A stretch of DNA of 64,000 bases from an uncultured Collinsella sp. (lineage in GTDB: Bacteria; Actinomycetota; Coriobacteriia; Coriobacteriales; Coriobacteriaceae), in assembly GCA_949287065.1 (NCBI GenBank), contig CASEEV010000082.1, forward strand, positions 1 to 64,000, written 5' to 3'. The first letter of the stretch is position 1, and the number at the start of each line of letters is the position of its first letter. The translations under genes were made by a program, and so were the position numbers. Below the pieces are notes generated by a model, which was not told the DNA's origin, searched no databases, and saw nothing but the letters and a program-made list of their open reading frames with translations. Shown here piece after piece: positions 1 to 64,000 of the stretch.

Positions 1-142
1 CATCATATCGTGATACCCGCCCATCGCGCCGGACTGGGTGTTTTGTTTACTCCCGCACCCGGCCTGCAACCCCCCCCCCGACCCCACCCGCTGCATACTC
101 CGCTTAAACCACCGCCGGGAGGCTCACTCGTCTTAATGCCCG

Positions 143-180
143 GCAGCCAGCTGTTGTTCTCGGCTGGCTGCTTCTTTTTT
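143..180 (+). terminator. Rho-independent terminator of a gene upstream of the window
   Basis: A 9 bp perfect stem (GCAGCCAGC with GCTGGCTGC) and an 11 nt loop are followed by TTCTTTTTT on the plus strand. No gene lies upstream inside the window, so it probably ends a plus-strand transcript that begins before position 1. A run of ten C residues at 70-79 lies between. I see no coding sequence in 1-545. Confidence 0.75.
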
Positions 181-296
181 GATGCGAGGCGCGAGCGGCT
201 GTTGCGCTGGGCGCCGGATGCGGCTACTGTGTTGCGGGCGAGCGGCCAACGCCCTCTTTTGCATGCCTGGATCCGTTTACGGTGGTCTCGGCAGAA

Positions 297-434
297 CAAA
301 AGTCCGATGACTGCGTTTAACCCGACTAGACCAAGACGTTCGCGTGTCGTCAACCCCAAACCCGCAGGTCAGATATGACTCACGCGGGATAATGCAAGGC
401 GACCAGACCCAGAAACGCAATCATCGGACTTTTG
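297..434. repeat. Inverted-repeat element, family 2, copy 1
   Basis: A 22 bp left arm (297-318) and a right arm (413-434) are inverted repeats with one mismatch; the arm core is GATGA(C/T)TGCGTTT. The element is 138 bp and has no open frame of note. A second element of 141 bp with the same arm core is at 21285-21425. The interiors are only weakly alike. It could be a non-autonomous mobile element or a folded RNA. It lies just upstream of the amidotransferase gene. Confidence 0.7.
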
Positions 435-545
435 CACTCGCATCTGAGGCAGCGGGCGCCGTACAGTCGGCCCCGCGCCGCCTAGCCAGCCGCTTTTCCG
501 AAGCTCTACCCGCCAATGACCGCCTTCTGACCCTACGAGGAACCC

Positions 546-1445
546 ATGCCCCGCCGACCGATCATTCTCATTCCGCCGACCCAGCGCAACCGCGAGGAAG
601 ACATCCGCCTCGCGCTCAACTACACCGACTCGCTCGTCAAGGCCGGGGCCACGCCGCTCATCCTGCCGCTCACCGCAGAGGCCGCCGTATACGAGCAGCT
701 CTTTGCGCTCGGCGACGGCGTGCTGCTCACCGGCGGGCACGACGTGGACCCTGTGCGCTACGACGACGCCATGCGAGCGCACGGCACGGAGGGCAGGGAG
801 CTCGTTGCCGAGACCACGCCGCTGCGCGACAGCGTTGAGTACGCGCTTTTGGATTACGCCCTTGCGCACGACCTGCCGGTCTTCGGCATCTGCCGCGGCG
901 TCCAGGTGCTCAACTGCTACTTCGGCGGCACGCTCTGGTACGATCTGCCCGCCCAGTTTGACCCCGCTACCTGCGGGTTCTGGCCAAGCTGGGGCTTTGG
1001 CGCCGAGAAGGTCAGCACTGACGAAGCCGGTGCGGACGCCCCCTCCGATGCCGCACTGCCCGAGGCCTTCCGCGTGAGCAGCCTTACGGCCGAGAGCGCG
1101 GTTCTCGCGCATCACAAGGAGCTGCCAAACGGCGACCACGACGGCACGCTCGCGCATCCCGCTGCTCTTGAGCCGGGCTCGCGCATCGCCGAGATTCTCG
1201 GCTGCGAGCGCCTCATGGTCAACTCGCTGCATCATCAGTCGGTCCGCGACGTGGCACCGTGTCTGCGGGCCGTGAGCGTTGCCCCCGACGGCGTCATCGA
1301 GGCCGTCGAGCACCGCGAGCTCCCCAACGTACTCGGCGTCCAGTGGCATCCCGAGTACTACGGCCTCGAAGAGCCCATGAGCCGGTACTTCTCGGCTCTC
1401 GTAAACGCCGCCCGCGCCTCGCACCCCACGGCCTCTGCCAAGTAG
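546..1445 (+). CDS. Gamma-glutamyl-GABA hydrolase-like glutamine amidotransferase (peptidase C26)
   Basis: A 299-residue class I glutamine amidotransferase of the PuuD type. These cytosolic enzymes cleave gamma-glutamyl bonds. The nucleophile elbow GICRGVQVLN places the catalytic Cys at 116, and GVQWHPE gives His268 and Glu270, completing the triad. The GGHDVDP motif near residue 60 is typical of C26 members. No partner polyamine or GABA genes are nearby, so the substrate is unknown. The last codons lie inside a repeat whose other copies are non-coding, so the C-terminal tail (PTASAK) may derive from the repeat. Confidence 0.88.
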   Translation: MPRRPIILIPPTQRNREEDIRLALNYTDSLVKAGATPLILPLTAEAAVYEQLFALGDGVLLTGGHDVDPVRYDDAMRAHGTEGRELVAETTPLRDSVEYALLDYALAHDLPVFGICRGVQVLNCYFGGTLWYDLPAQFDPATCGFWPSWGFGAEKVSTDEAGADAPSDAALPEAFRVSSLTAESAVLAHHKELPNGDHDGTLAHPAALEPGSRIAEILGCERLMVNSLHHQSVRDVAPCLRAVSVAPDGVIEAVEHRELPNVLGVQWHPEYYGLEEPMSRYFSALVNAARASHPTASAK

Positions 1446-1617
1446 CGCTGCTAACGGCGTTTTTTGGCAGGGCTGGCGCACCCCAATCTACCTGCGCTTC
1501 TCCTCTGTTTGTGCAGGTAGATAAGGGTGGCCAAGAAGCGCTGTCATCGGCGGATTCTGGCAGGAGCTGATATTGGCCGGGGCGGACTTTGGCCGAAGTG
1601 GGCTTTGGCCGGGGCTA
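1422..1617. repeat. Interspersed repeat R1, copy 1
   Basis: Nearly identical to 4951-5130 and similar to 3164-3297. It contains CTGCCAA...TTGGCAG (stem 1, 1435-1470), then a perfect 10 bp stem ATCTACCTGC/GCAGGTAGAT around 1486-1522, then a second version of the sequence AGCGCTG-TA-CGGCG that opens stem 1. The element therefore has two hairpins bracketed by an internal direct repeat about 90 bp apart. Its left end overlaps the last codons of the amidotransferase gene; its degenerate right end (GGCCGGGG units) reaches the ATPase stop codon. Confidence 0.85.
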
Positions 1618-3063
1618 TTCCCAGGGCACGTAAAGCCGTTCGGCGTCGATAAACATCATGCGGTTGCCCTCGTATCGCTTGCGTACGGAGGCCTCTACCG
1701 GTCGCTTCGTAAAAAACACGAGGGCAAAGTCCCCATACTCAGGGAACAGCGCCGTACGTTCGCGTTGCTTCTCCACCATTCTTGCCACGTCAACCGATTC
1801 GCGCCACTTGCATTCGCCGAGCAGGACCTCCTTCGTTCTTGGATTTCCCGCCACTACGTCCACATCGTCTTGCGAGCGCAGGGCGTTGCTGGTTCCCCAC
1901 CAGCTTCCGAACCGGACGGGCGCAACGGGCAGGGCGCGATGCACCGCCGCCTCAACGGTCCACGACCGGGCGATCGCCTCAAACCAATGGCCCACATAGG
2001 TCGACAACCGTTCGTCGCAAAGAGCTTCGGCCGCCGCCAGCTTCCCCGCGTTCTGCTCCACCATGTCGGACGTCGGCTCAATGAACCGGTACCAGTACGC
2101 AAAACACGGGTCGCTGATTCGGTAGACGGCTCGTTTGGACGTCTTTACGTTCTCGCCGTACGGCGCGACTCGCTCCACCAAGCCCAAAGACCTCAGAACG
2201 CCGAGGTACTTTCCCATGGCGGTTGAATCGATGCCGATGCGGTCCGCTATACGCGTCGACCTATTGGTGCCCGCCGCAATGGACGAGAGAATCGAGGAAT
2301 ACACCGACGGCTCCCGCAGCTCCTGGCGCAGAAGCATCAACGGCTCCTCGAACAGCAGACCCTCTTTGCGGAAGTACAGTCGCTCGATGTTCTCGCCTAG
2401 CGACTCGTCTTGGTCAACAGCCGAGAGGTAGTAAGGGGTTCCCCCGAAGCACGCATAGAACTCAACAAGCTCAACGGGGCTGCGCCCGGGAAGCATGAGA
2501 GCCGCTTCTCGGTACCCAAACGGCATCAGATGGATCTGCGACGTCCGCCGACCAAACAGCGGGTTCTTCTCGCCGAGGCCTGACTCATCTTGGCCGAGCT
2601 TGGAGCCTCCCAGCACTTTCTCCTCCATAAAGCCCTGGTTGGAGCCAGTGACGATGAGAAAAATGTTGGTCTTTGAAAAGACACAGTCAATCACAACCTG
2701 AAGGGTCGAGACAAGCGCAGGGCATTTCTGAGCCGCGTACGGAAACTCATCGAAGACAAAAACGAGCTGCCGGTTGCCCACGCTCTGCGCTAGGTACACC
2801 AGCGCATCTTCCCATGTTGCAAAGGGCCCCGGACTCACGGGAAAGCCGAGAAATCGGTAGACCTCCCGGGAGAAGTCAGCGAGATTCAAAACGTCGCTTT
2901 GGATTTTTGCCGTGTAGACCAGCTGGGGCTTATCGCGTGCAAACTCAAGGGCAAGTGTGGTTTTGCCCACGCGGCGCCTGCCGTAGAGCACCACCATCTG
3001 AAAACCGCCTTTGCGATACAGGCGCTCCAACTCACTCAGCTCATGGTCTCGTCCGACGAACAT
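1615..3063 (-). CDS. Archaeal-type AAA ATPase with C-terminal DUF234-like nuclease-fold region
   Basis: A 482-residue protein. The N-terminal P-loop ATPase has Walker A GRRRVGKT at residues 28-35 and Walker B LVFVFDEFPYA near 115. A winged-helix segment follows around 260-330. The C-terminal part contains DVVAGN and EVLLGECKW, resembling the restriction-endonuclease-like fold seen in DUF234 proteins. The biological role of this family is poorly known. An in-frame ATG exists 12 bases upstream (3075), but GGAGGG sits 7 bases before the ATG at 3063, which I prefer. A palindrome covers the upstream region. The gene stands alone between two R1 repeats, suggesting a mobile or accessory gene. Confidence 0.85.
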   Translation of the reverse strand: MFVGRDHELSELERLYRKGGFQMVVLYGRRRVGKTTLALEFARDKPQLVYTAKIQSDVLNLADFSREVYRFLGFPVSPGPFATWEDALVYLAQSVGNRQLVFVFDEFPYAAQKCPALVSTLQVVIDCVFSKTNIFLIVTGSNQGFMEEKVLGGSKLGQDESGLGEKNPLFGRRTSQIHLMPFGYREAALMLPGRSPVELVEFYACFGGTPYYLSAVDQDESLGENIERLYFRKEGLLFEEPLMLLRQELREPSVYSSILSSIAAGTNRSTRIADRIGIDSTAMGKYLGVLRSLGLVERVAPYGENVKTSKRAVYRISDPCFAYWYRFIEPTSDMVEQNAGKLAAAEALCDERLSTYVGHWFEAIARSWTVEAAVHRALPVAPVRFGSWWGTSNALRSQDDVDVVAGNPRTKEVLLGECKWRESVDVARMVEKQRERTALFPEYGDFALVFFTKRPVEASVRKRYEGNRMMFIDAERLYVPWE

Positions 3064-3073
3064 CCTGCCCTCC

Positions 3074-3118
3074 ATTCACTTATACTTATGAGTATAATAC
3101 TTACGAGTATAAGTGAAT
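3074..3118 (-). promoter_or_regulatory. Nested palindrome and tandem repeat in the ATPase promoter
   Basis: Perfect 13 bp arms (ATTCACTTATACT at 3074-3086 and its complement at 3106-3118) flank a 19 bp centre. The same stretch reads as two direct copies of TACTTAyGAGTATAA (3082-3111). It is AT-rich and contains TATACT- and TATTAT-like -10 hexamers for the minus strand. It ends just upstream of the Shine-Dalgarno sequence of the ATPase gene. A repressor site, possibly autoregulatory, is the simplest reading; this is inference. Confidence 0.6.
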
Positions 3119-3163
3119 AGGGCCCAATCCAGCTTGCGCGGCAACCCCGTTGAGCAGGCAACG

Positions 3164-3297
3164 CACCAACCCTGCCAAATAACGCTGCTAACGGCGTTTT
3201 TTGGCAGGGCTGGTGCACCTTAATCTACCTGCGATTCTCCTCTGTTTGGGCAGGTAGATAAGGGCGGTCAAGAAGCGCTGTTATCGGCGGATTCTGG
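3164..3297. repeat. Interspersed repeat R1, copy 2
   Basis: The most diverged and shortest copy. It keeps both hairpins: CCTGCCAAA/TTTGGCAGG (perfect 9 bp, 3171-3208) and ATCTACCTGC/GCAGGTAGAT (3223-3259). The base changes relative to the other copies leave both stems intact, which hints at selection on RNA or DNA structure. It separates the ATPase promoter from the ABC exporter. The rest of 3298-3522 is AT-rich and shows no gene. Confidence 0.85.
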
Positions 3298-3522
3298 CTT
3301 GAAGAAAAAACGTGCTCCTGATGCGAGCGGAGACTTCCTCTTACTATCTAAGCTACAAACTACTTGCAACGTTCAATCCGCAGCAAACTGACAACACTGA
3401 CTAGCATTATTAAGCATTATCCCGTTATCATTACCTCAAGGGACTTTAGCGCTAGATTCCAACTTAGGGTATTCGTTGCAGCTTGGGTAAACCCGGCCAC
3501 AGACCCACTTCAGGAGACGGGC

Positions 3523-4242
3523 ATGCACGACGTCGCCATCGACATCAAGCACCTTTCTTTTGCCTACAGGCGAGGCGACGACCGAGTGTTCTCAGACCTC
3601 TCCCTAACGATACGAAACAACGAAGTGACCTGCATCCTAGGTCACAATGGTGCCGGTAAAACGACTCTCTTGCACTTGATCTACGGAACACTTCAACGAG
3701 CCGAAGGGTCCGTCACGATATGCTCCCCAAACGTAAGAACTTACGGAGACATCTTCTTCTACTCGGGAGATAGCAGACAAAACCGCGATCTGAGCACACG
3801 GCAGATCATCCGCTTTAGGGAGCTCGCCTTTGCGCGCAAGCCCGACCTAACAACTGTACGCGGTCTGGTGAAACGCTTCAACTTCGGAAAGCATCTGGAC
3901 ACTCCGACCAAAAATCTGTCGTCAGGGAACAAGGTCCGTTCGTCGTTTATTGCCGGACTTTCGTTTCGTCCGACGCTCCTCCTGCTTGACGAACCGACTA
4001 ATTCCATCGACCCGGAAACTCGAGAATGCCTGAAAGGGCTTGTTCAAACGCAAAAACTGCTCGGATCAGCGGTTGTTTTGGTAACTCACGATCTGGACTT
4101 TGCCCACGCGGTGGCCAACAGAGCGCTTGTTATCGAGCATGGAGAGATCGTTCACGAAGACGGCGAGATCGGCTTGCTTGGACGCGAGGAGTTCACCAGA
4201 CAATACCTGAGGTACACCGCCGAGAGGAGCGTCGATGTATAA
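3523..4242 (+). CDS. ABC transporter ATP-binding protein
   Basis: A 239-residue ATPase that should power the membrane protein encoded next. Walker A is GHNGAGKT (40-47), the signature is the variant LSSGN, Walker B is LLLLDEPTNSID, and the switch His is in VTHD. The start at 3523 has AGGAG 7 bases upstream; the frame is open further upstream but has no ribosome site there. It overlaps the permease gene by 8 bp, so translation is probably coupled. The substrate is unknown. The AT-richer composition than flanking genes suggests acquisition. Confidence 0.9.
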   Translation: MHDVAIDIKHLSFAYRRGDDRVFSDLSLTIRNNEVTCILGHNGAGKTTLLHLIYGTLQRAEGSVTICSPNVRTYGDIFFYSGDSRQNRDLSTRQIIRFRELAFARKPDLTTVRGLVKRFNFGKHLDTPTKNLSSGNKVRSSFIAGLSFRPTLLLLDEPTNSIDPETRECLKGLVQTQKLLGSAVVLVTHDLDFAHAVANRALVIEHGEIVHEDGEIGLLGREEFTRQYLRYTAERSVDV

Positions 4243-4909
4243 AGCCATTGTGTATAAGGACATCTGCACGCTCAGACGGAAGCGCCTGTTCTTCATTTGG
4301 CAATTATTGGTTGTCATTGGAGCGGTGGTACTCATAAAAATCAGCAGCCTCGGCAATGGCGTCGACTTGTTCGGCAAGGAGTTTATCCACCTGTTCATCA
4401 TCTCCATAGCGTCGCTAGGTGCCTTCCTGGAGCTGTACATGAACTTTCTGCTCGACGATTCCCGCGACAATATCATGCCGATGCTGTCGTTCAACAAAGC
4501 GCCTCTTCTGCCTTATTGGCTTGCACGAATCACGGTTCCCCTCGCAGCCGCAGCGATATCCGGATTTGCCGCACTCGGCGCCTACGCCCTCTTCATTGAT
4601 CAAGGTGCCATCGTCAGCGGTTTTCTTCCCATCGCTGCCACAGCAATGCTTGCGGAAATAGTGCTCGCTACAGGACTCGGAATGATCGCTGCGCAGTTTT
4701 TCAATATAGACGTGGCGACTAATCCAAACATCGCGCTACCACTGATCGGCGCCAATGCTCTCCTCCTGTACATCTTCAATCCCACCCGGCACGGAGTGCT
4801 TCCATTTACGTTCGCCGCAATTGCCGTGGGAATTGCATGCCTCTTCGTAAGCGCGCGAATACTGAAATCACGCTACAAGAGCAATATTCGAGACTCTTCA
4901 GCGGCTTAG
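4235..4909 (+). CDS. ABC-2-type membrane permease
   Basis: A 224-residue integral membrane protein with about six hydrophobic segments (first around 18-37). It has no recognisable substrate-binding domain. The ATG overlaps the end of the ATPase gene, forming a minimal two-gene exporter like those for antimicrobial-peptide immunity or lipid export; which one cannot be told from sequence. Residues 205-224 form a basic cytoplasmic tail. An R1 repeat begins 42 bp after the stop. Confidence 0.75.
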   Translation: MYKAIVYKDICTLRRKRLFFIWQLLVVIGAVVLIKISSLGNGVDLFGKEFIHLFIISIASLGAFLELYMNFLLDDSRDNIMPMLSFNKAPLLPYWLARITVPLAAAAISGFAALGAYALFIDQGAIVSGFLPIAATAMLAEIVLATGLGMIAAQFFNIDVATNPNIALPLIGANALLLYIFNPTRHGVLPFTFAAIAVGIACLFVSARILKSRYKSNIRDSSAA

Positions 4910-4950
4910 TAGTGTTCGCGAGGTAGCCGGTTAGCGTCGTCCGTCTGCGC

Positions 4951-5130
4951 CACCCCACGGCCTCTGCCAAATAGCGCTGCTAACGGCGTTTTTTGGCAGG
5001 GCTGGCGCACCCCAATCTACCTGCGCTTCTCCTCTGTTTGTGCAGGTAGATAAGGGTGGCCAAGAAGCGCTGTTATCGGCGGATTCTGGCAGGAGCTGAT
5101 ATTGGCCGGGGAGGGCTTTGGCCGGGGCGG
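4951..5130. repeat. Interspersed repeat R1, copy 3
   Basis: Matches copy 1 almost base for base from CACCCCACGGCCTCTGCCAA through the second hairpin and on to ATTGGCCGGGG. The first 20 bases correspond to coding sequence in copy 1 but are non-coding here. Stem 1 is CTGCCAAA/TTTGGCAG and stem 2 is the conserved 10 bp ATCTACCTGC/GCAGGTAGAT. Together the three copies bracket the ATPase gene and the ABC exporter in direct orientation. Confidence 0.85.
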
Positions 5131-5176
5131 ATTATGCCAAGGCCGTTTCAGGGTGTCCGGAAGAGGGCCTGATCAC

Positions 5177-5210
5177 AAAAAGAGCCCGGCCGTGGAGGTC
5201 AGGCTCTTTT
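5177..5210 (-). terminator. Terminator of the ECF transporter operon
   Basis: On the minus strand AAAAGAGCC, a 15 nt loop and GGCTCTTTTT form a stem with a T-run. It is 23 bp beyond the EcfT stop codon. Confidence 0.75.
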
Positions 5211-5232
5211 GACTCGGGTTGTTGAGAAGTGC

Positions 5233-5979
5233 CTAGAAAAGCACGCCGAGAACGACAAGCACCACACAGAGGACGAAGGCGCCGACGTCGAGCGTGGTGA
5301 AGGGGTAGCGCTTGAAAGAGCTCTCGCGCGTGCGGAGGTAGAAGCCGCGCTGCTCGGCGGCGAGCGCCGTGGCGTCCGTCTTGGCGACCGAGGTCACAAG
5401 CAGCGGAATGCACACGGGCAGCATGAGCGTGAGGCGCTTCAAGGGGTTCTTGGTATCGAACTCCACGCCGCGCGCAGTCTGTGCCTCCATAATGGCGTTC
5501 ATCTCCTGCGAGAACACCGGCACAAAACGCAGCGCCGTAGTGAACGTGAACGCGTACTTGTACGGAATGTGCAGCTTCTCGACGCACGCGTTGGCAAGGT
5601 CGGTGGTCTTGGTGACCATGAGCATGAGCACGAGCGGCAACGCCACGCCGAGCAGGCGCAGGCACGCCTTGCCGCCCGTCACAAGGCCCTGGTCGGTCAC
5701 GAAGCCGAGCACGGGATTGCCTGCCCGCGTAAAGGCAATCTGCAGGACGAACATAATGAGTGCCACTGGCACGAGCACCTTGAGCAGCGACAGCATGCGG
5801 TCCGCAACGCCCGCGTAGGCGGCGAGCGCCAGCGTAAGCACGAGCAGACCGATAAGCGCCGGGAAGCCGGAGACGAGCAGCGTCGCCGCGATGATAGCAG
5901 CAGCAAGCACGAGCTTGGCCACCGGGTTGAGCTTGTGCAGGAGCGTGGTTCCCGGCACGTAGTCGATCACGTTAAGCAT
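5233..5979 (-). CDS. ecfT: ECF transporter transmembrane protein EcfT
   Basis: A 248-residue membrane scaffold that couples the ATPases to the substrate-binding S component. It has five or six hydrophobic segments and the two coupling-helix signatures of the family in the cytoplasmic loop: AQTARG near residue 154 and AAEQRG near 207. The start overlaps the stop of the ATPase gene by 8 bp. It is the last gene of the operon and is followed by a terminator. Confidence 0.92.
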   Translation of the reverse strand: MLNVIDYVPGTTLLHKLNPVAKLVLAAAIIAATLLVSGFPALIGLLVLTLALAAYAGVADRMLSLLKVLVPVALIMFVLQIAFTRAGNPVLGFVTDQGLVTGGKACLRLLGVALPLVLMLMVTKTTDLANACVEKLHIPYKYAFTFTTALRFVPVFSQEMNAIMEAQTARGVEFDTKNPLKRLTLMLPVCIPLLVTSVAKTDATALAAEQRGFYLRTRESSFKRYPFTTLDVGAFVLCVVLVVLGVLF

Positions 5980-7951
5980 GGGCGCGCGCCTCCGATCCGC
6001 CGGTCACCATCTCGACGACCGTATCCACCAACGCCGAAACCTCGCCGATGCCCGCAAAGTCGGGCGACACGCCGCGGGCCAGCCGCTCCGAAAGGGCCAC
6101 GACCTGCGGCGGCGCCACACTTGCGCGCTCCATGTACACGGGGTTGCGGAAGATCTCGCCCACCGGGCCGCACCCCACGATGCGCCCGTCGGCCATCACG
6201 GCCGCGCGATCGGCAAAGTCCGAGACGACCTCCATGTCGTGGCAGACCATCACCACGGCCGACCCGCGGGCGGCCATCTCGCTCACCGTCTCCATAACGG
6301 TCATGCACTCGCGGTAGTCGAGGCCGCTCGTAGGCTCGTCGAGCACGATGACCTCGGGCTCGAGCACCACCACCGAGGCAAGCGCCACCATCTGCCGCTG
6401 ACCGCGCGAAAGCGAGAAGGGCGCGGCCTCCTCGTGCAGGACGAAGCGTTCGATAACCGCACGAGCCCGGTCGCGCGCCTCGTCGGCGCCAACGCCCTGC
6501 AGCTCCAGGCCAAAGGCGACCTCGTCGAGCACCGTGTTCTTGCAGAGCTGCCGATCGGGGTTCTGAAACAGCGTCGCCGCGTGGCGCGCGATGGTCGAGA
6601 CCGGCGTGTCGCGCGTGTCGAGCCCGGCAATGGCAACACGGCCCTCGGTAGGCTGCAAAAGGCCGTTCAGCAGCTTGGTCGCCGTGGTCTTACCCGCGCC
6701 GTTTTGGCCGATAAGTGCAAAGATCTCGCCGGGATGCACGGCGAAGCACAGGTCCTCGACCGCCGCGCCACCCGGGTAGGCAAAGCCCACGTGGTTGAAC
6801 TCAACCACCGGCATGACCGACTGAATGCCCTGATCCTCATGACGTCCGCGGGGCGCGTTGAACTCCTCCTCAAACGCCGCGCGCGCCGCGTCGCGCGACC
6901 ATGCGCCGTGCGCCGCAACCGTGAGCTTGTCCGTTGCCATGGCGGCGGCGGTGGCAAACACCGCCAGCTCGTCGTCGGGAGCGCCGAAGGCCGACTGGGA
7001 CGAGGAGGCCAGGTGAGCGCCGTACGGGGCGCTCTTCTCTTCTGCCGGAGCGTCAAACCCGGCCAAGCGACCCAGGCGCGCGCGGCTCACGACGCCGCTC
7101 ACCAGCTCGTACGCGTCGGCCACCGTAAGGCAAGGAGCTCCGTGTGGCGCCACGCCCTTGGCCATGAGGCTGTTGGAGACGCGCGCGGTGCGCGGGCTGT
7201 CGACGCCGATGGCGCGCAGCTCAGCGCTGTGCGAGAAGACCTCGCGCGGGGTACCGTCGAGGGCAATGCGGCCCTCGTCCATGACCACGATGCGCTCGCA
7301 GAACTCGCTCAGGAGCGCCACCATCTGCTCGATCACCACCACGGTCACACCGAGCGTGTGGTTGACGGTGCGCAGCGTCTCGAAAACCATGCGGGCGCTC
7401 GCGGGGTCGAGCGCGGCGGTGGGCTCGTCGAGCACGAGCATGCGCGGACGCAGGGCGAGAATGGCGGCGATGGCGACCTTTTGCTTCTGCCCGCCCGACA
7501 GCGTGGCGATCTCGCGGTCGCGCAGGTCGGAGATGCCGATCGTGGCGAGCGTTTCGGTGATGCGCGTCTCGATCTGGTCATGCGGAACACCGAAGTTCTC
7601 GAGACCAAAGAGCAGCTCGTCCTCGACCACCGAGGCCACCATCTGCGCGTCGATGTCCTGCAGGACCGAGCCGACGATCTGCGAGATGTCGGTCAGCGTG
7701 ACGTCGCAGGTATCGCGCCCGTCTACGTACGTGGCGCCGAAGAGGCGGCCGGCGTAGTGGTGCGGGATGGCGCCCGACATAACGCTGGCGAGCGTGGACT
7801 TGCCGGCGCCGGAGGGGCCGATGATACCTACGAACGCGCCGGGGTCGATAGCAAGCGAGACGTCGTCGAGCGCAAGCGGCGCCTCGGCTTCCGCGCCCTC
7901 GGCGCTGCCGTACGAGAACGACACGTGGTCGATGTGAACGATGGGCTGCAT
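5972..7951 (-). CDS. Fused double ATPase of an ECF transporter (EcfA-EcfA')
   Basis: A 659-residue protein carrying two complete ABC ATPase domains, corresponding to the usually separate EcfA1 and EcfA2. Domain 1 has Walker A GPSGAGKS (45-52), LSGGQ and LVLDEPTAALD. Domain 2, from about residue 390, has GQNGAGKT, a variant signature LSRGQ and VIVLDEPTSGLD. A linker of roughly 100 residues, rich in Ala and charged residues, joins them. The ATG at 7951 has AAAGG upstream; the frame extends 26 codons further but without a ribosome site. It supplies energy for the S component encoded upstream. Confidence 0.92.
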   Translation of the reverse strand: MQPIVHIDHVSFSYGSAEGAEAEAPLALDDVSLAIDPGAFVGIIGPSGAGKSTLASVMSGAIPHHYAGRLFGATYVDGRDTCDVTLTDISQIVGSVLQDIDAQMVASVVEDELLFGLENFGVPHDQIETRITETLATIGISDLRDREIATLSGGQKQKVAIAAILALRPRMLVLDEPTAALDPASARMVFETLRTVNHTLGVTVVVIEQMVALLSEFCERIVVMDEGRIALDGTPREVFSHSAELRAIGVDSPRTARVSNSLMAKGVAPHGAPCLTVADAYELVSGVVSRARLGRLAGFDAPAEEKSAPYGAHLASSSQSAFGAPDDELAVFATAAAMATDKLTVAAHGAWSRDAARAAFEEEFNAPRGRHEDQGIQSVMPVVEFNHVGFAYPGGAAVEDLCFAVHPGEIFALIGQNGAGKTTATKLLNGLLQPTEGRVAIAGLDTRDTPVSTIARHAATLFQNPDRQLCKNTVLDEVAFGLELQGVGADEARDRARAVIERFVLHEEAAPFSLSRGQRQMVALASVVVLEPEVIVLDEPTSGLDYRECMTVMETVSEMAARGSAVVMVCHDMEVVSDFADRAAVMADGRIVGCGPVGEIFRNPVYMERASVAPPQVVALSERLARGVSPDFAGIGEVSALVDTVVEMVTGGSEARAHA

Positions 7952-8033
7952 AAGCAGGACCTTTCGGGGATTGACAAACGCGCATTGCAGCCATTCAGTG
8001 TAGCAGGCGCGGCCGCAGCTTGCGCGCACAGAA

Positions 8034-8061
8034 AAGCGCGGCGCCCGAAGGCGCCGCGCTT
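8034..8061 (-). terminator. Hairpin between S component and ATPase genes
   Basis: A 12 bp perfect stem of GC-rich sequence (arms 8034-8045 and 8050-8061) is followed on the minus strand by TTTTC. It lies 14 bp after the S-component stop and before the ATPase start. It may be a leaky terminator that lowers expression of the energising module relative to the S component, or an mRNA stabiliser. Confidence 0.55.
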
Positions 8062-8074
8062 AGAGAGCCAGACG

Positions 8075-8692
8075 TTAGTCGTTGAGCTTGAGGGCCGCGC
8101 GCACCGGCAGGTACAGCGCCGCCACGAGCACCGCGTTGAAGACGGCGGTGAGCGCGACCACCGGCAGCATGGCCGCAGCGATGCCCATGTCGAACTGCAT
8201 CACGGCCATGCGGATGAGCATGAAGATGAAGCCCGAGACGAACGTGGTCACAAAGGTGCCGATAAGCGGGATGGCACCCTTGGCCGGCGTCTTCATGCCC
8301 GCGTTGACGATGAGCGCCATGAGCACGGCGGCAACGCCCTCGGCCACGAAGTCGGCGCCGGGCAGGCTCGTGGTGAGCTGAATGACCGCGGCCGAAACGA
8401 GACCGATGATGAGCGCTTGGCCAATGCCCGGGCGCACCACGAGAATGGTGAGGCAGAAGGCGGAGATGATGAACTCGGGGTTGATCATGCCGCCGGACGC
8501 GGCGCCGATGGCCTTGCCGACGAACATGTTGAGGATAAAGCCCGCGGCCAGCAGCACGGCGAGCAGCACGAGCGCCTTGACGTCGAGTTTGCCACGATCG
8601 ACGGTCGATACGGTGCGGGCCGGGGAAGCGGGACGAGCGTTGCCGGAAGGACGGGCGTGGGCGGCGGGACGAGCGTTGTTGTTGGCGGCCAT
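8075..8692 (-). CDS. ECF transporter S component, probably tryptophan-specific
   Basis: A 205-residue membrane protein with five or six hydrophobic helices after a 35-residue Ala/Pro/Arg/Asn-rich N-terminal extension. Its place ahead of the EcfA-EcfA' and EcfT genes and its size and topology identify it as the substrate-binding S component. Tryptophan as substrate is inferred mainly from the upstream leader peptide with three consecutive Trp codons; the protein may belong to the TrpP-type S components, but I cannot align it here. The start at 8692 has AAAGGAG 5 bases upstream. No Trp biosynthesis genes are near. Confidence 0.78.
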   Translation of the reverse strand: MAANNNARPAAHARPSGNARPASPARTVSTVDRGKLDVKALVLLAVLLAAGFILNMFVGKAIGAASGGMINPEFIISAFCLTILVVRPGIGQALIIGLVSAAVIQLTTSLPGADFVAEGVAAVLMALIVNAGMKTPAKGAIPLIGTFVTTFVSGFIFMLIRMAVMQFDMGIAAAMLPVVALTAVFNAVLVAALYLPVRAALKLND

Positions 8693-8865
8693 GATGGCTC
8701 CTTTCTGAGCGGCCCTTGGGGGCCGAGTGAGATACGAGGTGCAGGCGTGCGTACGTGCGAACGGAGGCGCGCGGCTCCCGCCGGATCCAGTCTTTGGTGA
8801 TTCTCGGCTTTGCCCGGGCTGCCAGAAGCCTTATCCGCACGCCCCGACTCGCGGGGAGGCAAACG

Positions 8866-8895
8866 AAAAAAGGCCCCCGGTCACCCGGGAGCCTT
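8866..8895 (-). terminator. Attenuator terminator of the tryptophan transporter operon
   Basis: On the minus strand AAGGC-CCCGG (one mismatch), a 4 nt loop and its complement are followed by six T residues. The hairpin starts 30 bp after the stop codon of the Trp leader peptide and 174 bp before the S-component start, so read-through is required for transporter expression. The top of the hairpin includes GACCGG, complementary to CCGGTC in leader codons 24-25 (8937-8942). That pairing would form the competing antiterminator when a ribosome stalls at the Trp codons. Confidence 0.85.
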
Positions 8896-8924
8896 CTGAA
8901 CGCTCAATAGGTATGCGCACAGAC

Positions 8925-9011
8925 TCACCGACGACCGACCGGACGAGAACCACGCCACCACCAGTTGTTGCGCTGCACGCTGCTCAGAGCGGCGAGGGTT
9001 GCGCACTTCAT
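8925..9011 (-). CDS. Tryptophan leader peptide (28 aa, WWW)
   Basis: A 28-codon frame reading MKCATLAALSSVQRNN-WWW-RGSRPVGRR, with AAAGGAG 7 bases upstream of the ATG. Three consecutive TGG codons (17-19) precede an intrinsic terminator by about 60 nt, the classical layout of a trp attenuator. When charged tRNA-Trp is scarce, the ribosome should stall at codons 17-19, free the downstream CCGGTC segment to pair with the terminator and let transcription reach the ECF transporter genes. The layout is seen directly; the mechanism is inferred from known Trp leaders. Confidence 0.9.
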   Translation of the reverse strand: MKCATLAALSSVQRNNWWWRGSRPVGRR

Positions 9012-9208
9012 ACGGCGGCTCCTTTCTTGGTTCCCGAACAATCGTGCATCTTGGGTTGCACTCTACCACGGCACTCCGCTGTTGCCCAGCCGCGGACACA
9101 CAACAGTAACAATACCGTCGGCCAGCGGTAGAGCCTACGCGCGGGGTTCGGGGCAATCCATCTGCACCGCCAAGCCAAGCAAGCCCACTAATCCCACGAA
9201 AATGACTG

Positions 9209-9365
9209 AAGTGCTCAAAAATGCAAATAATCAGTCGTTCTGAAAGGCATAATCCTGAGCAGCTGCATTTTGCCATATTTGCATCCTGGGCCAACGCGTA
9301 TATTTCTATGTGCTCAGGGGCTTCAAGAGCTTGAAATGACTGATTATTTGATTTTTTGAACACTT
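9209..9365. repeat. Inverted-repeat element, family 3, copy 1
   Basis: A 157 bp AT-rich element with terminal inverted repeats of about 28 bp (AAGTGCTCAAAAATGCAAAT at the left, matched in inverse at the right end, a few mismatches). The core contains GCCATATTT and AACGCGTATATTTCTATGTG, which also occur in the core of a second copy at 25582-25740. It lies between the Trp leader and the LuxR-type gene, which diverge, so it may also act in the promoter region. The rest of 9012-9562 shows no gene. Confidence 0.8.
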
Positions 9366-9562
9366 TCGCGCCGGAAAAGCCAAACCGCGCACCCGGCCTC
9401 GGTTCTGAAAAGGATCGCGCATGTGTTTCGGATATAAAGTCGGCGTGCTTCGCCGCTCCCTAAGCCTAGCAGGGACTCCCGGAAGGTGCCTTGCACGCTA
9501 CGGCTGTGACGAGGATACTTCTGAAGAGATGCAGATCAATCACAACCGGCGGGGAGAACGGC

Positions 9563-12268
9563 ATGCGGGCAGCGCTCTGGACAATTTGGCTGACGCTTCT
9601 GCTGGGGACACCGTACTTTGTTGAGAACGGCTACGACGGCCCCGCGCTCTCGCCCCTGTACAGCTGGGCTGCGCTCGGACTGCTTGCCGGGTTAGCAGCA
9701 AGCCCGTACGTTGCGGCACGCCGCCGAGCCGTCTGTCGCACGCCCGAGCGCGAGGAGCGCGCCGCACGGAGCGACGGGCGCCTCTTTGCCGGAGGATTTG
9801 CACTCTGTATCGTGAGCGTCGCTCCCGAGTTCCTCTGTCTCCCGACATATGGGCCGGAAGATCTCGAGGCATCCGCGATTTTCAATCTGCTCTGGACCCT
9901 GCCCTTCGAGATAGACCTCGGTGCGTTCGCCACGATACGCCACATAGCCCTCCTGGTAAGTGGAGCGCTCTGCGCCCTTGCTGCGCCTTCATTGTTTGCA
10001 GCCGAAGATGCTCGTACAGCTCGAAGTACGCCGAGCCCGACCTCAAGGGTCGTGGCGGCGCTTGCCCCAGCTGCTTTCTTTACCCTTGGCGTAGCCCTCC
10101 GCGCCCTGTGGCTGCTTGTCATGCCGAACGACTTTTCTGCAACCGCGACCTTCCGCGGCATAGACTTCTCGTTCCCGCCGTCGCCCCTATTGATGCTTGC
10201 GCCCCTGTTCGCAGCCGGCCTTGCGGCTGCGGCAATATCTTGGGGCACGCGCACCGCCCGCACGGCCAAGCTTCGCCCCGTAGGCGACCGCGTCTTTGCA
10301 CTTCAAACATGCGTCGGCTCGCTCGCTTTGGGCACGGCCGCTTGGTCGTTGACCACACGCTGCGTTATCGTGCGCACAGCAGTCGGCTCGTCTGGCGCCA
10401 AAGTCCTTCTTGTCGCCGCCGCCCTACTCTTGATAGCGCTCGCAGCATGTCTGGTATGCAGCCGACGTGACATCGGAACCGATAAGCAGACAGACAGTGC
10501 CACCACGGCAACAAAACCAGAGAAAGCCCAAGTCCCCGCAAGTGCCGAAAACCCCGCCGCGCATATCTGGAGCGAGTTCGGCCTCTCCCCGCGCGAAGAA
10601 CAGGTAGCTCGCGCCATCGTGAGCGGCAGCAGCTCGACCGAAGTGGCACAATCACTCGGCATCTCCGCCTCAACAGTGCGTTCTACCATGCATCGCGTTT
10701 ATCAGAAAGTCGGATGCAAAGGACGAGAAGAGCTCGTCCGGCTCGTTGCCGACCGCCATAACGACGAAACCGGAGCCCTCTTCGCCGAGACCAGCACCAC
10801 GGCACCCAGCACTGCACCCGCAACGTCCGTTGTTTCGGATTCCGCACGCGGCGGTCACGCGCGCAGAGGAGCGGCCGCCTACGCGCAGCACGCCCTGCGT
10901 CTTTGCTTGCTCTGCCTGTGCGTGTTGTACGTGCCGTACAGCAGCGTCATCGTCCCCTGGGGCACAGAACGCGAAGTCATCATGGGCGCGGCAACAGGAC
11001 TCGTGGGCTATGCCCTCATGTCGTGGTATCGCAAACGGACGGCTCAGGGCAGCGCCTCACCCGACGCTGAAGCTGCTACCGACCGGCAGCACACGGGGCT
11101 CCAAGTTGCCCGGCGCATCGCACTCGGCGCCGTACTCATTGCTGCAAGCTGCGGAGCCGCCCTCTTTGCCACCGACCAAATTCGAGAAGTGTCATATGAC
11201 CTCGGCACCCGCTTCTCGCCTGCGGGCTTCTTGGCATACGCCGCTCTTACGTCCGCGCTTCTCTGCGCCGCCCGTTGTGCGAGCGCGCCCAACATCGACG
11301 AGAAGCCCGCAACGCTGCGCGAACGCATCGCCTGCGGCCTTTTGCTCGCCGCGTTCGCGCTCGCCACGCTGCTGACAAAAACGCCCGTGCTGCTCTGTGG
11401 CGGCGCGGGCGTTGCCGCGGCAGCTTTCTTGACGATTGCACCCGATGCCACGGCCGAAAACCCCGCCCCGGCGCAAGCGCACACCGCGGCCGCGATGCGC
11501 TCCCAGGAGATGCTTGTCTGCTGCGCAGCCGCGGGCCTCTGTCTCGGCATCGGCTTTGAGGAGCTTTGGCGTTCGCTCGGCGTCTTCACCTTGCAGATTG
11601 CCGTGCTGCCGCTCTGCGCGCTCATCGTGGCAAGCGCCCTGGCCCAGCGTGACGGCATGCGCACGCAAAGCGCCCTCCTCGTCGCCGCACTTCCGGCAGT
11701 GGCCATCTTTGCTGCCACGCTCAACCTGTTCTGCGCCGTCTTCGTTGTTGGCATCGCCGCATTTGCCGCCGCCCTTACGCCCCGCTCCCTGACCCCGGCA
11801 CTTGCCGGCATCGGCGCGGGCATGCTCGCAGGAATGTACGTGAGCAACCTGCTCGGCGACTATATGGGCACCTTTAGCTTCGCGGTCGCATCGATCTTTG
11901 GCAGCAACCTTGCCTACAACGTTGTTCTGACCGCGGGCGCGTCGGTTCTCCTCGCACTCGGAGGCGCGACGCACTACCGTTACCTCAGCCTCAAACGCCG
12001 CGAAGAGCTCGCAACCCGCTTGGCCGCAGAGCAGAGCCCCGCACAAGATGTGCGCCGCCAAGCCGCCTACCTCACAGCGCGCGGGCTCTCGGACCTTCAG
12101 GTGCGCGTGCTCCTGCTCACCGTGCAGGGCCAGATGCCTGCAGCCATTGCAGAGGAGCTGCACTACTCGCGCAGCACCGTCAAAGCAGCAAAGCGCGCCG
12201 CCCTCTTACAGCTCGGTGTTGCCAACACTGCCGAGCTGCTCGAGCTGCTCCAAAGCGCTCTTCAGTAA
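9563..12268 (+). CDS. Membrane-bound LuxR-family regulator with two HTH domains
   Basis: A 901-residue protein built as two similar halves: a block of hydrophobic helices (about 1-310), a LuxR-type HTH (about 335-400, core LSPREEQVARAI and SASTVRSTMHRVYQKVG), a second helical block (about 440-815) and a second LuxR-type HTH at the C terminus (about 836-900, LTARGLSDLQVRVLL and YSRSTVKAAKRAAL). Membrane LuxR proteins with one such unit are common in Coriobacteriia; the tandem form is unusual. The start at 9563 has GGGGAG 8 bases upstream. It probably senses a signal at the membrane and controls the co-directional export cluster that follows. Ligand and DNA targets are unknown. Confidence 0.85.
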   Translation: MRAALWTIWLTLLLGTPYFVENGYDGPALSPLYSWAALGLLAGLAASPYVAARRRAVCRTPEREERAARSDGRLFAGGFALCIVSVAPEFLCLPTYGPEDLEASAIFNLLWTLPFEIDLGAFATIRHIALLVSGALCALAAPSLFAAEDARTARSTPSPTSRVVAALAPAAFFTLGVALRALWLLVMPNDFSATATFRGIDFSFPPSPLLMLAPLFAAGLAAAAISWGTRTARTAKLRPVGDRVFALQTCVGSLALGTAAWSLTTRCVIVRTAVGSSGAKVLLVAAALLLIALAACLVCSRRDIGTDKQTDSATTATKPEKAQVPASAENPAAHIWSEFGLSPREEQVARAIVSGSSSTEVAQSLGISASTVRSTMHRVYQKVGCKGREELVRLVADRHNDETGALFAETSTTAPSTAPATSVVSDSARGGHARRGAAAYAQHALRLCLLCLCVLYVPYSSVIVPWGTEREVIMGAATGLVGYALMSWYRKRTAQGSASPDAEAATDRQHTGLQVARRIALGAVLIAASCGAALFATDQIREVSYDLGTRFSPAGFLAYAALTSALLCAARCASAPNIDEKPATLRERIACGLLLAAFALATLLTKTPVLLCGGAGVAAAAFLTIAPDATAENPAPAQAHTAAAMRSQEMLVCCAAAGLCLGIGFEELWRSLGVFTLQIAVLPLCALIVASALAQRDGMRTQSALLVAALPAVAIFAATLNLFCAVFVVGIAAFAAALTPRSLTPALAGIGAGMLAGMYVSNLLGDYMGTFSFAVASIFGSNLAYNVVLTAGASVLLALGGATHYRYLSLKRREELATRLAAEQSPAQDVRRQAAYLTARGLSDLQVRVLLLTVQGQMPAAIAEELHYSRSTVKAAKRAALLQLGVANTAELLELLQSALQ

Positions 12269-12283
12269 ACCCGCAGGTAAAAC

Positions 12284-12328
12284 CTGTAAACACCCCGACG
12301 CTGACAAGTCTGCCCCCGCTGTTTACAG
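12284..12328 (+). promoter_or_regulatory. Inverted repeat upstream of the secreted-protein gene
   Basis: CTGTAAACA (12284-12292) and TGTTTACAG (12320-12328) are perfect 9 bp inverted repeats separated by 27 bp, in the 131 bp gap between the LuxR-type gene and the secreted-protein gene. It may be an operator for the adjacent regulator or a weak terminator; there is no T-run. Confidence 0.4.
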
Positions 12329-12399
12329 ACAAATCTCCCTTCTTGGCGCACGCTGTACTCGTGCCGGCACTCCATTCACCAAACGAGAAGGGAGCCATT

Positions 12400-12918
12400 A
12401 TGAAACTTGCCACCGTATGCAGACGCGCCGCAGCAGCAGCCCTGATCGCAACGGTGCTCGCCACCAGCGCCGTGCCCGCATTTGCCACCACTCCCGAGAG
12501 GCCACCTCTGGACGAGGTCGTTGCTGCAGAAGTTGACCACCCGGCCATGACGACGCTCTCAAATCACACGGACACAAAGTACACCTTTAAGATCAACAGC
12601 AAGAACGGAACGAGCGGGACCAGCTATCGCCGCAAAGACGACGCATCTTCGGTGTATATAAAGATCAGCTCGGTGAGCGGCAAGCCGCTGCGCATTTTCG
12701 TCGATGGGGCTCTCGTGAACAACGGCTACCTCCAAAAGGACTGCACTCAGGGTATTTACCGAGCGAGAAAAAAGGGCGAGTACGGCATCTACAACACCGT
12801 GCATGAAGACAACAAACACTACGCAAGACTCACCGCTTGGGCAGAAACAGGCCCCGGTACGGTGAGCGGCCTCTGGAGCCCCGATAGCGTTGGCACGCTT
12901 GCGGTTCTGGGTAGCTAA
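12400..12918 (+). CDS. Small secreted protein of an ABC-exporter cluster
   Basis: A 172-residue precursor with a clear Sec signal peptide (cleavage after AVPAFA, about residue 29). The mature part is rich in beta-prone, Tyr/Lys/Ser sequence, with YRRKDDASSVYIKI and, at the C terminus, GLWSPDSVG. It resembles small secreted proteins of the DUF2712 type that sit beside bacteriocin-like ABC transporters, but I am not sure of the family. The start at 12400 has AAGGGAG 5 bases upstream. It is the first gene after the double-LuxR gene and heads the cluster. Confidence 0.7.
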   Translation: MKLATVCRRAAAAALIATVLATSAVPAFATTPERPPLDEVVAAEVDHPAMTTLSNHTDTKYTFKINSKNGTSGTSYRRKDDASSVYIKISSVSGKPLRIFVDGALVNNGYLQKDCTQGIYRARKKGEYGIYNTVHEDNKHYARLTAWAETGPGTVSGLWSPDSVGTLAVLGS

Positions 12919-12981
12919 CGCACTTGTTCAGCTGGGCAGAGACGTGCTCCTCGCCTCTGCCCCACATTACAGGAGGATGCA

Positions 12982-13659
12982 ATGGGACTCTCGAACCGCG
13001 AGCGAGGAACCATTTTAGCGGTGCTGGCTATTGTCTTAATCGCTGCTGTTGGCTTTGGCGGCGTAAAGGTGTTCGAGTATATCCAGCACGAGAAAATCAC
13101 CGCAGAGAAGAAGGCGCACAACGTCACCGCGCAGCCGGGAGAATCGCTGGTACTGGACGGTGACGCCGATAACTCCCTCCTCCTCTCCAACGGGGATGCG
13201 TACACGGCCTATTTTGGATGGACCGGCAAAATGGAGATGTCCATCAAAGACGCCAAACTCTATCGCAACATCGAAGAGGCAAAGAAGGATCTCGGCGACA
13301 AGCACTGGCTGTACGAGAACAAGGGGGCGCTGCTCGTCCTCACGATCGACATGCGCAATATCGACGCACTGTCCTTCGATGACGACGAACGAGGATGGTT
13401 CAACATCTCGTACCTCGGTACGTTGCAACCCTGCGAGTACTCCTACTTTGACGGAACCGCCGAAGGTGCATCTCCTGACGGGAGAGAAGACACGTTCTTC
13501 AATCTTCCCCAAGGGCAAGAAGCCACGTACCACGTCGGCCTTCTCATCGACGATCCGGGGTCTGACCTCTCGGATCTCTGGATCCACGCCGGCGTGAACC
13601 ATCCGTACAAATACCGTTTCAAGCTCGACATCGAAGATCTGAGAGGTGCGCGGTCATGA
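12982..13659 (+). CDS. N-terminally membrane-anchored extracellular protein
   Basis: A 225-residue protein with one transmembrane segment near residues 9-29 and a predicted extracellular domain of about 190 residues rich in beta structure and acidic residues (GESLVLDGDADNSLLL, YLGTLQPCEYSY). It has no motif I recognise. It resembles in size and style the Tat-exported protein at the end of the cluster, where MGDTVSLEGAF takes the place of GESLVLDGD, suggesting two related ectodomains. AGGAGG lies upstream of the ATG. The 3' end overlaps the first permease gene by 4 bp. Confidence 0.7.
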   Translation: MGLSNRERGTILAVLAIVLIAAVGFGGVKVFEYIQHEKITAEKKAHNVTAQPGESLVLDGDADNSLLLSNGDAYTAYFGWTGKMEMSIKDAKLYRNIEEAKKDLGDKHWLYENKGALLVLTIDMRNIDALSFDDDERGWFNISYLGTLQPCEYSYFDGTAEGASPDGREDTFFNLPQGQEATYHVGLLIDDPGSDLSDLWIHAGVNHPYKYRFKLDIEDLRGARS

Positions 13660-14531
13660 ACGGCATCCTTGCACACGAGCTTTCCAAAGCATTCAGGAAC
13701 AGATGGCTTTCCGTTGCCCTGGCCATTGGCTGCATTCTTGCCATCGCCGCTGCAGCCGAGGCCATCACCACGGTAGATGCGCTCTACCGCCCCATGTCGG
13801 CAGACGGCGAGCACTACGGCCTGGATGCAACCATGTTCCTCGGACTGAGCACCGCGAGCAGCTACGGAAACTGGATGGCCGTTAACGCCAACGTTCCCCT
13901 TTCTTCAACGGTTTTTTTCTACTTGGCACCACTGCTCACAGCTATACCCTTCTCGTGGTCGTACCAGCAAGAGCGCGACTCCTATCTTGCGCACGCACTC
14001 CTCCGCCGCACACGAACCCAGGCATACGGGGCAAAAGCGGCGGCAAGCTTTCTTGTGGGAGGAACCGTTGTTGCCTTGCCCCTTGTGCTCAACTTCATCA
14101 TCATCTCGTGCTTTCTACCGGCCTACATGCCTCAATACAATGAGTGCAACTATACCGGCATGTTCTACGACTCGTACTTCTCGTGGTTCTTCTACAATGC
14201 TCCGCTCGTGTTTGTGGCGCTCTTTACGCTGCTCGATTTTTGCCTTGCCGGATGCTGGGCGGTACTCTGCCTCGCAGTCTCGACGCTCTTCCGCAACAAC
14301 CGCGTGGCAACGCTCGTAGTCCCGTACTTGGGATTGCTGGCCTGGGACTACCTTGTGCCGACCGTTGTCTTTGCCAATGTGCAAGGGTTCTCAACCGATC
14401 TGATTCACTGCATGATGGCAACCCATTTTTCCGACCCTCCCGAACCCTTGGCGGCAGCAGCGCTGCTCGTTGCCCTGCCTGCAATCTCCTTTGTCCTATT
14501 CCTTTGCGAGAGGAGGCGCGACGTCTTATGA
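13656..14531 (+). CDS. ABC transporter permease (first of two)
   Basis: A 291-residue membrane protein starting inside the end of the preceding gene (ATGA overlap). It has a first helix at about 19-38 and a large extracytoplasmic loop before residue 85, then roughly five more helices. It lacks a periplasmic-binding domain and so fits ABC-2 exporters. With the next permease and the ATPase it would form a heterodimeric exporter. The likely cargo or target is the secreted protein of the cluster or the molecule that the regulator senses; neither is proven. Confidence 0.75.
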   Translation: MNGILAHELSKAFRNRWLSVALAIGCILAIAAAAEAITTVDALYRPMSADGEHYGLDATMFLGLSTASSYGNWMAVNANVPLSSTVFFYLAPLLTAIPFSWSYQQERDSYLAHALLRRTRTQAYGAKAAASFLVGGTVVALPLVLNFIIISCFLPAYMPQYNECNYTGMFYDSYFSWFFYNAPLVFVALFTLLDFCLAGCWAVLCLAVSTLFRNNRVATLVVPYLGLLAWDYLVPTVVFANVQGFSTDLIHCMMATHFSDPPEPLAAAALLVALPAISFVLFLCERRRDVL

Positions 14532-15385
14532 GCAAACGAGCGGCAACCAGGCGAGCAGCACGGCGCGCGCTGCTCCTCGATCTCAGGCTCGGCTTCTCTA
14601 CCAGCACCCGCTGGTATGCCCTCACGGCGCTGTTCGCGCTCTGCTCAATCGAGCTCGCCGTGGCAGGCAGCGACTTCTTTGGAATAGAGAGGGCGTCGCT
14701 CACCTGGGCTGACCACCTCGCCCTCTTTGTCGGCGGGTGCGAGCCTTATGTGTTCAGGCAGGGTCTTATCTTCGTACCGCCCGCAGGCTGGCTCTTGGGT
14801 CTTTTGCTCCTCGCGTACATGACGCTCGGCTATCCGTACCGCGACCTCATGGGGTTTGGCCAGCACGCGCTCATGCGAGCATCTCGCGCCTCGTGGTTGC
14901 TCTCTAAGTGCGCGTGGATCGTGCTGACGGTTCTCGCCTTTTGGGCCATCGTCGTCGCAGCCGCCACCGTTATTACCGTGCTCGACGGCGCACCCTTCTC
15001 GCTCAGGCTCACACAAGGGGCCTTCGCCACCGTCACAGGGCTGGCAAACGTGCCCCCGGGCGGTATCGGCGCCCTGCCCTTCTTTGCTGGGATGCTCGGC
15101 ATGAGCGTCGCGCTCTGCCTGGCGCAAATGACGCTCGCGTTTATCGTGCGCCCCTCGGTTGCGTTTGGCTGCCTAGCAGCCTTGCTCGTGGTCTCGGCGC
15201 ACACCATGCATCCGGCGCTGCTCGGCAACTACCTCATGCTCGCCCGACTCGGAGGCGCCGTGCCCGGAGGGGTAAGCCCCCTCGTGGGACTCGGAGTAGC
15301 CGCCGTACTCGCACTCGCGTCCGTTGTGGGCGGGCTTTTCTTCTTCCGCAGGACCGATCTTGTCGCAAAGGAGCTGTTTGCATGA
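14528..15385 (+). CDS. ABC transporter permease (second of two)
   Basis: A 285-residue membrane protein whose ATG overlaps the preceding stop codon (ATGA). It opens with a very basic N terminus (SKRAATRRAARRALLLDLRL) and has about six hydrophobic helices, the same general plan as its neighbour but little visible similarity. It overlaps the ATPase gene by 4 bp. The tight overlaps across five genes imply one transcript with coupled translation. Confidence 0.75.
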   Translation: MSKRAATRRAARRALLLDLRLGFSTSTRWYALTALFALCSIELAVAGSDFFGIERASLTWADHLALFVGGCEPYVFRQGLIFVPPAGWLLGLLLLAYMTLGYPYRDLMGFGQHALMRASRASWLLSKCAWIVLTVLAFWAIVVAAATVITVLDGAPFSLRLTQGAFATVTGLANVPPGGIGALPFFAGMLGMSVALCLAQMTLAFIVRPSVAFGCLAALLVVSAHTMHPALLGNYLMLARLGGAVPGGVSPLVGLGVAAVLALASVVGGLFFFRRTDLVAKELFA

Positions 15386-16026
15386 ACGTCATTGCGCGCG
15401 ACATCACCAAAACATTCAAGGATGCCACGGTACTCGACCATGTAACGGTGCAGATACCCGCCGGCAGGGTCACCGGGCTTTGGGGCATCAACGGGTCGGG
15501 CAAGACCATGCTCATGCGCATCATCTGCGGGCTGGTGCGCCCTACCTCCGGCGAGGTCCTGTTTGACCGCAAGGTGCTCGGCCGAGACCTAGCCCACCCG
15601 TTGAGCACCGGCGCCCTCATCGAAGGTCCTGCCCTGCTCGCCAACCGCACGGGCTTTGACAACCTGCGGCTCATCGGCATGATCAACGGCACCGCCACCG
15701 ATCGCGACATCCGCCGCGCCATCGCCCAGGTGGGGCTCGACCCTAATGAGCGCAAGAAGTTCAAGAAGTACTCGCTCGGCATGAAGCAGCGGCTCGGCAT
15801 TGCCGCTGCGGTGTTTGAGAAGCCCGACCTCGTGATCTTGGACGAGCCGACCAACGCTCTGGATACCTCGGGCGTGGAGATGGTCAAGCGCGTGGTTGCC
15901 GCTGAGCGCGAGCGCGGGGCTGCTGTGCTCATGGCGTGCCACGACAAGTCCGTGCTCGACGCGGTCGCCGATCACGTGTACTGCATGGAGGCGGGGCGCG
16001 TTGTGCGGGAGGAGGATCCACGATGA
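15382..16026 (+). CDS. ABC transporter ATP-binding protein
   Basis: A 214-residue ATPase with Walker A GINGSGKT (35-42), a variant signature YSLGMKQRLGIA, Walker B LVILDEPTNALD and a switch His in ACHDK. The LGMKQ signature is typical of ABC-2 exporters for lantibiotic-like peptides. The start at 15382 has AAAGGAG upstream and the gene overlaps both neighbours by 4 bp. It energises the two permeases encoded just before it. Confidence 0.9.
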   Translation: MNVIARDITKTFKDATVLDHVTVQIPAGRVTGLWGINGSGKTMLMRIICGLVRPTSGEVLFDRKVLGRDLAHPLSTGALIEGPALLANRTGFDNLRLIGMINGTATDRDIRRAIAQVGLDPNERKKFKKYSLGMKQRLGIAAAVFEKPDLVILDEPTNALDTSGVEMVKRVVAAERERGAAVLMACHDKSVLDAVADHVYCMEAGRVVREEDPR

Positions 16027-16718
16027 GGGGCAAGCACGCAAAGCAGGGACACAGCAGCCCCGAAGCGCACCGGTCCGTGAGCCGGCGCGCCGTAGTTGCC
16101 GGCGCGCTCTGCGCCGGAGCGGCGCTTATCGGCGCCGTAGGCACGCGTATTGCGCAGGTCAACGCCAACGCGCTTGTCATTCCTGAGGTCGTGTACCACA
16201 TGGGCGACACGGTCAGCCTGGAGGGCGCCTTCGTCGGATCTCCGGTTGACGAGCGAACGAAGGGCTACTCGATCTGCGTCGACGCGGCAGAGGTGATGTC
16301 GCCCAACGAGTACGCGAGCCGTTATGGCAAGGATCCGTCGGCGCGTCTCGGGTCGCCCTGTGACGACAGCCCCTGTGTGCTCGATCTGACCATGACCTTC
16401 ACGAACGACGGCAATACCGATGAGACATCGGGGATCATCGGATACCTCTGGCACGCCGTAGGCGAGACGCGCAACTTTGACTACCAGCTGGACCCATTTA
16501 TACTCGCGCTTTCCCACCCGGAGCTCAACGGCAACAGCAAGTTCAGAATCGCGCCGGATACGAGCTACACCGCGCACATCCCCTTTACCGGCCAGGTAAC
16601 GGGGCCGTATTTTCAGGGCTTTGAAGATACCTACTACGCCGACATAACGTCAAGGTCGTTCGACCTTATCGTCTCGAACCTGCCCGAGAAGCGCATCATC
16701 CACATCACGCTGGATTAG
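16023..16718 (+). CDS. Tat-exported protein at the end of the exporter cluster
   Basis: A 231-residue protein with a twin-arginine signal (VSRRAVVAGALCAGAALIGA, about residues 21-42) after a 20-residue charged N terminus. The mature domain has CDDSPCVLDLTMTFTNDGNTDE and alternating hydrophobic segments consistent with a beta sandwich. Tat export suggests it folds, or binds a cofactor, before leaving the cell. It is coupled by a 4 bp overlap to the ATPase gene and shares a style with the anchored protein at 12982-13659. The function is unknown. Confidence 0.7.
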   Translation: MRGKHAKQGHSSPEAHRSVSRRAVVAGALCAGAALIGAVGTRIAQVNANALVIPEVVYHMGDTVSLEGAFVGSPVDERTKGYSICVDAAEVMSPNEYASRYGKDPSARLGSPCDDSPCVLDLTMTFTNDGNTDETSGIIGYLWHAVGETRNFDYQLDPFILALSHPELNGNSKFRIAPDTSYTAHIPFTGQVTGPYFQGFEDTYYADITSRSFDLIVSNLPEKRIIHITLD

Positions 16719-16776
16719 CGACTGCGCTTGACCTGCCCCGGTCTTCTGGCAGATCTGGGGCGGGCGTCTTTTGACA

Positions 16777-16865
16777 CCGCCGAAAGTTCATGAACTTTCG
16801 GCGGGCCGCTTCGCCGTTACCTGGGGTTTCTTGACTTTCGTGAACGAAAGTTCATGAACTTTCGT
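16777..16865. repeat. Three stacked palindromes between convergent genes
   Basis: A perfect 28 bp palindrome at 16777-16804 is centred on TTCATGAA; a second perfect 22 bp palindrome at 16844-16865 has the same core CGAAAGTTCATGAACTTTCG. Between them, sharing an arm, is ACTTTCGT-GA-ACGAAAGT (16834-16851). The same 20 bp core therefore occurs twice in 85 bp. There is no T-run, so ordinary termination is not obvious. A dimeric-protein site or DNA structural element is possible. Confidence 0.75.
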
Positions 16866-16901
16866 ATGCGCGGCGTATCTTTTGCAGGCCTGCCGTGACG
16901 C

Positions 16902-16934
16902 AGCGGGGCCCGCCTCAAAGAGACGGGCCCCGCT
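16902..16934. terminator. GC-rich hairpin between convergent genes
   Basis: An 11 bp perfect stem (arms 16902-16912 and 16924-16934) with an 11 nt loop lies 38 bp beyond the MurT-GatD stop codon. It lacks a T-run on either strand but is the best candidate to end the minus-strand transcript. Confidence 0.45.
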
Positions 16935-16972
16935 GGCCGAATGATCTGCAATGCGTACGGGCGCGTTACTCG

Positions 16973-19294
16973 TTACTTGAGCAGCTTCTCGAACGCGGCG
17001 CGTGCGCCTTCCTCTTCGGCATCGTTGAGCGGAGCGAGCGCGACGTCCATGCCGCGGCGGCGCAGCGCGCGTTCGATGAGCCAGTCGGCGAGCTGGGGGT
17101 TCTTGCTCAGCACCGGGCCGTGGAAGTACGTGCCCACCACGCCGTCGTGCACCAGGCCCTCAAAGCCGTCCTCGCCGTTGTTGCCCGTGCCGGGGAGCTG
17201 GCTCACGCCGAGCGGTTTCTCGTTCTCGTCGAGGAACGTGCGGCCGCCGTGGTTCTCGAAACCCAAAATCGGGTCGCGCACGATCTCGGAGCGCACGCTC
17301 ACGTTGCCGATCAGGCGCGCCTTAGGACCCTCGCCGGCACGTCGCGTCTCGAGGCCCACGGCGCCCGCGCCCTCGATCTTTTCGTCGCCGAGATAGTAAT
17401 GGCGGCCGAGCAGCTGGTAGCCGCCGCAGATGGCGAGAAGCACGCCGCCGTCGTTGATGTAGGCGCGCAGCGCGTCGGCGTTCTTGAGCAGCTCGCCCTG
17501 AACGGCCAGTTGGTCGCGGTCGGCGCCGCCGCCGATCATGGCGATGTCGGTGCCCGAGAAGTCCGCCTGCTCGCCGCGGTTGAGCGAGTTGACCTCGACC
17601 GGAATGCCGCGCCACAGGCAGCGCTTGTAGAGCATCTGCACGTTGCCCGTGTCGCCGTAGAGGTTCATCTCCTCGGGGTACAGGTGCGTGATGCGCAGCG
17701 GGCGAGCGGCGAGCGCCTTGAACTCGGGAGCGATCTCGCCTGGCGCGAGAAGCGCCCACGGCTCGCGCGAGGCCGCCGCGGGCTTTACGGCGGCGTCGGC
17801 CTCGGCGGCGGGGGCCGCGGCGACCCTGTCCGCCGCGGCAACGTCCTTCTCGGCAGCGGCGTCGGCGGCGGCAATGGCCTCCTCGGCCGTCATGTTGGCG
17901 GCGTCGCCTTCGTCGAGCTTCTCGAGCTCGTCGCAGAGCACGGGCATGGCGGTGTAGTTGCCCACCACGTAGAGCATCTCGCCTGTGGACAGCGTGCACT
18001 GGTCGAGCGCCTCCGAGACCGTCAGCGCGATCTTGCTCGGCACGCCCGCGTACTTAAGGCGCACCTGCAAGTCGTTGGCACGGGTGCCGCCGGCAAAGAC
18101 CTGCAGGTCGGGCATGCCGGCCAGGCACTCAAAGTCGGCGTCCCACAACCATGAGATGTCGTGGCCGTCGGCATCGTTGTCGTTAATGTAGAACGCGCAG
18201 GCGTGGCCCGACGAGTTCTTGATGAGCTGCAGCATGCGGTCAAAGCCCACCGGGTTCTTGGCCAGGTTGGCGAGCACCGGGCGTCCGCCCACGGTGAAGG
18301 TCTGCATGCGGCCGCGCGCCGGCTTGTAGTTGGCGAGAACCTCGGCAAAGCGCTCAGACGGGGCGCCGAGCAGACGCGCGCCCGTGAAGGCAGCCGTGAT
18401 GTTGTAGACCATGTAGAGGCCGCGGTACGCCGTGCCGACAGCGAGCGGCTCGGGGAAGGCGGTGGCGCCTGCCGGACCCGCCGCCTGGGAGCCGGCGTTG
18501 ATGCGGAAGGTGTAGCCGCGCGGGCCGAGCACGATGTTGCGCACCGCCACCGCGAGCTCGGGGCGCTCCCAGCCGCACTTGGGGCAGCGATACTTGCCGA
18601 GCTGGCCGTACTGCACATAGTCGTAATCGAGCGGGGCGTTGCACACCGCGCAGAAGCGGCTGTCGGAGACCTTGTCGGACTCGGTGCCCGTGGGCTCGTC
18701 GAGGCCGAAGGCGATGGTGGGGTTGCTCACGCGGCGCGCGATGGAGGCGCACAGCGGGTCGTCGGCGTTGAAGACGAGCGTGGTCTCGGGCGAGGAGGCG
18801 AGCGCCTTGGCGATGACGTCCTGCGTGTGGTCGATCTCGCCAAAACGGTCGAGCTGGTCGCGGAACAGGTTGAGAAGCACCAGGTAGCGGGGGCGCAGCT
18901 TGGGCAGCACGCGCGCGGTGTAGAGCTCGTCGCACTCGAAGCAGCCGATGGCTCCGCCGCGGCGCTGAGCAGAGGTGAGGGAGCGGCGCCCCTGCATGAC
19001 GGCAGCGGTGATACCGCCCTCCAGGTTGTTGCCGGCGCGGTTGGTAATGACCGGCTTGCCCGTCTGCGCCAAGCAGTCGGCGAGCAGGTTGGTGGTGGTG
19101 GTCTTGCCGTTGGTGCCCGTAACCACGATCACGTCCGAGAACAGCGACCTGAACGACGCGAGGATCTGCGGCGAGAGTCGCAGCGCCACAGCGCCGGGAA
19201 TGTTGCCGCCGCTGCGATGCAGCAACGTGCGCGACGCCCAACCGGCGAGGCGGCCGGCGGTTACGGCAACGGCGTTTCTCGGGTTCATGCTCAT
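16973..19294 (-). CDS. Fused lipid II isoglutaminyl synthase MurT-GatD
   Basis: A 773-residue protein joining the two subunits of the enzyme that amidates the stem-peptide D-glutamate of lipid II, using glutamine. The N-terminal Mur-ligase-like part has GTNGKTTT (60-67) and a zinc-ribbon insert with two CxxC pairs (CAVC and CPKC), followed by the ligase C domain to about 440. An Ala-rich linker (about 450-530) leads to a GatD amidotransferase domain with nucleophile Cys623 (AICGGYQ) and His725 (YFHGP). The subunits are separate in Staphylococcus and Streptococcus. The start at 19294 has GGAGG 6 bases upstream. Confidence 0.93.
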   Translation of the reverse strand: MSMNPRNAVAVTAGRLAGWASRTLLHRSGGNIPGAVALRLSPQILASFRSLFSDVIVVTGTNGKTTTTNLLADCLAQTGKPVITNRAGNNLEGGITAAVMQGRRSLTSAQRRGGAIGCFECDELYTARVLPKLRPRYLVLLNLFRDQLDRFGEIDHTQDVIAKALASSPETTLVFNADDPLCASIARRVSNPTIAFGLDEPTGTESDKVSDSRFCAVCNAPLDYDYVQYGQLGKYRCPKCGWERPELAVAVRNIVLGPRGYTFRINAGSQAAGPAGATAFPEPLAVGTAYRGLYMVYNITAAFTGARLLGAPSERFAEVLANYKPARGRMQTFTVGGRPVLANLAKNPVGFDRMLQLIKNSSGHACAFYINDNDADGHDISWLWDADFECLAGMPDLQVFAGGTRANDLQVRLKYAGVPSKIALTVSEALDQCTLSTGEMLYVVGNYTAMPVLCDELEKLDEGDAANMTAEEAIAAADAAAEKDVAAADRVAAAPAAEADAAVKPAAASREPWALLAPGEIAPEFKALAARPLRITHLYPEEMNLYGDTGNVQMLYKRCLWRGIPVEVNSLNRGEQADFSGTDIAMIGGGADRDQLAVQGELLKNADALRAYINDGGVLLAICGGYQLLGRHYYLGDEKIEGAGAVGLETRRAGEGPKARLIGNVSVRSEIVRDPILGFENHGGRTFLDENEKPLGVSQLPGTGNNGEDGFEGLVHDGVVGTYFHGPVLSKNPQLADWLIERALRRRGMDVALAPLNDAEEEGARAAFEKLLK

Positions 19295-19575
19295 AACGAC
19301 CTCCGAACAGGTCCTCGGGTGCAGAAGCTGCCGGGCAGCAGGGCCGCGACCGTGTGCCGGCCACGGACGAGCGCATGCCGCAGGCAGCGGATATGGTTTG
19401 CCCACGCACGACCGCTACCGCAAAAGCAGCAAGGCCGTTGGCACGCGACCCATTCTAGCATGGGGCCCGAGCGCCCCCTGCCCCCTGCGCGCTTCACCAC
19501 AGCGCGCACGCATGACGGCCGCTGCGGCGCGGGGTACACTAGCACAAGCAGCAACCCGAGTAAGGAGAGCGCGTC

Positions 19576-20520
19576 ATGAGCAACGACCAGCAGCCACTCA
19601 CTTGGACCCTCGTGGGAACCGATGCCGACGGCATGCCCGTCGCGCTCCCCTGCCCGCCCGACACCGCCCGCGAGGCGCAAGCCGCCTGCGAGGCGCACAA
19701 GGCAGCGCTCGAGGCAGCGCGTCGCGCGGGGCACGGCCAGACCCGCATCGGAATCATCGGCGCGCTCGATCAGGAGGTGGCGCTTATCGCCGAGTCGCTC
19801 GAGAACACCTGGACCACCAAGGCGGGCGGCATCCAGATCGTCCACGGCACCTTGGGAGATCGCGAGGTTCTCGCCTGCGTGGCCGGCATGGGCACGGTCA
19901 ACGTGGCGGCCGCCACGCAGCAGCTCATCGCGCTCGGCGCACGCACGGTCATCTTCTCGGGCATCGCCGGCAGCCTCAACCCCGCCCTGCACGTCGAAGA
20001 CGTGGTAATCGGCCAGACCCTGCGCTACGTCGACACCGACACCGCCCTTATCGCCGAGTCCGCCCCCGGGCTCGAGGAGTTCCACAGCACTGACTGGCTC
20101 GTTGATCTTGCGGCGCAGGCGCTTCTCGCCCGCGGCTACACCGAGCTGCCGGAAGAGAAGAGCAACAATTGCGCCGACGGCGGCGCCCCCTCCTCCCCCG
20201 CCGCCACCTCGGCCCAGGGCGAGCAGCAGTTTTTGACGGGCACTATCTCGACGGGCAACCGCTTTGTGACCGGTCCGCTCAAGGCACAGGTGCTCGAGGC
20301 CACGCACGCCGACTGCGCCGAGATGGAGGGCGCGGCGGTTGCGCACGTGTGCGCCAAGAACGGCGTCGACTGCCTGGTGTTGCGCGCTATCTCGGACAAC
20401 TGCGACGAGGCATACGACGCGTTCAGCAGCCGTGTCTTTGATATTGAGGAGTACGCCCGTTCGGCGTCGGCGCTGGTTTTGGATATACTGGGCAGCATCG
20501 ACGCGCACGCCAAGAACTAA
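19576..20520 (+). CDS. mtnN: 5'-methylthioadenosine/S-adenosylhomocysteine nucleosidase
   Basis: A 314-residue enzyme that removes adenine from MTA and SAH in methyl-group and autoinducer-2 metabolism. The family core starts at about residue 56 (IGIIGALDQEV), contains GTVNVAAATQ, the substrate motif AEMEGAA and catalytic Asp274 in RAISD. Two features are unusual: a 55-residue N-terminal extension and an insert near 195-215 rich in Ser/Pro/Ala, which together explain the length above the usual ~230. The start at 19576 has AAGGAGA upstream. It probably shares a transcript with engB, 29 bp downstream. Confidence 0.92.
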   Translation: MSNDQQPLTWTLVGTDADGMPVALPCPPDTAREAQAACEAHKAALEAARRAGHGQTRIGIIGALDQEVALIAESLENTWTTKAGGIQIVHGTLGDREVLACVAGMGTVNVAAATQQLIALGARTVIFSGIAGSLNPALHVEDVVIGQTLRYVDTDTALIAESAPGLEEFHSTDWLVDLAAQALLARGYTELPEEKSNNCADGGAPSSPAATSAQGEQQFLTGTISTGNRFVTGPLKAQVLEATHADCAEMEGAAVAHVCAKNGVDCLVLRAISDNCDEAYDAFSSRVFDIEEYARSASALVLDILGSIDAHAKN

Positions 20521-20549
20521 GACGGCGAGACCACTGACGAGGAGCCCGC

Positions 20550-21209
20550 ATGGCAGAGCATACCGCGCACGAAATCAACTTCCGCAGCGCAAAGTTTGAG
20601 GCGGCCTACGGCACCGCCAAGCAGCTGCCGCCCTCCACGCGGCCCGAGGTCACGTTTGCCGGGCGCTCCAACGTGGGCAAGTCTTCGCTGCTCAACAGGC
20701 TTTTTGAGCGCAAGCAGCTCGCCAAGGTCTCGAGTCGCCCGGGCAAGACGGCCACTATCAACTTTTACGATGTCGACGGTCTGCACCTTGTGGACCTGCC
20801 CGGCTACGGCTACGCGCGCGTAAGCCATGCCGAGCGCGCCCGTTGGGACGAGCTCATCGGCGGGTACTTTGACCAGGAGCGCAGCTTCAACTTGGTCTGC
20901 GCGCTCGTGGATATTCGCCACGAGGCGCAGAAGCTCGACGTGCAGATGGTCGAGTTTCTCAAAGAAGGCGGCTTCCCTTTTATCGTGGTGCTCACCAAAG
21001 CCGACAAGCTCGGATCGAACAAGATGCGCTCGCAGCGCGCCGCCATTGCCCGACAGCTCGGGATTCCCGCAAGCCAGATCATCGCGACCTCAAGCGCTAA
21101 GGGCACGGGCATCGACGAGCTGCGCGCCCGCATTGCCGACGCCTGCCTCGAAGACGACGAAGATGAGAGCGCGGCAGTCGACGCCGCCGATGCGCAGACT
21201 CAGGAGTAG
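20550..21209 (+). CDS. engB: Ribosome biogenesis GTPase EngB (YsxC)
   Basis: A 219-residue GTPase required for large ribosomal subunit assembly. G1 is GRSNVGKS (38-45), the G2 region is SRPGKTATINFY, G3 is DLPGYGYA and G4 is TKAD, with SSAKG as G5, all canonical. An acidic tail of about 20 residues (EDDEDESAAVDAADAQTQE) extends past the family core. GAGGAG precedes the ATG. Confidence 0.96.
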   Translation: MAEHTAHEINFRSAKFEAAYGTAKQLPPSTRPEVTFAGRSNVGKSSLLNRLFERKQLAKVSSRPGKTATINFYDVDGLHLVDLPGYGYARVSHAERARWDELIGGYFDQERSFNLVCALVDIRHEAQKLDVQMVEFLKEGGFPFIVVLTKADKLGSNKMRSQRAAIARQLGIPASQIIATSSAKGTGIDELRARIADACLEDDEDESAAVDAADAQTQE

Positions 21210-21284
21210 CCCCGAACACCTGCCCGCACGGCAACCCCCGCTGTGACCGGGAGGGGGGCTGCGCCGTCTGAGGGCTTCTGCGAA

Positions 21285-21425
21285 GTAAAACCCAGATGAT
21301 TGCGTTTTATTCGAACCCGATCAGGTAGCGCAAGCTTCGCAGATCCTGCGACCTGCGGAAACAATGCGCCTCCCTTTGCCGGACTCAGCAGGCCACCCTC
21401 GCAAACGCAATCATCTGGGTTTTAC
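21285..21425. repeat. Inverted-repeat element, family 2, copy 2
   Basis: A 141 bp element with perfect 23 bp inverted terminal arms (21285-21307 and 21403-21425), core GATGATTGCGTTT. The arms share this core with the element at 297-434 but differ at the outer bases in both arms together (AACCCA here, AGTCCG there), so pairing is preserved. It lies between the convergent engB and pectinesterase genes. Confidence 0.75.
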
Positions 21426-21440
21426 GCTGCGAATCGTCAG

Positions 21441-21468
21441 AAGAAAGGGGCCTTGCGGCCCCTTTCTT
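21441..21468. terminator. Bidirectional terminator between engB and pectinesterase
   Basis: A 12 bp perfect stem (AAGAAAGGGGCC/GGCCCCTTTCTT) with a TTGC loop. Pyrimidine-rich ends on both strands make it usable by both convergent genes. Confidence 0.7.
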
Positions 21469-21497
21469 CTTATGTCTGACGCTTTTTGCTGCTTGCG

Positions 21498-24344
21498 CTA
21501 GCGCTTGCGGCGCAGGGCGACGCCAGCCGCGGCTACAGCAGCGCCGGCAACACCCAGTGCTCCCACAACTGCCGCAATATCACCGGTGGACGGAAGGCCC
21601 TCGGAGCCGCCCGTCGCTCCGTCGCCTTGGCCGGAATCCGCAGACGGACGAGACTCCGCGTCATCGCCACCGACCTCGGATCCGTCGGCGCTCTCATCAG
21701 AGTCGGTCGACCCCGGCTTGCCAGGCTTATCAGACTCGCCGCCTTCGAAACCGCTACCAGGCTCCTCTTCGCCTGGCTCGTTGCCGCCAGGCTGCTCAGG
21801 ATCGGTAACGTCGCCGCCCGGGACCTCCGGATCCTCAGCACTGCCCCAAGCATCGGAGTCGTCAACCGGACCCGAGCCTGCAGGGTTCCATGAAGAGCCG
21901 ATGCCCATGCCGTCCAACAGACCGTCCGCCGCATCGTCGGGGTTCGTCTGCCCGTCGATAGTGGCCAGCACAACCTTATCCAGATCGGGCTCGCCACCCG
22001 GATACGTGCAGCCGACTTCGGAGAAGCGCACGGTCTTCTCGTATGTGATCGAAGTCGTCTTGCCGTTATCCTCGACGCGCCCGGTCCAATAGCTCCAGTG
22101 CTCGGAGCTCAGCGTGGCGGGCATGGTGCAGCCAACGAACGACGCCGCCGAAGACACGTTGGCGTAGCTAGGATGCGGCCGGCTCGGGTCGAAGCCGTCG
22201 TAGATCGTGTGGCCCTCGTCGTCGTAGTGCGTTCCCGAGTAGTACGCAAGGTTCTGCCACGGACGGCCGAGGCTCACATCGGTCACGCTGGGGTCGGCCG
22301 TAAGCGTGCAGTCGCTGAACACGAGGCCGGTGTAGCCTGCCTTGGTGTTCGGCGCAGTGTAGTATCCGCTCGTACGGCCGGGATACGCCGCCATGTGCAG
22401 CGTGCAGCCGCTGAAGAACGCGTCGGCGTCGCCAAACACAAAGTCGACCGTACCCTCGATGTAGCAGCCGTTCAGGTACACGCGATTGCCGGCGCCCTGT
22501 ACGTAGAGGGTGTCCTGGCGGCCGATGAACGAGCAGTTCTCGAGATCCACCTTGTCTGCCTTGGAGTTGAAGGCAACGGCAGGCGTCTGCTCGCCTTCGC
22601 CCGTGTGATCGGTCACGTTGTAGTCGTTTTGGAACGTAATGCCACGGGCAGTGAACCCGGTGGCGGTGGACTCCACGAGCACCGTTGCGCTCTGGTCGGT
22701 TCCGAGGTCGTGGTCGTCCTGCGGAACAAAGACGCCGTTCTCGTCAAACGTGTTGGACGAGTAGTAAGCCTCATGGATAAGCACCTGCTGATCGCCCGAA
22801 TCATCGGCGTTTTGGAAGACCACGCCCGGCTGCGAGACCACCACGCGCTCGTGGTAGTCGCCCGGCGCGATGCTCAGGACCAAGCGGTCCTTGAGGGAGG
22901 ACGTCTCGTTGGCAAGCGCCTCGCCGATGGTCTGGTACTGGCCGCCCTCGCCAACCGTCACCACATGGTAGGACTCGCTGTTGTCGGAGGCATAGTCGAT
23001 GGCGATGCTCGTGAGATAGCTGCTCGCCGTATCGGTCGCGCCCTCGGGCAGCTCAAAGTCCACGCGCACGTAGCGCGAGGCGTCGGACGCATCCAGCGTA
23101 ATGTCGCGGCCAAAGCCCTGGGGCTCGCCGTCGACCGTAAGCACCAGGCTGCCGTTGTTGCTGCCCTCGACACGCAGCGTGGCGCCCAGCTCGTCGGCAG
23201 CCAGCGGCAGGTACAGCGTCGTGCCGCTGTTGACCTGCGTGTCGCCGTTGCGCGGGCCGAACTTGGCACCGCCCGGCAGAGCGTCGATGCGGATGCCTGC
23301 CCAGTCGCCGCGACTGCCGGAATTCACCGTCGGGCGCGGGCTGTTCGCATCTTCGTCTGCCGCGAGGTTCCACGTTGTGTCGACGGCCTCAGCGCCCTCG
23401 GGCGTGCCCGGATAGGTGGAGGTATCGGACGCATAATCGACCGAGATGCCCGTAAAGTAGGCGCTGCCCGAGCCGGCGACCTCAACGGCCACGTAGGCGG
23501 CCTCGGCGCATTCCAGCTCAACGCGGCCGTCGCTCGGCAGCGGCGCGCCGTTAACCGTAATTGTCTGGCCGTTGGAGCTGCACGACACCGTGAGCACGGC
23601 TCCCTCCGGGTCTGCCGCCACGGGCACGTAAACCACCGTGCCGGGATTGACCTGCACGTCGCCATCACGTGGCGCGAACTTGCCGTTTGTTGCGTCGATG
23701 AGAAGGCCGTCGTATTCGCCACGAGAGCCCTCGAAAGTTGCCTCCTTGCTCACACCTGCAAGAGTCCAACTGCGGTCGAGCGGCTGCACGTCGGCAGGAA
23801 CGCCGGGGTACTCCTCCTCCGGCTGCTCGGGTTCCTCGGCGTCAGCGTACTCAAGACTGATGGAGGAGAGATACGAGTTTGCCGTAAAGGTAATCACGAC
23901 CTTGGAAGGCTCAGCCAGCGCCGGAATCTCAACGGCAACGGATCCGCTTTTCTCCTGGTAGGCAACAGGCTCGACATCCCCGACCTGCGCCGTGAAAGAC
24001 GTGGTGCCGCCAGAAAGCGTCACGGCCAGTGTAGCGCCGTTCTCGTTTGCTGCAACGGGAATGGAGAGCGTCGTTCCGGCGTTTACCTGCGTGTCGCCAT
24101 TATCGCGCGGCGAGAACTTGCCCGCAGTGGCGTCGATCTCGATGCCTTGGTAGGTCGCCTCTGCACCCTCGCCCTGAATCTCGCCGATCTCCGCGAGTTC
24201 GTCGCTCTGTGCCTTATTGAACGTCCACGCGCTGCCCTCCGGCTTCTCGGCAGCATGTGCCGGCAGTGCGCACCCAAACGCAACCGCTACGGCAACCGCC
24301 AAGAACGCAAGCACACGAAACGCTCCAGCTTTGTACCGGCTCAT
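21498..24344 (-). CDS. LPXTG-anchored pectinesterase
   Basis: A 948-residue surface enzyme expected to remove methyl esters from pectin. It has a signal peptide (cleavage after AHAA, about 35), then three repeats of roughly 130 residues, each with a G-D-(T)QVN(P/S/A)GT motif (about 45-450). The pectinesterase beta-helix domain (about 460-800) has GGQYQTIGEAL, CSFIGRQDTLYV and GTVDFVFGDA with the two catalytic Asp residues, and LGRPWQ with the substrate Arg. A Gly/Pro/Glu-rich wall-spanning region ends in LPSTG (917-921), a hydrophobic helix and RRKR, a sortase signal. The start at 24344 has AAGGG upstream. No other pectin gene is near. Confidence 0.93.
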   Translation of the reverse strand: MSRYKAGAFRVLAFLAVAVAVAFGCALPAHAAEKPEGSAWTFNKAQSDELAEIGEIQGEGAEATYQGIEIDATAGKFSPRDNGDTQVNAGTTLSIPVAANENGATLAVTLSGGTTSFTAQVGDVEPVAYQEKSGSVAVEIPALAEPSKVVITFTANSYLSSISLEYADAEEPEQPEEEYPGVPADVQPLDRSWTLAGVSKEATFEGSRGEYDGLLIDATNGKFAPRDGDVQVNPGTVVYVPVAADPEGAVLTVSCSSNGQTITVNGAPLPSDGRVELECAEAAYVAVEVAGSGSAYFTGISVDYASDTSTYPGTPEGAEAVDTTWNLAADEDANSPRPTVNSGSRGDWAGIRIDALPGGAKFGPRNGDTQVNSGTTLYLPLAADELGATLRVEGSNNGSLVLTVDGEPQGFGRDITLDASDASRYVRVDFELPEGATDTASSYLTSIAIDYASDNSESYHVVTVGEGGQYQTIGEALANETSSLKDRLVLSIAPGDYHERVVVSQPGVVFQNADDSGDQQVLIHEAYYSSNTFDENGVFVPQDDHDLGTDQSATVLVESTATGFTARGITFQNDYNVTDHTGEGEQTPAVAFNSKADKVDLENCSFIGRQDTLYVQGAGNRVYLNGCYIEGTVDFVFGDADAFFSGCTLHMAAYPGRTSGYYTAPNTKAGYTGLVFSDCTLTADPSVTDVSLGRPWQNLAYYSGTHYDDEGHTIYDGFDPSRPHPSYANVSSAASFVGCTMPATLSSEHWSYWTGRVEDNGKTTSITYEKTVRFSEVGCTYPGGEPDLDKVVLATIDGQTNPDDAADGLLDGMGIGSSWNPAGSGPVDDSDAWGSAEDPEVPGGDVTDPEQPGGNEPGEEEPGSGFEGGESDKPGKPGSTDSDESADGSEVGGDDAESRPSADSGQGDGATGGSEGLPSTGDIAAVVGALGVAGAAVAAAGVALRRKR

Positions 24345-24563
24345 GGAATCCCTTCTTCTAGACCAACAAGGATTCCGACCCTTTATGCAGTTTTCGACCC
24401 GCAGGAATAATACGCAAGCCGACGCAGGCAAGGCACCCAGAATGCCCTGCCTTTACGAACTTGCTACACGTTCGTCATGAAATTGGCCCCAGGCGCAGCC
24501 GTTTAACCCAGAAAACCTCGCACCGCGCCTGTTACTATACTCTTATGCAATTCTATCGCTTGC

Positions 24564-25391
24564 CTACTTTGCCAGTCCGCGACCCTCGCGCAGGCCGCGC
24601 ATGACGGCTTCGCGCAACGCAGGAATGCGCTTCTTATCCATTTGCGGAACGCCTTCGAGCGGGTACGCAAGCCCGAGCTTCTCGTACTTCACCACGCCCA
24701 TAGTGTGGTAGGGCAGCATCTCGAGACCAACGACGTTTTTCCACTGGGCAATGAGACGACCGAGCTTCTCGCACTCCTCCTCGGAGTCGGTAATGCCCGG
24801 CACGACCACGTGCCTGATCACGACCTTGACCCCGCGGCGTGCAAGCTCGTTGCCGAAGGCGATGATGCGCTCGGGACTACGGCCGGTGAGCTTCTTGTGG
24901 CCCTCGGGGTCGGCGTGCTTGATGTCGAGCAACACGAGGTCGGTCTCGGCGAGCGCACGGTCGAACTTCTCGGGATGCGCAGGGTCGAAGGCGTAGCCGC
25001 AACTGTCGAGGCAGGTGTGAACGGGTTCCAGACGCTCGCCGGATGCGTCGCGCGGCGCTTTGCCGTGAAGAACGGTAAGGAGGTCTGCCAAGAAGTCAGG
25101 CTGCAGAAGCGGCTCGCCGCCCGTAACGGTCATGCCGCCGTTTTTGTAGAAGCCGCGCTTGCTCTCGAACTCGTCCGCCAGCTGTTCAACCGAGATCAGG
25201 GTGCCCGCCTTGACCTCCCAAGTATCGGGGTTGTGGCAATACGCGCAGCGCATGGGGCAGCCCTGCGTAAAGATCACAAAGCGGATGCCGGGGCCGTCGA
25301 CCGTGCCCATGGTCTCCACCGAATGAAGCCTGCCCGGCGTATAGAGCGACTGCGCAACATCGCGCGTTGCCTCGATTGCCTGCTGCGCCAT
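24564..25391 (-). CDS. pflA: Pyruvate formate-lyase activating enzyme
   Basis: A 275-residue radical SAM enzyme that installs the glycyl radical on pyruvate formate-lyase. The cluster motif CPMRCAYC gives Cys45, Cys49 and Cys52; TVTGGEPLLQ is the SAM-binding motif and MLPYHTMG near the C terminus is typical of PflA. The start at 25391 has AAGGAAGG upstream. It lies 1.1 kb downstream of the glycyl-radical subunit gene on the same strand, separated by an array of repeats, so it probably has its own promoter. Confidence 0.95.
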   Translation of the reverse strand: MAQQAIEATRDVAQSLYTPGRLHSVETMGTVDGPGIRFVIFTQGCPMRCAYCHNPDTWEVKAGTLISVEQLADEFESKRGFYKNGGMTVTGGEPLLQPDFLADLLTVLHGKAPRDASGERLEPVHTCLDSCGYAFDPAHPEKFDRALAETDLVLLDIKHADPEGHKKLTGRSPERIIAFGNELARRGVKVVIRHVVVPGITDSEEECEKLGRLIAQWKNVVGLEMLPYHTMGVVKYEKLGLAYPLEGVPQMDKKRIPALREAVMRGLREGRGLAK

Positions 25392-25581
25392 AATCCAGCC
25401 TTCCTTGCCGCAACGATCCTCGGTGCGCGGTTTGAGTCTTGCACGCGAATCAAGCGGCCATCTCCCAAGCTGCGCCTCATTGAATGTAGGCCCTATTGTA
25501 TCTCGCCAGGCAGCACATTGTTCCGGCCGTACGACAGCTCGCGGCGCGCCGATTTGCTACGCCGATCCTGTGTGAAGGGCA

Positions 25582-25740
25582 AAAGTGTTCAAATTTGCAA
25601 GTTTTCAGTTGTTTGCAGGCCCTTAAAACAGGTTACACGCATTTGGGCATATTTCTTTCCTGCGGAAACGCGTGTATATGCATATGTGATTGAACTGCAC
25701 CCAGCGCAAACGACTGATTATCTGCATTTTTGAACACTTT
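25582..25740. repeat. Inverted-repeat element, family 3, copy 2
   Basis: A 159 bp element with perfect outer arms AAAGTGTTCAAA/TTTGAACACTTT and an imperfect extension to about 31 bp. The core (GGGCATATTTCTTTCCTG, ACGCGTGTATATGCATATGTG) matches the core of the copy at 9209-9365, which shows they are one family and not two chance hairpins. It is upstream of pflA. Confidence 0.8.
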
Positions 25741-25844
25741 GCTTCCAAGGAGGCTTCCAGCAGGCGGCTCGCACGTCTCCCGAAGCCTATTGCACGGCTC
25801 CAAGGCCCGCGCCGCGCCCGGGCCTGAGCCCTAGGCGGTCCGAT

Positions 25845-26180
25845 TTCTCCCAAGGCGCGACGATGTTCGCAAGGCATCGCGCATTGTCCCGCGTTGGGAG
25901 GATGGGATGATTTTCTGCGAGCAAACTGGGTCTTTTTTGTACAACGTCCCGCGTTGGGAGAGAAACACGGGTTCTAGAGATCTGCCCGCTCGACAAAACC
26001 GCAGGTCAATGACTTGAGCACGTCATCCGCCTCTCCCAAGTCGGAACCTTGTGCCGCCACATCTCTCCCAAGCCGAGACATTGTGCACGAGCAGAGAGAT
26101 TTTTATGCTAGAAGTGCCGGGTCTCTCCCAAAGCGGGACGATGGGAACGCGGTTCCGCACTTCGTCCCGCCTTGGGAGAA
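25845..26180. repeat. Array A of TCCC-N5-GGGA mini-hairpin motifs
   Basis: Seven copies of a motif whose forward form is CTCCCAAGGCGGGACGATGT. Forward copies start near 25846, 26031, 26063 and 26122; inverted copies end near 25900, 25960 and 26180. Each is itself a 4 bp hairpin (TCCC/GGGA, 5 nt loop AAGGC or GCCTT) and forward-inverse pairs can form larger stems. Spacing is irregular. The same motif forms array B at 38698-39436. The stretch 25392-26491 has no gene. Confidence 0.8.
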
Positions 26181-26491
26181 CGGAAGATTATTTCCATGCG
26201 AGAAGAGCGATACCAGCGCATCACCTCGCCCCAGGAGGAAAGTACCTGGACTCATGGGCGCTGAAGGGCGTTTGACCACCCACGACAGAGATGAGCCCCA
26301 ACCGAGAAACCATTCAAAACAAAGCGAGACCCGCCCCGTACGGGAGCGGATCTCGCGAAACAGATCGAGCTTGCAAGAGCTGGGACCCAGCTGGCGGGTC
26401 AGAGCAGCCCAAAAGAGAAGGCCAGCGACCTCGTGGTCATGACCGACAAACGAGGACCAGCCCGACCGCCAGACATGCCAGGGGCGTCAAC

Positions 26492-26743
26492 CTACATAGC
26501 CTCGTGGAAGGTACGAGAGATAACCTCGTCCTGCTGCTCCTTAGTGAGGTTGTGGAAGTTGACCGCATAGCCGGACACGCGAATGGTCAGCTGCGGGTAC
26601 TTTTCGGGATGCGCCTGGGCGTCAAGCAGCGTGTCGCGGTTGAACACGTTGACGTTCAGGTGGTGACCACCCTTCTCGGCATACGCATCGAGCATATCGA
26701 CCAGGTTGTCGGCCTGGGACTGAGCAACGTCTTTGACCTGCAT
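26492..26743 (-). CDS. grcA: Stand-alone glycyl-radical domain of pyruvate formate-lyase (GrcA-like)
   Basis: An 83-residue protein equal to the C-terminal domain of pyruvate formate-lyase. It contains [26 protein letters not shown] with the radical-bearing Gly58, and ends in the expected RTFHEAM. The large subunit encoded just upstream lacks this domain, so the two proteins probably make one enzyme. E. coli GrcA is a similar protein used as a spare part; here it seems obligatory. The start at 26743 has AAAGGAG 5 bases upstream. A separate promoter lies at 26797-26826. Confidence 0.93.
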
Positions 26744-26796
26744 GGAAGTCTCCTTTGTGTCGAGTCGCAAGGCGATAAGTACGCCTCCTGCAACTC

Positions 26797-26826
26797 ATTG
26801 TAGCAATTAGATGCTACTGATGTACA
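26797..26826 (-). promoter_or_regulatory. Promoter with overlapping palindrome before the glycyl-radical subunit gene
   Basis: On the minus strand TGTACA, 18 bp and TACAAT form a sigma-A-like promoter about 55 bp upstream of the start codon. The -10 element overlaps a perfect inverted repeat GTAGCA-N6-TGCTAC (26800-26817), a plausible operator. It would allow expression apart from the large subunit. Confidence 0.55.
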
Positions 26827-26911
26827 GACATTTCTTGTCTTTACGCACGATTTTGTGCAAGCAGGGCACGGCACCCGGCTCGCCGGACGAGCCGCGCCCT
26901 GTCAGATGCGC

Positions 26912-29023
26912 TTAGCGGTCCTCGGCGCCCTCGGGAGCGGAGGAGTCAGTGTCGCACGCGCTGCAAACCGGGTTCTCGATCTGGATATCGACCTCAGAGA
27001 GATCGATGTCGCCGAAGAAGACCTGGTCCTCCTTGCCGAGCGCGCCCGGGATGATGCTGAACGTGTTGGAGATGCCGTCCTGCGCATCGCGGAACGGGAG
27101 CTTGGCAACGGAGCTCAGCGAGGAGATCGCACCGTGGGTGTCGCGCTTGTGCATGGGGTTGGCACCCGGGGCGAACGGCACGCCGGCCTTGCGGCCGTCA
27201 GGCGTGGAACCCGTGTTCTTGCCGTACACCACGTTGGAGGTAATGGTGAGGACCGACGTGGTGGGAACGGAGTTGCGGTAGGTATCGTTGCGGCGGATGT
27301 ACTCCATGAACTGGTGCACGATGTCGTGGGCAATGCGGTCGACGCGGTCGTCATCGTTGCCGTACTTGGGGAAGTCGCCCTCGATGTCGAAGTCGACGAT
27401 GACGCCGTTCTCGTCGCGGATCGGGTGAACCTTGGCGTACTTGATGGCGGACAGCGAGTCAGCAACGACGGAGAGGCCGGCGATGCCGGTGGCGAACCAG
27501 CGGTGCACGTGCTTGTCGTGCAGCGCCATCTGGATGGCCTCGTAGCAGTACTTGTCGTGCATGTAGTGGATGATGTTCAGCGAGTTGACGTACACGCCGG
27601 CCAGCCACTTCATCATGTCCTTGTACTTGTCGATAACGTCGTCGTAGTCGAGGGTGTCGCCGACCACAGGACGGTACTTGGGGCCGACCTGCTTCTTGGA
27701 GACCTCGTCCACGCCGCCGTTGAGCGCGTAGAGCAGGCACTTGGCGAGGTTGGCGCGGGCGCCGAAGAACTGCATCTCCTTGCCGACGCGCATGGAGGAG
27801 ACGCAGCAGGCGATCGCGTAGTCGTCGCCGTGGTAGACGCGCATGAGGTCATCGTTCTCGTACTGGATGGAGCTCGAGGCGATGGAGGTCTTGGCGCAGA
27901 ACTCCTTGAACGCCTTGGGCAGACGGGTGCTCCAGAGCACGGTGAGGTTCGGCTCGGGGCTGGTGCCCATGTTCTCGAGGGTGTGGAGGTAACGGAACGC
28001 CGTCTTGGTCACGAGGGTGCGGCCGTCGACGCCCATGCCGCCGATGGACTCGGTGACCCACTGCGGGTCGCCGGAGAACAGGTTCTGGTACTCAGGGGTA
28101 CGCGCAAACTTGACCATGCGGAGCTTCATGATGAAGTGGTCGACGAACTCCTGGATCTGCTCCTCGGTGAAGGTGCCGCGGGCGAGGTCGCGCTCGGCGT
28201 AGATGTCGATGAAGGTCGAGGTGCGGCCCATGGACATGGCGGCGCCGTTCTGGTCCTTGACGGAGGCAAGGTAGCCGAAGTACATCCACTGGATGGCCTC
28301 CTGCACGTTGGCAGCGGGGCGCGAGATGTCGAAGCCGTAGATCTTGCCGAGCTCGATGAGCTGCTGCAGGGCGCGGATCTGCTCCGCGAGCTCCTCGCGG
28401 TCGCGGATGTTGGCCTCGGTCATGACGGACGGCGTGGAGGCCTTCTGGGCCTTCTTGTCCTGAATGAGGTAGTCAACGCCGTAGAGCGCAACGCGGCGGT
28501 AGTCACCGATGATGCGGCCGCGGCCGTAGCCGTCGGGCAGGCCGGTGATGATGTGGGCGGAGCGGCAGGCGCGCATCTCGGGCTTGTAGACGTCGAACAC
28601 GCCGGCGTTGTGCGTCTTGCGCTTGTTGGTGTAGATGTCGACAACCTCAGGGTCGAGCTCGTAGCCGTGCTGGGCGGCAGCCTGCATGGCGATGCGGATA
28701 CCGCCGTTGACGTGCAGGGCGCGCTTGAGCGGCTTGTCGGTCTGCAGGCCGACGATGGTCTCCTCGTCCTTGTTGATGTAGCCGGCCGGGTGAGCGGTGA
28801 TGCCCGTCACGACCTTGGTGTCCATGTCGAGAACGCCGCCCTTCTGGCGCTCCTCCTCGAGCAGGCCGAGAACCGTGTTCCACAGGTCCTTGGTTCGCTC
28901 GGTCGGACCGGCGAGGAAGGACTCGTCGCCCTCGTACGGGGTGTAGTTGCGCTGGATGAAGTCGCGAACATCCACCTCGCTCTGCCAATTGCCTCCAGTG
29001 AAGCCTTCCCAAGCCTCTTGCAC
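26912..29023 (-). CDS. pflB: Pyruvate formate-lyase large subunit lacking the glycyl-radical domain
   Basis: A 703-residue enzyme that splits pyruvate with CoA into acetyl-CoA and formate. The catalytic pair Cys406-Cys407 lies in IACCVSSMR, and [19 protein letters not shown] is canonical. The sequence follows the family up to [17 protein letters not shown] and then ends in an unrelated acidic tail with CSAC; the usual RVSGYAV glycyl-radical segment is missing and is encoded by the next gene. The GTG at 29023 has AGGAG about 10 bases upstream and begins the family homology ([12 protein letters not shown]); frames further upstream lack homology. Confidence 0.93.
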
Positions 29024-29664
29024 AGCGATCACTCTCCTAAAGAGGGTCGTCGAAACGCGGCCCGTGCCGCGCCGTATGAATTGAGAACGCGTCTTAGAAC
29101 GATGGCCGAAAACATGCGCAACGCCCACCTGTGAGGGCTTGACGGGACGGCAGGGTGATAATAAAGTCTTACTATCACGAAACCAAACACCCGCATCTAC
29201 GTGGTGTTTCATATCGATTCTAAGAGACACGCTGCATCGATCAGCATACCATACGGTCCCGCGCATCCTCGCGCGCAGGGCCGCATTTTTGCGTGCGAAG
29301 CCACCGTACACGTGAGCTACACATTGTTAGTCGCATTTTACTTTAATGTTAAATAGCAATAGTGGCATTTTGGGTGCCCGGCCGCCGAGAACTACGCAAT
29401 AACCCGGTGCGGCTTGTCGTTCCCTGCACGCCGCAAAGGACAGGTCCACCGTTCGCCGACGGCGGGCAGCCGCTGGCGGCGACATGCCCGCGCCTCTTGA
29501 CGAGATCTCAATGTGATATCACAATGCAATCAACGAGCGGAAGAGAAGCGCTTGTTCGGGGAGTACCCCCCCCCCCGCCACCAAAAAGGGGAAGCGCTCC
29601 GGCGGCGCGGGAGGCCGTCCGCAGCGCACGTCGCTCTGCGATCGGTTTCGAGAAAGGAACTCTC
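29024..29664. other. Intergenic region between divergent pflB and SPFH genes
   Basis: No gene is evident. The pflB side holds two inverted repeats on its leader: GTGATA-N12-TATCAC (29155-29178) and a 7 bp stem AAACACC/GGTGTTT (29184-29208). The stretch 29320-29365 is strongly AT-rich and is the likeliest pflB promoter area. A run of 11 C residues is at 29566-29576, close to the SPFH gene. No clear FNR- or Rex-type site was recognised. Confidence 0.5.
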
Positions 29665-30696
29665 ATGAGTGCCGAGAAAAAGATCAAAGCCGCGTCCGGC
29701 TGGGGCATGCTCGCGCTGAGCATCGTAGGCATCGTCGTCATCCTCGCCCTGTTTGTCGTCGGAATCGCAATCGCTATCGCCACGGAAGACTCCGGCGAGT
29801 CCGTCACGCTCCCGGTCGTCATGGTCGTTGTGAGCGTCGTTCTCTTCATCGCATGGTGCATCCTCGTCTCGGGCTTCTTCACGCTGCAGCCGGGCCAGGC
29901 GCGCGTCTGCATCCTCTTCGGCGACTACAAGGGCACCGTTCGCGACGAGGGCTTCCGCTGGGCGAACCCCTTCTACAGCCGCTCCATGGGCTCCAGCGGC
30001 ACCGCCGAGGACGCCACGGCCGAGGTCATCAGCAAGAGCGGGCTCTCACTCGGCAAGCAGATCGAAACAGCCGCCAAGGCAACGTCGAACGTCTCCACCA
30101 AGATCTCCGTGCGCGCCCGCACGCTCAACGGCGACATCCTCAAAGTCAACGACAAGGTTGGCAACCCCATCGAGATCGCCAACGTCGTGGTCTGGCACGT
30201 GGCCGACACCGCCAAGGCTCTCTTCGACGTGGACAACTACGAGCAGTACGTGGCCACGCAGGCCGAGACGGCCCTGCGCCACGTGGCGAGCATCTACGCC
30301 TACGACCACGCCGAGGACTCCTCCGACTCCATGGAGTCGATCACGCTTCGCTCCAACATCGAGGAGGTCTCGACCGCGCTCAAGTACGAGCTCACCCAGC
30401 GCCTGGCGCCTGCGGGCGTGACCGTAGACGACGCGCGTCTCACCCACCTCGCCTACGCGCCCGAGATCGCCCAGGCAATGCTGCGCCGCCAGCAGGCAGA
30501 GGCCGTCATTGCCGCGCGCAAGAAGATCGTCGAGGGAGCGGTGAGCATGGTCGAGATGGCCGTGACCGAGCTCTCCAAGGGCGGTCAGGTTGAGCTCGAC
30601 GAGGAGCGCAAGGCCCAGATGGCCTCCAACCTCATGGTCGTGCTCTGCGGCGAGTCCGAAGCGCACCCCGTGCTCAACGCCGGATCGCTGTACTAA
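29665..30696 (+). CDS. SPFH/Band 7 domain membrane protein
   Basis: A 343-residue protein with two N-terminal transmembrane helices (about 14-38 and 48-72) followed by an SPFH domain (about 75-270: [25 protein letters not shown] is the usual start) and an Ala/Glu-rich helical tail. SPFH proteins form large membrane-associated cages or scaffolds; the role here is unknown. The start at 29665 has AAAGGA upstream. A gene for a ribbon-helix-helix-like protein follows on the same strand. Confidence 0.9.
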
Positions 30697-30762
30697 CGCC
30701 CCCTGCGCCCCGCTTCATCGGCGTAGGACCGAGAAACGCGGGGGGCAGAACAAGCATCCAAG

Positions 30763-30798
30763 CCGTCGGCAGGTCCCGTCCGCAGGTCCTGCCGACGG
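30763..30798 (+). terminator. Hairpin after the SPFH gene
   Basis: An 11 bp perfect stem (CCGTCGGCAGG/CCTGCCGACGG) with a 14 nt loop is followed by a T-rich tract with interruptions. It lies 67 bp after the SPFH stop and before the next small gene. Confidence 0.55.
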
Positions 30799-30846
30799 AG
30801 TATTCTTTACATAAGCCCCTGTAGCGCGTGCAAGCAGGTGACCGTC

Positions 30847-31059
30847 ATGGCCCGTAAGCAATATCCTCTCCGCATCGATCCCGCCGTATGGGAGGCCGTT
30901 CAGCGCTGGGCCGACGATGAGATGCGCAGCGCCAACGGACAGGTGGAGTGGATCCTGCGCGACGCGCTCAAGCGCTACGGGCGCCTGCCCAAACGCAGCA
31001 GAGACGTGCACGAACAAGACAGTACCGAGCGAGAGCAGGAGCCGGCCTCTCCGCGCTAG
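30847..31059 (+). CDS. Small ribbon-helix-helix-like (Arc-type) protein
   Basis: A 70-residue basic protein: MARKQYPLRIDPAVWEAVQRWADDEMRS resembles the beta strand and first helix of ribbon-helix-helix proteins, and NGQVEWILRDALKRYGR the second helix. The tail (residues 45-70) is charged and disordered. Small proteins of this type commonly follow SPFH genes in actinomycetes. AGGTG lies 8 bases before the ATG. Its last codon overlaps the stop codon of the small membrane protein gene on the other strand. Confidence 0.75.
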   Translation: MARKQYPLRIDPAVWEAVQRWADDEMRSANGQVEWILRDALKRYGRLPKRSRDVHEQDSTEREQEPASPR

Positions 31060-31202
31060 AGTCCTAGCGACTCAGGAACGCCGAGAACCACGCACACGAC
31101 CAAAAGGACGAGCGCCAGGCAAAAGACAACGGCAGCAGCGCCTTTCCACATAACAACGTCGTCGGCATACAGGTAGCGCTCGGAGAAATCGGGCTCGGCC
31201 AT
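31056..31202 (-). CDS. Small single-span membrane protein (48 aa)
   Basis: A 48-codon frame beginning MAEPDFSERYLYADDVVMWK, then a hydrophobic helix of about 23 residues (AAAVVFCLALVLLVVCVVLGV) and ESLGL. AGGAG sits 7 bases before the ATG. The stop codon overlaps that of the convergent gene, a compact arrangement that supports both. No homologous family is recognised. Confidence 0.65.
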   Translation of the reverse strand: MAEPDFSERYLYADDVVMWKGAAAVVFCLALVLLVVCVVLGVPESLGL

Positions 31203-31428
31203 ACAGCATCTCCTCTAATAGGCGTTGGAACTGACGCCGCAAGCGCAGCGCTCCGTTGCGCAGACCGCGACCCGGAAACGGGCCGCGGAAGGGGGCGATC
31301 ACGAACGTCTTCGCCCATGCGCCGCCGAGTCCGGCCGCGGACCTGCCGCGCGCCGCCGGCGCATGCACAACTGAACCTATTGTCAAAGAAGCGTGTTACC
31401 GCTGGGTACTTGCCGCGTAAGCGCTCTG

Positions 31429-32202
31429 TCAGCCCTCGATAAGCCCCAGCTCAACGCAGGCGTTCCAGATGCCGTCGTTATCGACGTCGGTGGTCACGAG
31501 GTCCGCGGCGGCCTTGACGTTGTCGCCTGCGTTTCCCATGGCAACGCCCGTGCCCACGGCTTTGAGCATCGCGATGTCGTTGCCGCCGTCGCCAAAGGCG
31601 ACCGCCTCGCCCAGCGTGAGGCCGTAGCGCTCGCACATGGCCTGCACGCCCTCGGGCTTGCCGCCGCCCACCGGCATGACGTCGCAGAAGTCGTCGCACC
31701 AGCGCGTGGTGTGCACGTGCGGGTTGCCCTCTGCCACGATATGCTCCTCGTCCTCGCCGAGGTAGGCGCACATCTGCATGATCTCGAGATCGAGCGCGGA
31801 GCGCGGATCGGCCACCGTGTAGGTCAGCCCGCAATGGCGCTCGTTGTGCAGCACGCGCGGAGAATGACCGCTCACAAACGAATAGCCCTTGGTCATGAAC
31901 AGGGCCTCGTAGAGCCCCGCCTCGACCTGCTCGACCACCAGGCGGACGCCCTCGGGGTCGATGGACTGGTGCCTGAACTCGCCGTACTCGTCAAAGCACG
32001 ACTGACCGTTGATGGTCACGTACCCGTCGAAGCCCGTTGCCACGACGTCGGGAATCATGTCGCGCTCGCGGCCGGTCGCAATGAAGACCTTGATGCCGCG
32101 CTCGCGCATGGCATTGATCGCCGCCCAGGCAGAGTCGGGAACGCGGTGCGTGGCAAAGCTCAGAAGCGTGCCGTCGATATCAAAAAACGCCGCCTTGATC
32201 AC
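31429..32202 (-). CDS. HAD-superfamily Cof-type sugar phosphatase
   Basis: A 257-residue type IIB HAD hydrolase. Motif I is DIDGTL with the nucleophile Asp8, motif II is FIATGRE, and motif IV is AFGDGGNDIAML. The cap domain lies between about residues 80 and 180. The family dephosphorylates sugar phosphates or similar metabolites; the substrate cannot be given. AAGGAG precedes the ATG. It diverges from the rlmKL gene with a shared 194 bp promoter region. Confidence 0.9.
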   Translation of the reverse strand: MIKAAFFDIDGTLLSFATHRVPDSAWAAINAMRERGIKVFIATGRERDMIPDVVATGFDGYVTINGQSCFDEYGEFRHQSIDPEGVRLVVEQVEAGLYEALFMTKGYSFVSGHSPRVLHNERHCGLTYTVADPRSALDLEIMQMCAYLGEDEEHIVAEGNPHVHTTRWCDDFCDVMPVGGGKPEGVQAMCERYGLTLGEAVAFGDGGNDIAMLKAVGTGVAMGNAGDNVKAAADLVTTDVDNDGIWNACVELGLIEG

Positions 32203-32396
32203 GGGAGTCTCCTTGCTGCGCCTGCGCGCGATGGCTCGTAACGATCACGCACAGTATAGAGCAGGAGGCGGACGCAACAGCCGCCGGCCGAGCGTCCGCA
32301 ATCTCTGCGCAGGCGCCCGCGCGCAGACGCCCCTCCGCGGGCCCTCTTATACAATGGTGCGGAACAAAGAACCGCACGCAGACGAGAAGAGCGCCC

Positions 32397-34796
32397 ATGG
32401 AATTCTACGCAAGCTGCCCGACCGGCTTTGAAGCCGCCCTTGCCGCCGAGCTCAAGAGGCTCGATGCGCCGCGCGTGCGCCCACTCAAGGGCCGCGTCGG
32501 CTTTGAGGGAGACCCCGCGCACGCCTACCGCGTGTGCCTCTGGTCGCGCCTGGCGAGCCGCGTGTTTCTCGTGCTCGGCCGCGCCGCCGCGCAGACCGCC
32601 GACGAGCTGTACGAGGCGGCGCGCAACGTTGCCTGGGAAGAGGTGCTCGCCGAGGGAGCCACCTTTGCCGTGACCGCCCGCGGCACCACGCCCGAGCTGC
32701 GCAACACGCGCTTCTCGGCCCTGCGCGTCAAAGACGCCGTGTGCGACCGGCTGGCCGAGAAGCGCGGAAGCCGTCCCGACGTTGACCCGCAGCACGCCGA
32801 CGCCCGCATCGGCGTTTCGCTCGCGCGCGGGCGCGTCTCGTTCAGCCTCGACCTCTCCGGAGACCCGCTCTTCAAGCGCCTTCCCCGCGAGGCGGCGCGC
32901 GAGCACGCCGCGGCGGTGCTGCGCCCCGACTACGCCGCCCTCGCGCTCGAGCTCGCCGGCTGGCCCGCGGCGTGCGCCACCGAAGAGCAGCCCGTGCTCG
33001 TGGACCTTGCGTGCGCCGGTGGCGGCATAGAGCTCGAAGCCGCCGCCTGCGCCCTCGACCGCGCCCCGGGCCGGGCCCGTGCGCGGTGGGGCTGGGAGGG
33101 CTGGGCGCAGCACGACCAGGCAGCCTGGGACGCCCTGCTCGACGAGGCCGACGCCCGCGCCGAGGAGGGCGAGAGCCGCACGCCGCGCATCCTCGCCACC
33201 GACATCGACGCCGACGCCAGCGCCTTTGCGCAGCGTATCGTGCGCGCGGGCGGCGTAGGCAATTACGTGACCTTTACCGGCGGCGACACCACCGAGCTTA
33301 TCGCGCTCGCCGGCATGCGCGCCGACGGCGCCGAGCCGCACCCTGGCACCATTGTGCTCGACATGAGCGCTGTAACCCCCGCCCAGCTGCCGCTCGTGCT
33401 CGCACGTGCCGCTGCCCTGCGCCGTGCGCCGGCCTGCGCGCGCATGCCGCTTGCCTGCATCGCGGAGCAGGACGTGCTCTCGCCCGCGCTCGGCGTAGCG
33501 CCCTCCCACAACGTGGAGATCAAGCCTCAGCAGCGCGATCTGCGCCTCATCGTCTACCCGGCGGCAAACGCGCCCGCCGAGGGCGCGCCTGCCAGCGCAT
33601 CCGGCAGCGCATCCGAGCCCGTAGCCGCCAAGTCCGCGAGCCCCGAGAAGCGCAAGCCCGCCGCGGACGCGGTCGGCGCCGCCGCAGCCAACGCCCCGCA
33701 TACCGAGCAGCCCGACGCCTCCGTCGTCGATCTCGGCGACAAGGGCACGGTCCCCGTGCTCGTGCCCGAGTCCGAGCAGTTCGCAGCCCGTCTCAAGAAG
33801 GTCGCTCGCCTCAGGCGCAAATGGGCCAAGCGCGAGAACGTGAGCTGCTACCGCGTGTACGACGCCGACCTTCCCGACTACGCGGCCGCCATCGATCTCT
33901 ACACGGGCACCGACGAAACGCCGGGGCGCTGGCTCGTCATCGCCGAGTACCAGGCGCCCAAGACCATCGACCCCGCCAAGGCGCAGGCGCGCATGCTCGA
34001 CATTCTCGCCCTGGCGCCCAAGATCCTGGACGTTGCCCCCGAGAACGTGTTCGCCAAAACGCGCCAGCGCGCCAAAGGCGGGTCGCAGTACGCGCAGGAT
34101 CACCGCACCGCCAAGGCCGACAAGCGCTCGCCCGTGCTCGTGCAAGAGGGCGGCCTCACCTTCGAGGTCAACTTTGACGCACACCTCGACACCGGCATCT
34201 TCCTCGACCACCGTGTGACGCGCGCCATCGTGCGCGAGCGCGCGGCGGGCGTCCACCGTTTCTTGAACCTCTTCGCCTACACGGGCACCGCGAGCGTTTA
34301 CGCCGCCGACGGAGGCGCCAAAGAGACCGTGACCGTGGACCTCTCCAACACCTACCTCGCCTGGGCGCAGCGCAACATGGCCCTCAACGGCTTCACCGGC
34401 CCCGAGGATACCTTCGTGCGCGCCGACGTGCTGGGCTGGATCAACGAGCAGCGCCACAGCGCCAACCGCTGGGATCTGATCTTCTGCGACCCTCCGACCT
34501 TCTCCAACTCCTCGAGCATGAGCCAGAGAAGCTTCGAGATCCAGCGTGACCACGCGGAGCTGCTCATCGGCGTCACGCGCCTGCTCACGCGCGGCGGTAT
34601 GGCGATCTTCTCGTGCAACCTGCGCCGCTTCAAGCCCGATCTCGAGAAGCTCGCGCGCGCCGGCGTGGTGCTCGAGGACATCACCGCCGAGACCATCCCC
34701 GAGGACTTCGCGCGCAACCCGCGCATCCACCACTGCTACCTGGTCCGGCGCACAACGCCTGCCCAGGCCATGCGCTTTCTTGAAGAGAGCCGGTAA
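32397..34796 (+). CDS. rlmL: Bifunctional 23S rRNA guanine methyltransferase RlmKL, N-half degenerate
   Basis: A 799-residue protein with the RlmKL layout: a THUMP-type RNA-binding N terminus (about 1-160), an RlmL-like methyltransferase domain (about 165-390), a long Ala/Pro-rich linker and an RlmK domain (about 455-799). The RlmK part is intact: LNLFAYTGTASVYAADGG, then FCDPPTFSNSS. The RlmL part is not: the SAM loop reads DLACAGGGIELEAA and the catalytic NPPY(G)ER motif is replaced by LDMSAVTP near residue 320. I infer that only m7G formation at position 2069 remains. Confidence 0.88.
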   Translation: MEFYASCPTGFEAALAAELKRLDAPRVRPLKGRVGFEGDPAHAYRVCLWSRLASRVFLVLGRAAAQTADELYEAARNVAWEEVLAEGATFAVTARGTTPELRNTRFSALRVKDAVCDRLAEKRGSRPDVDPQHADARIGVSLARGRVSFSLDLSGDPLFKRLPREAAREHAAAVLRPDYAALALELAGWPAACATEEQPVLVDLACAGGGIELEAAACALDRAPGRARARWGWEGWAQHDQAAWDALLDEADARAEEGESRTPRILATDIDADASAFAQRIVRAGGVGNYVTFTGGDTTELIALAGMRADGAEPHPGTIVLDMSAVTPAQLPLVLARAAALRRAPACARMPLACIAEQDVLSPALGVAPSHNVEIKPQQRDLRLIVYPAANAPAEGAPASASGSASEPVAAKSASPEKRKPAADAVGAAAANAPHTEQPDASVVDLGDKGTVPVLVPESEQFAARLKKVARLRRKWAKRENVSCYRVYDADLPDYAAAIDLYTGTDETPGRWLVIAEYQAPKTIDPAKAQARMLDILALAPKILDVAPENVFAKTRQRAKGGSQYAQDHRTAKADKRSPVLVQEGGLTFEVNFDAHLDTGIFLDHRVTRAIVRERAAGVHRFLNLFAYTGTASVYAADGGAKETVTVDLSNTYLAWAQRNMALNGFTGPEDTFVRADVLGWINEQRHSANRWDLIFCDPPTFSNSSSMSQRSFEIQRDHAELLIGVTRLLTRGGMAIFSCNLRRFKPDLEKLARAGVVLEDITAETIPEDFARNPRIHHCYLVRRTTPAQAMRFLEESR

Positions 34797-34953
34797 GGGG
34801 CTATACTATAGTGTTTGTCTTTATGGCACGCTCCGCCCTCGTCGCATGCGGCGGGACGGGGCGAGCCGGCGTTTTGCCCTGCGGGCGCCATGGCGCCCGA
34901 AACCGATGGCCCAAACAGTGAGCACACGCCTGGGCCGCGAAAGATGAGGAAAC

Positions 34954-37155
34954 GTGAAACTATCGAAAGCTCGCGCGGGCAAGGCAACTCCCGCGGCGGA
35001 ATCGGCCAAGCACGGCGCGATTCCGGTCAGCCTGGCGGCGATGCTCGTCACGCTCGGCGTCGTGTACGGCGACATCGGCACGTCGCCCATGTACGTCACC
35101 AAGGCGATCCTCGCCGGCAACGGCGGCATCACCACGGTCAACGAGGAGCTGGTGCTCGGCTCGCTGTCGCTCGTGATCTGGACGGTCACGTTGCTCACCA
35201 CGGTCAAGTACGTGCTGATCTCGCTTAAGGCCGACAACCACGGCGAAGGCGGCATCTTCGCGCTCTACTCGCTCGTGCGCAAGTGCGGCCGCTGGCTCAT
35301 CGTACCCGCCATGCTCGGCGGCTCGGCGCTTCTCGCCGACGGCATCCTCACCCCGGCGGTCACCATCACCACCGCCATCGAGGGCTTGCGCACCATCCCG
35401 TTTGCTCACGCCCTCATGGGCGACAACCAGACCAACGTCATCATCATCACGCTCGCGATCGTCTGCATCCTGTTCATGGTGCAGCGCGCGGGCACGAGCC
35501 GCATCGGCAAGGCGTTCGGCCCGGTCATGACGCTGTGGTTCCTCTTCCTCGGATGCGCGGGCCTGTACTACGTGCTCGGCAACCTCAGCGTCCTGCGCGC
35601 CTTCAACCCGCTGTACGGCATCATGTTCCTCTTTAGCCCGCACAACCATGCGGGCGTCATGATCCTCGGCAGCTGCTTCCTGGCCACCACCGGCGCCGAG
35701 GCGCTCTACTCCGACATGGGCCACGTGGGCCGCGGCAACATCTACGCCACCTGGCCCTTCGTCAAGGTCTGCCTGATCCTCAACTACCTCGGCCAGGGCG
35801 CTTGGCTGCTCCAGGCCGCCGGCGACCCCGCCCTCGTGGGCGTTGCCGACCTCAACCCGTTCTTCCAGATGCTCGGCGAGAACATCCGCCCGTTTGCGGT
35901 TCTGCTCTCCACCATGGCGGCCATCATCGCCTCCCAGGCGCTCATCACCGGCGCGTTCAGCCTCGTGTCCGAGGCCATCCGCCTGAACCTCATGCCGCAC
36001 ATGCAGACGTTCTACCCGGCCGAGACCAAGGGCCAGCTCTACATTCCCATGGTCAACCACGTGCTGTTCGCGGGCTGCATCGTCGTGGTTCTCTTCTTCC
36101 AGACCTCGGCGCACATGGAGGCGGCGTACGGCCTGGCCATCACCATCACCATGCTCTCGACCACGCTGCTGCTGACCACCTACCTGCACGCGGTGCGCAA
36201 GATCCGCCTGCTCCCGTGGATCTTCGGAGCGTTCTTCGTGGTGCTCGAGGGCTTCTTCTTCCTGTCCTCGCTCACCAAGTTCACCCACGGCGGCTACTTC
36301 ACCGTCATTCTCGCCGCCCTCATCATGAGCGTCATGGTGTGCTGGTACCACGGCACCACCGTCGAGCGCGCCCAGGCCACCACGCTGCCGATCCGCGACT
36401 ACATCGACACGCTGCGCCGCCTGCGCGAGGACGAGGACATCGACCCTATCGCCGACAACCTCGTATACCTGACCAACATCACGGGCACCGAGCGCATCGA
36501 CCGCGACATTCTCTACTCGATCCTCGACCGCCAGCCCAAGCGCGCGCAGACCTACTGGTTCGTGACCGTGCGCACCACCAACGCGCCGCACACCTACACC
36601 TATTCGGTCGAGAACTACGGCACCGACTTTATCTTCAAGGTCACGTTCTACCTGGGCTACAAGATCAACCAGCGCGTGAACTCCTACATTCGCTGCGTGG
36701 TCCAGGATCTGGCCAAGTCGGGCGAGCTGCCGCCGCAACGCCGCGAGTACACGAGCTTCCAGCAGCCGCGCACCATCGGCTCGTTCAAGTTCTGCATCCT
36801 GCGCAAGACGCTCGCGCCCGACTCCGACGTCGACGGCGCCACGCGCTCCGCGATTGCCCTCAAGTACGCCATCCGCTCGGTCGCGGGCTCGCCGGTGCGC
36901 TGGTACGGCCTCGAGAGCTCCTCGGTGTTCTACGAGTACATGCCGCTGTTCACCAAGTTCAAGAGGACCCCGCCGCTCAAGCGCCTGCCCAACGGCCATG
37001 AGCACGACGAGGCCCGTCTGAACGCGCTTTCGGGCACACGCGCCCAGCGCCGCAAGAAGCTGCAGGCGCAAGAGAAGGCCGCCGCTTCCGCCAAGACCCA
37101 GAAGGCCGCTGCCAGCAAGGGCGCGGTCAAGGCAGAGGCTCCCGCCAAGAAGTAA
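34954..37155 (+). CDS. kup: Kup-type potassium uptake protein
   Basis: A 733-residue KUP/HAK/KT potassium-proton symporter. The N-terminal signature GVVYGDIGTSPMYV, the segment KADNHGEGGIFALYSL, and about 12 helices to residue ~480 are canonical, followed by a cytoplasmic domain of about 200 residues and a Lys/Ala-rich tail (about 690-733). The GTG start at 34954 has AGGA just upstream; no better start exists. The 157 bp leader shows no ydaO-type c-di-AMP riboswitch that I can recognise. Confidence 0.95.
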   Translation: MKLSKARAGKATPAAESAKHGAIPVSLAAMLVTLGVVYGDIGTSPMYVTKAILAGNGGITTVNEELVLGSLSLVIWTVTLLTTVKYVLISLKADNHGEGGIFALYSLVRKCGRWLIVPAMLGGSALLADGILTPAVTITTAIEGLRTIPFAHALMGDNQTNVIIITLAIVCILFMVQRAGTSRIGKAFGPVMTLWFLFLGCAGLYYVLGNLSVLRAFNPLYGIMFLFSPHNHAGVMILGSCFLATTGAEALYSDMGHVGRGNIYATWPFVKVCLILNYLGQGAWLLQAAGDPALVGVADLNPFFQMLGENIRPFAVLLSTMAAIIASQALITGAFSLVSEAIRLNLMPHMQTFYPAETKGQLYIPMVNHVLFAGCIVVVLFFQTSAHMEAAYGLAITITMLSTTLLLTTYLHAVRKIRLLPWIFGAFFVVLEGFFFLSSLTKFTHGGYFTVILAALIMSVMVCWYHGTTVERAQATTLPIRDYIDTLRRLREDEDIDPIADNLVYLTNITGTERIDRDILYSILDRQPKRAQTYWFVTVRTTNAPHTYTYSVENYGTDFIFKVTFYLGYKINQRVNSYIRCVVQDLAKSGELPPQRREYTSFQQPRTIGSFKFCILRKTLAPDSDVDGATRSAIALKYAIRSVAGSPVRWYGLESSSVFYEYMPLFTKFKRTPPLKRLPNGHEHDEARLNALSGTRAQRRKKLQAQEKAAASAKTQKAAASKGAVKAEAPAKK

Positions 37156-37190
37156 CAGAGGCGCCGCCGCGCTTGCTTCTCGTCCAACCC

Positions 37191-37225
37191 AAAAGGGACG
37201 TCGACTTCGGTCGGCGTCCCTTTTT
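37191..37225 (+). terminator. Terminator after kup, usable from both sides
   Basis: The stem AAAAGGGACG-(T)-CGAC with GTCG-(G)-CGTCCCTTTTT has a TTCG tetraloop and T-runs on both strands. It lies between convergent kup and the YitT-family gene. Confidence 0.85.
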
Positions 37226-37313
37226 CATGGGTGAAGCACGGTTTTGTCTAGGGCGGCGCGGGCGTCCTGCGCCGAGCGAATGCCGGCACGCCAGCGTGCG
37301 CCTCGGGCCTGTC

Positions 37314-38477
37314 CTAGTCGATCGGAGCTCGGTAGAACCCGCCGACAAAATCCTCGGTACGAACCATGTTGACCACCGCGTGGCTGTCTTGAATGCGCAC
37401 CAGGTGCACGATGTCGTCTACCTCGAACGTCGACACCACGGTCGTGATCTGCCAGAAGATCTCACCGCTGTAGCCGCCCATGACCTCGGCCACCGACGAA
37501 CCGTGCCGGTAGGTGGCGTTGTAGGAGGCGAGAATGGCGTCGGGGCGCTTGGTGGTGATGATGAGCGTCGTGCGCTCGTACCGGTGGTAGAACGTCTCGA
37601 TGGTCTTGGTCGATATAAACTGGAACACGATGGAGTATGCCGCCGCCGTCCAGCCAAACAGCGCGCCGAAGATCAGAAGCACCACGCAGTTGCCCGCAAA
37701 CACGAGCCCCCAGATCGACTTGCCGGTTTTGTTGGAGACCATGAGCGAGATGAAGTCGGTTCCGGCCGTCGAGGCGCCGGCACGCAGGGCAACCGCGATG
37801 GAGAAGCCGTACACGAAGCCGCCGAAGACCACCTCGAGGAGCGGCTCGTAGAGCACCGGGTCGAGGTCGAGGATCTGCAGGAACAGCGATGAGAGCACAA
37901 CCTGCAGCATCGAGAACACCACGAAGCGCTTGGAGATGCTGCGCCAGCAGATGATCGCCACCGGGATGTTCAGCACGACCATGCCCACGAAGGTGGGGAA
38001 GCTCAGGCCAAAGAGCGATGTGATGCGGTCGATAAGGATGGCAAGACCGGTGAAGCCGCTCGAAAGCAGCATGGCGGGCTGCACGAACGTCTGGATGGCG
38101 TATGCCTGCAAAAAGGCCGAGAGCACCACCGAGCAGATCTGGAAGATGCGCCTGATGATGGTGTAGCGGCGCAGGCGCTTGAGGCGCTCGAGCTCGGCTT
38201 TGATGTCGACCTTGGGAAGCTCGTGGTGATGATGGTGATGCCTCTTGCCCAAGTCGCGCTCGGAAGGTGCGCCGCCGTCCTCCGTCTGGCCTGCGACGCC
38301 TGGCACGCCGCCAGCGGCCGCCGCTTCGTCCTCGCGCACAGCCGCCTCCTGCCCGGAGCCCTTCTCCTCCGCCGTCCGGGCGCTTTCTCGCTCGGCGGGC
38401 GCGGCCTTGCGGCGCGTTGCAAGACGATCGGGCAGCATGTTGGTGCGACGGTCCTTACCACGGGATTCGCTCGACAT
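37314..38477 (-). CDS. YitT-family membrane protein (DUF161 + DUF2179)
   Basis: A 387-residue protein. About 110 residues of charged, disordered N terminus come first, with six consecutive His at 80-85 (38223-38240) in KRHHHHHHELP. Then five or six transmembrane helices (about 120-300), with SSGFTGLAILIDR and AGASTAGTDFIS typical of YitT, and a C-terminal cytoplasmic DUF2179 domain (about 310-387: TTLIITTKRPDAI, HGSSVAEVMGGYSG). The function of the family is not established. The start at 38477 has AAGGAG 9 bases upstream; the open frame continues upstream only through repeat array B and is not coding there. Confidence 0.88.
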   Translation of the reverse strand: MSSESRGKDRRTNMLPDRLATRRKAAPAERESARTAEEKGSGQEAAVREDEAAAAGGVPGVAGQTEDGGAPSERDLGKRHHHHHHELPKVDIKAELERLKRLRRYTIIRRIFQICSVVLSAFLQAYAIQTFVQPAMLLSSGFTGLAILIDRITSLFGLSFPTFVGMVVLNIPVAIICWRSISKRFVVFSMLQVVLSSLFLQILDLDPVLYEPLLEVVFGGFVYGFSIAVALRAGASTAGTDFISLMVSNKTGKSIWGLVFAGNCVVLLIFGALFGWTAAAYSIVFQFISTKTIETFYHRYERTTLIITTKRPDAILASYNATYRHGSSVAEVMGGYSGEIFWQITTVVSTFEVDDIVHLVRIQDSHAVVNMVRTEDFVGGFYRAPID

Positions 38478-38697
38478 CTCGGCAGACTCCTTGGGCGCGG
38501 CTGCGCCTCCTCGGGCACCGCCCGCCCGAGGCAGCGGCGCGTTCCAACAGACAAGCGCGGCAGAGAAGTGCCGCGCCGCCCGTATGGTAACGCAGGCAAC
38601 GCGGCCCAAAACCGGCTTTCTGTAATAATTTGGAAACATTCGGGGACCGGCAGAGAACCCCGCGCCAATGGGCCTGCGGGCCGCGTCAGCCGCCCCG

Positions 38698-39436
38698 CCC
38701 TCCCAACGCGGAACGTTGTGCAGGAATGCGTCCCGTTTCGCACCCTGCCGACCGTAATTCTCCCAAGGTGCGACGATGGTCGCCCGAGCCTGCACATTTT
38801 CCCGTCTTGGGAGAGAAACGCAGGCAGACAGCTCAGCAACGCGCGCGCAAACCTCGCCGGGTCTCCCCGCCCTCCTAACGCGGGACGATGGTCGCCTGAC
38901 CTTGCGCATCATCCCGCCTTGGGAGAAAAATGCCCGAGCATGCAACACGCTAGAAGTCTCGCTCTCCCGAGCTGAGACAATGTGCAGGAATAGCGGCACA
39001 AGATCCCGCGTTGGGAGAGAAAGGCACTTGCCGGACGAGAATACCCGCTGTTCTCGCACAACGTCCCGTCTTGGGAGAGATCACGGCGCGCAAGAGCCCG
39101 CCTTTGAAGAGCTGCCGAGAAGTGCCAACTCATCTACCTGCGAAGATGCTTCGGGCCCACCATGCTCCTACCGCCCGCTCTCTCCCAAGGCGAGACGTTG
39201 TGCCAGAATGCGGCCCGTTTCGCTCTCCGCCGGCCGCAATTCTCCCAAGCCGGGACAATGCCCACTCCGGTCTGCACATTTTCCCGCCTCGGGAGAAAAG
39301 CACTCGCAGCAAGGGCACCTCGAGGCCCTCGCCCTCCCAAACCGGGACGATGTTCCAGTAGAGACGGCACAAGATCCCGCCTCGGGAGAATCACTGCATT
39401 TACAAACAGCCACCTCTCCCAAGACGGGACCTTTTT
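38698..39436. repeat. Array B of TCCC-N5-GGGA mini-hairpin motifs
   Basis: About 14 copies of the motif CTCCCAAGGCGGGACGATGT or its inverse, e.g. forward near 38700, 38759, 38871, 38963, 39181, 39241, 39333 and 39414; inverse near 38799, 38910, 39003, 39063, 39283 and 39374. Forward-inverse pairs 35-45 bp apart form larger stems. A block of about 125 bp near 38698-38823 recurs, diverged, at 39180-39305, showing growth by duplication. All six frames are broken by the repeats' own patterns, and 38478-39827 holds no gene. Confidence 0.85.
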
Positions 39437-39472
39437 CGCAAACACCACTGCTCCGCCTGGCTGATTCAGACT

Positions 39473-39550
39473 CGCGGCTTTCCGGGTGCCCCAGATTGCC
39501 CCGAAAGAGGAGGGCATTGACCTTCTCGGTCATGCCCGACGATTGAGGGG
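39473..39550 (+). repeat. 78 bp direct repeat, copy 1
   Basis: Differs by a single base from 39723-39800, exactly 250 bp further on. Its distal part CTCGGTCATGCC (39519-39530) pairs with GGCATGACCGAG just downstream, giving a 12 bp stem. It lies downstream of glmS, between the glmS stop codon and array B. Confidence 0.85.
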
Positions 39551-39722
39551 CGCGGCATGACCGAGGCACCCCTAGGGGCTTTTGGGTGCCCGAGATCGCG
39601 AGCGACAAGCCCGACGAAGCGTGCTTCGGCACGTGAGGAGGGTTGGAGCCGCGAGGTCGGGTGCCCCGGAGCCCCTGGCTATTTCTCGAAGCCGCACAGC
39701 AACCGGACGCTCCGCACGCCCC

Positions 39723-39800
39723 CGCGGCTTTCCGGGTGCCCCAGATTGTCCCGAAAGAGGAGGGCATTGACCTTCTCGGTCATGCCCGACGATTGAGGGG
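39723..39800 (+). repeat. 78 bp direct repeat, copy 2
   Basis: Second copy of the repeat at 39473-39550, ending 28 bp from the glmS stop codon. The downstream pairing partner GGCATGACCGAG of copy 1 is absent here, so only the left arm is shared. The near identity suggests a recent duplication. Confidence 0.85.
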
Positions 39801-39827
39801 CAAGATGGGGTGCCTGGGAAGGCGCGG

Positions 39828-41714
<1,887 letters not shown>

Positions 41715-41880
41715 AGTCGGTCCTCCCTACTCGCAGCGCAGGCACGGCGCGGCCGAGCGCGTCAGCGCGAGAGCTCCCATCCGCGCCACCACTCCGAGGG
41801 CAGCAACACGGCGCAGCGCGCAACGCCATCTCGCCGGCACAGGAAACACATCCGAGCCCTTCTGCCTGCGTCAGACAGAA

Positions 41881-41944
41881 GATCCGGCACGCCAAGGCGT
41901 TTGCTTCGCTCACCGCGTACGCAAAGCGCTCGGCGTGCCGGATC
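41881..41944. repeat. Inverted repeat upstream of glmS
   Basis: Perfect 13 bp arms GATCCGGCACGCC/GGCGTGCCGGATC extend with mismatches to about 24 bp and enclose a loop of about 16 bp. It lies about 170 bp upstream of the glmS start. It could be a terminator-like leader structure, but there is no T-run. Confidence 0.6.
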
Positions 41945-41987
41945 CTTGAACTTCTCGAACATACTACGCTGCGAGAAGCACGCTGTC

Positions 41988-42020
41988 GTTAGTGGTATGC
42001 CGATTTTAATACCAGTTAAC
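41988..42020 (-). promoter_or_regulatory. Inverted repeat, possible GntR-type operator of glmS
   Basis: GTTAGTGGTAT (41988-41998) and ATACCAGTTAAC (42009-42020) are inverted repeats with one base missing on the left. TGGTAT/ATACCA half-sites are used by some GntR/HutC-type regulators of amino-sugar genes, so control of glmS is plausible. No such regulator is in this window. Confidence 0.4.
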
Positions 42021-42101
42021 CTGATCTACATCGGCTTGAAGGCTCGAAGCATCCGGCCACAAGCGCGGTAATCCGCACGGTTTTCGCAGGTCACAGCCCA
42101 T

Positions 42102-42128
42102 AAAAAGGCCGACCCGCGAGGGTCGGCC
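42102..42128 (-). terminator. Terminator of the radical SAM cassette
   Basis: On the minus strand a perfect 9 bp stem GGCCGACCC/GGGTCGGCC with a 4 nt loop is followed by TTTTTA. It is 33 bp after the stop of the small membrane protein gene. A near copy occurs at 45692-45719. Confidence 0.85.
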
Positions 42129-42160
42129 CTATCTGCATTACCTCAGGAGAGGCAACCAGG

Positions 42161-42313
42161 CTATCGTCCCCCATCGCTTCTGCGGCGCAATTCCCCTCGC
42201 ACAACAAAGCGAACAACTAAATACGTGACGGCAGCATTCAGCAACAGCGGAACGAACAGTTTAACCGCCCAGGCAATTAGGCTAACGACCATTTCCGAAG
42301 CAGTCATTGTCAT
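42161..42313 (-). CDS. Small membrane protein of the radical SAM cassette (50 aa)
   Basis: A 50-codon frame: a short N terminus (MTMTASEM), one hydrophobic helix (VVSLIAWAVKLFVPLLLNAAVTYLV cut here by family of Leu/Val) and a basic tail RGELRRRSDGGR. It starts 15 bp after the secreted-protein stop and is followed by a terminator, so it belongs to the same transcript. The ribosome site is weak; translational coupling is likely. A second in-frame ATG is at 42307. Confidence 0.6.
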   Translation of the reverse strand: MTMTASEMVVSLIAWAVKLFVPLLLNAAVTYLVVRFVVRGELRRRSDGGR

Positions 42314-42328
42314 CGCCACGCTTTCGAT

Positions 42329-42880
42329 TTAGCTGACCGTCATCCACGTTCCTCCTGAAACTCCGAACTCAGAGTACACATCAAACGATTCGCTGAATCC
42401 GAGGTAATTCTTCAGTGTCGCGGTGTAATTAACGGCAAGCGTGCGCGAACCATCGATGAGGGCGTAGCTGTAAGTGCAGTGCGCCACGCTTCCCGTTGTC
42501 AGCGACAGCCATGCGTCGTAGAAGCTGGTGATTTTGTTCCCGGAAACCTCATATGCTGCCAGGGCCGAGAGAACGTCTGGCTGCATCGCGACAACAATGT
42601 TTTGGGTATTTCGCCCACTCTTATACGCATAGGGCACAATGTTGCTGCTCTTCGGTTCGAGATCATAGAACACGGGAGCATTTTCACGTGCAGCCTTTTC
42701 AACCGCTTGCGCCCAAAGCTCTTGGGCAGTCAATGCCTCACGAGGATCGTCTTCCCCGACTCGCTTGTCGACATCCGCCCACAGCGACTTTGGTGCCGCT
42801 GCCCCAATCAGACTTGCTGCTGCAGCACACAGCACAGTACGACGCGTTACCAGAGAAGATGCTCCGTTTGCCTTTTTCAT
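42329..42880 (-). CDS. Secreted protein of the radical SAM cassette
   Basis: A 183-residue protein with a signal sequence containing twin arginines (TRRTVLCAAAASLIGAAAP, cleavage near residue 35), then a helical acidic stretch and a C-terminal part with repeated aromatic and Ser/Thr residues (AHCTYSYAL, YLGFSESFDVYSEFG). No family is recognised. AGGAGG is 9 bases before the ATG at 42880; another ATG at 42886 is too close to it. A palindromic operator is 60-80 bp upstream. It could be a substrate or partner of the radical SAM enzyme, which is inference from position. Confidence 0.7.
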   Translation of the reverse strand: MKKANGASSLVTRRTVLCAAAASLIGAAAPKSLWADVDKRVGEDDPREALTAQELWAQAVEKAARENAPVFYDLEPKSSNIVPYAYKSGRNTQNIVVAMQPDVLSALAAYEVSGNKITSFYDAWLSLTTGSVAHCTYSYALIDGSRTLAVNYTATLKNYLGFSESFDVYSEFGVSGGTWMTVS

Positions 42881-42941
42881 TGACATCACCCTCCTGTATA
42901 GCATTGCCATCTTCCCTTGATGTAAGCATACCCATTTATTA

Positions 42942-42960
42942 GTTAATCGATTCGCTTAAC
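42942..42960 (-). promoter_or_regulatory. Palindromic operator O1 of the radical SAM cassette
   Basis: GTTAATCGATTCGCTTAAC: GTTAAnCG and CGnTTAAC arms around ATT. Fifteen of 19 bases agree with 45455-45473, upstream of the DUF2975-XRE genes. Both lie in short AT-rich promoter-like regions, so the XRE protein of the cassette is the natural candidate to bind them. Confidence 0.6.
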
Positions 42961-43114
42961 TTGTGATTAATTTTCAATTGTCTCAACAGTAAAACTCTAC
43001 ACTTGCTAAGCATATATCCAGCAAGGGGCGACACGGTAGACATCCAGCCACGTTCAACAAGCCGCAAGATGACCCGCTCTGACCATGAACTCACCTCTGC
43101 CGTTTAATCTGAAC

Positions 43115-44377
43115 CTAGGAAGACGCTGCCATCATTTGCAAACGCAATGCAAGGCCCCGGTAGAACTCTTTCATAAGTGAGCAATACGGATCCAGAGCAC
43201 TAATGTCACCGTGCAAACCATATGCTCTCGCACGACAGCCGCCGGCACAAAACGCACCGTACGAACAGTCGCAGCAGAGCGCCGTCTCCGCCGGCTCATA
43301 ACCTGCAAGCCCGGTGGCATTCAACCGCCTCCGAGCGTCTTCAATGGAGCCAAAGAATGCGTTTCCCAGCGCATACTCCTCAGCGTGGAACATATGGCAT
43401 GGATAAATCGTACCGTCCGCATCGATACTCACCGTACGAATCCCTGCCCCGCACCCTTTTTTTGCAACGAGCGCTACCCCAGCCCCGCTCTCTATAGGAG
43501 CGTTGGACAGGCCAAGCTGCAGCAACGATTTTGCGATTTCTCTAAGCTCTAAGTCGCCGGGAACAAGATCCCGTAAGCCATCGTTACAGGCACCACAGGT
43601 AAAGATGCTGTAGTTAAACGTCGTGCCCAGCTTCTCTGCCAAACTGGCATATGCGGCTAGGTCTCTGTAATTCTTTCGATGTATGGTAACGATGAAGTGC
43701 ACAGGGATACCGTGGCGTTTAATTCTCTCCACAGCTGATACGAGGCCATCGAAACGCTGCTCACCCCGAATGAAGGCCTCACAGTCACGGCTGTACCCGT
43801 CAAAGGACACGGCAATCTGCGCAGGAGTTTCCTGCAGGGCATCCAAAGCATGATCGTCAATGCAGAGGCCATTCGATAAGATAGATATATCGTCTATACC
43901 GTGCTGAGCGAAGGCATAATCCACCAGCAACGCGAGATCTTCGCGCAAGAATGGTTCTCCACCTGAAATAATAAGTCGCCTTACGCCGCATCGCGAAAGT
44001 CCGTCAACCGCTCGTTCGAGCATAGATAGGCTAGGATCTGGGATTCGATTACGCGTCGCATTTCTCGAATAGCAGCCCCGACAGTCTAGATTGCAGCGCT
44101 GCGTGACGTGCAGATATGCTGACTCCAGGCAGGCATTATCGGATCCTTCAAGCTCAGACTCGTCGAAGTAACCCCCGTCTTCGAGAAAAGCGTACAGCTG
44201 CGCATCAGCCGCACGGAATTCTGCTCGCGCGAGCTGGCCTGAGATAAAGCACTTGCAGAGCTGAAGCCCATCCCGAGTCAGCCCGACAACAGCACCAGTA
44301 GTGTAATTTACAAGCACCGGCAGCCCATCGTAGTCAACTAGCTGCACACTTCCGGCGAAGCCCGTACTGTCGCACAT
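43115..44377 (-). CDS. Radical SAM/SPASM peptide-maturase-like enzyme
   Basis: A 420-residue enzyme. The N-terminal ~80 residues resemble a PqqD-type peptide-binding domain (VQLVDYDGLPVLVNYTTGAVVGLT). The radical SAM core follows with Cys95, Cys99 and Cys102 in CNLDCRGC and the SAM motif ISGGEPFL. The C-terminal SPASM part has Cys in KKGCGAG, YPCH, CCDCSYGAFCAGGC and PYCS, enough for two extra iron-sulphur clusters. Such enzymes modify ribosomal peptides or activate secreted enzymes. I chose the ATG at 44377; a GTG 18 bases upstream is possible. It is encoded 47 bp after the XRE gene. Confidence 0.85.
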   Translation of the reverse strand: MCDSTGFAGSVQLVDYDGLPVLVNYTTGAVVGLTRDGLQLCKCFISGQLARAEFRAADAQLYAFLEDGGYFDESELEGSDNACLESAYLHVTQRCNLDCRGCYSRNATRNRIPDPSLSMLERAVDGLSRCGVRRLIISGGEPFLREDLALLVDYAFAQHGIDDISILSNGLCIDDHALDALQETPAQIAVSFDGYSRDCEAFIRGEQRFDGLVSAVERIKRHGIPVHFIVTIHRKNYRDLAAYASLAEKLGTTFNYSIFTCGACNDGLRDLVPGDLELREIAKSLLQLGLSNAPIESGAGVALVAKKGCGAGIRTVSIDADGTIYPCHMFHAEEYALGNAFFGSIEDARRRLNATGLAGYEPAETALCCDCSYGAFCAGGCRARAYGLHGDISALDPYCSLMKEFYRGLALRLQMMAASS

Positions 44378-44424
44378 ATCTCTACCAACACCCACCTATT
44401 GTGCCGGTTCTATACAATGAACAT

Positions 44425-44694
44425 CTAACCGGAGTAATAGCGTTTACGCTCCTCGAGATACTCGTCTCCAAAGCGTCTTCTCGCTTCGTCGTCGCTCATG
44501 TATTCGAGAAGGTCTCCGGGTTGGCACTGAAATATCTCGCAAAGCTGGTCGATAGTCTCAATCCGGAAAGCCCTGACTCGACCGTTCTTTATCCTCGAGA
44601 TAGTTTGAACCGTACAGCCGAGCTTCTCCGCAAGCTCGACGGACCGCATCTTCTTGGACGCGAGGAGCCTGTCGAGGTTAAAGATAATTGCCAT
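44425..44694 (-). CDS. XRE-family transcriptional regulator (Cro/CI type)
   Basis: An 89-residue protein that is mostly one helix-turn-helix domain: NLDRLLASKKMRSVELAEKL, then GCTVQTISRIKNGRVRAFRIETIDQLCEIFQCQPGDLLEYM, a classical Cro/CI profile. AGGTGG lies 5 bases before the ATG and overlaps the end of the DUF2975 gene. Paired XRE-DUF2975 genes are common in low-GC Gram-positives and actinomycetes, where the membrane partner may control the regulator. Confidence 0.9.
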   Translation of the reverse strand: MAIIFNLDRLLASKKMRSVELAEKLGCTVQTISRIKNGRVRAFRIETIDQLCEIFQCQPGDLLEYMSDDEARRRFGDEYLEERKRYYSG

Positions 44695-44703
44695 GCCATC
44701 CAC

Positions 44704-45252
44704 CTATACGGTGTCGTCTGAAAGTTCTTGGAGCAAAGTCCCGTATTGGAAAATATACGACAAGCCGAACAGCACTACAGCCCACAACAAGGAAGAGAAG
44801 TCCAAAACAGGCGATCCAGGAGCATCCGACACTGCAGGAAACCCGAACGACACCTCGCCAACTTGCACGGCAGCCTCCGGAAGGATAGAAGCGACAAGGA
44901 GCAAGGCAAACTTGATGACCATGAGCACGCCTGCAAGACGAAACCGATTTGCCTGATGCCTTGAGAACGGCGAGCGCAAAGCGGCAATATCATTGAACGA
45001 TCGCAGCAGCACCGTCATGACACAGACCGAGGCAGCAATCGACAGGACTGAAACTGCCACGGAAAGACCCAAGTTAAGAACATCCAACGGGGAGAAGGAG
45101 CCACCTGCAAAACTAATCACAAGCATGCCAAGCACCACGCAACTGCTCACAACGTAAATTGCGATCAGCACTAAAACCATATTGCGAAGATGCTTTGCCC
45201 GCACTCGGAGTAGTTCCGACGCCTTCTTTATTGCATTTGTCCCCATGATCAT
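44704..45252 (-). CDS. DUF2975-family membrane protein
   Basis: A 182-residue protein with four hydrophobic helices (about 25-48, 58-85, 105-122 and 145-165) and the family ending FQYGTLLQELSDDTV. It is encoded directly before the XRE gene (9 bp gap), the usual DUF2975-XRE pair, and heads the cassette. The ATG at 45252 has GGGAG 8 bases upstream; an upstream Met in frame has no ribosome site. The function is not known; membrane sensing is inferred. Confidence 0.8.
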   Translation of the reverse strand: MIMGTNAIKKASELLRVRAKHLRNMVLVLIAIYVVSSCVVLGMLVISFAGGSFSPLDVLNLGLSVAVSVLSIAASVCVMTVLLRSFNDIAALRSPFSRHQANRFRLAGVLMVIKFALLLVASILPEAAVQVGEVSFGFPAVSDAPGSPVLDFSSLLWAVVLFGLSYIFQYGTLLQELSDDTV

Positions 45253-45454
45253 GAGGGCCACTCCCTGGCTCAAATTCAACTCGAAGAACCGACGCAACCG
45301 CAACGAACAAGCTCGTCATCAAGAGCGTAGCGTTTACCGTGCAGCCGCCACTTACGCTCCGATCGTCAGGCATATTCCGGAGATTCCAATGTGAGAGCAG
45401 GTCTTTCCAGTGTGCTTAATCCCGTAGAACAACATTCCGGATTCCTTTCAATTC

Positions 45455-45473
45455 GTTAATCGGTTCTTTTAAT
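45455..45473 (-). promoter_or_regulatory. Palindromic operator O2 of the radical SAM cassette
   Basis: GTTAATCGGTTCTTTTAAT agrees with O1 at 42942-42960 in 15 of 19 bases and lies about 200 bp upstream of the DUF2975 start in an AT-rich stretch. The remaining part of 45253-45690 shows no gene. Confidence 0.55.
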
Positions 45474-45691
45474 TGTTATTGGAATTATGAGAATCTCCCA
45501 CCCTTTTGTCTAGCTTCTATGACTATTATTTCATCACTTTTTTCTCCGGGACGCAGCGCCTCATGACAAGCTACGACCCTCCTACCAGAACTGATAGAGA
45601 CAGGCCGGGGAGAGCCTCGACGTCGAAATACCCCAGGATGCACTTTGCAGCCGCTCTGCACGCGAGCAACACCTGCTCGCAAACAGCCCAT

Positions 45692-45719
45692 AAAAAAGGC
45701 CGACCCGTGAGGATCGGCC
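45692..45719 (-). terminator. Terminator after the 98-residue protein gene
   Basis: On the minus strand GGCCGATCC/GGGTCGGCC (one wobble) with a 4-5 nt loop is followed by six T residues, 40 bp after the stop codon at 45759. Confidence 0.85.
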
Positions 45720-45758
45720 TTACTTGAGCTATTGGAGTGCGGCGCTGCTTGGCGTGCG

Positions 45759-46055
45759 TTACTCCTGCTGGGACTCGTGGAAGACGGCGTCGTCGAAGAC
45801 GTCCTTGATGCTCTTGCCGCCTTCGAGCCACGGGAGCTCGAGAAACTCGGCGAGCGTGGTCACGAGCTCGGAGCAGTCGGTGAAGTGGTCCTTCTCGTTG
45901 AGCTTGGAGCAGTCCTGGGCGCGCCAGTAACCGTCGGTGTGGGTGAGATAGTACTCGCTGCCATCAACATCCATAAAAATACGCGTCTTGGCGCGCAGGT
46001 AGTTCACGAACTCGTCGTAGTCGAACGTTACCGTCTCCTCAACCTTGAGTCCCAT
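45759..46055 (-). CDS. Conserved-looking hypothetical protein (98 aa)
   Basis: A 98-residue acidic soluble protein: MGLKVEETVTFDYDEFVNYL, then FMDVDGSEYYLTHTDGYWRAQD and a helical C terminus (LVTTLAEFLELPWLEGGKSIKD). AAAGGAG is 7 bases before the ATG and its own terminator follows, so it is a real monocistronic gene. I recognise no domain. The aromatic-rich centre looks like a small alpha-beta fold. Confidence 0.7.
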   Translation of the reverse strand: MGLKVEETVTFDYDEFVNYLRAKTRIFMDVDGSEYYLTHTDGYWRAQDCSKLNEKDHFTDCSELVTTLAEFLELPWLEGGKSIKDVFDDAVFHESQQE

Positions 46056-46285
46056 GATGGCGCTCCTTTCTCGTGGCGGCCCGCTTTGTGAGCCGCTCGT
46101 CCTTACCTTCTGAACCGGCCCGCAAACGCGGCCGGGAACACCCAAATGAGGCCGCCTCCCCGCGACCGGTGCCGCAACGAGAGACCTTACCTTACGGTAA
46201 CAAAAGGTATACCCGCTTCGGCACGCAAATACCCTCCGGGCGTGCCGAGCGTACCCAAATAGGCGCGGAACGGCAGCCGCCCGCT

Positions 46286-46331
46286 AAAAACAGACCGCCC
46301 GCCGGCGAGAAGTTCTCTCGCGGGCGGGCGG
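46286..46331 (-). terminator. Terminator of the foldase gene
   Basis: A long GC-rich stem (CCGCCCGC-GGCGAGA region with its complement at 46315-46331) has a short AGTT loop; on the minus strand it is followed by TCTGTTTTT. It is 26 bp after the stop codon. Confidence 0.8.
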
Positions 46332-46356
46332 CCGTCAAAGCTTGCTGAGAAGCGCG

Positions 46357-47742
46357 TTACTCGGAATCCTCCGCGCTCTCGTCGGAGCCGGCGGAGGCGC
46401 CGGTCGAGGCGGAGCCCGTGGAGGGCTCGACGCCGCTCAGGTCGACGTTGTAGGGCACGTCTTCGGGCATGTCGTTGATCACGATGTCCATGCCCTCCTT
46501 GTACTTGTTGTACCACTCGTTGTAGGCGGTGCTCTCCTCCTCGCTCGTCAGAGCGTCGCGCACGGCGTCCGCGATCTCCTCGGGCACGTCGTCGATCGAC
46601 TCGACTTCGCCCTCGGGCGCAAACACGTCGGTGCACTTGATGATGTGGTAGCCGTACGTAGACTTAACCAGGCCGCTGACCTGGCCCTTGTCGAGCTCCT
46701 TCAGCGCGTCCTCGTACTCGGTCACAAACGTGGTGAGGCAGTCCCAGCCCACGTCGCCGCCGTCCTCGGCCGAGCCGTCCTCGGAGTACTCCTTGGCCGC
46801 GTCGTCGAAGTTGATGTCGCCGGCGTTGATCTTGTCGAGCACGTCCTGCGCGGCCTTCTTCTGCTCCTCGTCGTTGCTGCCGTCGGAATCGACCTTGAAG
46901 AGGATGTGCGAGCTGCGGCGCGCATCGCCGTAGGTGTCGATGTTCTCGTTGAGGTAGGCGAGAACGTCGTCGTCGGAGGGCTCGTCCACCGGGGCGACCT
47001 TCTCGCGCAGCTTCTCCTGCTCGAGCGAGCTCTTGAGCTGCTCGCGGTAGGTGTCGGGCGTGTAGCCGTACATAGAGATGGCCGACTCGAAGGCCTCCTG
47101 GGACTCGTAGCCCGCAGCGGCCTCGTCGTAGGCCTTGTCGACCTCGGCGTCAGAGACCTCGATGCCGTTGTCGGCAATGGCCTGCTGGATCGTGAGCTGG
47201 CTCACGTAGCTGTTGATGACGTTCTCGCGCAGGCTCTCGGGGGTAGCGCCGGAATCGACGAGGTACTGGGCCCAGTCCTTGTCGTCGTCGTAGCCGTAGC
47301 TCTGGCGCATGCTCATGATCTGGCGCGTCACCGTGTCCTCGGTGATGTTGGTGCCGTTGACCGTGGCCGCCACGCCGCCGGTGAGCTCGTAGCCCTGGTC
47401 GTCGGACGTTGCCACGTTGATGACGCCCGAGCACGCCATAGCGCTCACCGAGAGCACCATGGCCAGGCAGCCAATGGCAACGAGGATGATCTTGCCGGTT
47501 TTGGAAAGGCGCTCGTGGCGGCGCTGCTTGCGCTCGTGGCGCTCGGCACGCGCCTCGGGGCCCGTAGCAGGCGCAGAAGACGCGCCCGAGCCGCCGTGGC
47601 CAAGCGAGGGCTTGCGCTCGGCGCCGTCCTTAGCGTCCTTCTTGTCGTCCTTGGGGCGCGCCACGCGTGCGCGCGCCGCCGATGTATGCGTGCGGGGGCT
47701 TTTTGCCCCGCCGGTGTGCGATTGCTCGTTACGATCAGCCAT
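46357..47742 (-). CDS. Membrane-anchored parvulin-type peptidyl-prolyl isomerase (PrsA/SurA-like)
   Basis: A 461-residue foldase for secreted proteins. A highly charged cytoplasmic N terminus of about 80 residues precedes one transmembrane helix (about 83-103, KIILVAIGCLAMVLSVSAMA). A SurA-N-like helical domain (about 115-270) follows, then the rotamase domain (about 275-380: RRSSHILFKVD, DGGDVGWDC, KSTYGYHIIKC). The tail is acidic and Ser/Gly-rich. The start at 47742 has GGGGTAGG upstream. Unlike typical PrsA it is not a lipoprotein. Confidence 0.88.
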   Translation of the reverse strand: MADRNEQSHTGGAKSPRTHTSAARARVARPKDDKKDAKDGAERKPSLGHGGSGASSAPATGPEARAERHERKQRRHERLSKTGKIILVAIGCLAMVLSVSAMACSGVINVATSDDQGYELTGGVAATVNGTNITEDTVTRQIMSMRQSYGYDDDKDWAQYLVDSGATPESLRENVINSYVSQLTIQQAIADNGIEVSDAEVDKAYDEAAAGYESQEAFESAISMYGYTPDTYREQLKSSLEQEKLREKVAPVDEPSDDDVLAYLNENIDTYGDARRSSHILFKVDSDGSNDEEQKKAAQDVLDKINAGDINFDDAAKEYSEDGSAEDGGDVGWDCLTTFVTEYEDALKELDKGQVSGLVKSTYGYHIIKCTDVFAPEGEVESIDDVPEEIADAVRDALTSEEESTAYNEWYNKYKEGMDIVINDMPEDVPYNVDLSGVEPSTGSASTGASAGSDESAEDSE

Positions 47743-48001
47743 GTGCCTACCCCTTGGCCTCGGTTCCTGCAAACAATATGGCGCAACGCGCCGTTCTGCC
47801 GGCCACCCGCAGGACCTTGCCCCGCAGGCCGACCCAGCCTCGCAGATAGGCATATATTGTCGCACATGGCCGCCGGGCAACGGCCCTCAAGCAGCTGCCA
47901 AGTGCCATTTGCAGAAAGCCGCCACGCCCGAGGGCAGCCGGCACTCAGCGTACGTGGCCTCGCCTGCTGTGCAAACCCTCGCACACGCCCCGCACAGGGC
48001 G

Positions 48002-48814
48002 TTAAAAGGCGTCCGCCGCCGCAAAGCCGGCAACGCGCAGCGCCTCGCGGAAGGCGGCGGCGCTACGGTTTGCCACAAGCTCCTCCGGGAAGCCTATCTC
48101 GGCGAGAAGCGCCTCGGCGCGGGCGTAGCGCCCGATGCGCGGCGCCACGTGGGCGTCGGAGTTGACCACGACGCCGACCCCGAGCTCGGCGCAGCGCTCG
48201 GCGATGCGATGGCAGGCGGAGCGCGTACGCTCGCCGCGCGCGGCAAGGCTGTGCTCGTTGATCTCGATGAGCTTGCCCTTCTCGCGCGCGACGCTAAGAA
48301 CCTCGTCTAGGTCAAACGGAATGCCGGCACGGCCCGTGTGGCCGAGCACGAGCACCTTGGGGCTCTCGAGCGCGCACACGTACATGGCGGTCGTCTGGGC
48401 AAGCGACGCACCGCGCGCGAAGGGAGCGGCATGCACGCTTGCGATGAGGTAGTCGCAGCCGCGCGTTACCTCGTCGAAGAGCGTGAGCCCGTCCTTCTCA
48501 GGCCGGCCGGTAATGCTTTTGGGCACAGGGATATCTTGGCCGAAAAGCTCGCCGCCGAGCCCCTCGATGTCGACCTCGGCGCCGCGCAGAACGCTCACGC
48601 CGTCCCACGTGCGCGGCCAGGCGCTGCGGTTCAAAAAGAACTGGAAGTTCTTGATGGTCTGCTCATCAAAGAGCATCGAGCTGAAGTGGTCCGTTGACCC
48701 GAGAAGGTCGAGCCCCGCCTCGCGCGCGGCGGCCACGCACTCCCCGATCGTCGAGTACGCGTGGCGCGAGAAGAGCGTGTGCGTGTGGACGTCGCCTTGG
48801 ATGCGGTAGGTCAT
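48002..48814 (-). CDS. PHP-domain phosphoesterase (YcdX type)
   Basis: A 270-residue metal-dependent phosphatase. The N-terminal DVHTHTLFSRHAYS supplies metal-binding His10 and His12; further ligands are in STDHFSS, RGAEVDIEG, ASVHAAPF, LGHTGRAG, EINEHS and NSDAH. The substrate is unknown. Its ATG overlaps the stop of the aminotransferase gene (4 bp), so the two are cotranscribed. A GAGGAG sequence precedes the start. Confidence 0.9.
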   Translation of the reverse strand: MTYRIQGDVHTHTLFSRHAYSTIGECVAAAREAGLDLLGSTDHFSSMLFDEQTIKNFQFFLNRSAWPRTWDGVSVLRGAEVDIEGLGGELFGQDIPVPKSITGRPEKDGLTLFDEVTRGCDYLIASVHAAPFARGASLAQTTAMYVCALESPKVLVLGHTGRAGIPFDLDEVLSVAREKGKLIEINEHSLAARGERTRSACHRIAERCAELGVGVVVNSDAHVAPRIGRYARAEALLAEIGFPEELVANRSAAAFREALRVAGFAAADAF

Positions 48815-50010
48815 GCCTGCTCCTCGCCTTGCGCGCGGTACTCGTCGGCGAGCGCGTGCCACGCCGGGAGCGAGCCCGTGATGGTCTCGTACGAGACGCA
48901 GTAGCCCACGCGCACCCAGCCGGGCACGCCGAAGCTCGTGGAGGGCACGGGCAGGAGCTCGTAGTCGCGCGCGCGGCGGAAGAACGCCTCGGCGTCGGGC
49001 TCAAGCGCGCGAACCCACAGGTAGAAGGCCCCTTCGGGCTCCACGTAGGTGTAGCCGGCATCGCTGAGCCCCCGGCAGAGCGCGTCGCGGTTTCGCGCGT
49101 AGGCCTCCACATCGCTCGGCACGTCGACGCAGTCGGCAAGCACGCGCTGGAAGAGCGCCGGCGCACACACAAAGCCGAGCGCGCGGCCAGCGCCGGCAAC
49201 GGCGAGCATCACACGCCCGGCATCGGGGCAGGTATCGGGCACGAGCACCCACCCGATGCGCTCGCCCGGCAACGACAGCGACTTGGAGTACGAGTAGCAC
49301 ACCAGCGTGCGCGCATAGAGCGAAGGCACCCAGGGAACCTCGGCGCCGTAGGTGATCTCGCGGTACGGCTCGTCGCAGATAAGGTAGACCGGGCGGCACA
49401 GCCTGCAGCTCTTCTTGTTGAGCATGGCTGCGAGCTTCTCGAGGTTCTCGCGCGAGTACACGGCGCCGGTGGGGTTGTTGGGCGAGTTCACGATAACGGC
49501 GCTCGTGCGCGGGCCGATGGCGCGGCACACCGCGTCGACGTCGATCTCAAAGGTATTGCGGTCCGCCAGGACCTCGACGCACGTGCAGCCGGCAGACTCG
49601 ATCCACACACGGTACTCGGGGAAGTACGGGGCGATGACCACGACCTCGTCGCCGGGGCGCGTGATGGCGCTGATCGTGATCGAGAGCGACGCGGCGGCGC
49701 CGGCGGTGAGGTAGAGGTTGTCGGCCGTGTAGGCGGTGTTGAACCGGCGGTTCAGCGAGGCGGCTACGGCCTCGCGCACGGCGGGCAGGCCCGCTGCCGG
49801 CGTGTAGCCGTGCAGCTCCGTCGGCGGCAGCTCGAGCGCGCGCTCGATGGCCGCGCGCACCTCGTCGGGCGCCGGCACGCTCGGGTTGCCCAAGCTGAAG
49901 TCAAAGACGTTCTCGGCGCCGATCTGGGCCTTGCGGCGCTGAGCGTACGCCGAGATCTCGCGGATAGCCGACTTGGCGGCTCCGTAGCCGTACATCTTCT
50001 CGTTGATCAT
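48811..50010 (-). CDS. Pyridoxal-phosphate aminotransferase, class I/II
   Basis: A 399-residue fold-type I aminotransferase. It has YTPAAGLPAVREAVA at the N-terminal domain, NSPNNPTGAVYS, DEPYREITY and the PLP lysine Lys243 in SYSKSLSLPGERIG. Similarity is to aspartate/aromatic aminotransferases of the AspC/PatA type; the exact substrate is not clear. GGAGGGAG is found upstream of the ATG. It is followed by the coupled PHP gene. Confidence 0.92.
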   Translation of the reverse strand: MINEKMYGYGAAKSAIREISAYAQRRKAQIGAENVFDFSLGNPSVPAPDEVRAAIERALELPPTELHGYTPAAGLPAVREAVAASLNRRFNTAYTADNLYLTAGAAASLSITISAITRPGDEVVVIAPYFPEYRVWIESAGCTCVEVLADRNTFEIDVDAVCRAIGPRTSAVIVNSPNNPTGAVYSRENLEKLAAMLNKKSCRLCRPVYLICDEPYREITYGAEVPWVPSLYARTLVCYSYSKSLSLPGERIGWVLVPDTCPDAGRVMLAVAGAGRALGFVCAPALFQRVLADCVDVPSDVEAYARNRDALCRGLSDAGYTYVEPEGAFYLWVRALEPDAEAFFRRARDYELLPVPSTSFGVPGWVRVGYCVSYETITGSLPAWHALADEYRAQGEEQA

Positions 50011-50143
50011 GGGCGCTCTCCCTCCTCGGTTTTGCTGCCCCTTATGATACGGCGCGCAAACCGCCTGCCCCGCGCTTCTCGGCCGTTGTTACGAAACTGG
50101 TCCGCAGCGGCGCTGCTCGCTGCATCGGCGGTGCCCATCGCCA

Positions 50144-50177
50144 TAAAAAGCGGGACCGCCCGTAGACGGTCCCGTTT
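50144..50177 (-). terminator. Terminator of the hpt-ftsH operon
   Basis: A perfect 8 bp stem (CGGGACCG/CGGTCCCG) with a CCCGTAGA-like loop is followed on the minus strand by CTTTTTA, 25 bp after the ftsH stop codon. Confidence 0.85.
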
Positions 50178-50201
50178 GCATGCCAGTTGCTGTACGCGCG
50201 C

Positions 50202-52538
50202 CTAGCGCTCCGCATCGGCCTCGCCGCGCGGCTCAGCGACGGGCTCGGAGGCAGGCTCCGCCCCGTCGGCACCGGTCTTGGCAGCGGCTGCGTCGGCCTC
50301 TTCCGCGGCCATGGCCTCCTGCGCGTAGCGGGCGGCCTCGTCGCGCAGCTTGGCCTCGGCCTCGGGCGAGAAGCGCGCCCTCAGGCTCCCGGGCCGTGTT
50401 GACCCCGAGCTCGCGGCAGCACCCGCCGGAGTGCTCTTCTCGGCCGCCGAAGCGCCTGAGCCCGCCTTGGGCTCGGCCTCCTCGGGGTGCGCGGCCACGT
50501 ACTCGTCCCACGTGTTGTTGAGAAGCGCGGTCACGGCGTCGCCCTCAACGGTCTCGCGCGCCAGCAGCACGCGCGCCATGAGATCGAGCTGGTCGCGGCG
50601 CTCCAGCAGGATCTTCTCGGCACGGTCGTGCGCCTCGCGCATGATGCGCTGGACCTCCTCGTCGATGCGGCGCGCCGTCTCCTCGGAGTAGTCCTGGTGG
50701 TCGGCGTAGTCGCGGCCCAAAAACACCTGGTGCTGCGCCTCGCCAAAGACCTGCACGCCGAGCGCCTCGCTCATGCCGAGGCGCGTTACCATCTCGCGGG
50801 CCATCTTGGTGGCTCGCTCGAGGTCGTTGGAGGCGCCGCTCGTCACGTCGTCGCACATGAGCTCCTCGGCAACGCGGCCGCCCAAGAAGACGGCGAGCTC
50901 ATCGAGCAGCTCGTTCTTGGTCTTGAGGTAGTGGTCCTCGGCCGGCAGCTGCATGGTGTAGCCGAGCGCCTGGCCACGCGGGATGATCGTGATCTTGTGC
51001 ACCGGGTCGGAGTGCTCGAGCACGTGCCCCACGAGCGCATGGCCGCTCTCGTGGTAGGCGATGGTGGTGCGCTCCGTCTCGGTCATCACGCGGGCCTTCT
51101 TGGCCGGGCCCGCGATCACGCGCTCCATGGACTCCTCGATCTCGTCCATGCTGATCCAGCTGTGGTTGCGGCGCGCGGCCAAAAGCGCGGCCTCGTTCAG
51201 GAGGTTCGCCAGGTCGGCGCCCGTAAAGCCCACCGTGAGCTTGGCGAGCTTGGCAAAGTCGATGGACGGGTCCATGGGCTTGTCGTCGGCATGGACCTTG
51301 AGGATCTCCTCGCGGCCCGCCACGTCGGGACGGTCCACCGTGATCTGGCGGTCAAAGCGGCCGGGGCGCAGCAGCGCCGGGTCGAGGATGTCGGGGCGGT
51401 TGGTGGCGGCAATGAGGATGACGCTCTCGGTCTCCTCGAAGCCGTCCATCTCGACCAGCAGCTGGTTCAGGGTCTGCTCGCGCTCGTCGTGACCGCCGCC
51501 GAGGCCCGCGCCGCGCTGGCGACCCACGGCGTCGATCTCGTCGATAAAGATGATGGAGGGCGCCTGCGCCTTGGCCTCCTTAAAGAGGTCGCGCACGCGG
51601 CTCGCGCCCACGCCAACAAACATCTCCACAAAGTCGGAGCCCGAGATCGAGAAGAACGGCACGCCCGCCTCGCCGGCCACGGCCTTGGCGAGCAGCGTCT
51701 TGCCCGTGCCCGGGGGGCCAACCAGCAGCACGCCGCGGGGAATCTTGGCGCCGAGCTTGCGGTAGCGCTCGGGATGGGCGAGAAAGTCCTTGACCTCCTG
51801 CAGCTCCTCGACGGCCTCGTCGATGCCCGCCACGTCTTTGAACTTGACTTTGGGGCGCGTGGCCTCGTTGGTCTTGGCGTTGGTCTTGCCGAACTGCATG
51901 GCCTTGTTGTTGGCGCCGAGCATCTGGCGCATGAAGAAGTACATGACCACCACGAGCAGGACCGTGGGCAGCAGCTGCGTCAAGAACTCGGCGAGGAAGT
52001 TGGGATCGTCGGTGTTGACGTTGTAGGTCACCTTGGGATGCTCGGCCATGAGCTCCGACAGCGAGTCGGACCCCACGTAGGTCGACGTGAACTTCTCGGG
52101 CTCGACCTTGGTGCCCACGTCGGCGGCGTCTTTCCAGTAGGTGCCGTCGAGGGCGCCGTTGACCACCGTGTAGGTGACCGTGTCGACGCGGCCCTCCTCC
52201 ACCGCCGTCACAAACTGGCTGGTGGTGAGCTCGGTCGCCGGGTCAGACGACTGGCGGTTTGCCACGTTCATCACGAGGTAGACCACGAGAACGACGATCA
52301 GGAGGCCGTAGAGCCAGTTGATGCGGCTCGGCCCGTTGCCGCCCGAGCCGCCGAAGCGCCCGAAGAGCGGGTCGTCGTCAGAAAACGGGCTGCGCGGATC
52401 GCGGTTCTCGGGCGAGCGGCCCTGCTTGCCATGGCCGTTCTTATCGCCCGGGGAGCCGTCCTGCCGGTTGCCCTCGCCGCCAGCCGCCAGCACCCGCGGT
52501 GCGGCGGCGAGCATCGTATTCGTTTCTTCAGTTGCCAT
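50202..52538 (-). CDS. ftsH: ATP-dependent zinc metalloprotease FtsH
   Basis: A 778-residue membrane protease. A disordered cytoplasmic N terminus of about 70 residues is followed by a first helix (about 77-95), an extracytoplasmic domain and a second helix (about 185-205). The AAA module has GPPGTGKT and the zinc site HESGH places His496, Glu497 and His500. The C-terminal ~120 residues are Ala/Glu-rich and extend past the usual family length of ~650. The gene follows hpt by 2 bp, with a GGAGG inside hpt about 13 bp before the ATG, a long spacing. Confidence 0.96.
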
Positions 52539-52540
52539 GC

Positions 52541-53089
52541 TTACGCGTAAACCTCCGGTTTGAGCACGCCCACATAGGGCAGGTTGCGGTAGCGCTCGGC
52601 AAAGTCGAGGCCGTATCCCACAATGAACTCGTCGGGGCAGTGGGCGCCCACGTACTTGGGGTCGATGGCGGCCTGCTTGCCGGCAATGTCTTTCCATAGG
52701 AACGCGGCCACCTCGATGGAGGCGGGCTTGCGCGCGGAGAGGTTCTTGATGAGGTACTTGAGCGTGAGGCCCGAGTCGAGAATGTCCTCGACGATCAGCA
52801 CGTCGCGGCCCTTGATGTCCATGTCGAGGTCCTTGACGATGCGCACGATGCCCGAGCTCTTGGCGGCCGCGCCGTAGCTCGAGACCGCCATGAAGTCGAT
52901 GGCGAGCGGGCGGTCGATGGCGCGCATGAGGTCGCCCATAAACACCACGGCGCCGCGCAGCACGGCGATAAGCACCAGGTCCTTGCCCTCGTAGTCCTTT
53001 GTGATCTCGGCGCCCAGACGCGCCACGATGGCCTTGATATCGTCCTCTGAGAACAGCACTTTCTCAACATCGGGATGCAGATCGTTCAT
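52541..53089 (-). CDS. hpt: Hypoxanthine phosphoribosyltransferase
   Basis: A 182-residue purine-salvage enzyme that makes IMP and GMP from hypoxanthine and guanine. The PRPP loop is LIVEDILDSGLTL (near residue 100) and the flexible-loop SSYG motif and the DPKYVG/DEFIVGYGLDFAERYRNLPYVG C terminus are canonical. The usual hpt-ftsH order is kept. In many Gram-positives tilS comes just before hpt; here the next gene upstream is a MarR-like regulator and tilS is 10 kb away. Confidence 0.96.
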   Translation of the reverse strand: MNDLHPDVEKVLFSEDDIKAIVARLGAEITKDYEGKDLVLIAVLRGAVVFMGDLMRAIDRPLAIDFMAVSSYGAAAKSSGIVRIVKDLDMDIKGRDVLIVEDILDSGLTLKYLIKNLSARKPASIEVAAFLWKDIAGKQAAIDPKYVGAHCPDEFIVGYGLDFAERYRNLPYVGVLKPEVYA

Positions 53090-53212
53090 GCCCGTACCTT
53101 CCTGCTCATGCTATGGACCTTCCTAGTGTAGCAGGACCAACAATCCGACGTTGCGGATAGACATGCGTTTTGGCAGGAGAACCCCCGCCCGGTCAGGGGC
53201 GCGGCAAGGCCG

Positions 53213-53848
53213 TTACAGGTTGTTCAGGTAGTCGTCCTGGTCGTAGGTGATGCTGTAGGCTTTGTTGAGAATGCGCACGAGCTCGCTGGCGTCGCTCTCG
53301 CCCAGGGCCTCGAGCTGCTTGGCAAGCGCCTTAGCGCTGGCGTCGCCCTTCTCCTGGGCGCGCTCTTTGCCCTCGACCGTGATCCACACGATGACGCGAC
53401 GGCGGTCGTTCGCGTCGGGAATCCGCTCGATGTAGCCCTTCTTTTCGAGGCTGTTGAGGATGTGGGACATGCGAGCACGCGAGTACCCCAAGCGCTTGGC
53501 GATCTCGGACGGGGCAACGCCGCCCTCGATCTTGGAGAGGTACTGGAGCACCGGCTCCTCGCCCATGCTCGCGCCGCGCACGGTACTGAGCGACCCCTTG
53601 GCGAGGGATCGCGAGTACACGATCAGTTTTTTCGCAACGTCCTCGTAGTCCACGTTCTCTTCCTCCGCCCCCGTGCCGGGGGCATCACCAACAGGCGCGC
53701 TCGCGCGGTGCTCGGCAATCGCATCGCCGAGATGCTGCGCCGCCGTTGCGGCACACACCCGCAAAGCGCGCTTCAAGTCAGAAAGCCGTGTGCCAACAGG
53801 GCAAAAGCCGCTATCGACGCCCGGCATAAGCTCCATTGCTGCATCCAT
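53213..53848 (-). CDS. MarR-family transcriptional regulator
   Basis: A 211-residue regulator with a winged helix at about 90-165: EPVLQYLSKIEGGVAPSEIAKRLG, then YSRARMSHILNSLEKKGYIER and the wing DANDRRRVIVWITVEG. The first 85 residues, including a long Ala/Glu-rich stretch, are not part of the core. It may be a stress or resistance regulator; no obvious target is adjacent. The ATG at 53848 has AAAGGA about 10 bases upstream. Confidence 0.85.
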   Translation of the reverse strand: MDAAMELMPGVDSGFCPVGTRLSDLKRALRVCAATAAQHLGDAIAEHRASAPVGDAPGTGAEEENVDYEDVAKKLIVYSRSLAKGSLSTVRGASMGEEPVLQYLSKIEGGVAPSEIAKRLGYSRARMSHILNSLEKKGYIERIPDANDRRRVIVWITVEGKERAQEKGDASAKALAKQLEALGESDASELVRILNKAYSITYDQDDYLNNL

Positions 53849-54046
53849 CGTCCTGCAATCCTTTCAGAGGCACGAGAACAGCGGACTGCTATGCCGCAAA
53901 ACGGGCGCAGGGACCAACGGATTCCGTGCACCCAGTGTAACAAAGGTACGGCCAAGCCTTCCAATTGTTTATTTGCCAACGGCAATATTTCACGACGTTG
54001 ATAGTTCTCCGCAAGGTGTCAAACAGACGCTCAGGCACCCGTGAAC

Positions 54047-54841
54047 CTACAGAAGACCGAGCCTCTCGAGGGCCACGGCAATGCCGTCTTCGTCGTTGCT
54101 CGCCGTGTGCAAAGGCAGGCGGTCGAGAAGCTCGGCCGGCGCGTTGGCCATGAGATAGCCCTGCCCCACCGCCTCGAGCATCGGCACGTCGTTGTAGTTG
54201 TCGCCAAACGCAATGGCGTCTGCAGGGTCGACGTCCCACAGGTCGCAGAGGCGGCGCACGGCCCTGGCCTTGGTCGTACCCGCCTGCATGACCTCGATAA
54301 GATCAGCAGCGGAAAGCGCGATCGAAAGCTCGGGAAAGCGCTCTTTCAAGCGCCGCTCGATCTCGCGCGTCTTCTCGGGATTGCAGATGCAAAGGATCTT
54401 CTGCACCTCGTCGCGCTCGATCGAGCCGATCGTCCCTTCGCGTGCCTCGGCCATGACGATGGACTCTTCCTTCTTCACGCGGGCATCGCTCTTATCGGGC
54501 ACGACCCAGTCCTCGAACGAGTACGCGTTCCACACCATGTCAAAGCCCTCGGCATCGCAAAACTCAACGATCTTTTGCGCCTGAGCCTTGCTGAGTCCGT
54601 GATGATCGACGACGCGGCGCTGCTCGTCCAAGATGACGCCGCCGCTGTAGGTGATGACCGAGCAACTGATGCCGTTCTGCTCGAGCACCGGATAGGTGCC
54701 CGTAATGCCGCGCGCCGTCACAACCACAAAGGGCGTGCCCGATGCCTCGAGCCGCTCGATCGCGCGCTTGGTGCGCGGCGTGATCTGGTGCTCCGAATTA
54801 AGGAGCGTGCCGTCAATATCGCTGAATACCACGGTCTTCAT
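54047..54841 (-). CDS. HAD-superfamily Cof-type phosphatase
   Basis: A 264-residue type IIB HAD phosphatase. Motif I is FSDIDGTLL with the Asp nucleophile at 8, motif II is VVVTARG, and motif IV is AFGDNYNDVPML. The cap domain is between about 85 and 190. It is a separate paralogue of the HAD protein at 31429-32202. It lies just downstream of the GH32 gene on the same strand, possibly acting on sugar phosphates from fructan use, which is only inference. Confidence 0.9.
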   Translation of the reverse strand: MKTVVFSDIDGTLLNSEHQITPRTKRAIERLEASGTPFVVVTARGITGTYPVLEQNGISCSVITYSGGVILDEQRRVVDHHGLSKAQAQKIVEFCDAEGFDMVWNAYSFEDWVVPDKSDARVKKEESIVMAEAREGTIGSIERDEVQKILCICNPEKTREIERRLKERFPELSIALSAADLIEVMQAGTTKARAVRRLCDLWDVDPADAIAFGDNYNDVPMLEAVGQGYLMANAPAELLDRLPLHTASNDEDGIAVALERLGLL

Positions 54842-54976
54842 CGTGATCTCCGCCTCTCTCAGGGCGCAGCCCTGCTCATTGCGCCGTCTTATGTCTGCGC
54901 AGGTCGCGAGAGCATGCCCGGCGCGCGTCTCGGCACTCAGACGCGCGCCCGCTTCGCCTGCTCTCGCAGCCTGCGC

Positions 54977-55004
54977 AGGCCCGCGCCGCGTTGAGCGCGG
55001 GCCT
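54977..55004 (-). terminator. Hairpin after the GH32 gene
   Basis: A perfect 10 bp stem (AGGCCCGCGC with GCGCGGGCCT) encloses an 8 nt loop just beyond the GH32 stop codon. There is no T-run on the minus strand, so efficiency is uncertain. Confidence 0.45.
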
Positions 55005-55015
55005 TTGTCGCACGG

Positions 55016-58000
55016 TTAGCGCTGGTTGCGCTTGCGACGGCGCAGAGCGTACGCGCCGCCGATCGCACCGGCGCCCACTACCGCCGTGGCGCCTGCCGCA
55101 AGGGCGATCGTGTCGCCCGTCGAAGGCAGGCCGCCCGTCGTAGCCGATCCGGACGTCTGGCCGGAGCCGGATGCAGATCCGCCCTGAGAAGAGCCGCTGC
55201 CGCCCGTCTGCTGGCTGCCGCCCTGGCCGGAACCCTGGTTGCCGCCCGCCGGCTTATCGCTGCCGGGCTTCTCGTCGTCGCCGCTGCCGGGCTTCTGATC
55301 ATCGCCGGGTTTCTGGTCGTCGCCAGGCTTCTGATCGTCGCCAGGCTTCTCGTCTCCGCCAGGCTTCTCGTCTCCGCCGGGCTCCTCGCTCGACCCGACC
55401 TTCTCCAGCGCATCGAACGCGTCGCGCAGCGCCTGCGCGGCCTCGGCCATATCGGTCTTCGTGGCGTTCTTGTCTTCAAGCACCGCCTGGGCGTTCTTCA
55501 GCGCCTCCTGGAGCACCGCCCACGAGTCCTCGGTGTAGTCGGACGAATCAAGGCCGTCGACCTTGTCGGTCACCTCGTCGATCGCATCCTGCAGGTCCTT
55601 GACAGGGCCTTCGGTTGCCGATCCGCCCACGTAGAAGTTCTCGAAGGTGGTCTGGTCGGAGTCCCACATGCCGATGGCAACGTAGCCCTCGGTGCCGGTG
55701 TAGTCGGGGTCGCCGTCCTGAAGCGTGTAGTCGAGGTACTGGACGCCGTTGACCTCGACCTTGATGGTCTTGCCCTCCACCGAGATCTTCACGTGGTAGT
55801 TGCCCTCGGGGTCAACCTCAACCGCGTCGTCGTCCTGGTAGAGCGTCTTGTCGCCCTTGAAATCGAACAGGCGGATCTTGCCGTTGCCGTCGAGCTGGAT
55901 GGCATAGCAACCCTGGTAGGCATCCTGCACCTGGCTGCCGAAGATGAGGTTCTCCAGGCCGGTCTTGTGATGGATATCAATCTCGTAGGTCAGGCCGTCC
56001 ACCGGGTACTTCTCGCTCGAGAACAGGAAGCTGTTGGCGCCTACGCCGTTCACGTGGAGCACCGATCCGTCGACGTAGAATGCGCCCGTCGGTCGAGAAA
56101 CGCCTGCGACGTTGGTCTGGAGCTCGCCCTCGTACACGCTCACCGTAATGTCCCGGCTCACGCTCGGGTCGCTCGCGCTCGCCACGGTGATCGTGGCGGT
56201 GCCGCGGGCGTTGCACGTCACGCGCAGCCCGCCCTCGGTCTGCTCGGCAGATGCGACGGAAGAATCGCTCGAGACGATCGTCAGGTCCTGCGGAGCAGCG
56301 GCGGGAGACACCCACGCGCTGATGTCCGCCGTGGTGCCCGCGTAGCCCGTCACCGTGTCGCGAGAAAGACCGATGCTCTGGGCAGCGGAGCTCGGGTCAC
56401 CCGTCTGCTCGTCGCCCCAGATGGTCTCGAGCGGGTACACCGTCGCGTCGAGTGTGGCGGTGCCGTTCTCGCTGAACGCCTGTAGACCGTCCGCCAGCGG
56501 CGACGGGAAGATCTGGTTGGCTCCGGCGGCAACGTAGTCGCCAGTGAAGACCTCGACGCTCATGCGATCAACGTAGACGTGCAGGGTCACGGACCCGTCC
56601 TCGTTGTGGTCGACGTTTGCCTGGGAGCGCGGCTGGGCGAACGCGTCATTCAAGATGGAGCCGGACTCGCTGCGGTCGAGCGTGATGGCGTCCGTAGCAA
56701 AGTCGTAGGACACGCGCGTCTTCTGGCCTGCGCCCACGCGCACGTCAAAGCCCACGGTGGGCTCACCCTCCTGAGGCATGAACGTGGCTTCGATCTCGTA
56801 GGAGGTGCCGTTGAAGTCGATCGGGGCGACGCCGTCGACGGCCATGCCCGAAACCTCGACCTTGCCGCTCTCGTCGCGCAGGTCATCGAGCTTGTCGACC
56901 GGATCCTGCGTGAGCCGGTACGCGCCGTCCGAGTCCTGGGTGAGACCAAGCTTGACGGGCAGGTTGTAGGTACCGTTGAAGCGCCAGTTGCCGGTGTTCT
57001 GAACGAGCTTGTTGTAGTCCCAGGTGTTCATCCAGTTCATGGCAACAAGCTCCGGACAGTTGACGCTGCCCGACGTGCCGAAGTCGGTGCCCGCGTTGAA
57101 GTAGGTCATCGCGGCGTAGGCGTCGCGCCCGAAGTTCATGGTGTAGTCGGGCGTGCCCTCGTCCTGCACGAAGGCGTACTGGCCGCCCTCGACGTTGGTG
57201 GAGCCCACGTTCTTGAACTCGCCGACCTTGTAGCTCGTGCCGCCGCGGGAGAGAATCCACTTGACGGTGCCGTCCTCAGCCTTGACCGGGTAGAGGTCGG
57301 GGCACTCGGTGTACACGTGGTTCTCGGTGCCCGGCTCGTTGAGGTAGCTCTCGCCCTTCCAGTTGACGAGGTCCGTGGAGGAGTAGAAGCGCACCGGGCC
57401 ACCGGCCACGATGAGGAACCACTTGCCGTCGAAGCGGAACACCTTGGGGTCGCGGAAGGCGCCGTCGGCGGGCGTGATGATGTCGTCGGTGCTGTAATCG
57501 AGAAGGACGTCGTCGTACTTCTGGTATGCGCCCATGGTCTGGGTGGCAGAGTCGTAGGTGGCATAGGCGAGCGTCAGGCGCTGCTTGCCGTCCTGCCCCT
57601 CGCGTCCGTTGGCCGTGACGATAAAGACCATGCCCTCCTCGCCCTCGGCAAAGATCTCAGGCGCCGTGGAGTGGTCGGCGTACACGCCACAGCCGGAGAA
57701 CTGCGCGCCGTACTCGTCCGGGTAGAGGGCGATCGGCTGCTCCTCCCAGTGCACGAGGTCGGTGCTCGTGGCGTAGCCCCAGTGCATGGGGCCCCAGTCG
57801 GTGTCGGTGTAGGCCTGGTAGTAGAAGTGATACACGCCGTCCGAGGTCCTCACGAGACCGCACGGGTCATTGCCCCAGCCGTTCTTCACCGAGTAGTGGA
57901 ACTGGCTGCGCTGGTCCTCGTAGTAATACGTGTTGTCCGGCCCCTCGCAGAAGACGCGCAGCTGGTAGACGGCAACGGCGCCCGTCTCGGGATCTTTCAC

Positions 58001-59188
58001 GGTCACCGTGTACTGGTTGAGCCCCTGGTTGCGCGCGTCCGTGCCGCGTTCGGTCACGGGCACGGTCACGAACCCGCCCTGGGGCATGTAGGTCTTGCCC
58101 GCCTCGTCGGTGATCGTCACCTCGGCGTCTGGGTTATCCGTCTCGTACGTGATGCCCACGCCCTGCGCCGACCCCTTGACGTAGCCCACGTACACGTATG
58201 CCGTATCCTGGAACGAGAAGGGCATGTCGACCGCATCGCCCGTGATGTTGAGGCTCGCGAGCTGCGGGGTGTTGCTCTCGGTGAGCGGCGTTGCCATTAC
58301 GTTCTGGTACGTCACGGCAGCGTTGAACGAGAGCAGACCGCAGTACCCCTCGCGCAGGGCGGTGTTCTGACCGTAGTGCGCGTAGATCTCCTCGTTGTTA
58401 TCGGCCGTGCCGAGCGTGTAGTCCGCCGTGCTCGCCGTCTTGGTAACGGTGTTGCCCTCGCCGTCCTCGTAGGACACCGAGAAGACCATGTGCTTGCCAA
58501 TGGTCGTGACGCTCAGGTGGAAAGCGTCGGAAACGCTTTGCCCGAGCTGGATGGGCGTCAGCATGTTGTAGGAAATGTATCCCTCGTTGGCCGTCTTCTC
58601 AAACTTGAAGAGTCGGCACTCGCCTGTCTTGGGGTTCACGTTCGCCACGTAGGACTGCATGACGCCGAGGTCGCCATCGTCGCTGTGAAGGACAAGCGAC
58701 GCCGCGCCGTCAACATCGGCGCTCTCAAAGGCCACATCTGCCGAGAACACCATGTCGCCGAGCGAGGCGCCCTTCTCCTGCCAGCGGACCATGTAGTCGC
58801 CGCCCGACGATGCCACGCGCAGCCCGTCGGCGGTCTCGGTCGTCTCGCCGGTGCCAAGCTTGGTATAAGCGCCCGTCAGGTTGCTCTTGAAGGCACCGTC
58901 CTTTGCAGCTTCGGTATCGTCGCCCGCCTTTGCGTCTTTCTCGGCGGCCTCTGCCGTGCTCTCCTCGGCGTCGGCAGCAGGCTCCTGCTCTTGCGAAGGG
59001 GCCTCCGTCTCTTGCGAGACGTCGTCCACCTCGGCAGTAATGTCGTCCGTTGCGCTGGGTTCCTGGGCTACGTCAGTCACGGGTGTCTCCACGACCTCGG
59101 GCTCCGCCAGCACGGGAGCCGGAAGCGAGAGGCCCGCCACGATGGCGAGCGTCGCCGCCGTGCCCCATGCTATTCTTCGTCCGTTCAT
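55016..59188 (-). CDS. LPXTG-anchored glycoside hydrolase family 32 enzyme (levanase/fructanase)
   Basis: A 1390-residue wall-bound fructan hydrolase. Signal peptide (1-28), an acidic Glu/Ala linker (to ~100), a concanavalin-like domain (~105-315), then GH32: nucleophile Asp441 in GWGNDPCG (a variant of WMNDPNG), Asp580 in FRDP and acid/base Glu628 in TECPD. The GH32 beta sandwich (~790-960), a Big-type domain, a second concanavalin-like domain and a FIVAR-like helical module follow. A GDDQKPG repeat spacer leads to LPSTG (1354-1358), a hydrophobic helix and RRRKRNQR. GGAGG precedes the ATG. It closes a PTS operon like levDEFG-sacC. Confidence 0.94.
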   Translation of the reverse strand: MNGRRIAWGTAATLAIVAGLSLPAPVLAEPEVVETPVTDVAQEPSATDDITAEVDDVSQETEAPSQEQEPAADAEESTAEAAEKDAKAGDDTEAAKDGAFKSNLTGAYTKLGTGETTETADGLRVASSGGDYMVRWQEKGASLGDMVFSADVAFESADVDGAASLVLHSDDGDLGVMQSYVANVNPKTGECRLFKFEKTANEGYISYNMLTPIQLGQSVSDAFHLSVTTIGKHMVFSVSYEDGEGNTVTKTASTADYTLGTADNNEEIYAHYGQNTALREGYCGLLSFNAAVTYQNVMATPLTESNTPQLASLNITGDAVDMPFSFQDTAYVYVGYVKGSAQGVGITYETDNPDAEVTITDEAGKTYMPQGGFVTVPVTERGTDARNQGLNQYTVTVKDPETGAVAVYQLRVFCEGPDNTYYYEDQRSQFHYSVKNGWGNDPCGLVRTSDGVYHFYYQAYTDTDWGPMHWGYATSTDLVHWEEQPIALYPDEYGAQFSGCGVYADHSTAPEIFAEGEEGMVFIVTANGREGQDGKQRLTLAYATYDSATQTMGAYQKYDDVLLDYSTDDIITPADGAFRDPKVFRFDGKWFLIVAGGPVRFYSSTDLVNWKGESYLNEPGTENHVYTECPDLYPVKAEDGTVKWILSRGGTSYKVGEFKNVGSTNVEGGQYAFVQDEGTPDYTMNFGRDAYAAMTYFNAGTDFGTSGSVNCPELVAMNWMNTWDYNKLVQNTGNWRFNGTYNLPVKLGLTQDSDGAYRLTQDPVDKLDDLRDESGKVEVSGMAVDGVAPIDFNGTSYEIEATFMPQEGEPTVGFDVRVGAGQKTRVSYDFATDAITLDRSESGSILNDAFAQPRSQANVDHNEDGSVTLHVYVDRMSVEVFTGDYVAAGANQIFPSPLADGLQAFSENGTATLDATVYPLETIWGDEQTGDPSSAAQSIGLSRDTVTGYAGTTADISAWVSPAAAPQDLTIVSSDSSVASAEQTEGGLRVTCNARGTATITVASASDPSVSRDITVSVYEGELQTNVAGVSRPTGAFYVDGSVLHVNGVGANSFLFSSEKYPVDGLTYEIDIHHKTGLENLIFGSQVQDAYQGCYAIQLDGNGKIRLFDFKGDKTLYQDDDAVEVDPEGNYHVKISVEGKTIKVEVNGVQYLDYTLQDGDPDYTGTEGYVAIGMWDSDQTTFENFYVGGSATEGPVKDLQDAIDEVTDKVDGLDSSDYTEDSWAVLQEALKNAQAVLEDKNATKTDMAEAAQALRDAFDALEKVGSSEEPGGDEKPGGDEKPGDDQKPGDDQKPGDDQKPGSGDDEKPGSDKPAGGNQGSGQGGSQQTGGSGSSQGGSASGSGQTSGSATTGGLPSTGDTIALAAGATAVVGAGAIGGAYALRRRKRNQR

Positions 59189-59376
59189 CTTACCTCCGTT
59201 CTGTTTTTGTCCGTTGGTTCTTCTCGTGCTTTGCTCCGACACGTGCCCCGAAGCAAAGCGGTCCCTAGGCAAGGTCTCCTTGCCCCTGTCGTTCTTTGCA
59301 GTTGTTAATCAAAGGTGCTGCGCGTCAAACGCGCGCCGTCGCTCTCCGCCAGGCCGACAGCCTGGCGCACGACCTT

Positions 59377-59745
59377 CTATCGGGCCTTGCTGTTCTTCTC
59401 AGCCTGGGCGCGCTCGACGTCTGCCTTGCTGCGCGGCTTCAAAAGCTCGTCAACGTCAATGCCCGCCGCCGTGAGCATGGCCTCGACGTTCTTTTTGCCG
59501 CGGCTCGTTCCCACCGTGAGAACCACCGAGGCAAAGCCTCCGATCACCAGGCACGCCACGCCGCCTACCATGGCGGCCGTATTGGACGTGTTGGATCCCC
59601 AGAGGCCGAGGATGAAGCCGATGGCCACGAGCGAATAGGCCAGGCGCTTCCACACGCCCAGACGCGCGAGCGCCGCCGACTGCATGCTCGCCTCGCGGAT
59701 GATGTCCTGGCGCGACCAGTCTGATGTGTCGAGGGGCTTGAGCAT
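59377..59745 (-). CDS. Small two-span membrane protein of the fructan locus
   Basis: A 122-residue protein with two hydrophobic helices (about 36-54 and 58-80: LAYSLVAIGFILGLWGS, AMVGGVACLVIGGFASVVLTVG) and a basic cytoplasmic tail of about 40 residues (VERAQAEKNSKAR). It lies between the PTS IID and GH32 genes on the same strand. A 21-residue hairpin GCCAGGC/GCCTGGC at 59348-59366 follows it. No family is recognised; an accessory protein or an immunity-like role cannot be excluded. Confidence 0.7.
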   Translation of the reverse strand: MLKPLDTSDWSRQDIIREASMQSAALARLGVWKRLAYSLVAIGFILGLWGSNTSNTAAMVGGVACLVIGGFASVVLTVGTSRGKKNVEAMLTAAGIDVDELLKPRSKADVERAQAEKNSKAR

Positions 59746-59854
59746 GACAGACTCCTTTGCGACGCCGGCGCTTTTGCCGCCTTGCCTGGATGTTTTACCA
59801 TTTGGGTAGGGCGCCTCGCGGCTCGGAGATTCCCCGAGGCGCCCCGGTAAAAGA

Positions 59855-59887
59855 ACGGGGCCGCAAGCCTCGCGCCTGCGGCCCCGT
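59855..59887 (-). terminator. Hairpin after the PTS genes
   Basis: An 11 bp perfect stem (ACGGGGCCGCA/TGCGGCCCCGT) with an 11 nt loop lies 37 bp after the IID stop. On the minus strand it is followed by TCTTTTACC. It may stop or attenuate transcription before the small membrane protein and GH32 genes. Confidence 0.6.
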
Positions 59888-59924
59888 GCGGACCGAGCGC
59901 CAAGCGCTCCGTTCGCCGAAGTGG

Positions 59925-60761
59925 TTACGCGGTCGGGGCCGCGATCGTGGCAGCGCCGAAGAAGCCGACTGCCGCGCCGATGAAGGCGATCACGAGCAGA
60001 ATGAGCATCGTGACGATCGGGCTAACCTTCTTCTTGGCCATGAGCCACCAGCAGAAGACCGTGAAGATGAGCGGGAGCAGCTTGGGATAGATGCCGTCGA
60101 GCGTGCCCTGGAGCGTGCCGCCGCCGGGGAGCTCGAGAACCGTGGAGATCGAAACCCAGGTTGCGGCAACGGCGCCGATGACCATGGTGCCGACCATGAC
60201 GATGGCGTCGCGCAGCGCGGTGGCGTTGGGGCCGACGAGGGCCTCAACCGCAGCGCCGCCGAGGTCGTAGCCGCGGTAGTACGCCAGACGCATGCCGAAG
60301 TACGCGAGCAGGTTCCACACCACGATGTAGAAGATCGGGCCGAGAACCGAGCCGCCCTGGGCAAGGCCCATGGCGATGCCGAGCAGGATCGGGATGAGCG
60401 TGCCGACGATGAGCGAGTCGCCGATGCCGGCGAGCGGGCCCATGAGGCCGGCGCGAATGCCGTTGATGGTCTCGTCGTCAATGGCCTCGCCGTTGGCGCG
60501 GGCCTCTTCGAGGCCGACCGTAACACCGACGATCATAGAGCCGATCTGAGGCTCGGTGTTGAAGAACGCGGAGTAGGTCTGAAGCGCCTTGACCTGGTCC
60601 TCCTTCTTCTCATAGAGGTCCTCGACGATCGGGAGCATCGAGACCAGGTAGCCGAAGGTCTGCATGTGCTCCTGCGAGAAGCAGGTCAGGTTGCCGTAGT
60701 ACCAGTTGCGGAAGGACTTGGCGAGTGCCTTCTTGGATACTTTCTTGCTGTACTCAGCCAT
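59925..60761 (-). CDS. PTS mannose/fructose/sorbose-family transporter subunit IID
   Basis: A 278-residue membrane subunit of a mannose-class PTS permease. The N-terminal AEYSKKVSKKALAKSFRNWYYG, QEHMQTFGY, GPLAGIGDSL and GPIFYIVVWNLLAY are typical of IID (AgaD/LevG). It is encoded 2 bp after the IIC gene. With IIC it forms the sugar channel. Confidence 0.95.
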   Translation of the reverse strand: MAEYSKKVSKKALAKSFRNWYYGNLTCFSQEHMQTFGYLVSMLPIVEDLYEKKEDQVKALQTYSAFFNTEPQIGSMIVGVTVGLEEARANGEAIDDETINGIRAGLMGPLAGIGDSLIVGTLIPILLGIAMGLAQGGSVLGPIFYIVVWNLLAYFGMRLAYYRGYDLGGAAVEALVGPNATALRDAIVMVGTMVIGAVAATWVSISTVLELPGGGTLQGTLDGIYPKLLPLIFTVFCWWLMAKKKVSPIVTMLILLVIAFIGAAVGFFGAATIAAPTA

Positions 60762-60763
60762 GA

Positions 60764-61621
60764 TTAGATGTCCTCCTCGTCATCGTCGTCTCCGGCGGTA
60801 ATGGCGCCAGCGGTGCCCACGCGATCGAGCTTGCTCTTCATCGTGGAGATCTGGAAGCTGATCAGCGCGAAGAAGCAGGCGATGGCGGAGCAGGCGATGA
60901 GGTTGCACCCCATGACCGCGGCGAGCGTGAAGCCGAAGAAGAACGTCAGGAAATCAGTGGGCTTGGCGATAACCTGCTTGAGCAGGATCGCGATACCGAC
61001 GCAGGGAAGAAGCGAGCCGACCGCGAACAGCGTCTTCATGGGCAGGCCGTCCATGGGCAGGCTGTTCATGATCACGTCGACCATATCCTGGCCGAAGTAC
61101 ACGATGACAAACGTCGGGATGAACGAGCAGACGATGTGCGAGATCCAGGGGAGAACCATGTCGACCGCGTAGAGCTTGTGGGTCTGGCCGTTCTCGAGAG
61201 CCTTCCAGCCGATGCCCTGCCACACCAGGTTGATCGTGGCGGTGCCGTAGAAGAGGATGGCGCCCAGGGTACCGCAGGTAGCGCCGAGAGTCGTGGCGAG
61301 CGCGGAAGCATCGGAGCTCGCCGGGTCAAGACCCTGCGCGTTGATGGCCATCATCGCAAGCGGGATGCCGATGTAGCACGCCGCGCGAACGTCGGCCGAA
61401 ACGGTTCCGCCCGGGGTCACGAGGGCGATGTAGACCACCTGAATGGCCATGCCCACGAGGATGCCCATGGTAACATCGCCGAGAATGAGGCCGACGACAA
61501 GGCCTGCGACGAGGGGACGTCCGAGCGTGTAGTTGCCGATGGACGTGCCTCCCAAGCCCGGCATCGACGCCAAGCAGGCGAAGAGCCCCAAGAGCGCTGC
61601 TTGGAATACGTTGACTGTCAT
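60764..61621 (-). CDS. PTS mannose/fructose/sorbose-family transporter subunit IIC
   Basis: A 285-residue membrane subunit with about seven helices. NYTLGRPLVAGLVVGLILGD and the GMAIQVVYIALVTPGGTVSAD segment are characteristic of IIC. The C terminus is very acidic (GDDDDEEDI). The start at 61621 has GGAAAGG upstream; the frame continues upstream without homology. The encoded protein pairs with IID. Confidence 0.95.
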   Translation of the reverse strand: MTVNVFQAALLGLFACLASMPGLGGTSIGNYTLGRPLVAGLVVGLILGDVTMGILVGMAIQVVYIALVTPGGTVSADVRAACYIGIPLAMMAINAQGLDPASSDASALATTLGATCGTLGAILFYGTATINLVWQGIGWKALENGQTHKLYAVDMVLPWISHIVCSFIPTFVIVYFGQDMVDVIMNSLPMDGLPMKTLFAVGSLLPCVGIAILLKQVIAKPTDFLTFFFGFTLAAVMGCNLIACSAIACFFALISFQISTMKSKLDRVGTAGAITAGDDDDEEDI

Positions 61622-61754
61622 ACCTACCACCTTTCCTGTGCCGCTGCCCTGCCCTTCAGGGCAGCGCGGGGTGTTTTGAATACCGGACGCTCTCCGAAAG
61701 TACCTATCGAGCATGGTAGCCCAGCCGGCTGGCGCCCGGTATGAAAACCGAAGC

Positions 61755-62249
61755 CTAGAAGCCAAACTGGCCGCGGAACTTGCTCCACTCGCCAATGCCC
61801 TTGTCGGGGATCAGACGGAAGTCAACGGTGTAGCCTGCCTTGGTGATGTCCTCGAATGCCTGAGCCTCTTCCTGGGTGATGGACTGGTTGTTACCGAGCT
61901 TCACCGCGCCGGGACGGTCGTTGCAGGGGCCCACGACGACGGTCTTGACGTCGTCGGGCACAAAGCCAAAGTTCACGAGGATCTCGGCCATGTCGATCGG
62001 GTTCTTGGTGATGAGGAAGTAACGGGTCTTGCTCGCGAGAACGGTCTGGGCCTTCTCCTTGAAGTGATCCATGGTCCACACGAAGGTCTTCTTGTCGGGT
62101 GCCGCGCTCTTGTAAGCGCTCTTGAGCACCGGGTTGGACGCCGCGGCGTCGTTGACGGCAATGATGCCGTCGCACGGGTACTCGACCGCCCAACGGGTAA
62201 CGGTCTGGCCGTGGATCATACGGTCGTCGATACGAACAAAGCTGATCAT
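61755..62249 (-). CDS. PTS mannose-class subunit IIB
   Basis: A 164-residue cytosolic phosphocarrier. RIDDRMIHGQTVTRW gives the phosphorylated His13, and the sequence follows the family to its C terminus (TVDFRLIPD). The start at 62249 has AAAGGAG 6 bases upstream. It relays phosphate from IIA to the incoming sugar. Confidence 0.95.
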   Translation of the reverse strand: MISFVRIDDRMIHGQTVTRWAVEYPCDGIIAVNDAAASNPVLKSAYKSAAPDKKTFVWTMDHFKEKAQTVLASKTRYFLITKNPIDMAEILVNFGFVPDDVKTVVVGPCNDRPGAVKLGNNQSITQEEAQAFEDITKAGYTVDFRLIPDKGIGEWSKFRGQFGF

Positions 62250-62542
62250 CCTGTTCTCCTTTCAGTTGGATGATGTGCTGTTGCTCCGCCCTGGTACGGG
62301 CGGGGACCTGCGCAAGAAGCGAGGCGCAGCTGGTCTGGGGAGGACCGGGTTGTGGTGGTGTGCTGCGCCCCGCCCCGCTGCCAGCGGGGAGGCGGATTCC
62401 CAAGCCGTCCGCCTCTTTGCCGGGTTGCCGCTCCGTGCTGCCGGAACGGCGGAGAGGTCGCTTGCCAGGGATGGGAGGGGAGACCCTGGCTCGCAGAAGG
62501 TCTGCCCGCGGGAGCGAAGGAGCTCGCCGGGGTCGAGGGTGG

Positions 62543-62974
62543 TTAGATGTCGTCGTCCTCGTCATCGGAGCCGAGGTCGATGGCGAGCTCGGCAACGCCG
62601 TTGCGCGCCTCCTCGATCATGCTGGCCTTGAGCGTCGCAAGGTCGCTGTTCTCGAGTGCCATAAGAGCCGTCATGGCCATGGGGAGGTTCATGCCGCCCA
62701 CCGCAACCGTGTGCGCAAGCAGGCCCTTCTCGGTCAGCACGTTGAGCGCGTTGGTAAGCGGGGAGCCGCCGATGATGTCGCCGAGAAGCACGATCTCGTC
62801 GTCGGCGCTCACGGGCTCGACTACCCGCTTGAGGTTCTCGACGTACTGATCGGCGCTCATGCCGTCTTCGAGGCTGCAGCTCAGAACGTCTGCGCGCTCC
62901 CCCATGAGCATCTTGAGGACGCTGTGCAGGCCGGGAGCAAACGTTCCGTGGCTGACCATGAGCAAATACCGCAT
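62543..62974 (-). CDS. PTS mannose-class subunit IIA
   Basis: A 143-residue cytosolic phosphocarrier. VSHGTFAPG contains the phosphorylated His9, and DIIGGSPLTNAL is the family core. The tail is acidic (GSDDEDDDI), like that of IIC. AAAGGAG precedes the ATG. It is the first gene of the operon. The 293 bp to the IIB gene contain GC-rich hairpins (e.g. GCCAGGG/CCCTGGC near 62465-62500) but no gene. Confidence 0.93.
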   Translation of the reverse strand: MRYLLMVSHGTFAPGLHSVLKMLMGERADVLSCSLEDGMSADQYVENLKRVVEPVSADDEIVLLGDIIGGSPLTNALNVLTEKGLLAHTVAVGGMNLPMAMTALMALENSDLATLKASMIEEARNGVAELAIDLGSDDEDDDI

Positions 62975-63069
62975 AACCGGCTCCTTTCACGCCGTTTCGC
63001 GAGGCGATGTTTTGCGTTCCTGCGTATTCCAGCAGGTCAACCTCGCTTTCGTTGATTTCATTGTCATCA

Positions 63070-63156
63070 GCAACTATTTACTTTTCAATCTAATAGTTGC
63101 GAACGGCAATTATCAGTCGGTAAACGGTAGCAACTATTTAGTTTTGACAATAGTTG
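63070..63156 (-). promoter_or_regulatory. Twin inverted repeats upstream of the PTS operon
   Basis: GCAACTATT/AATAGTTGC at 63070-63100 and CAACTATT/AATAGTTG at 63131-63156 share the half-site CAACTATT in inverted orientation, four copies in 87 bp. The region is strongly AT-rich and 95-180 bp upstream of the IIA start. It is a plausible operator pair for a sugar-responsive regulator that is not in the window. The rest of 62975-63373 shows no gene. Confidence 0.6.
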
Positions 63157-63373
63157 ACAATCAATAAAGGACCTTATTCTACACGTTGCAATATATTGGG
63201 GATCTATATGCCGCGTCCCATTGCTCCCGAGAGCATCCCGCCACTCCGGTCGGCAAAAACATCGCACGGCCGACCGAGACCATCCCAGCCTCGCAAACAA
63301 TTTCATGCCCTCGGGAGCGTGTGGCCGCCTCGATCGGCGAGAAGGACGCCGACCGCCATGCGGCGGCAGGCCC

Positions 63374-64000
63374 TTACAGCCCGGCCATGCGACGGAGCTC
63401 GAGCTTAACGAGGATGCGCGTGGTGGGGCCGCACCTAAAGCGGTCGTCGGCGCGCACGCCCGCGACCCACACGATCGACCCTCCCGGCGCCGTGCGCACC
63501 ACGGGGATCCCCGCGCGCTCCGCCACCGGGATCTTCTCTTCGCCGAGAAGGTCCGAGAGCTTCTTGCTGCGGCCCTGCATCCCCAAGGGGCAGAGCACGT
63601 CGCCGGGCTCGGGGCCGTCGACCCACAGGCGCGCCGCAAGGGCCTCGGCGGGAAGCTCCCCCGGTGCGACCGACGTGGCGAGGCGATCCAAGTCGCGCTC
63701 CGCAAAGCCCAGCGCCGCGGCGTCGGCAAAGGCGCGGTCCTTGCCCCACTCGGCGAGCTCCGAGCGCACGTAGGCAACCGGGTCCACGCCCGGCTGCAGC
63801 CGCACGAGCGAAGCCTCGAGCACGCCGCCCCCCGCGACCGCCACGCTTCCCGGCAGCGCGAGCCACGCCGCCACGGCGCCCTCGCGTGCGCTCGCCGCCC
63901 TGAGCGTCAGCGTTCCGAACTCCATGCGCACGTCGATGCCGCCCGGCAGGGTCACCGATCCCTCGCCCGCCGCCACGCAGGCGAGAACCGCCTCGACGTG
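63374..64000 (-). CDS. tilS: tRNA(Ile)-lysidine synthase TilS, C-terminal part (gene runs off the window)
   Basis: The last ~208 codons of TilS, which modifies the anticodon of tRNA-Ile (CAU) so it reads AUA. The visible part is the C-terminal substrate-recognition domain: GMQGRSKKLSDLLGEEKIPVAERAGIPVV, then IVWVAGVRADDRFRCG, both family hallmarks. The frame is open to the window edge, so the ATP-binding N-terminal domain lies outside. The near end of the tilS-hpt-ftsH block lies about 10 kb away with the fructan locus between. Confidence 0.85.
   Translation of the reverse strand, partial: HVEAVLACVAAGEGSVTLPGGIDVRMEFGTLTLRAASAREGAVAAWLALPGSVAVAGGGVLEASLVRLQPGVDPVAYVRSELAEWGKDRAFADAAALGFAERDLDRLATSVAPGELPAEALAARLWVDGPEPGDVLCPLGMQGRSKKLSDLLGEEKIPVAERAGIPVVRTAPGGSIVWVAGVRADDRFRCGPTTRILVKLELRRMAGL

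Follow-up and report, generated by a model that had tools for sequence, protein, structure and literature searches.

A ribosome-mediated attenuator of the trp type very probably controls, to judge from the sequence, a group I ECF importer for tryptophan or a close compound of the tryptophan pool in an uncultured Collinsella sp. The element lies at 8866-9011 of the 64,000-nucleotide stretch of DNA that was analysed as a whole (the window), to which all coordinates refer unless a contig or locus is named. We infer ribosome stalling, termination, readthrough and tryptophan transport from the parts found in the sequence, their conservation and their covariation. The gut bacterium probably cannot make tryptophan: neither trpA nor a trpB above cut-off was found in its draft genome. 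As trpA and canonical trpB are absent, the genome probably depends on imported tryptophan or salvaged indole; with three Trp codons in front of it, the probable importer should come on only under tryptophan shortage. Across the genomes of the family, also drafts, no trpA match was found in 58 of 61 and no trpB above cut-off in 60 of 61. In Collinsella and its relatives, abundant gut bacteria most of which are without trpA and canonical trpB, the element would be a tryptophan-responsive switch open to direct testing. One Collinsella-group genome, G059 (contig C1, L193), does have both trpA and trpB at scores above cut-off, and the 10 kb read there showed no clear WW leader at its trp operon.

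The ECF operon and its probable substrate

The sequence-only reading had described a 28-codon minus-strand leader with a good ribosome site and three consecutive TGG codons, followed by an intrinsic terminator and an ECF S-component gene. All of these parts are borne out: the leader at 9011-8925 with its TGG codons at 8963-8955, the ribosome site AAAGGAG at 9025-9019, a 13-bp stem with T run at 8897-8866, and the S-component gene at 8692-8075. The features of the locus are as follows.

9060-9068, minus strand: candidate extended -10 promoter element TGGTAGAGT, 57 nt upstream of the leader ATG, a consensus match only
9014-9025, minus strand: Shine-Dalgarno sequence AAAGGAG, then GCCGCC, a potential partner of the Trp codons in a 5' hairpin
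8925-9011, minus strand: leader peptide ORF, MKCATLAALSSVQRNNWWWRGSRPVGRR and stop codon; ..NNWWWR...GRR is conserved in relatives
8955-8963, minus strand: three regulatory Trp codons, TGGTGGTGG, read from the sequence; WWW in nearly all members
8950-8956, minus strand: region 1 (GGCGTGG; last Trp, Arg and Gly codons), whose partner is the post-stop region
8922-8942, minus strand: region 2, CCGGTCGGTCGTCGGTGAGTC, the antiterminator strand at the leader end, spanning the stop codon; conserved core CGGTC at 8937-8933
8914-8920, minus strand: stretch after the stop codon that pairs with region 1; GTGCGCA-like here, TCACGCC in most relatives
8866-8897, minus strand: intrinsic terminator; 5' arm 8897-8885, loop 8884-8881, 3' arm 8880-8868, T run to 8866
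8075-8692, minus strand: ECF S component, TrpP-like (PF17099 TrpP, E 0.0013, below the gathering score)
5972-7951, minus strand: fused ECF ATPases EcfA-A'; the ORF is open from 8029 and the ATG at 7951 is taken as start; two ABC_tran domains, TIGR04520/TIGR04521 above cut-off
5233-5979, minus strand: ECF transmembrane component EcfT (PF02361 CbiQ, E 8e-25)

The S component, two ATPase domains and the T component are thus encoded in one operon, the composition of a group I ECF transporter. The terminator is the strongest of its 8-kb region, and the S gene starts ~170 nt past it with a ribosome site of its own. There are three copies of TGGTGGTGG in the window where 0.3 would be expected, two of them overlapping at 19090; among relatives, the tandem Trp codons vary to WW in L040 and L141 and to WAW in L052. 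A TGCTATAGT-like element is found ~51-90 nt upstream of the leader ATG in nearly all of the relatives' loci. A large membrane-protein-like gene (9491-12268, plus strand) with two LuxR-type DNA-binding domains, in its middle and at its C-terminus, adjoins the operon divergently.

The S component appears, by a weak match and a structural model, to be a distant TrpP relative with the S-component fold. It scores 19 bits against PF17099, below the gathering score of 27.2, which leaves it outside TrpP by that threshold, and 29 of 46 S-component homologs match the same family at E ≤ 0.01 (best 2.1e-11). The ten best PDB fold matches of the AF2 (AlphaFold2) model (pLDDT 87.7) are all ECF S components, ThiT and RibU included, at modest E-values (best 0.08); a PDB sequence search returned no relative. 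A substrate is in this way proposed for an ECF S component with no more than a marginal Pfam match. The earlier description of a vitamin-type transporter family undersells it, as TrpP-type ECF S components for tryptophan are already recognised in Bacillus (PMC11487621, PMC13170310). The arrangement of the genes varies in relatives: the S component is fused to an ECF ATPase as one protein in L142 (698-3338 downstream of the element) and also in L146, L150 and L167, and tandem S-component pairs are present in several genomes (L004, L006, L010, L046, L151).

Seven orthologous ECF operons that are without the leader (L063-L068, L070), all from other Coriobacteriales families, carry a T-box with UGG at the specifier position in every case. 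These T-boxes have cores of the form GGTGG(C/T)ACCGC and E-values from 7e-11 to 4e-15, below the Rfam gathering score. An eighth leaderless ortholog (L069) sits behind a TrpB-like gene that has its own leader. In the window's genome a second leader, MLAIATKTNVLAAPSVAAAWWWNKLIPSFSD, with a terminator likewise precedes a TrpB-like gene (L190, contig C45:8300-11200), ~564 nt before the TrpB-like match. A WWW leader stands before such a gene also in the related genomes L191, L192, L195, L196 and L212, and a relative's copy scores above the cut-off for TIGR01415. Twenty-four TrpB-like loci comprise 14 with a leader (three of them chosen with the leader in mind), seven with a T-box and three with neither; the UGG specifier readings cover the seven T-boxes of the ECF operons. 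TrpB-like enzymes of this kind can make tryptophan from indole, so the regulon looks like tryptophan import plus indole salvage. In Slackia-type genomes (L160, L161, L165) the WWW leader precedes a gene of the sodium:neurotransmitter symporter family (PF00209), likely an importer of tryptophan or aromatic amino acids.

The prediction of a tryptophan-specific S component therefore gains support from the weak TrpP match, the UGG T-boxes on orthologs and the other genes behind such leaders. A Trp attenuator could be real and the ECF cargo nevertheless be a tryptophan-related compound (an indole derivative, kynurenine, a Trp dipeptide or another aromatic) instead of L-tryptophan. The remoteness of the S component from TrpP leaves room for this, the tandem S components of some relatives mean that substrates may differ, and a TrpB-like enzyme under the same leader type makes indole-type salvage plausible. 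We nevertheless regard such a cargo as unlikely, since TrpP is the closest named family and the orthologs bear UGG T-boxes, both of which point to tryptophan itself. It is reasonably probable that a salvage regulon responsive to tRNA-Trp exists in Coriobacteriales, with a peptide-leader attenuator specific to the lineage and the T-box replacing one another before the same genes (a dedicated tryptophan ECF importer and a TrpB-like enzyme), a Na+ symporter also under the leader in Slackia, and a distinct leader geometry in which the antiterminator strand, lying across the leader's own stop codon, invades the terminator loop.

Competing pairings and the proposed switch

Three pairings, namely 1:2, antiterminator and terminator, are supported by covariation. 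The alignment behind this covariation was made to fit the modelled structure; swap tests that need no alignment agree. The terminator helix covaries and is 98.6% paired. For the 1:2 pairing, none of 500 shuffles gave covariation as good, pairs being counted by changes on both strands, and none of 50,000 swaps matched the cognate pairs in the alignment-free test, which is uncorrected for relatedness. The codon choice in 1:2 is not better than codon usage predicts. The antiterminator swap test, also uncorrected for relatedness, gave 0 of 50,000 over 81 leaders, and 1 and 16 of 50,000 within two classes. With a first set of loci almost entirely from Coriobacteriaceae, the swap tests had given only modest signals (p ~0.05 for 1:2 and ~0.04 for the antiterminator); adding Atopobiaceae, Slackia and TrpB-like leaders resolved this.

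The sequence-only reading had paired CCGGTC in leader codons 24-25 (8942-8937) with GACCGG in the terminator. Both motifs are present, and pairing of this kind is real and covaries, but it is the second copy, CGGTC in codons 25-27, that is invariant. GACCGG (8882-8877) comprises terminator loop and the first bases of the 3' arm, and these do pair with region 2; the terminator 5' arm is engaged as well, beyond the partner that had been claimed. Within class 1 the antiterminator core is conserved with barely any variation. Both antiterminator strands have changed together in the TrpB-like leaders, where CGGAUUA with UAAUCCG takes the place of CGGUCGA with UUGACCG. At the median, the codons used at the leader end outdo ~96-97% of the synonymous versions in this pairing.

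These pairings suggest the following switch. If charged Trp-tRNA is scarce, a ribosome would stall on WWW and mask region 1, leaving the leader end, from CGGUC up to and including the stop codon, free to pair with the 5' arm of the terminator, its loop and the first part of its 3' arm; this would delay the terminator, and RNA polymerase would read into the S-A-T operon. If tryptophan is plentiful, the ribosome would reach the stop codon and mask the leader end, and the terminator would form. Without translation, the Trp-Arg codons would pair with the post-stop RNA and enclose the leader end in a hairpin, termination being the expected default.

Folding of the growing transcript was consistent with this switch. 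With the ribosome on WWW, region 2 of the window sequence holds terminator arm and loop by 9 to 16 expected pairs, and this hold persists to within ~8 nt of the T-run end; a ribosome at the stop codon leaves no region 2-terminator pairs, and the terminator grows unopposed. At least six such pairs are predicted in the stalled state in 58 of 66 members, and in no member at the stop codon. For the full-length window transcript at equilibrium the terminator wins in both states. Since the completed terminator is favoured even when the ribosome is stalled, antitermination would have to be kinetic. The element accordingly has the parts of a trp-type attenuator: a leader ORF with ribosome site and tandem cognate codons, an intrinsic terminator between leader and first gene, by sequence and folding an exclusive antiterminator that stalling frees and a ribosome at the stop codon masks, and a 1:2 protector or pause hairpin that includes the regulatory codons, which is weak in the window's own copy (4-5 pairs).

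The leader could instead act through translation-level control or ribosome reinitiation. A genome study (PMC4833913) proposes that leader-peptide reinitiation raises downstream translation, Actinobacteria being among the groups discussed. Pairing of the Shine-Dalgarno-proximal bases with the Trp codons would suit translation-level control, and here cognate pairs beat swapped ones (3 of 20,000 swaps as good); it is the weakest of the pairings, because GGAGCC is common as ribosome-site context in this genome. We consider such control very improbable, as the strong terminator with its T run is conserved and covaries, the antiterminator pairing tracks the terminator loop, and the S gene has its own ribosome site at its distance from the terminator.

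Conservation and comparison with known attenuators

S-gene homologs were found in 73 of 100 relatives. Those relatives that carry a name are Collinsella, Enorma, Candidatus Limicola, Candidatus Coprousia and uncultured Coriobacteriaceae, which puts the window in Coriobacteriaceae. The leader is present at 61 of 70 homologous loci, one other having no upstream sequence and the remaining eight being distant orthologs, so that it is not due to chance. All 58 Coriobacteriaceae loci with upstream sequence have a leader with tandem Trp codons and a GACCGGGGG-type terminator before the S gene. Matches to the covariance model (its E-values are rough) extend across the order, from Coriobacteriaceae (Collinsella, Enorma) to Atopobiaceae-like genomes and Slackia (Eggerthellaceae); 35 of 40 further matches directly precede an S component, nearly all followed by ATPase and T genes. 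The Trp codons and the terminator are thus conserved before homologous S components throughout Coriobacteriaceae and in much of Coriobacteriales, contrary to the outcome that, by the sequence-only reading, would refute it. In a phylum sample of 396 genomes, weak model matches outside Coriobacteriales have no WWW leader; those at E 1e-4 to 1e-7 are ordinary terminators.

The fold proposed as a check, that of 8860-9020 as a single sequence in RNAfold, turned out unremarkable (z = -1.2), and the support is comparative instead. This unremarkable fold would suit a chance short ORF before the ordinary terminator of an upstream transcript, an explanation of negligible probability that is contradicted by order-wide conservation, covariation and the functional coherence of the downstream genes.

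The E. coli trp leader, which is in Rfam as a Trp leader family, works by 1:2, 2:3 and 3:4 pairing, the ribosome stalling at Trp codons, and the proposed attenuator shares this logic. Region 2 follows the stop codon in E. coli, whereas it overlaps the leader stop codon in the window. An Rfam scan of the window gave no family match at the gathering score, Trp leader included.

The trp attenuators of Corynebacterium and Streptomyces precede trp biosynthesis genes or trpS (PMC1262725). They share with the window element a leader peptide with double or triple UGG, a GC-rich terminator with a U run, and an antiterminator sharing complementary triples (PMC1262725). Unlike them, the window element precedes an import operon in probable tryptophan auxotrophs, and its antiterminator strand lies within the final stretch of the leader ORF, from where it pairs with the terminator loop. 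In Bacillus, the ECF-type tryptophan importer TrpP (YhaG in B. subtilis) is under TRAP control, which combines a TrpP-type S component with tryptophan-responsive regulation as proposed here (PMC13170310, PMC11487621). TRAP, however, binds RNA close to the ribosome site and so prevents translation (PMC13170310, PMC11487621), in contrast to a leader attenuator, and B. subtilis TrpP uses a shared ECF module, whereas the window has a dedicated operon of S, fused A-A' and T. A literature search of partial coverage found no earlier account of a Trp leader before an ECF transporter, nor of one from Coriobacteriales. As a kind, the mechanism is classical; what appears to be new is the clade, the targets, the overlap of the antiterminator with the leader stop codon and the exchange with T-boxes.

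The T-box (RF00230) is also a sensor of tRNA charging that works through terminator and antiterminator, but it reads uncharged tRNA directly and without translation; the Rfam scan found no T-box at the window locus. The presence of two unrelated tRNA-charging sensors, leader peptide and T-box, exchanged on orthologous operons should be useful for studies of RNA-regulator replacement. A separate strong T-box (109 bits) with a CUC-like specifier was seen on the opposite strand at L064:5334-5581 (plus strand), perhaps for a leucine gene.
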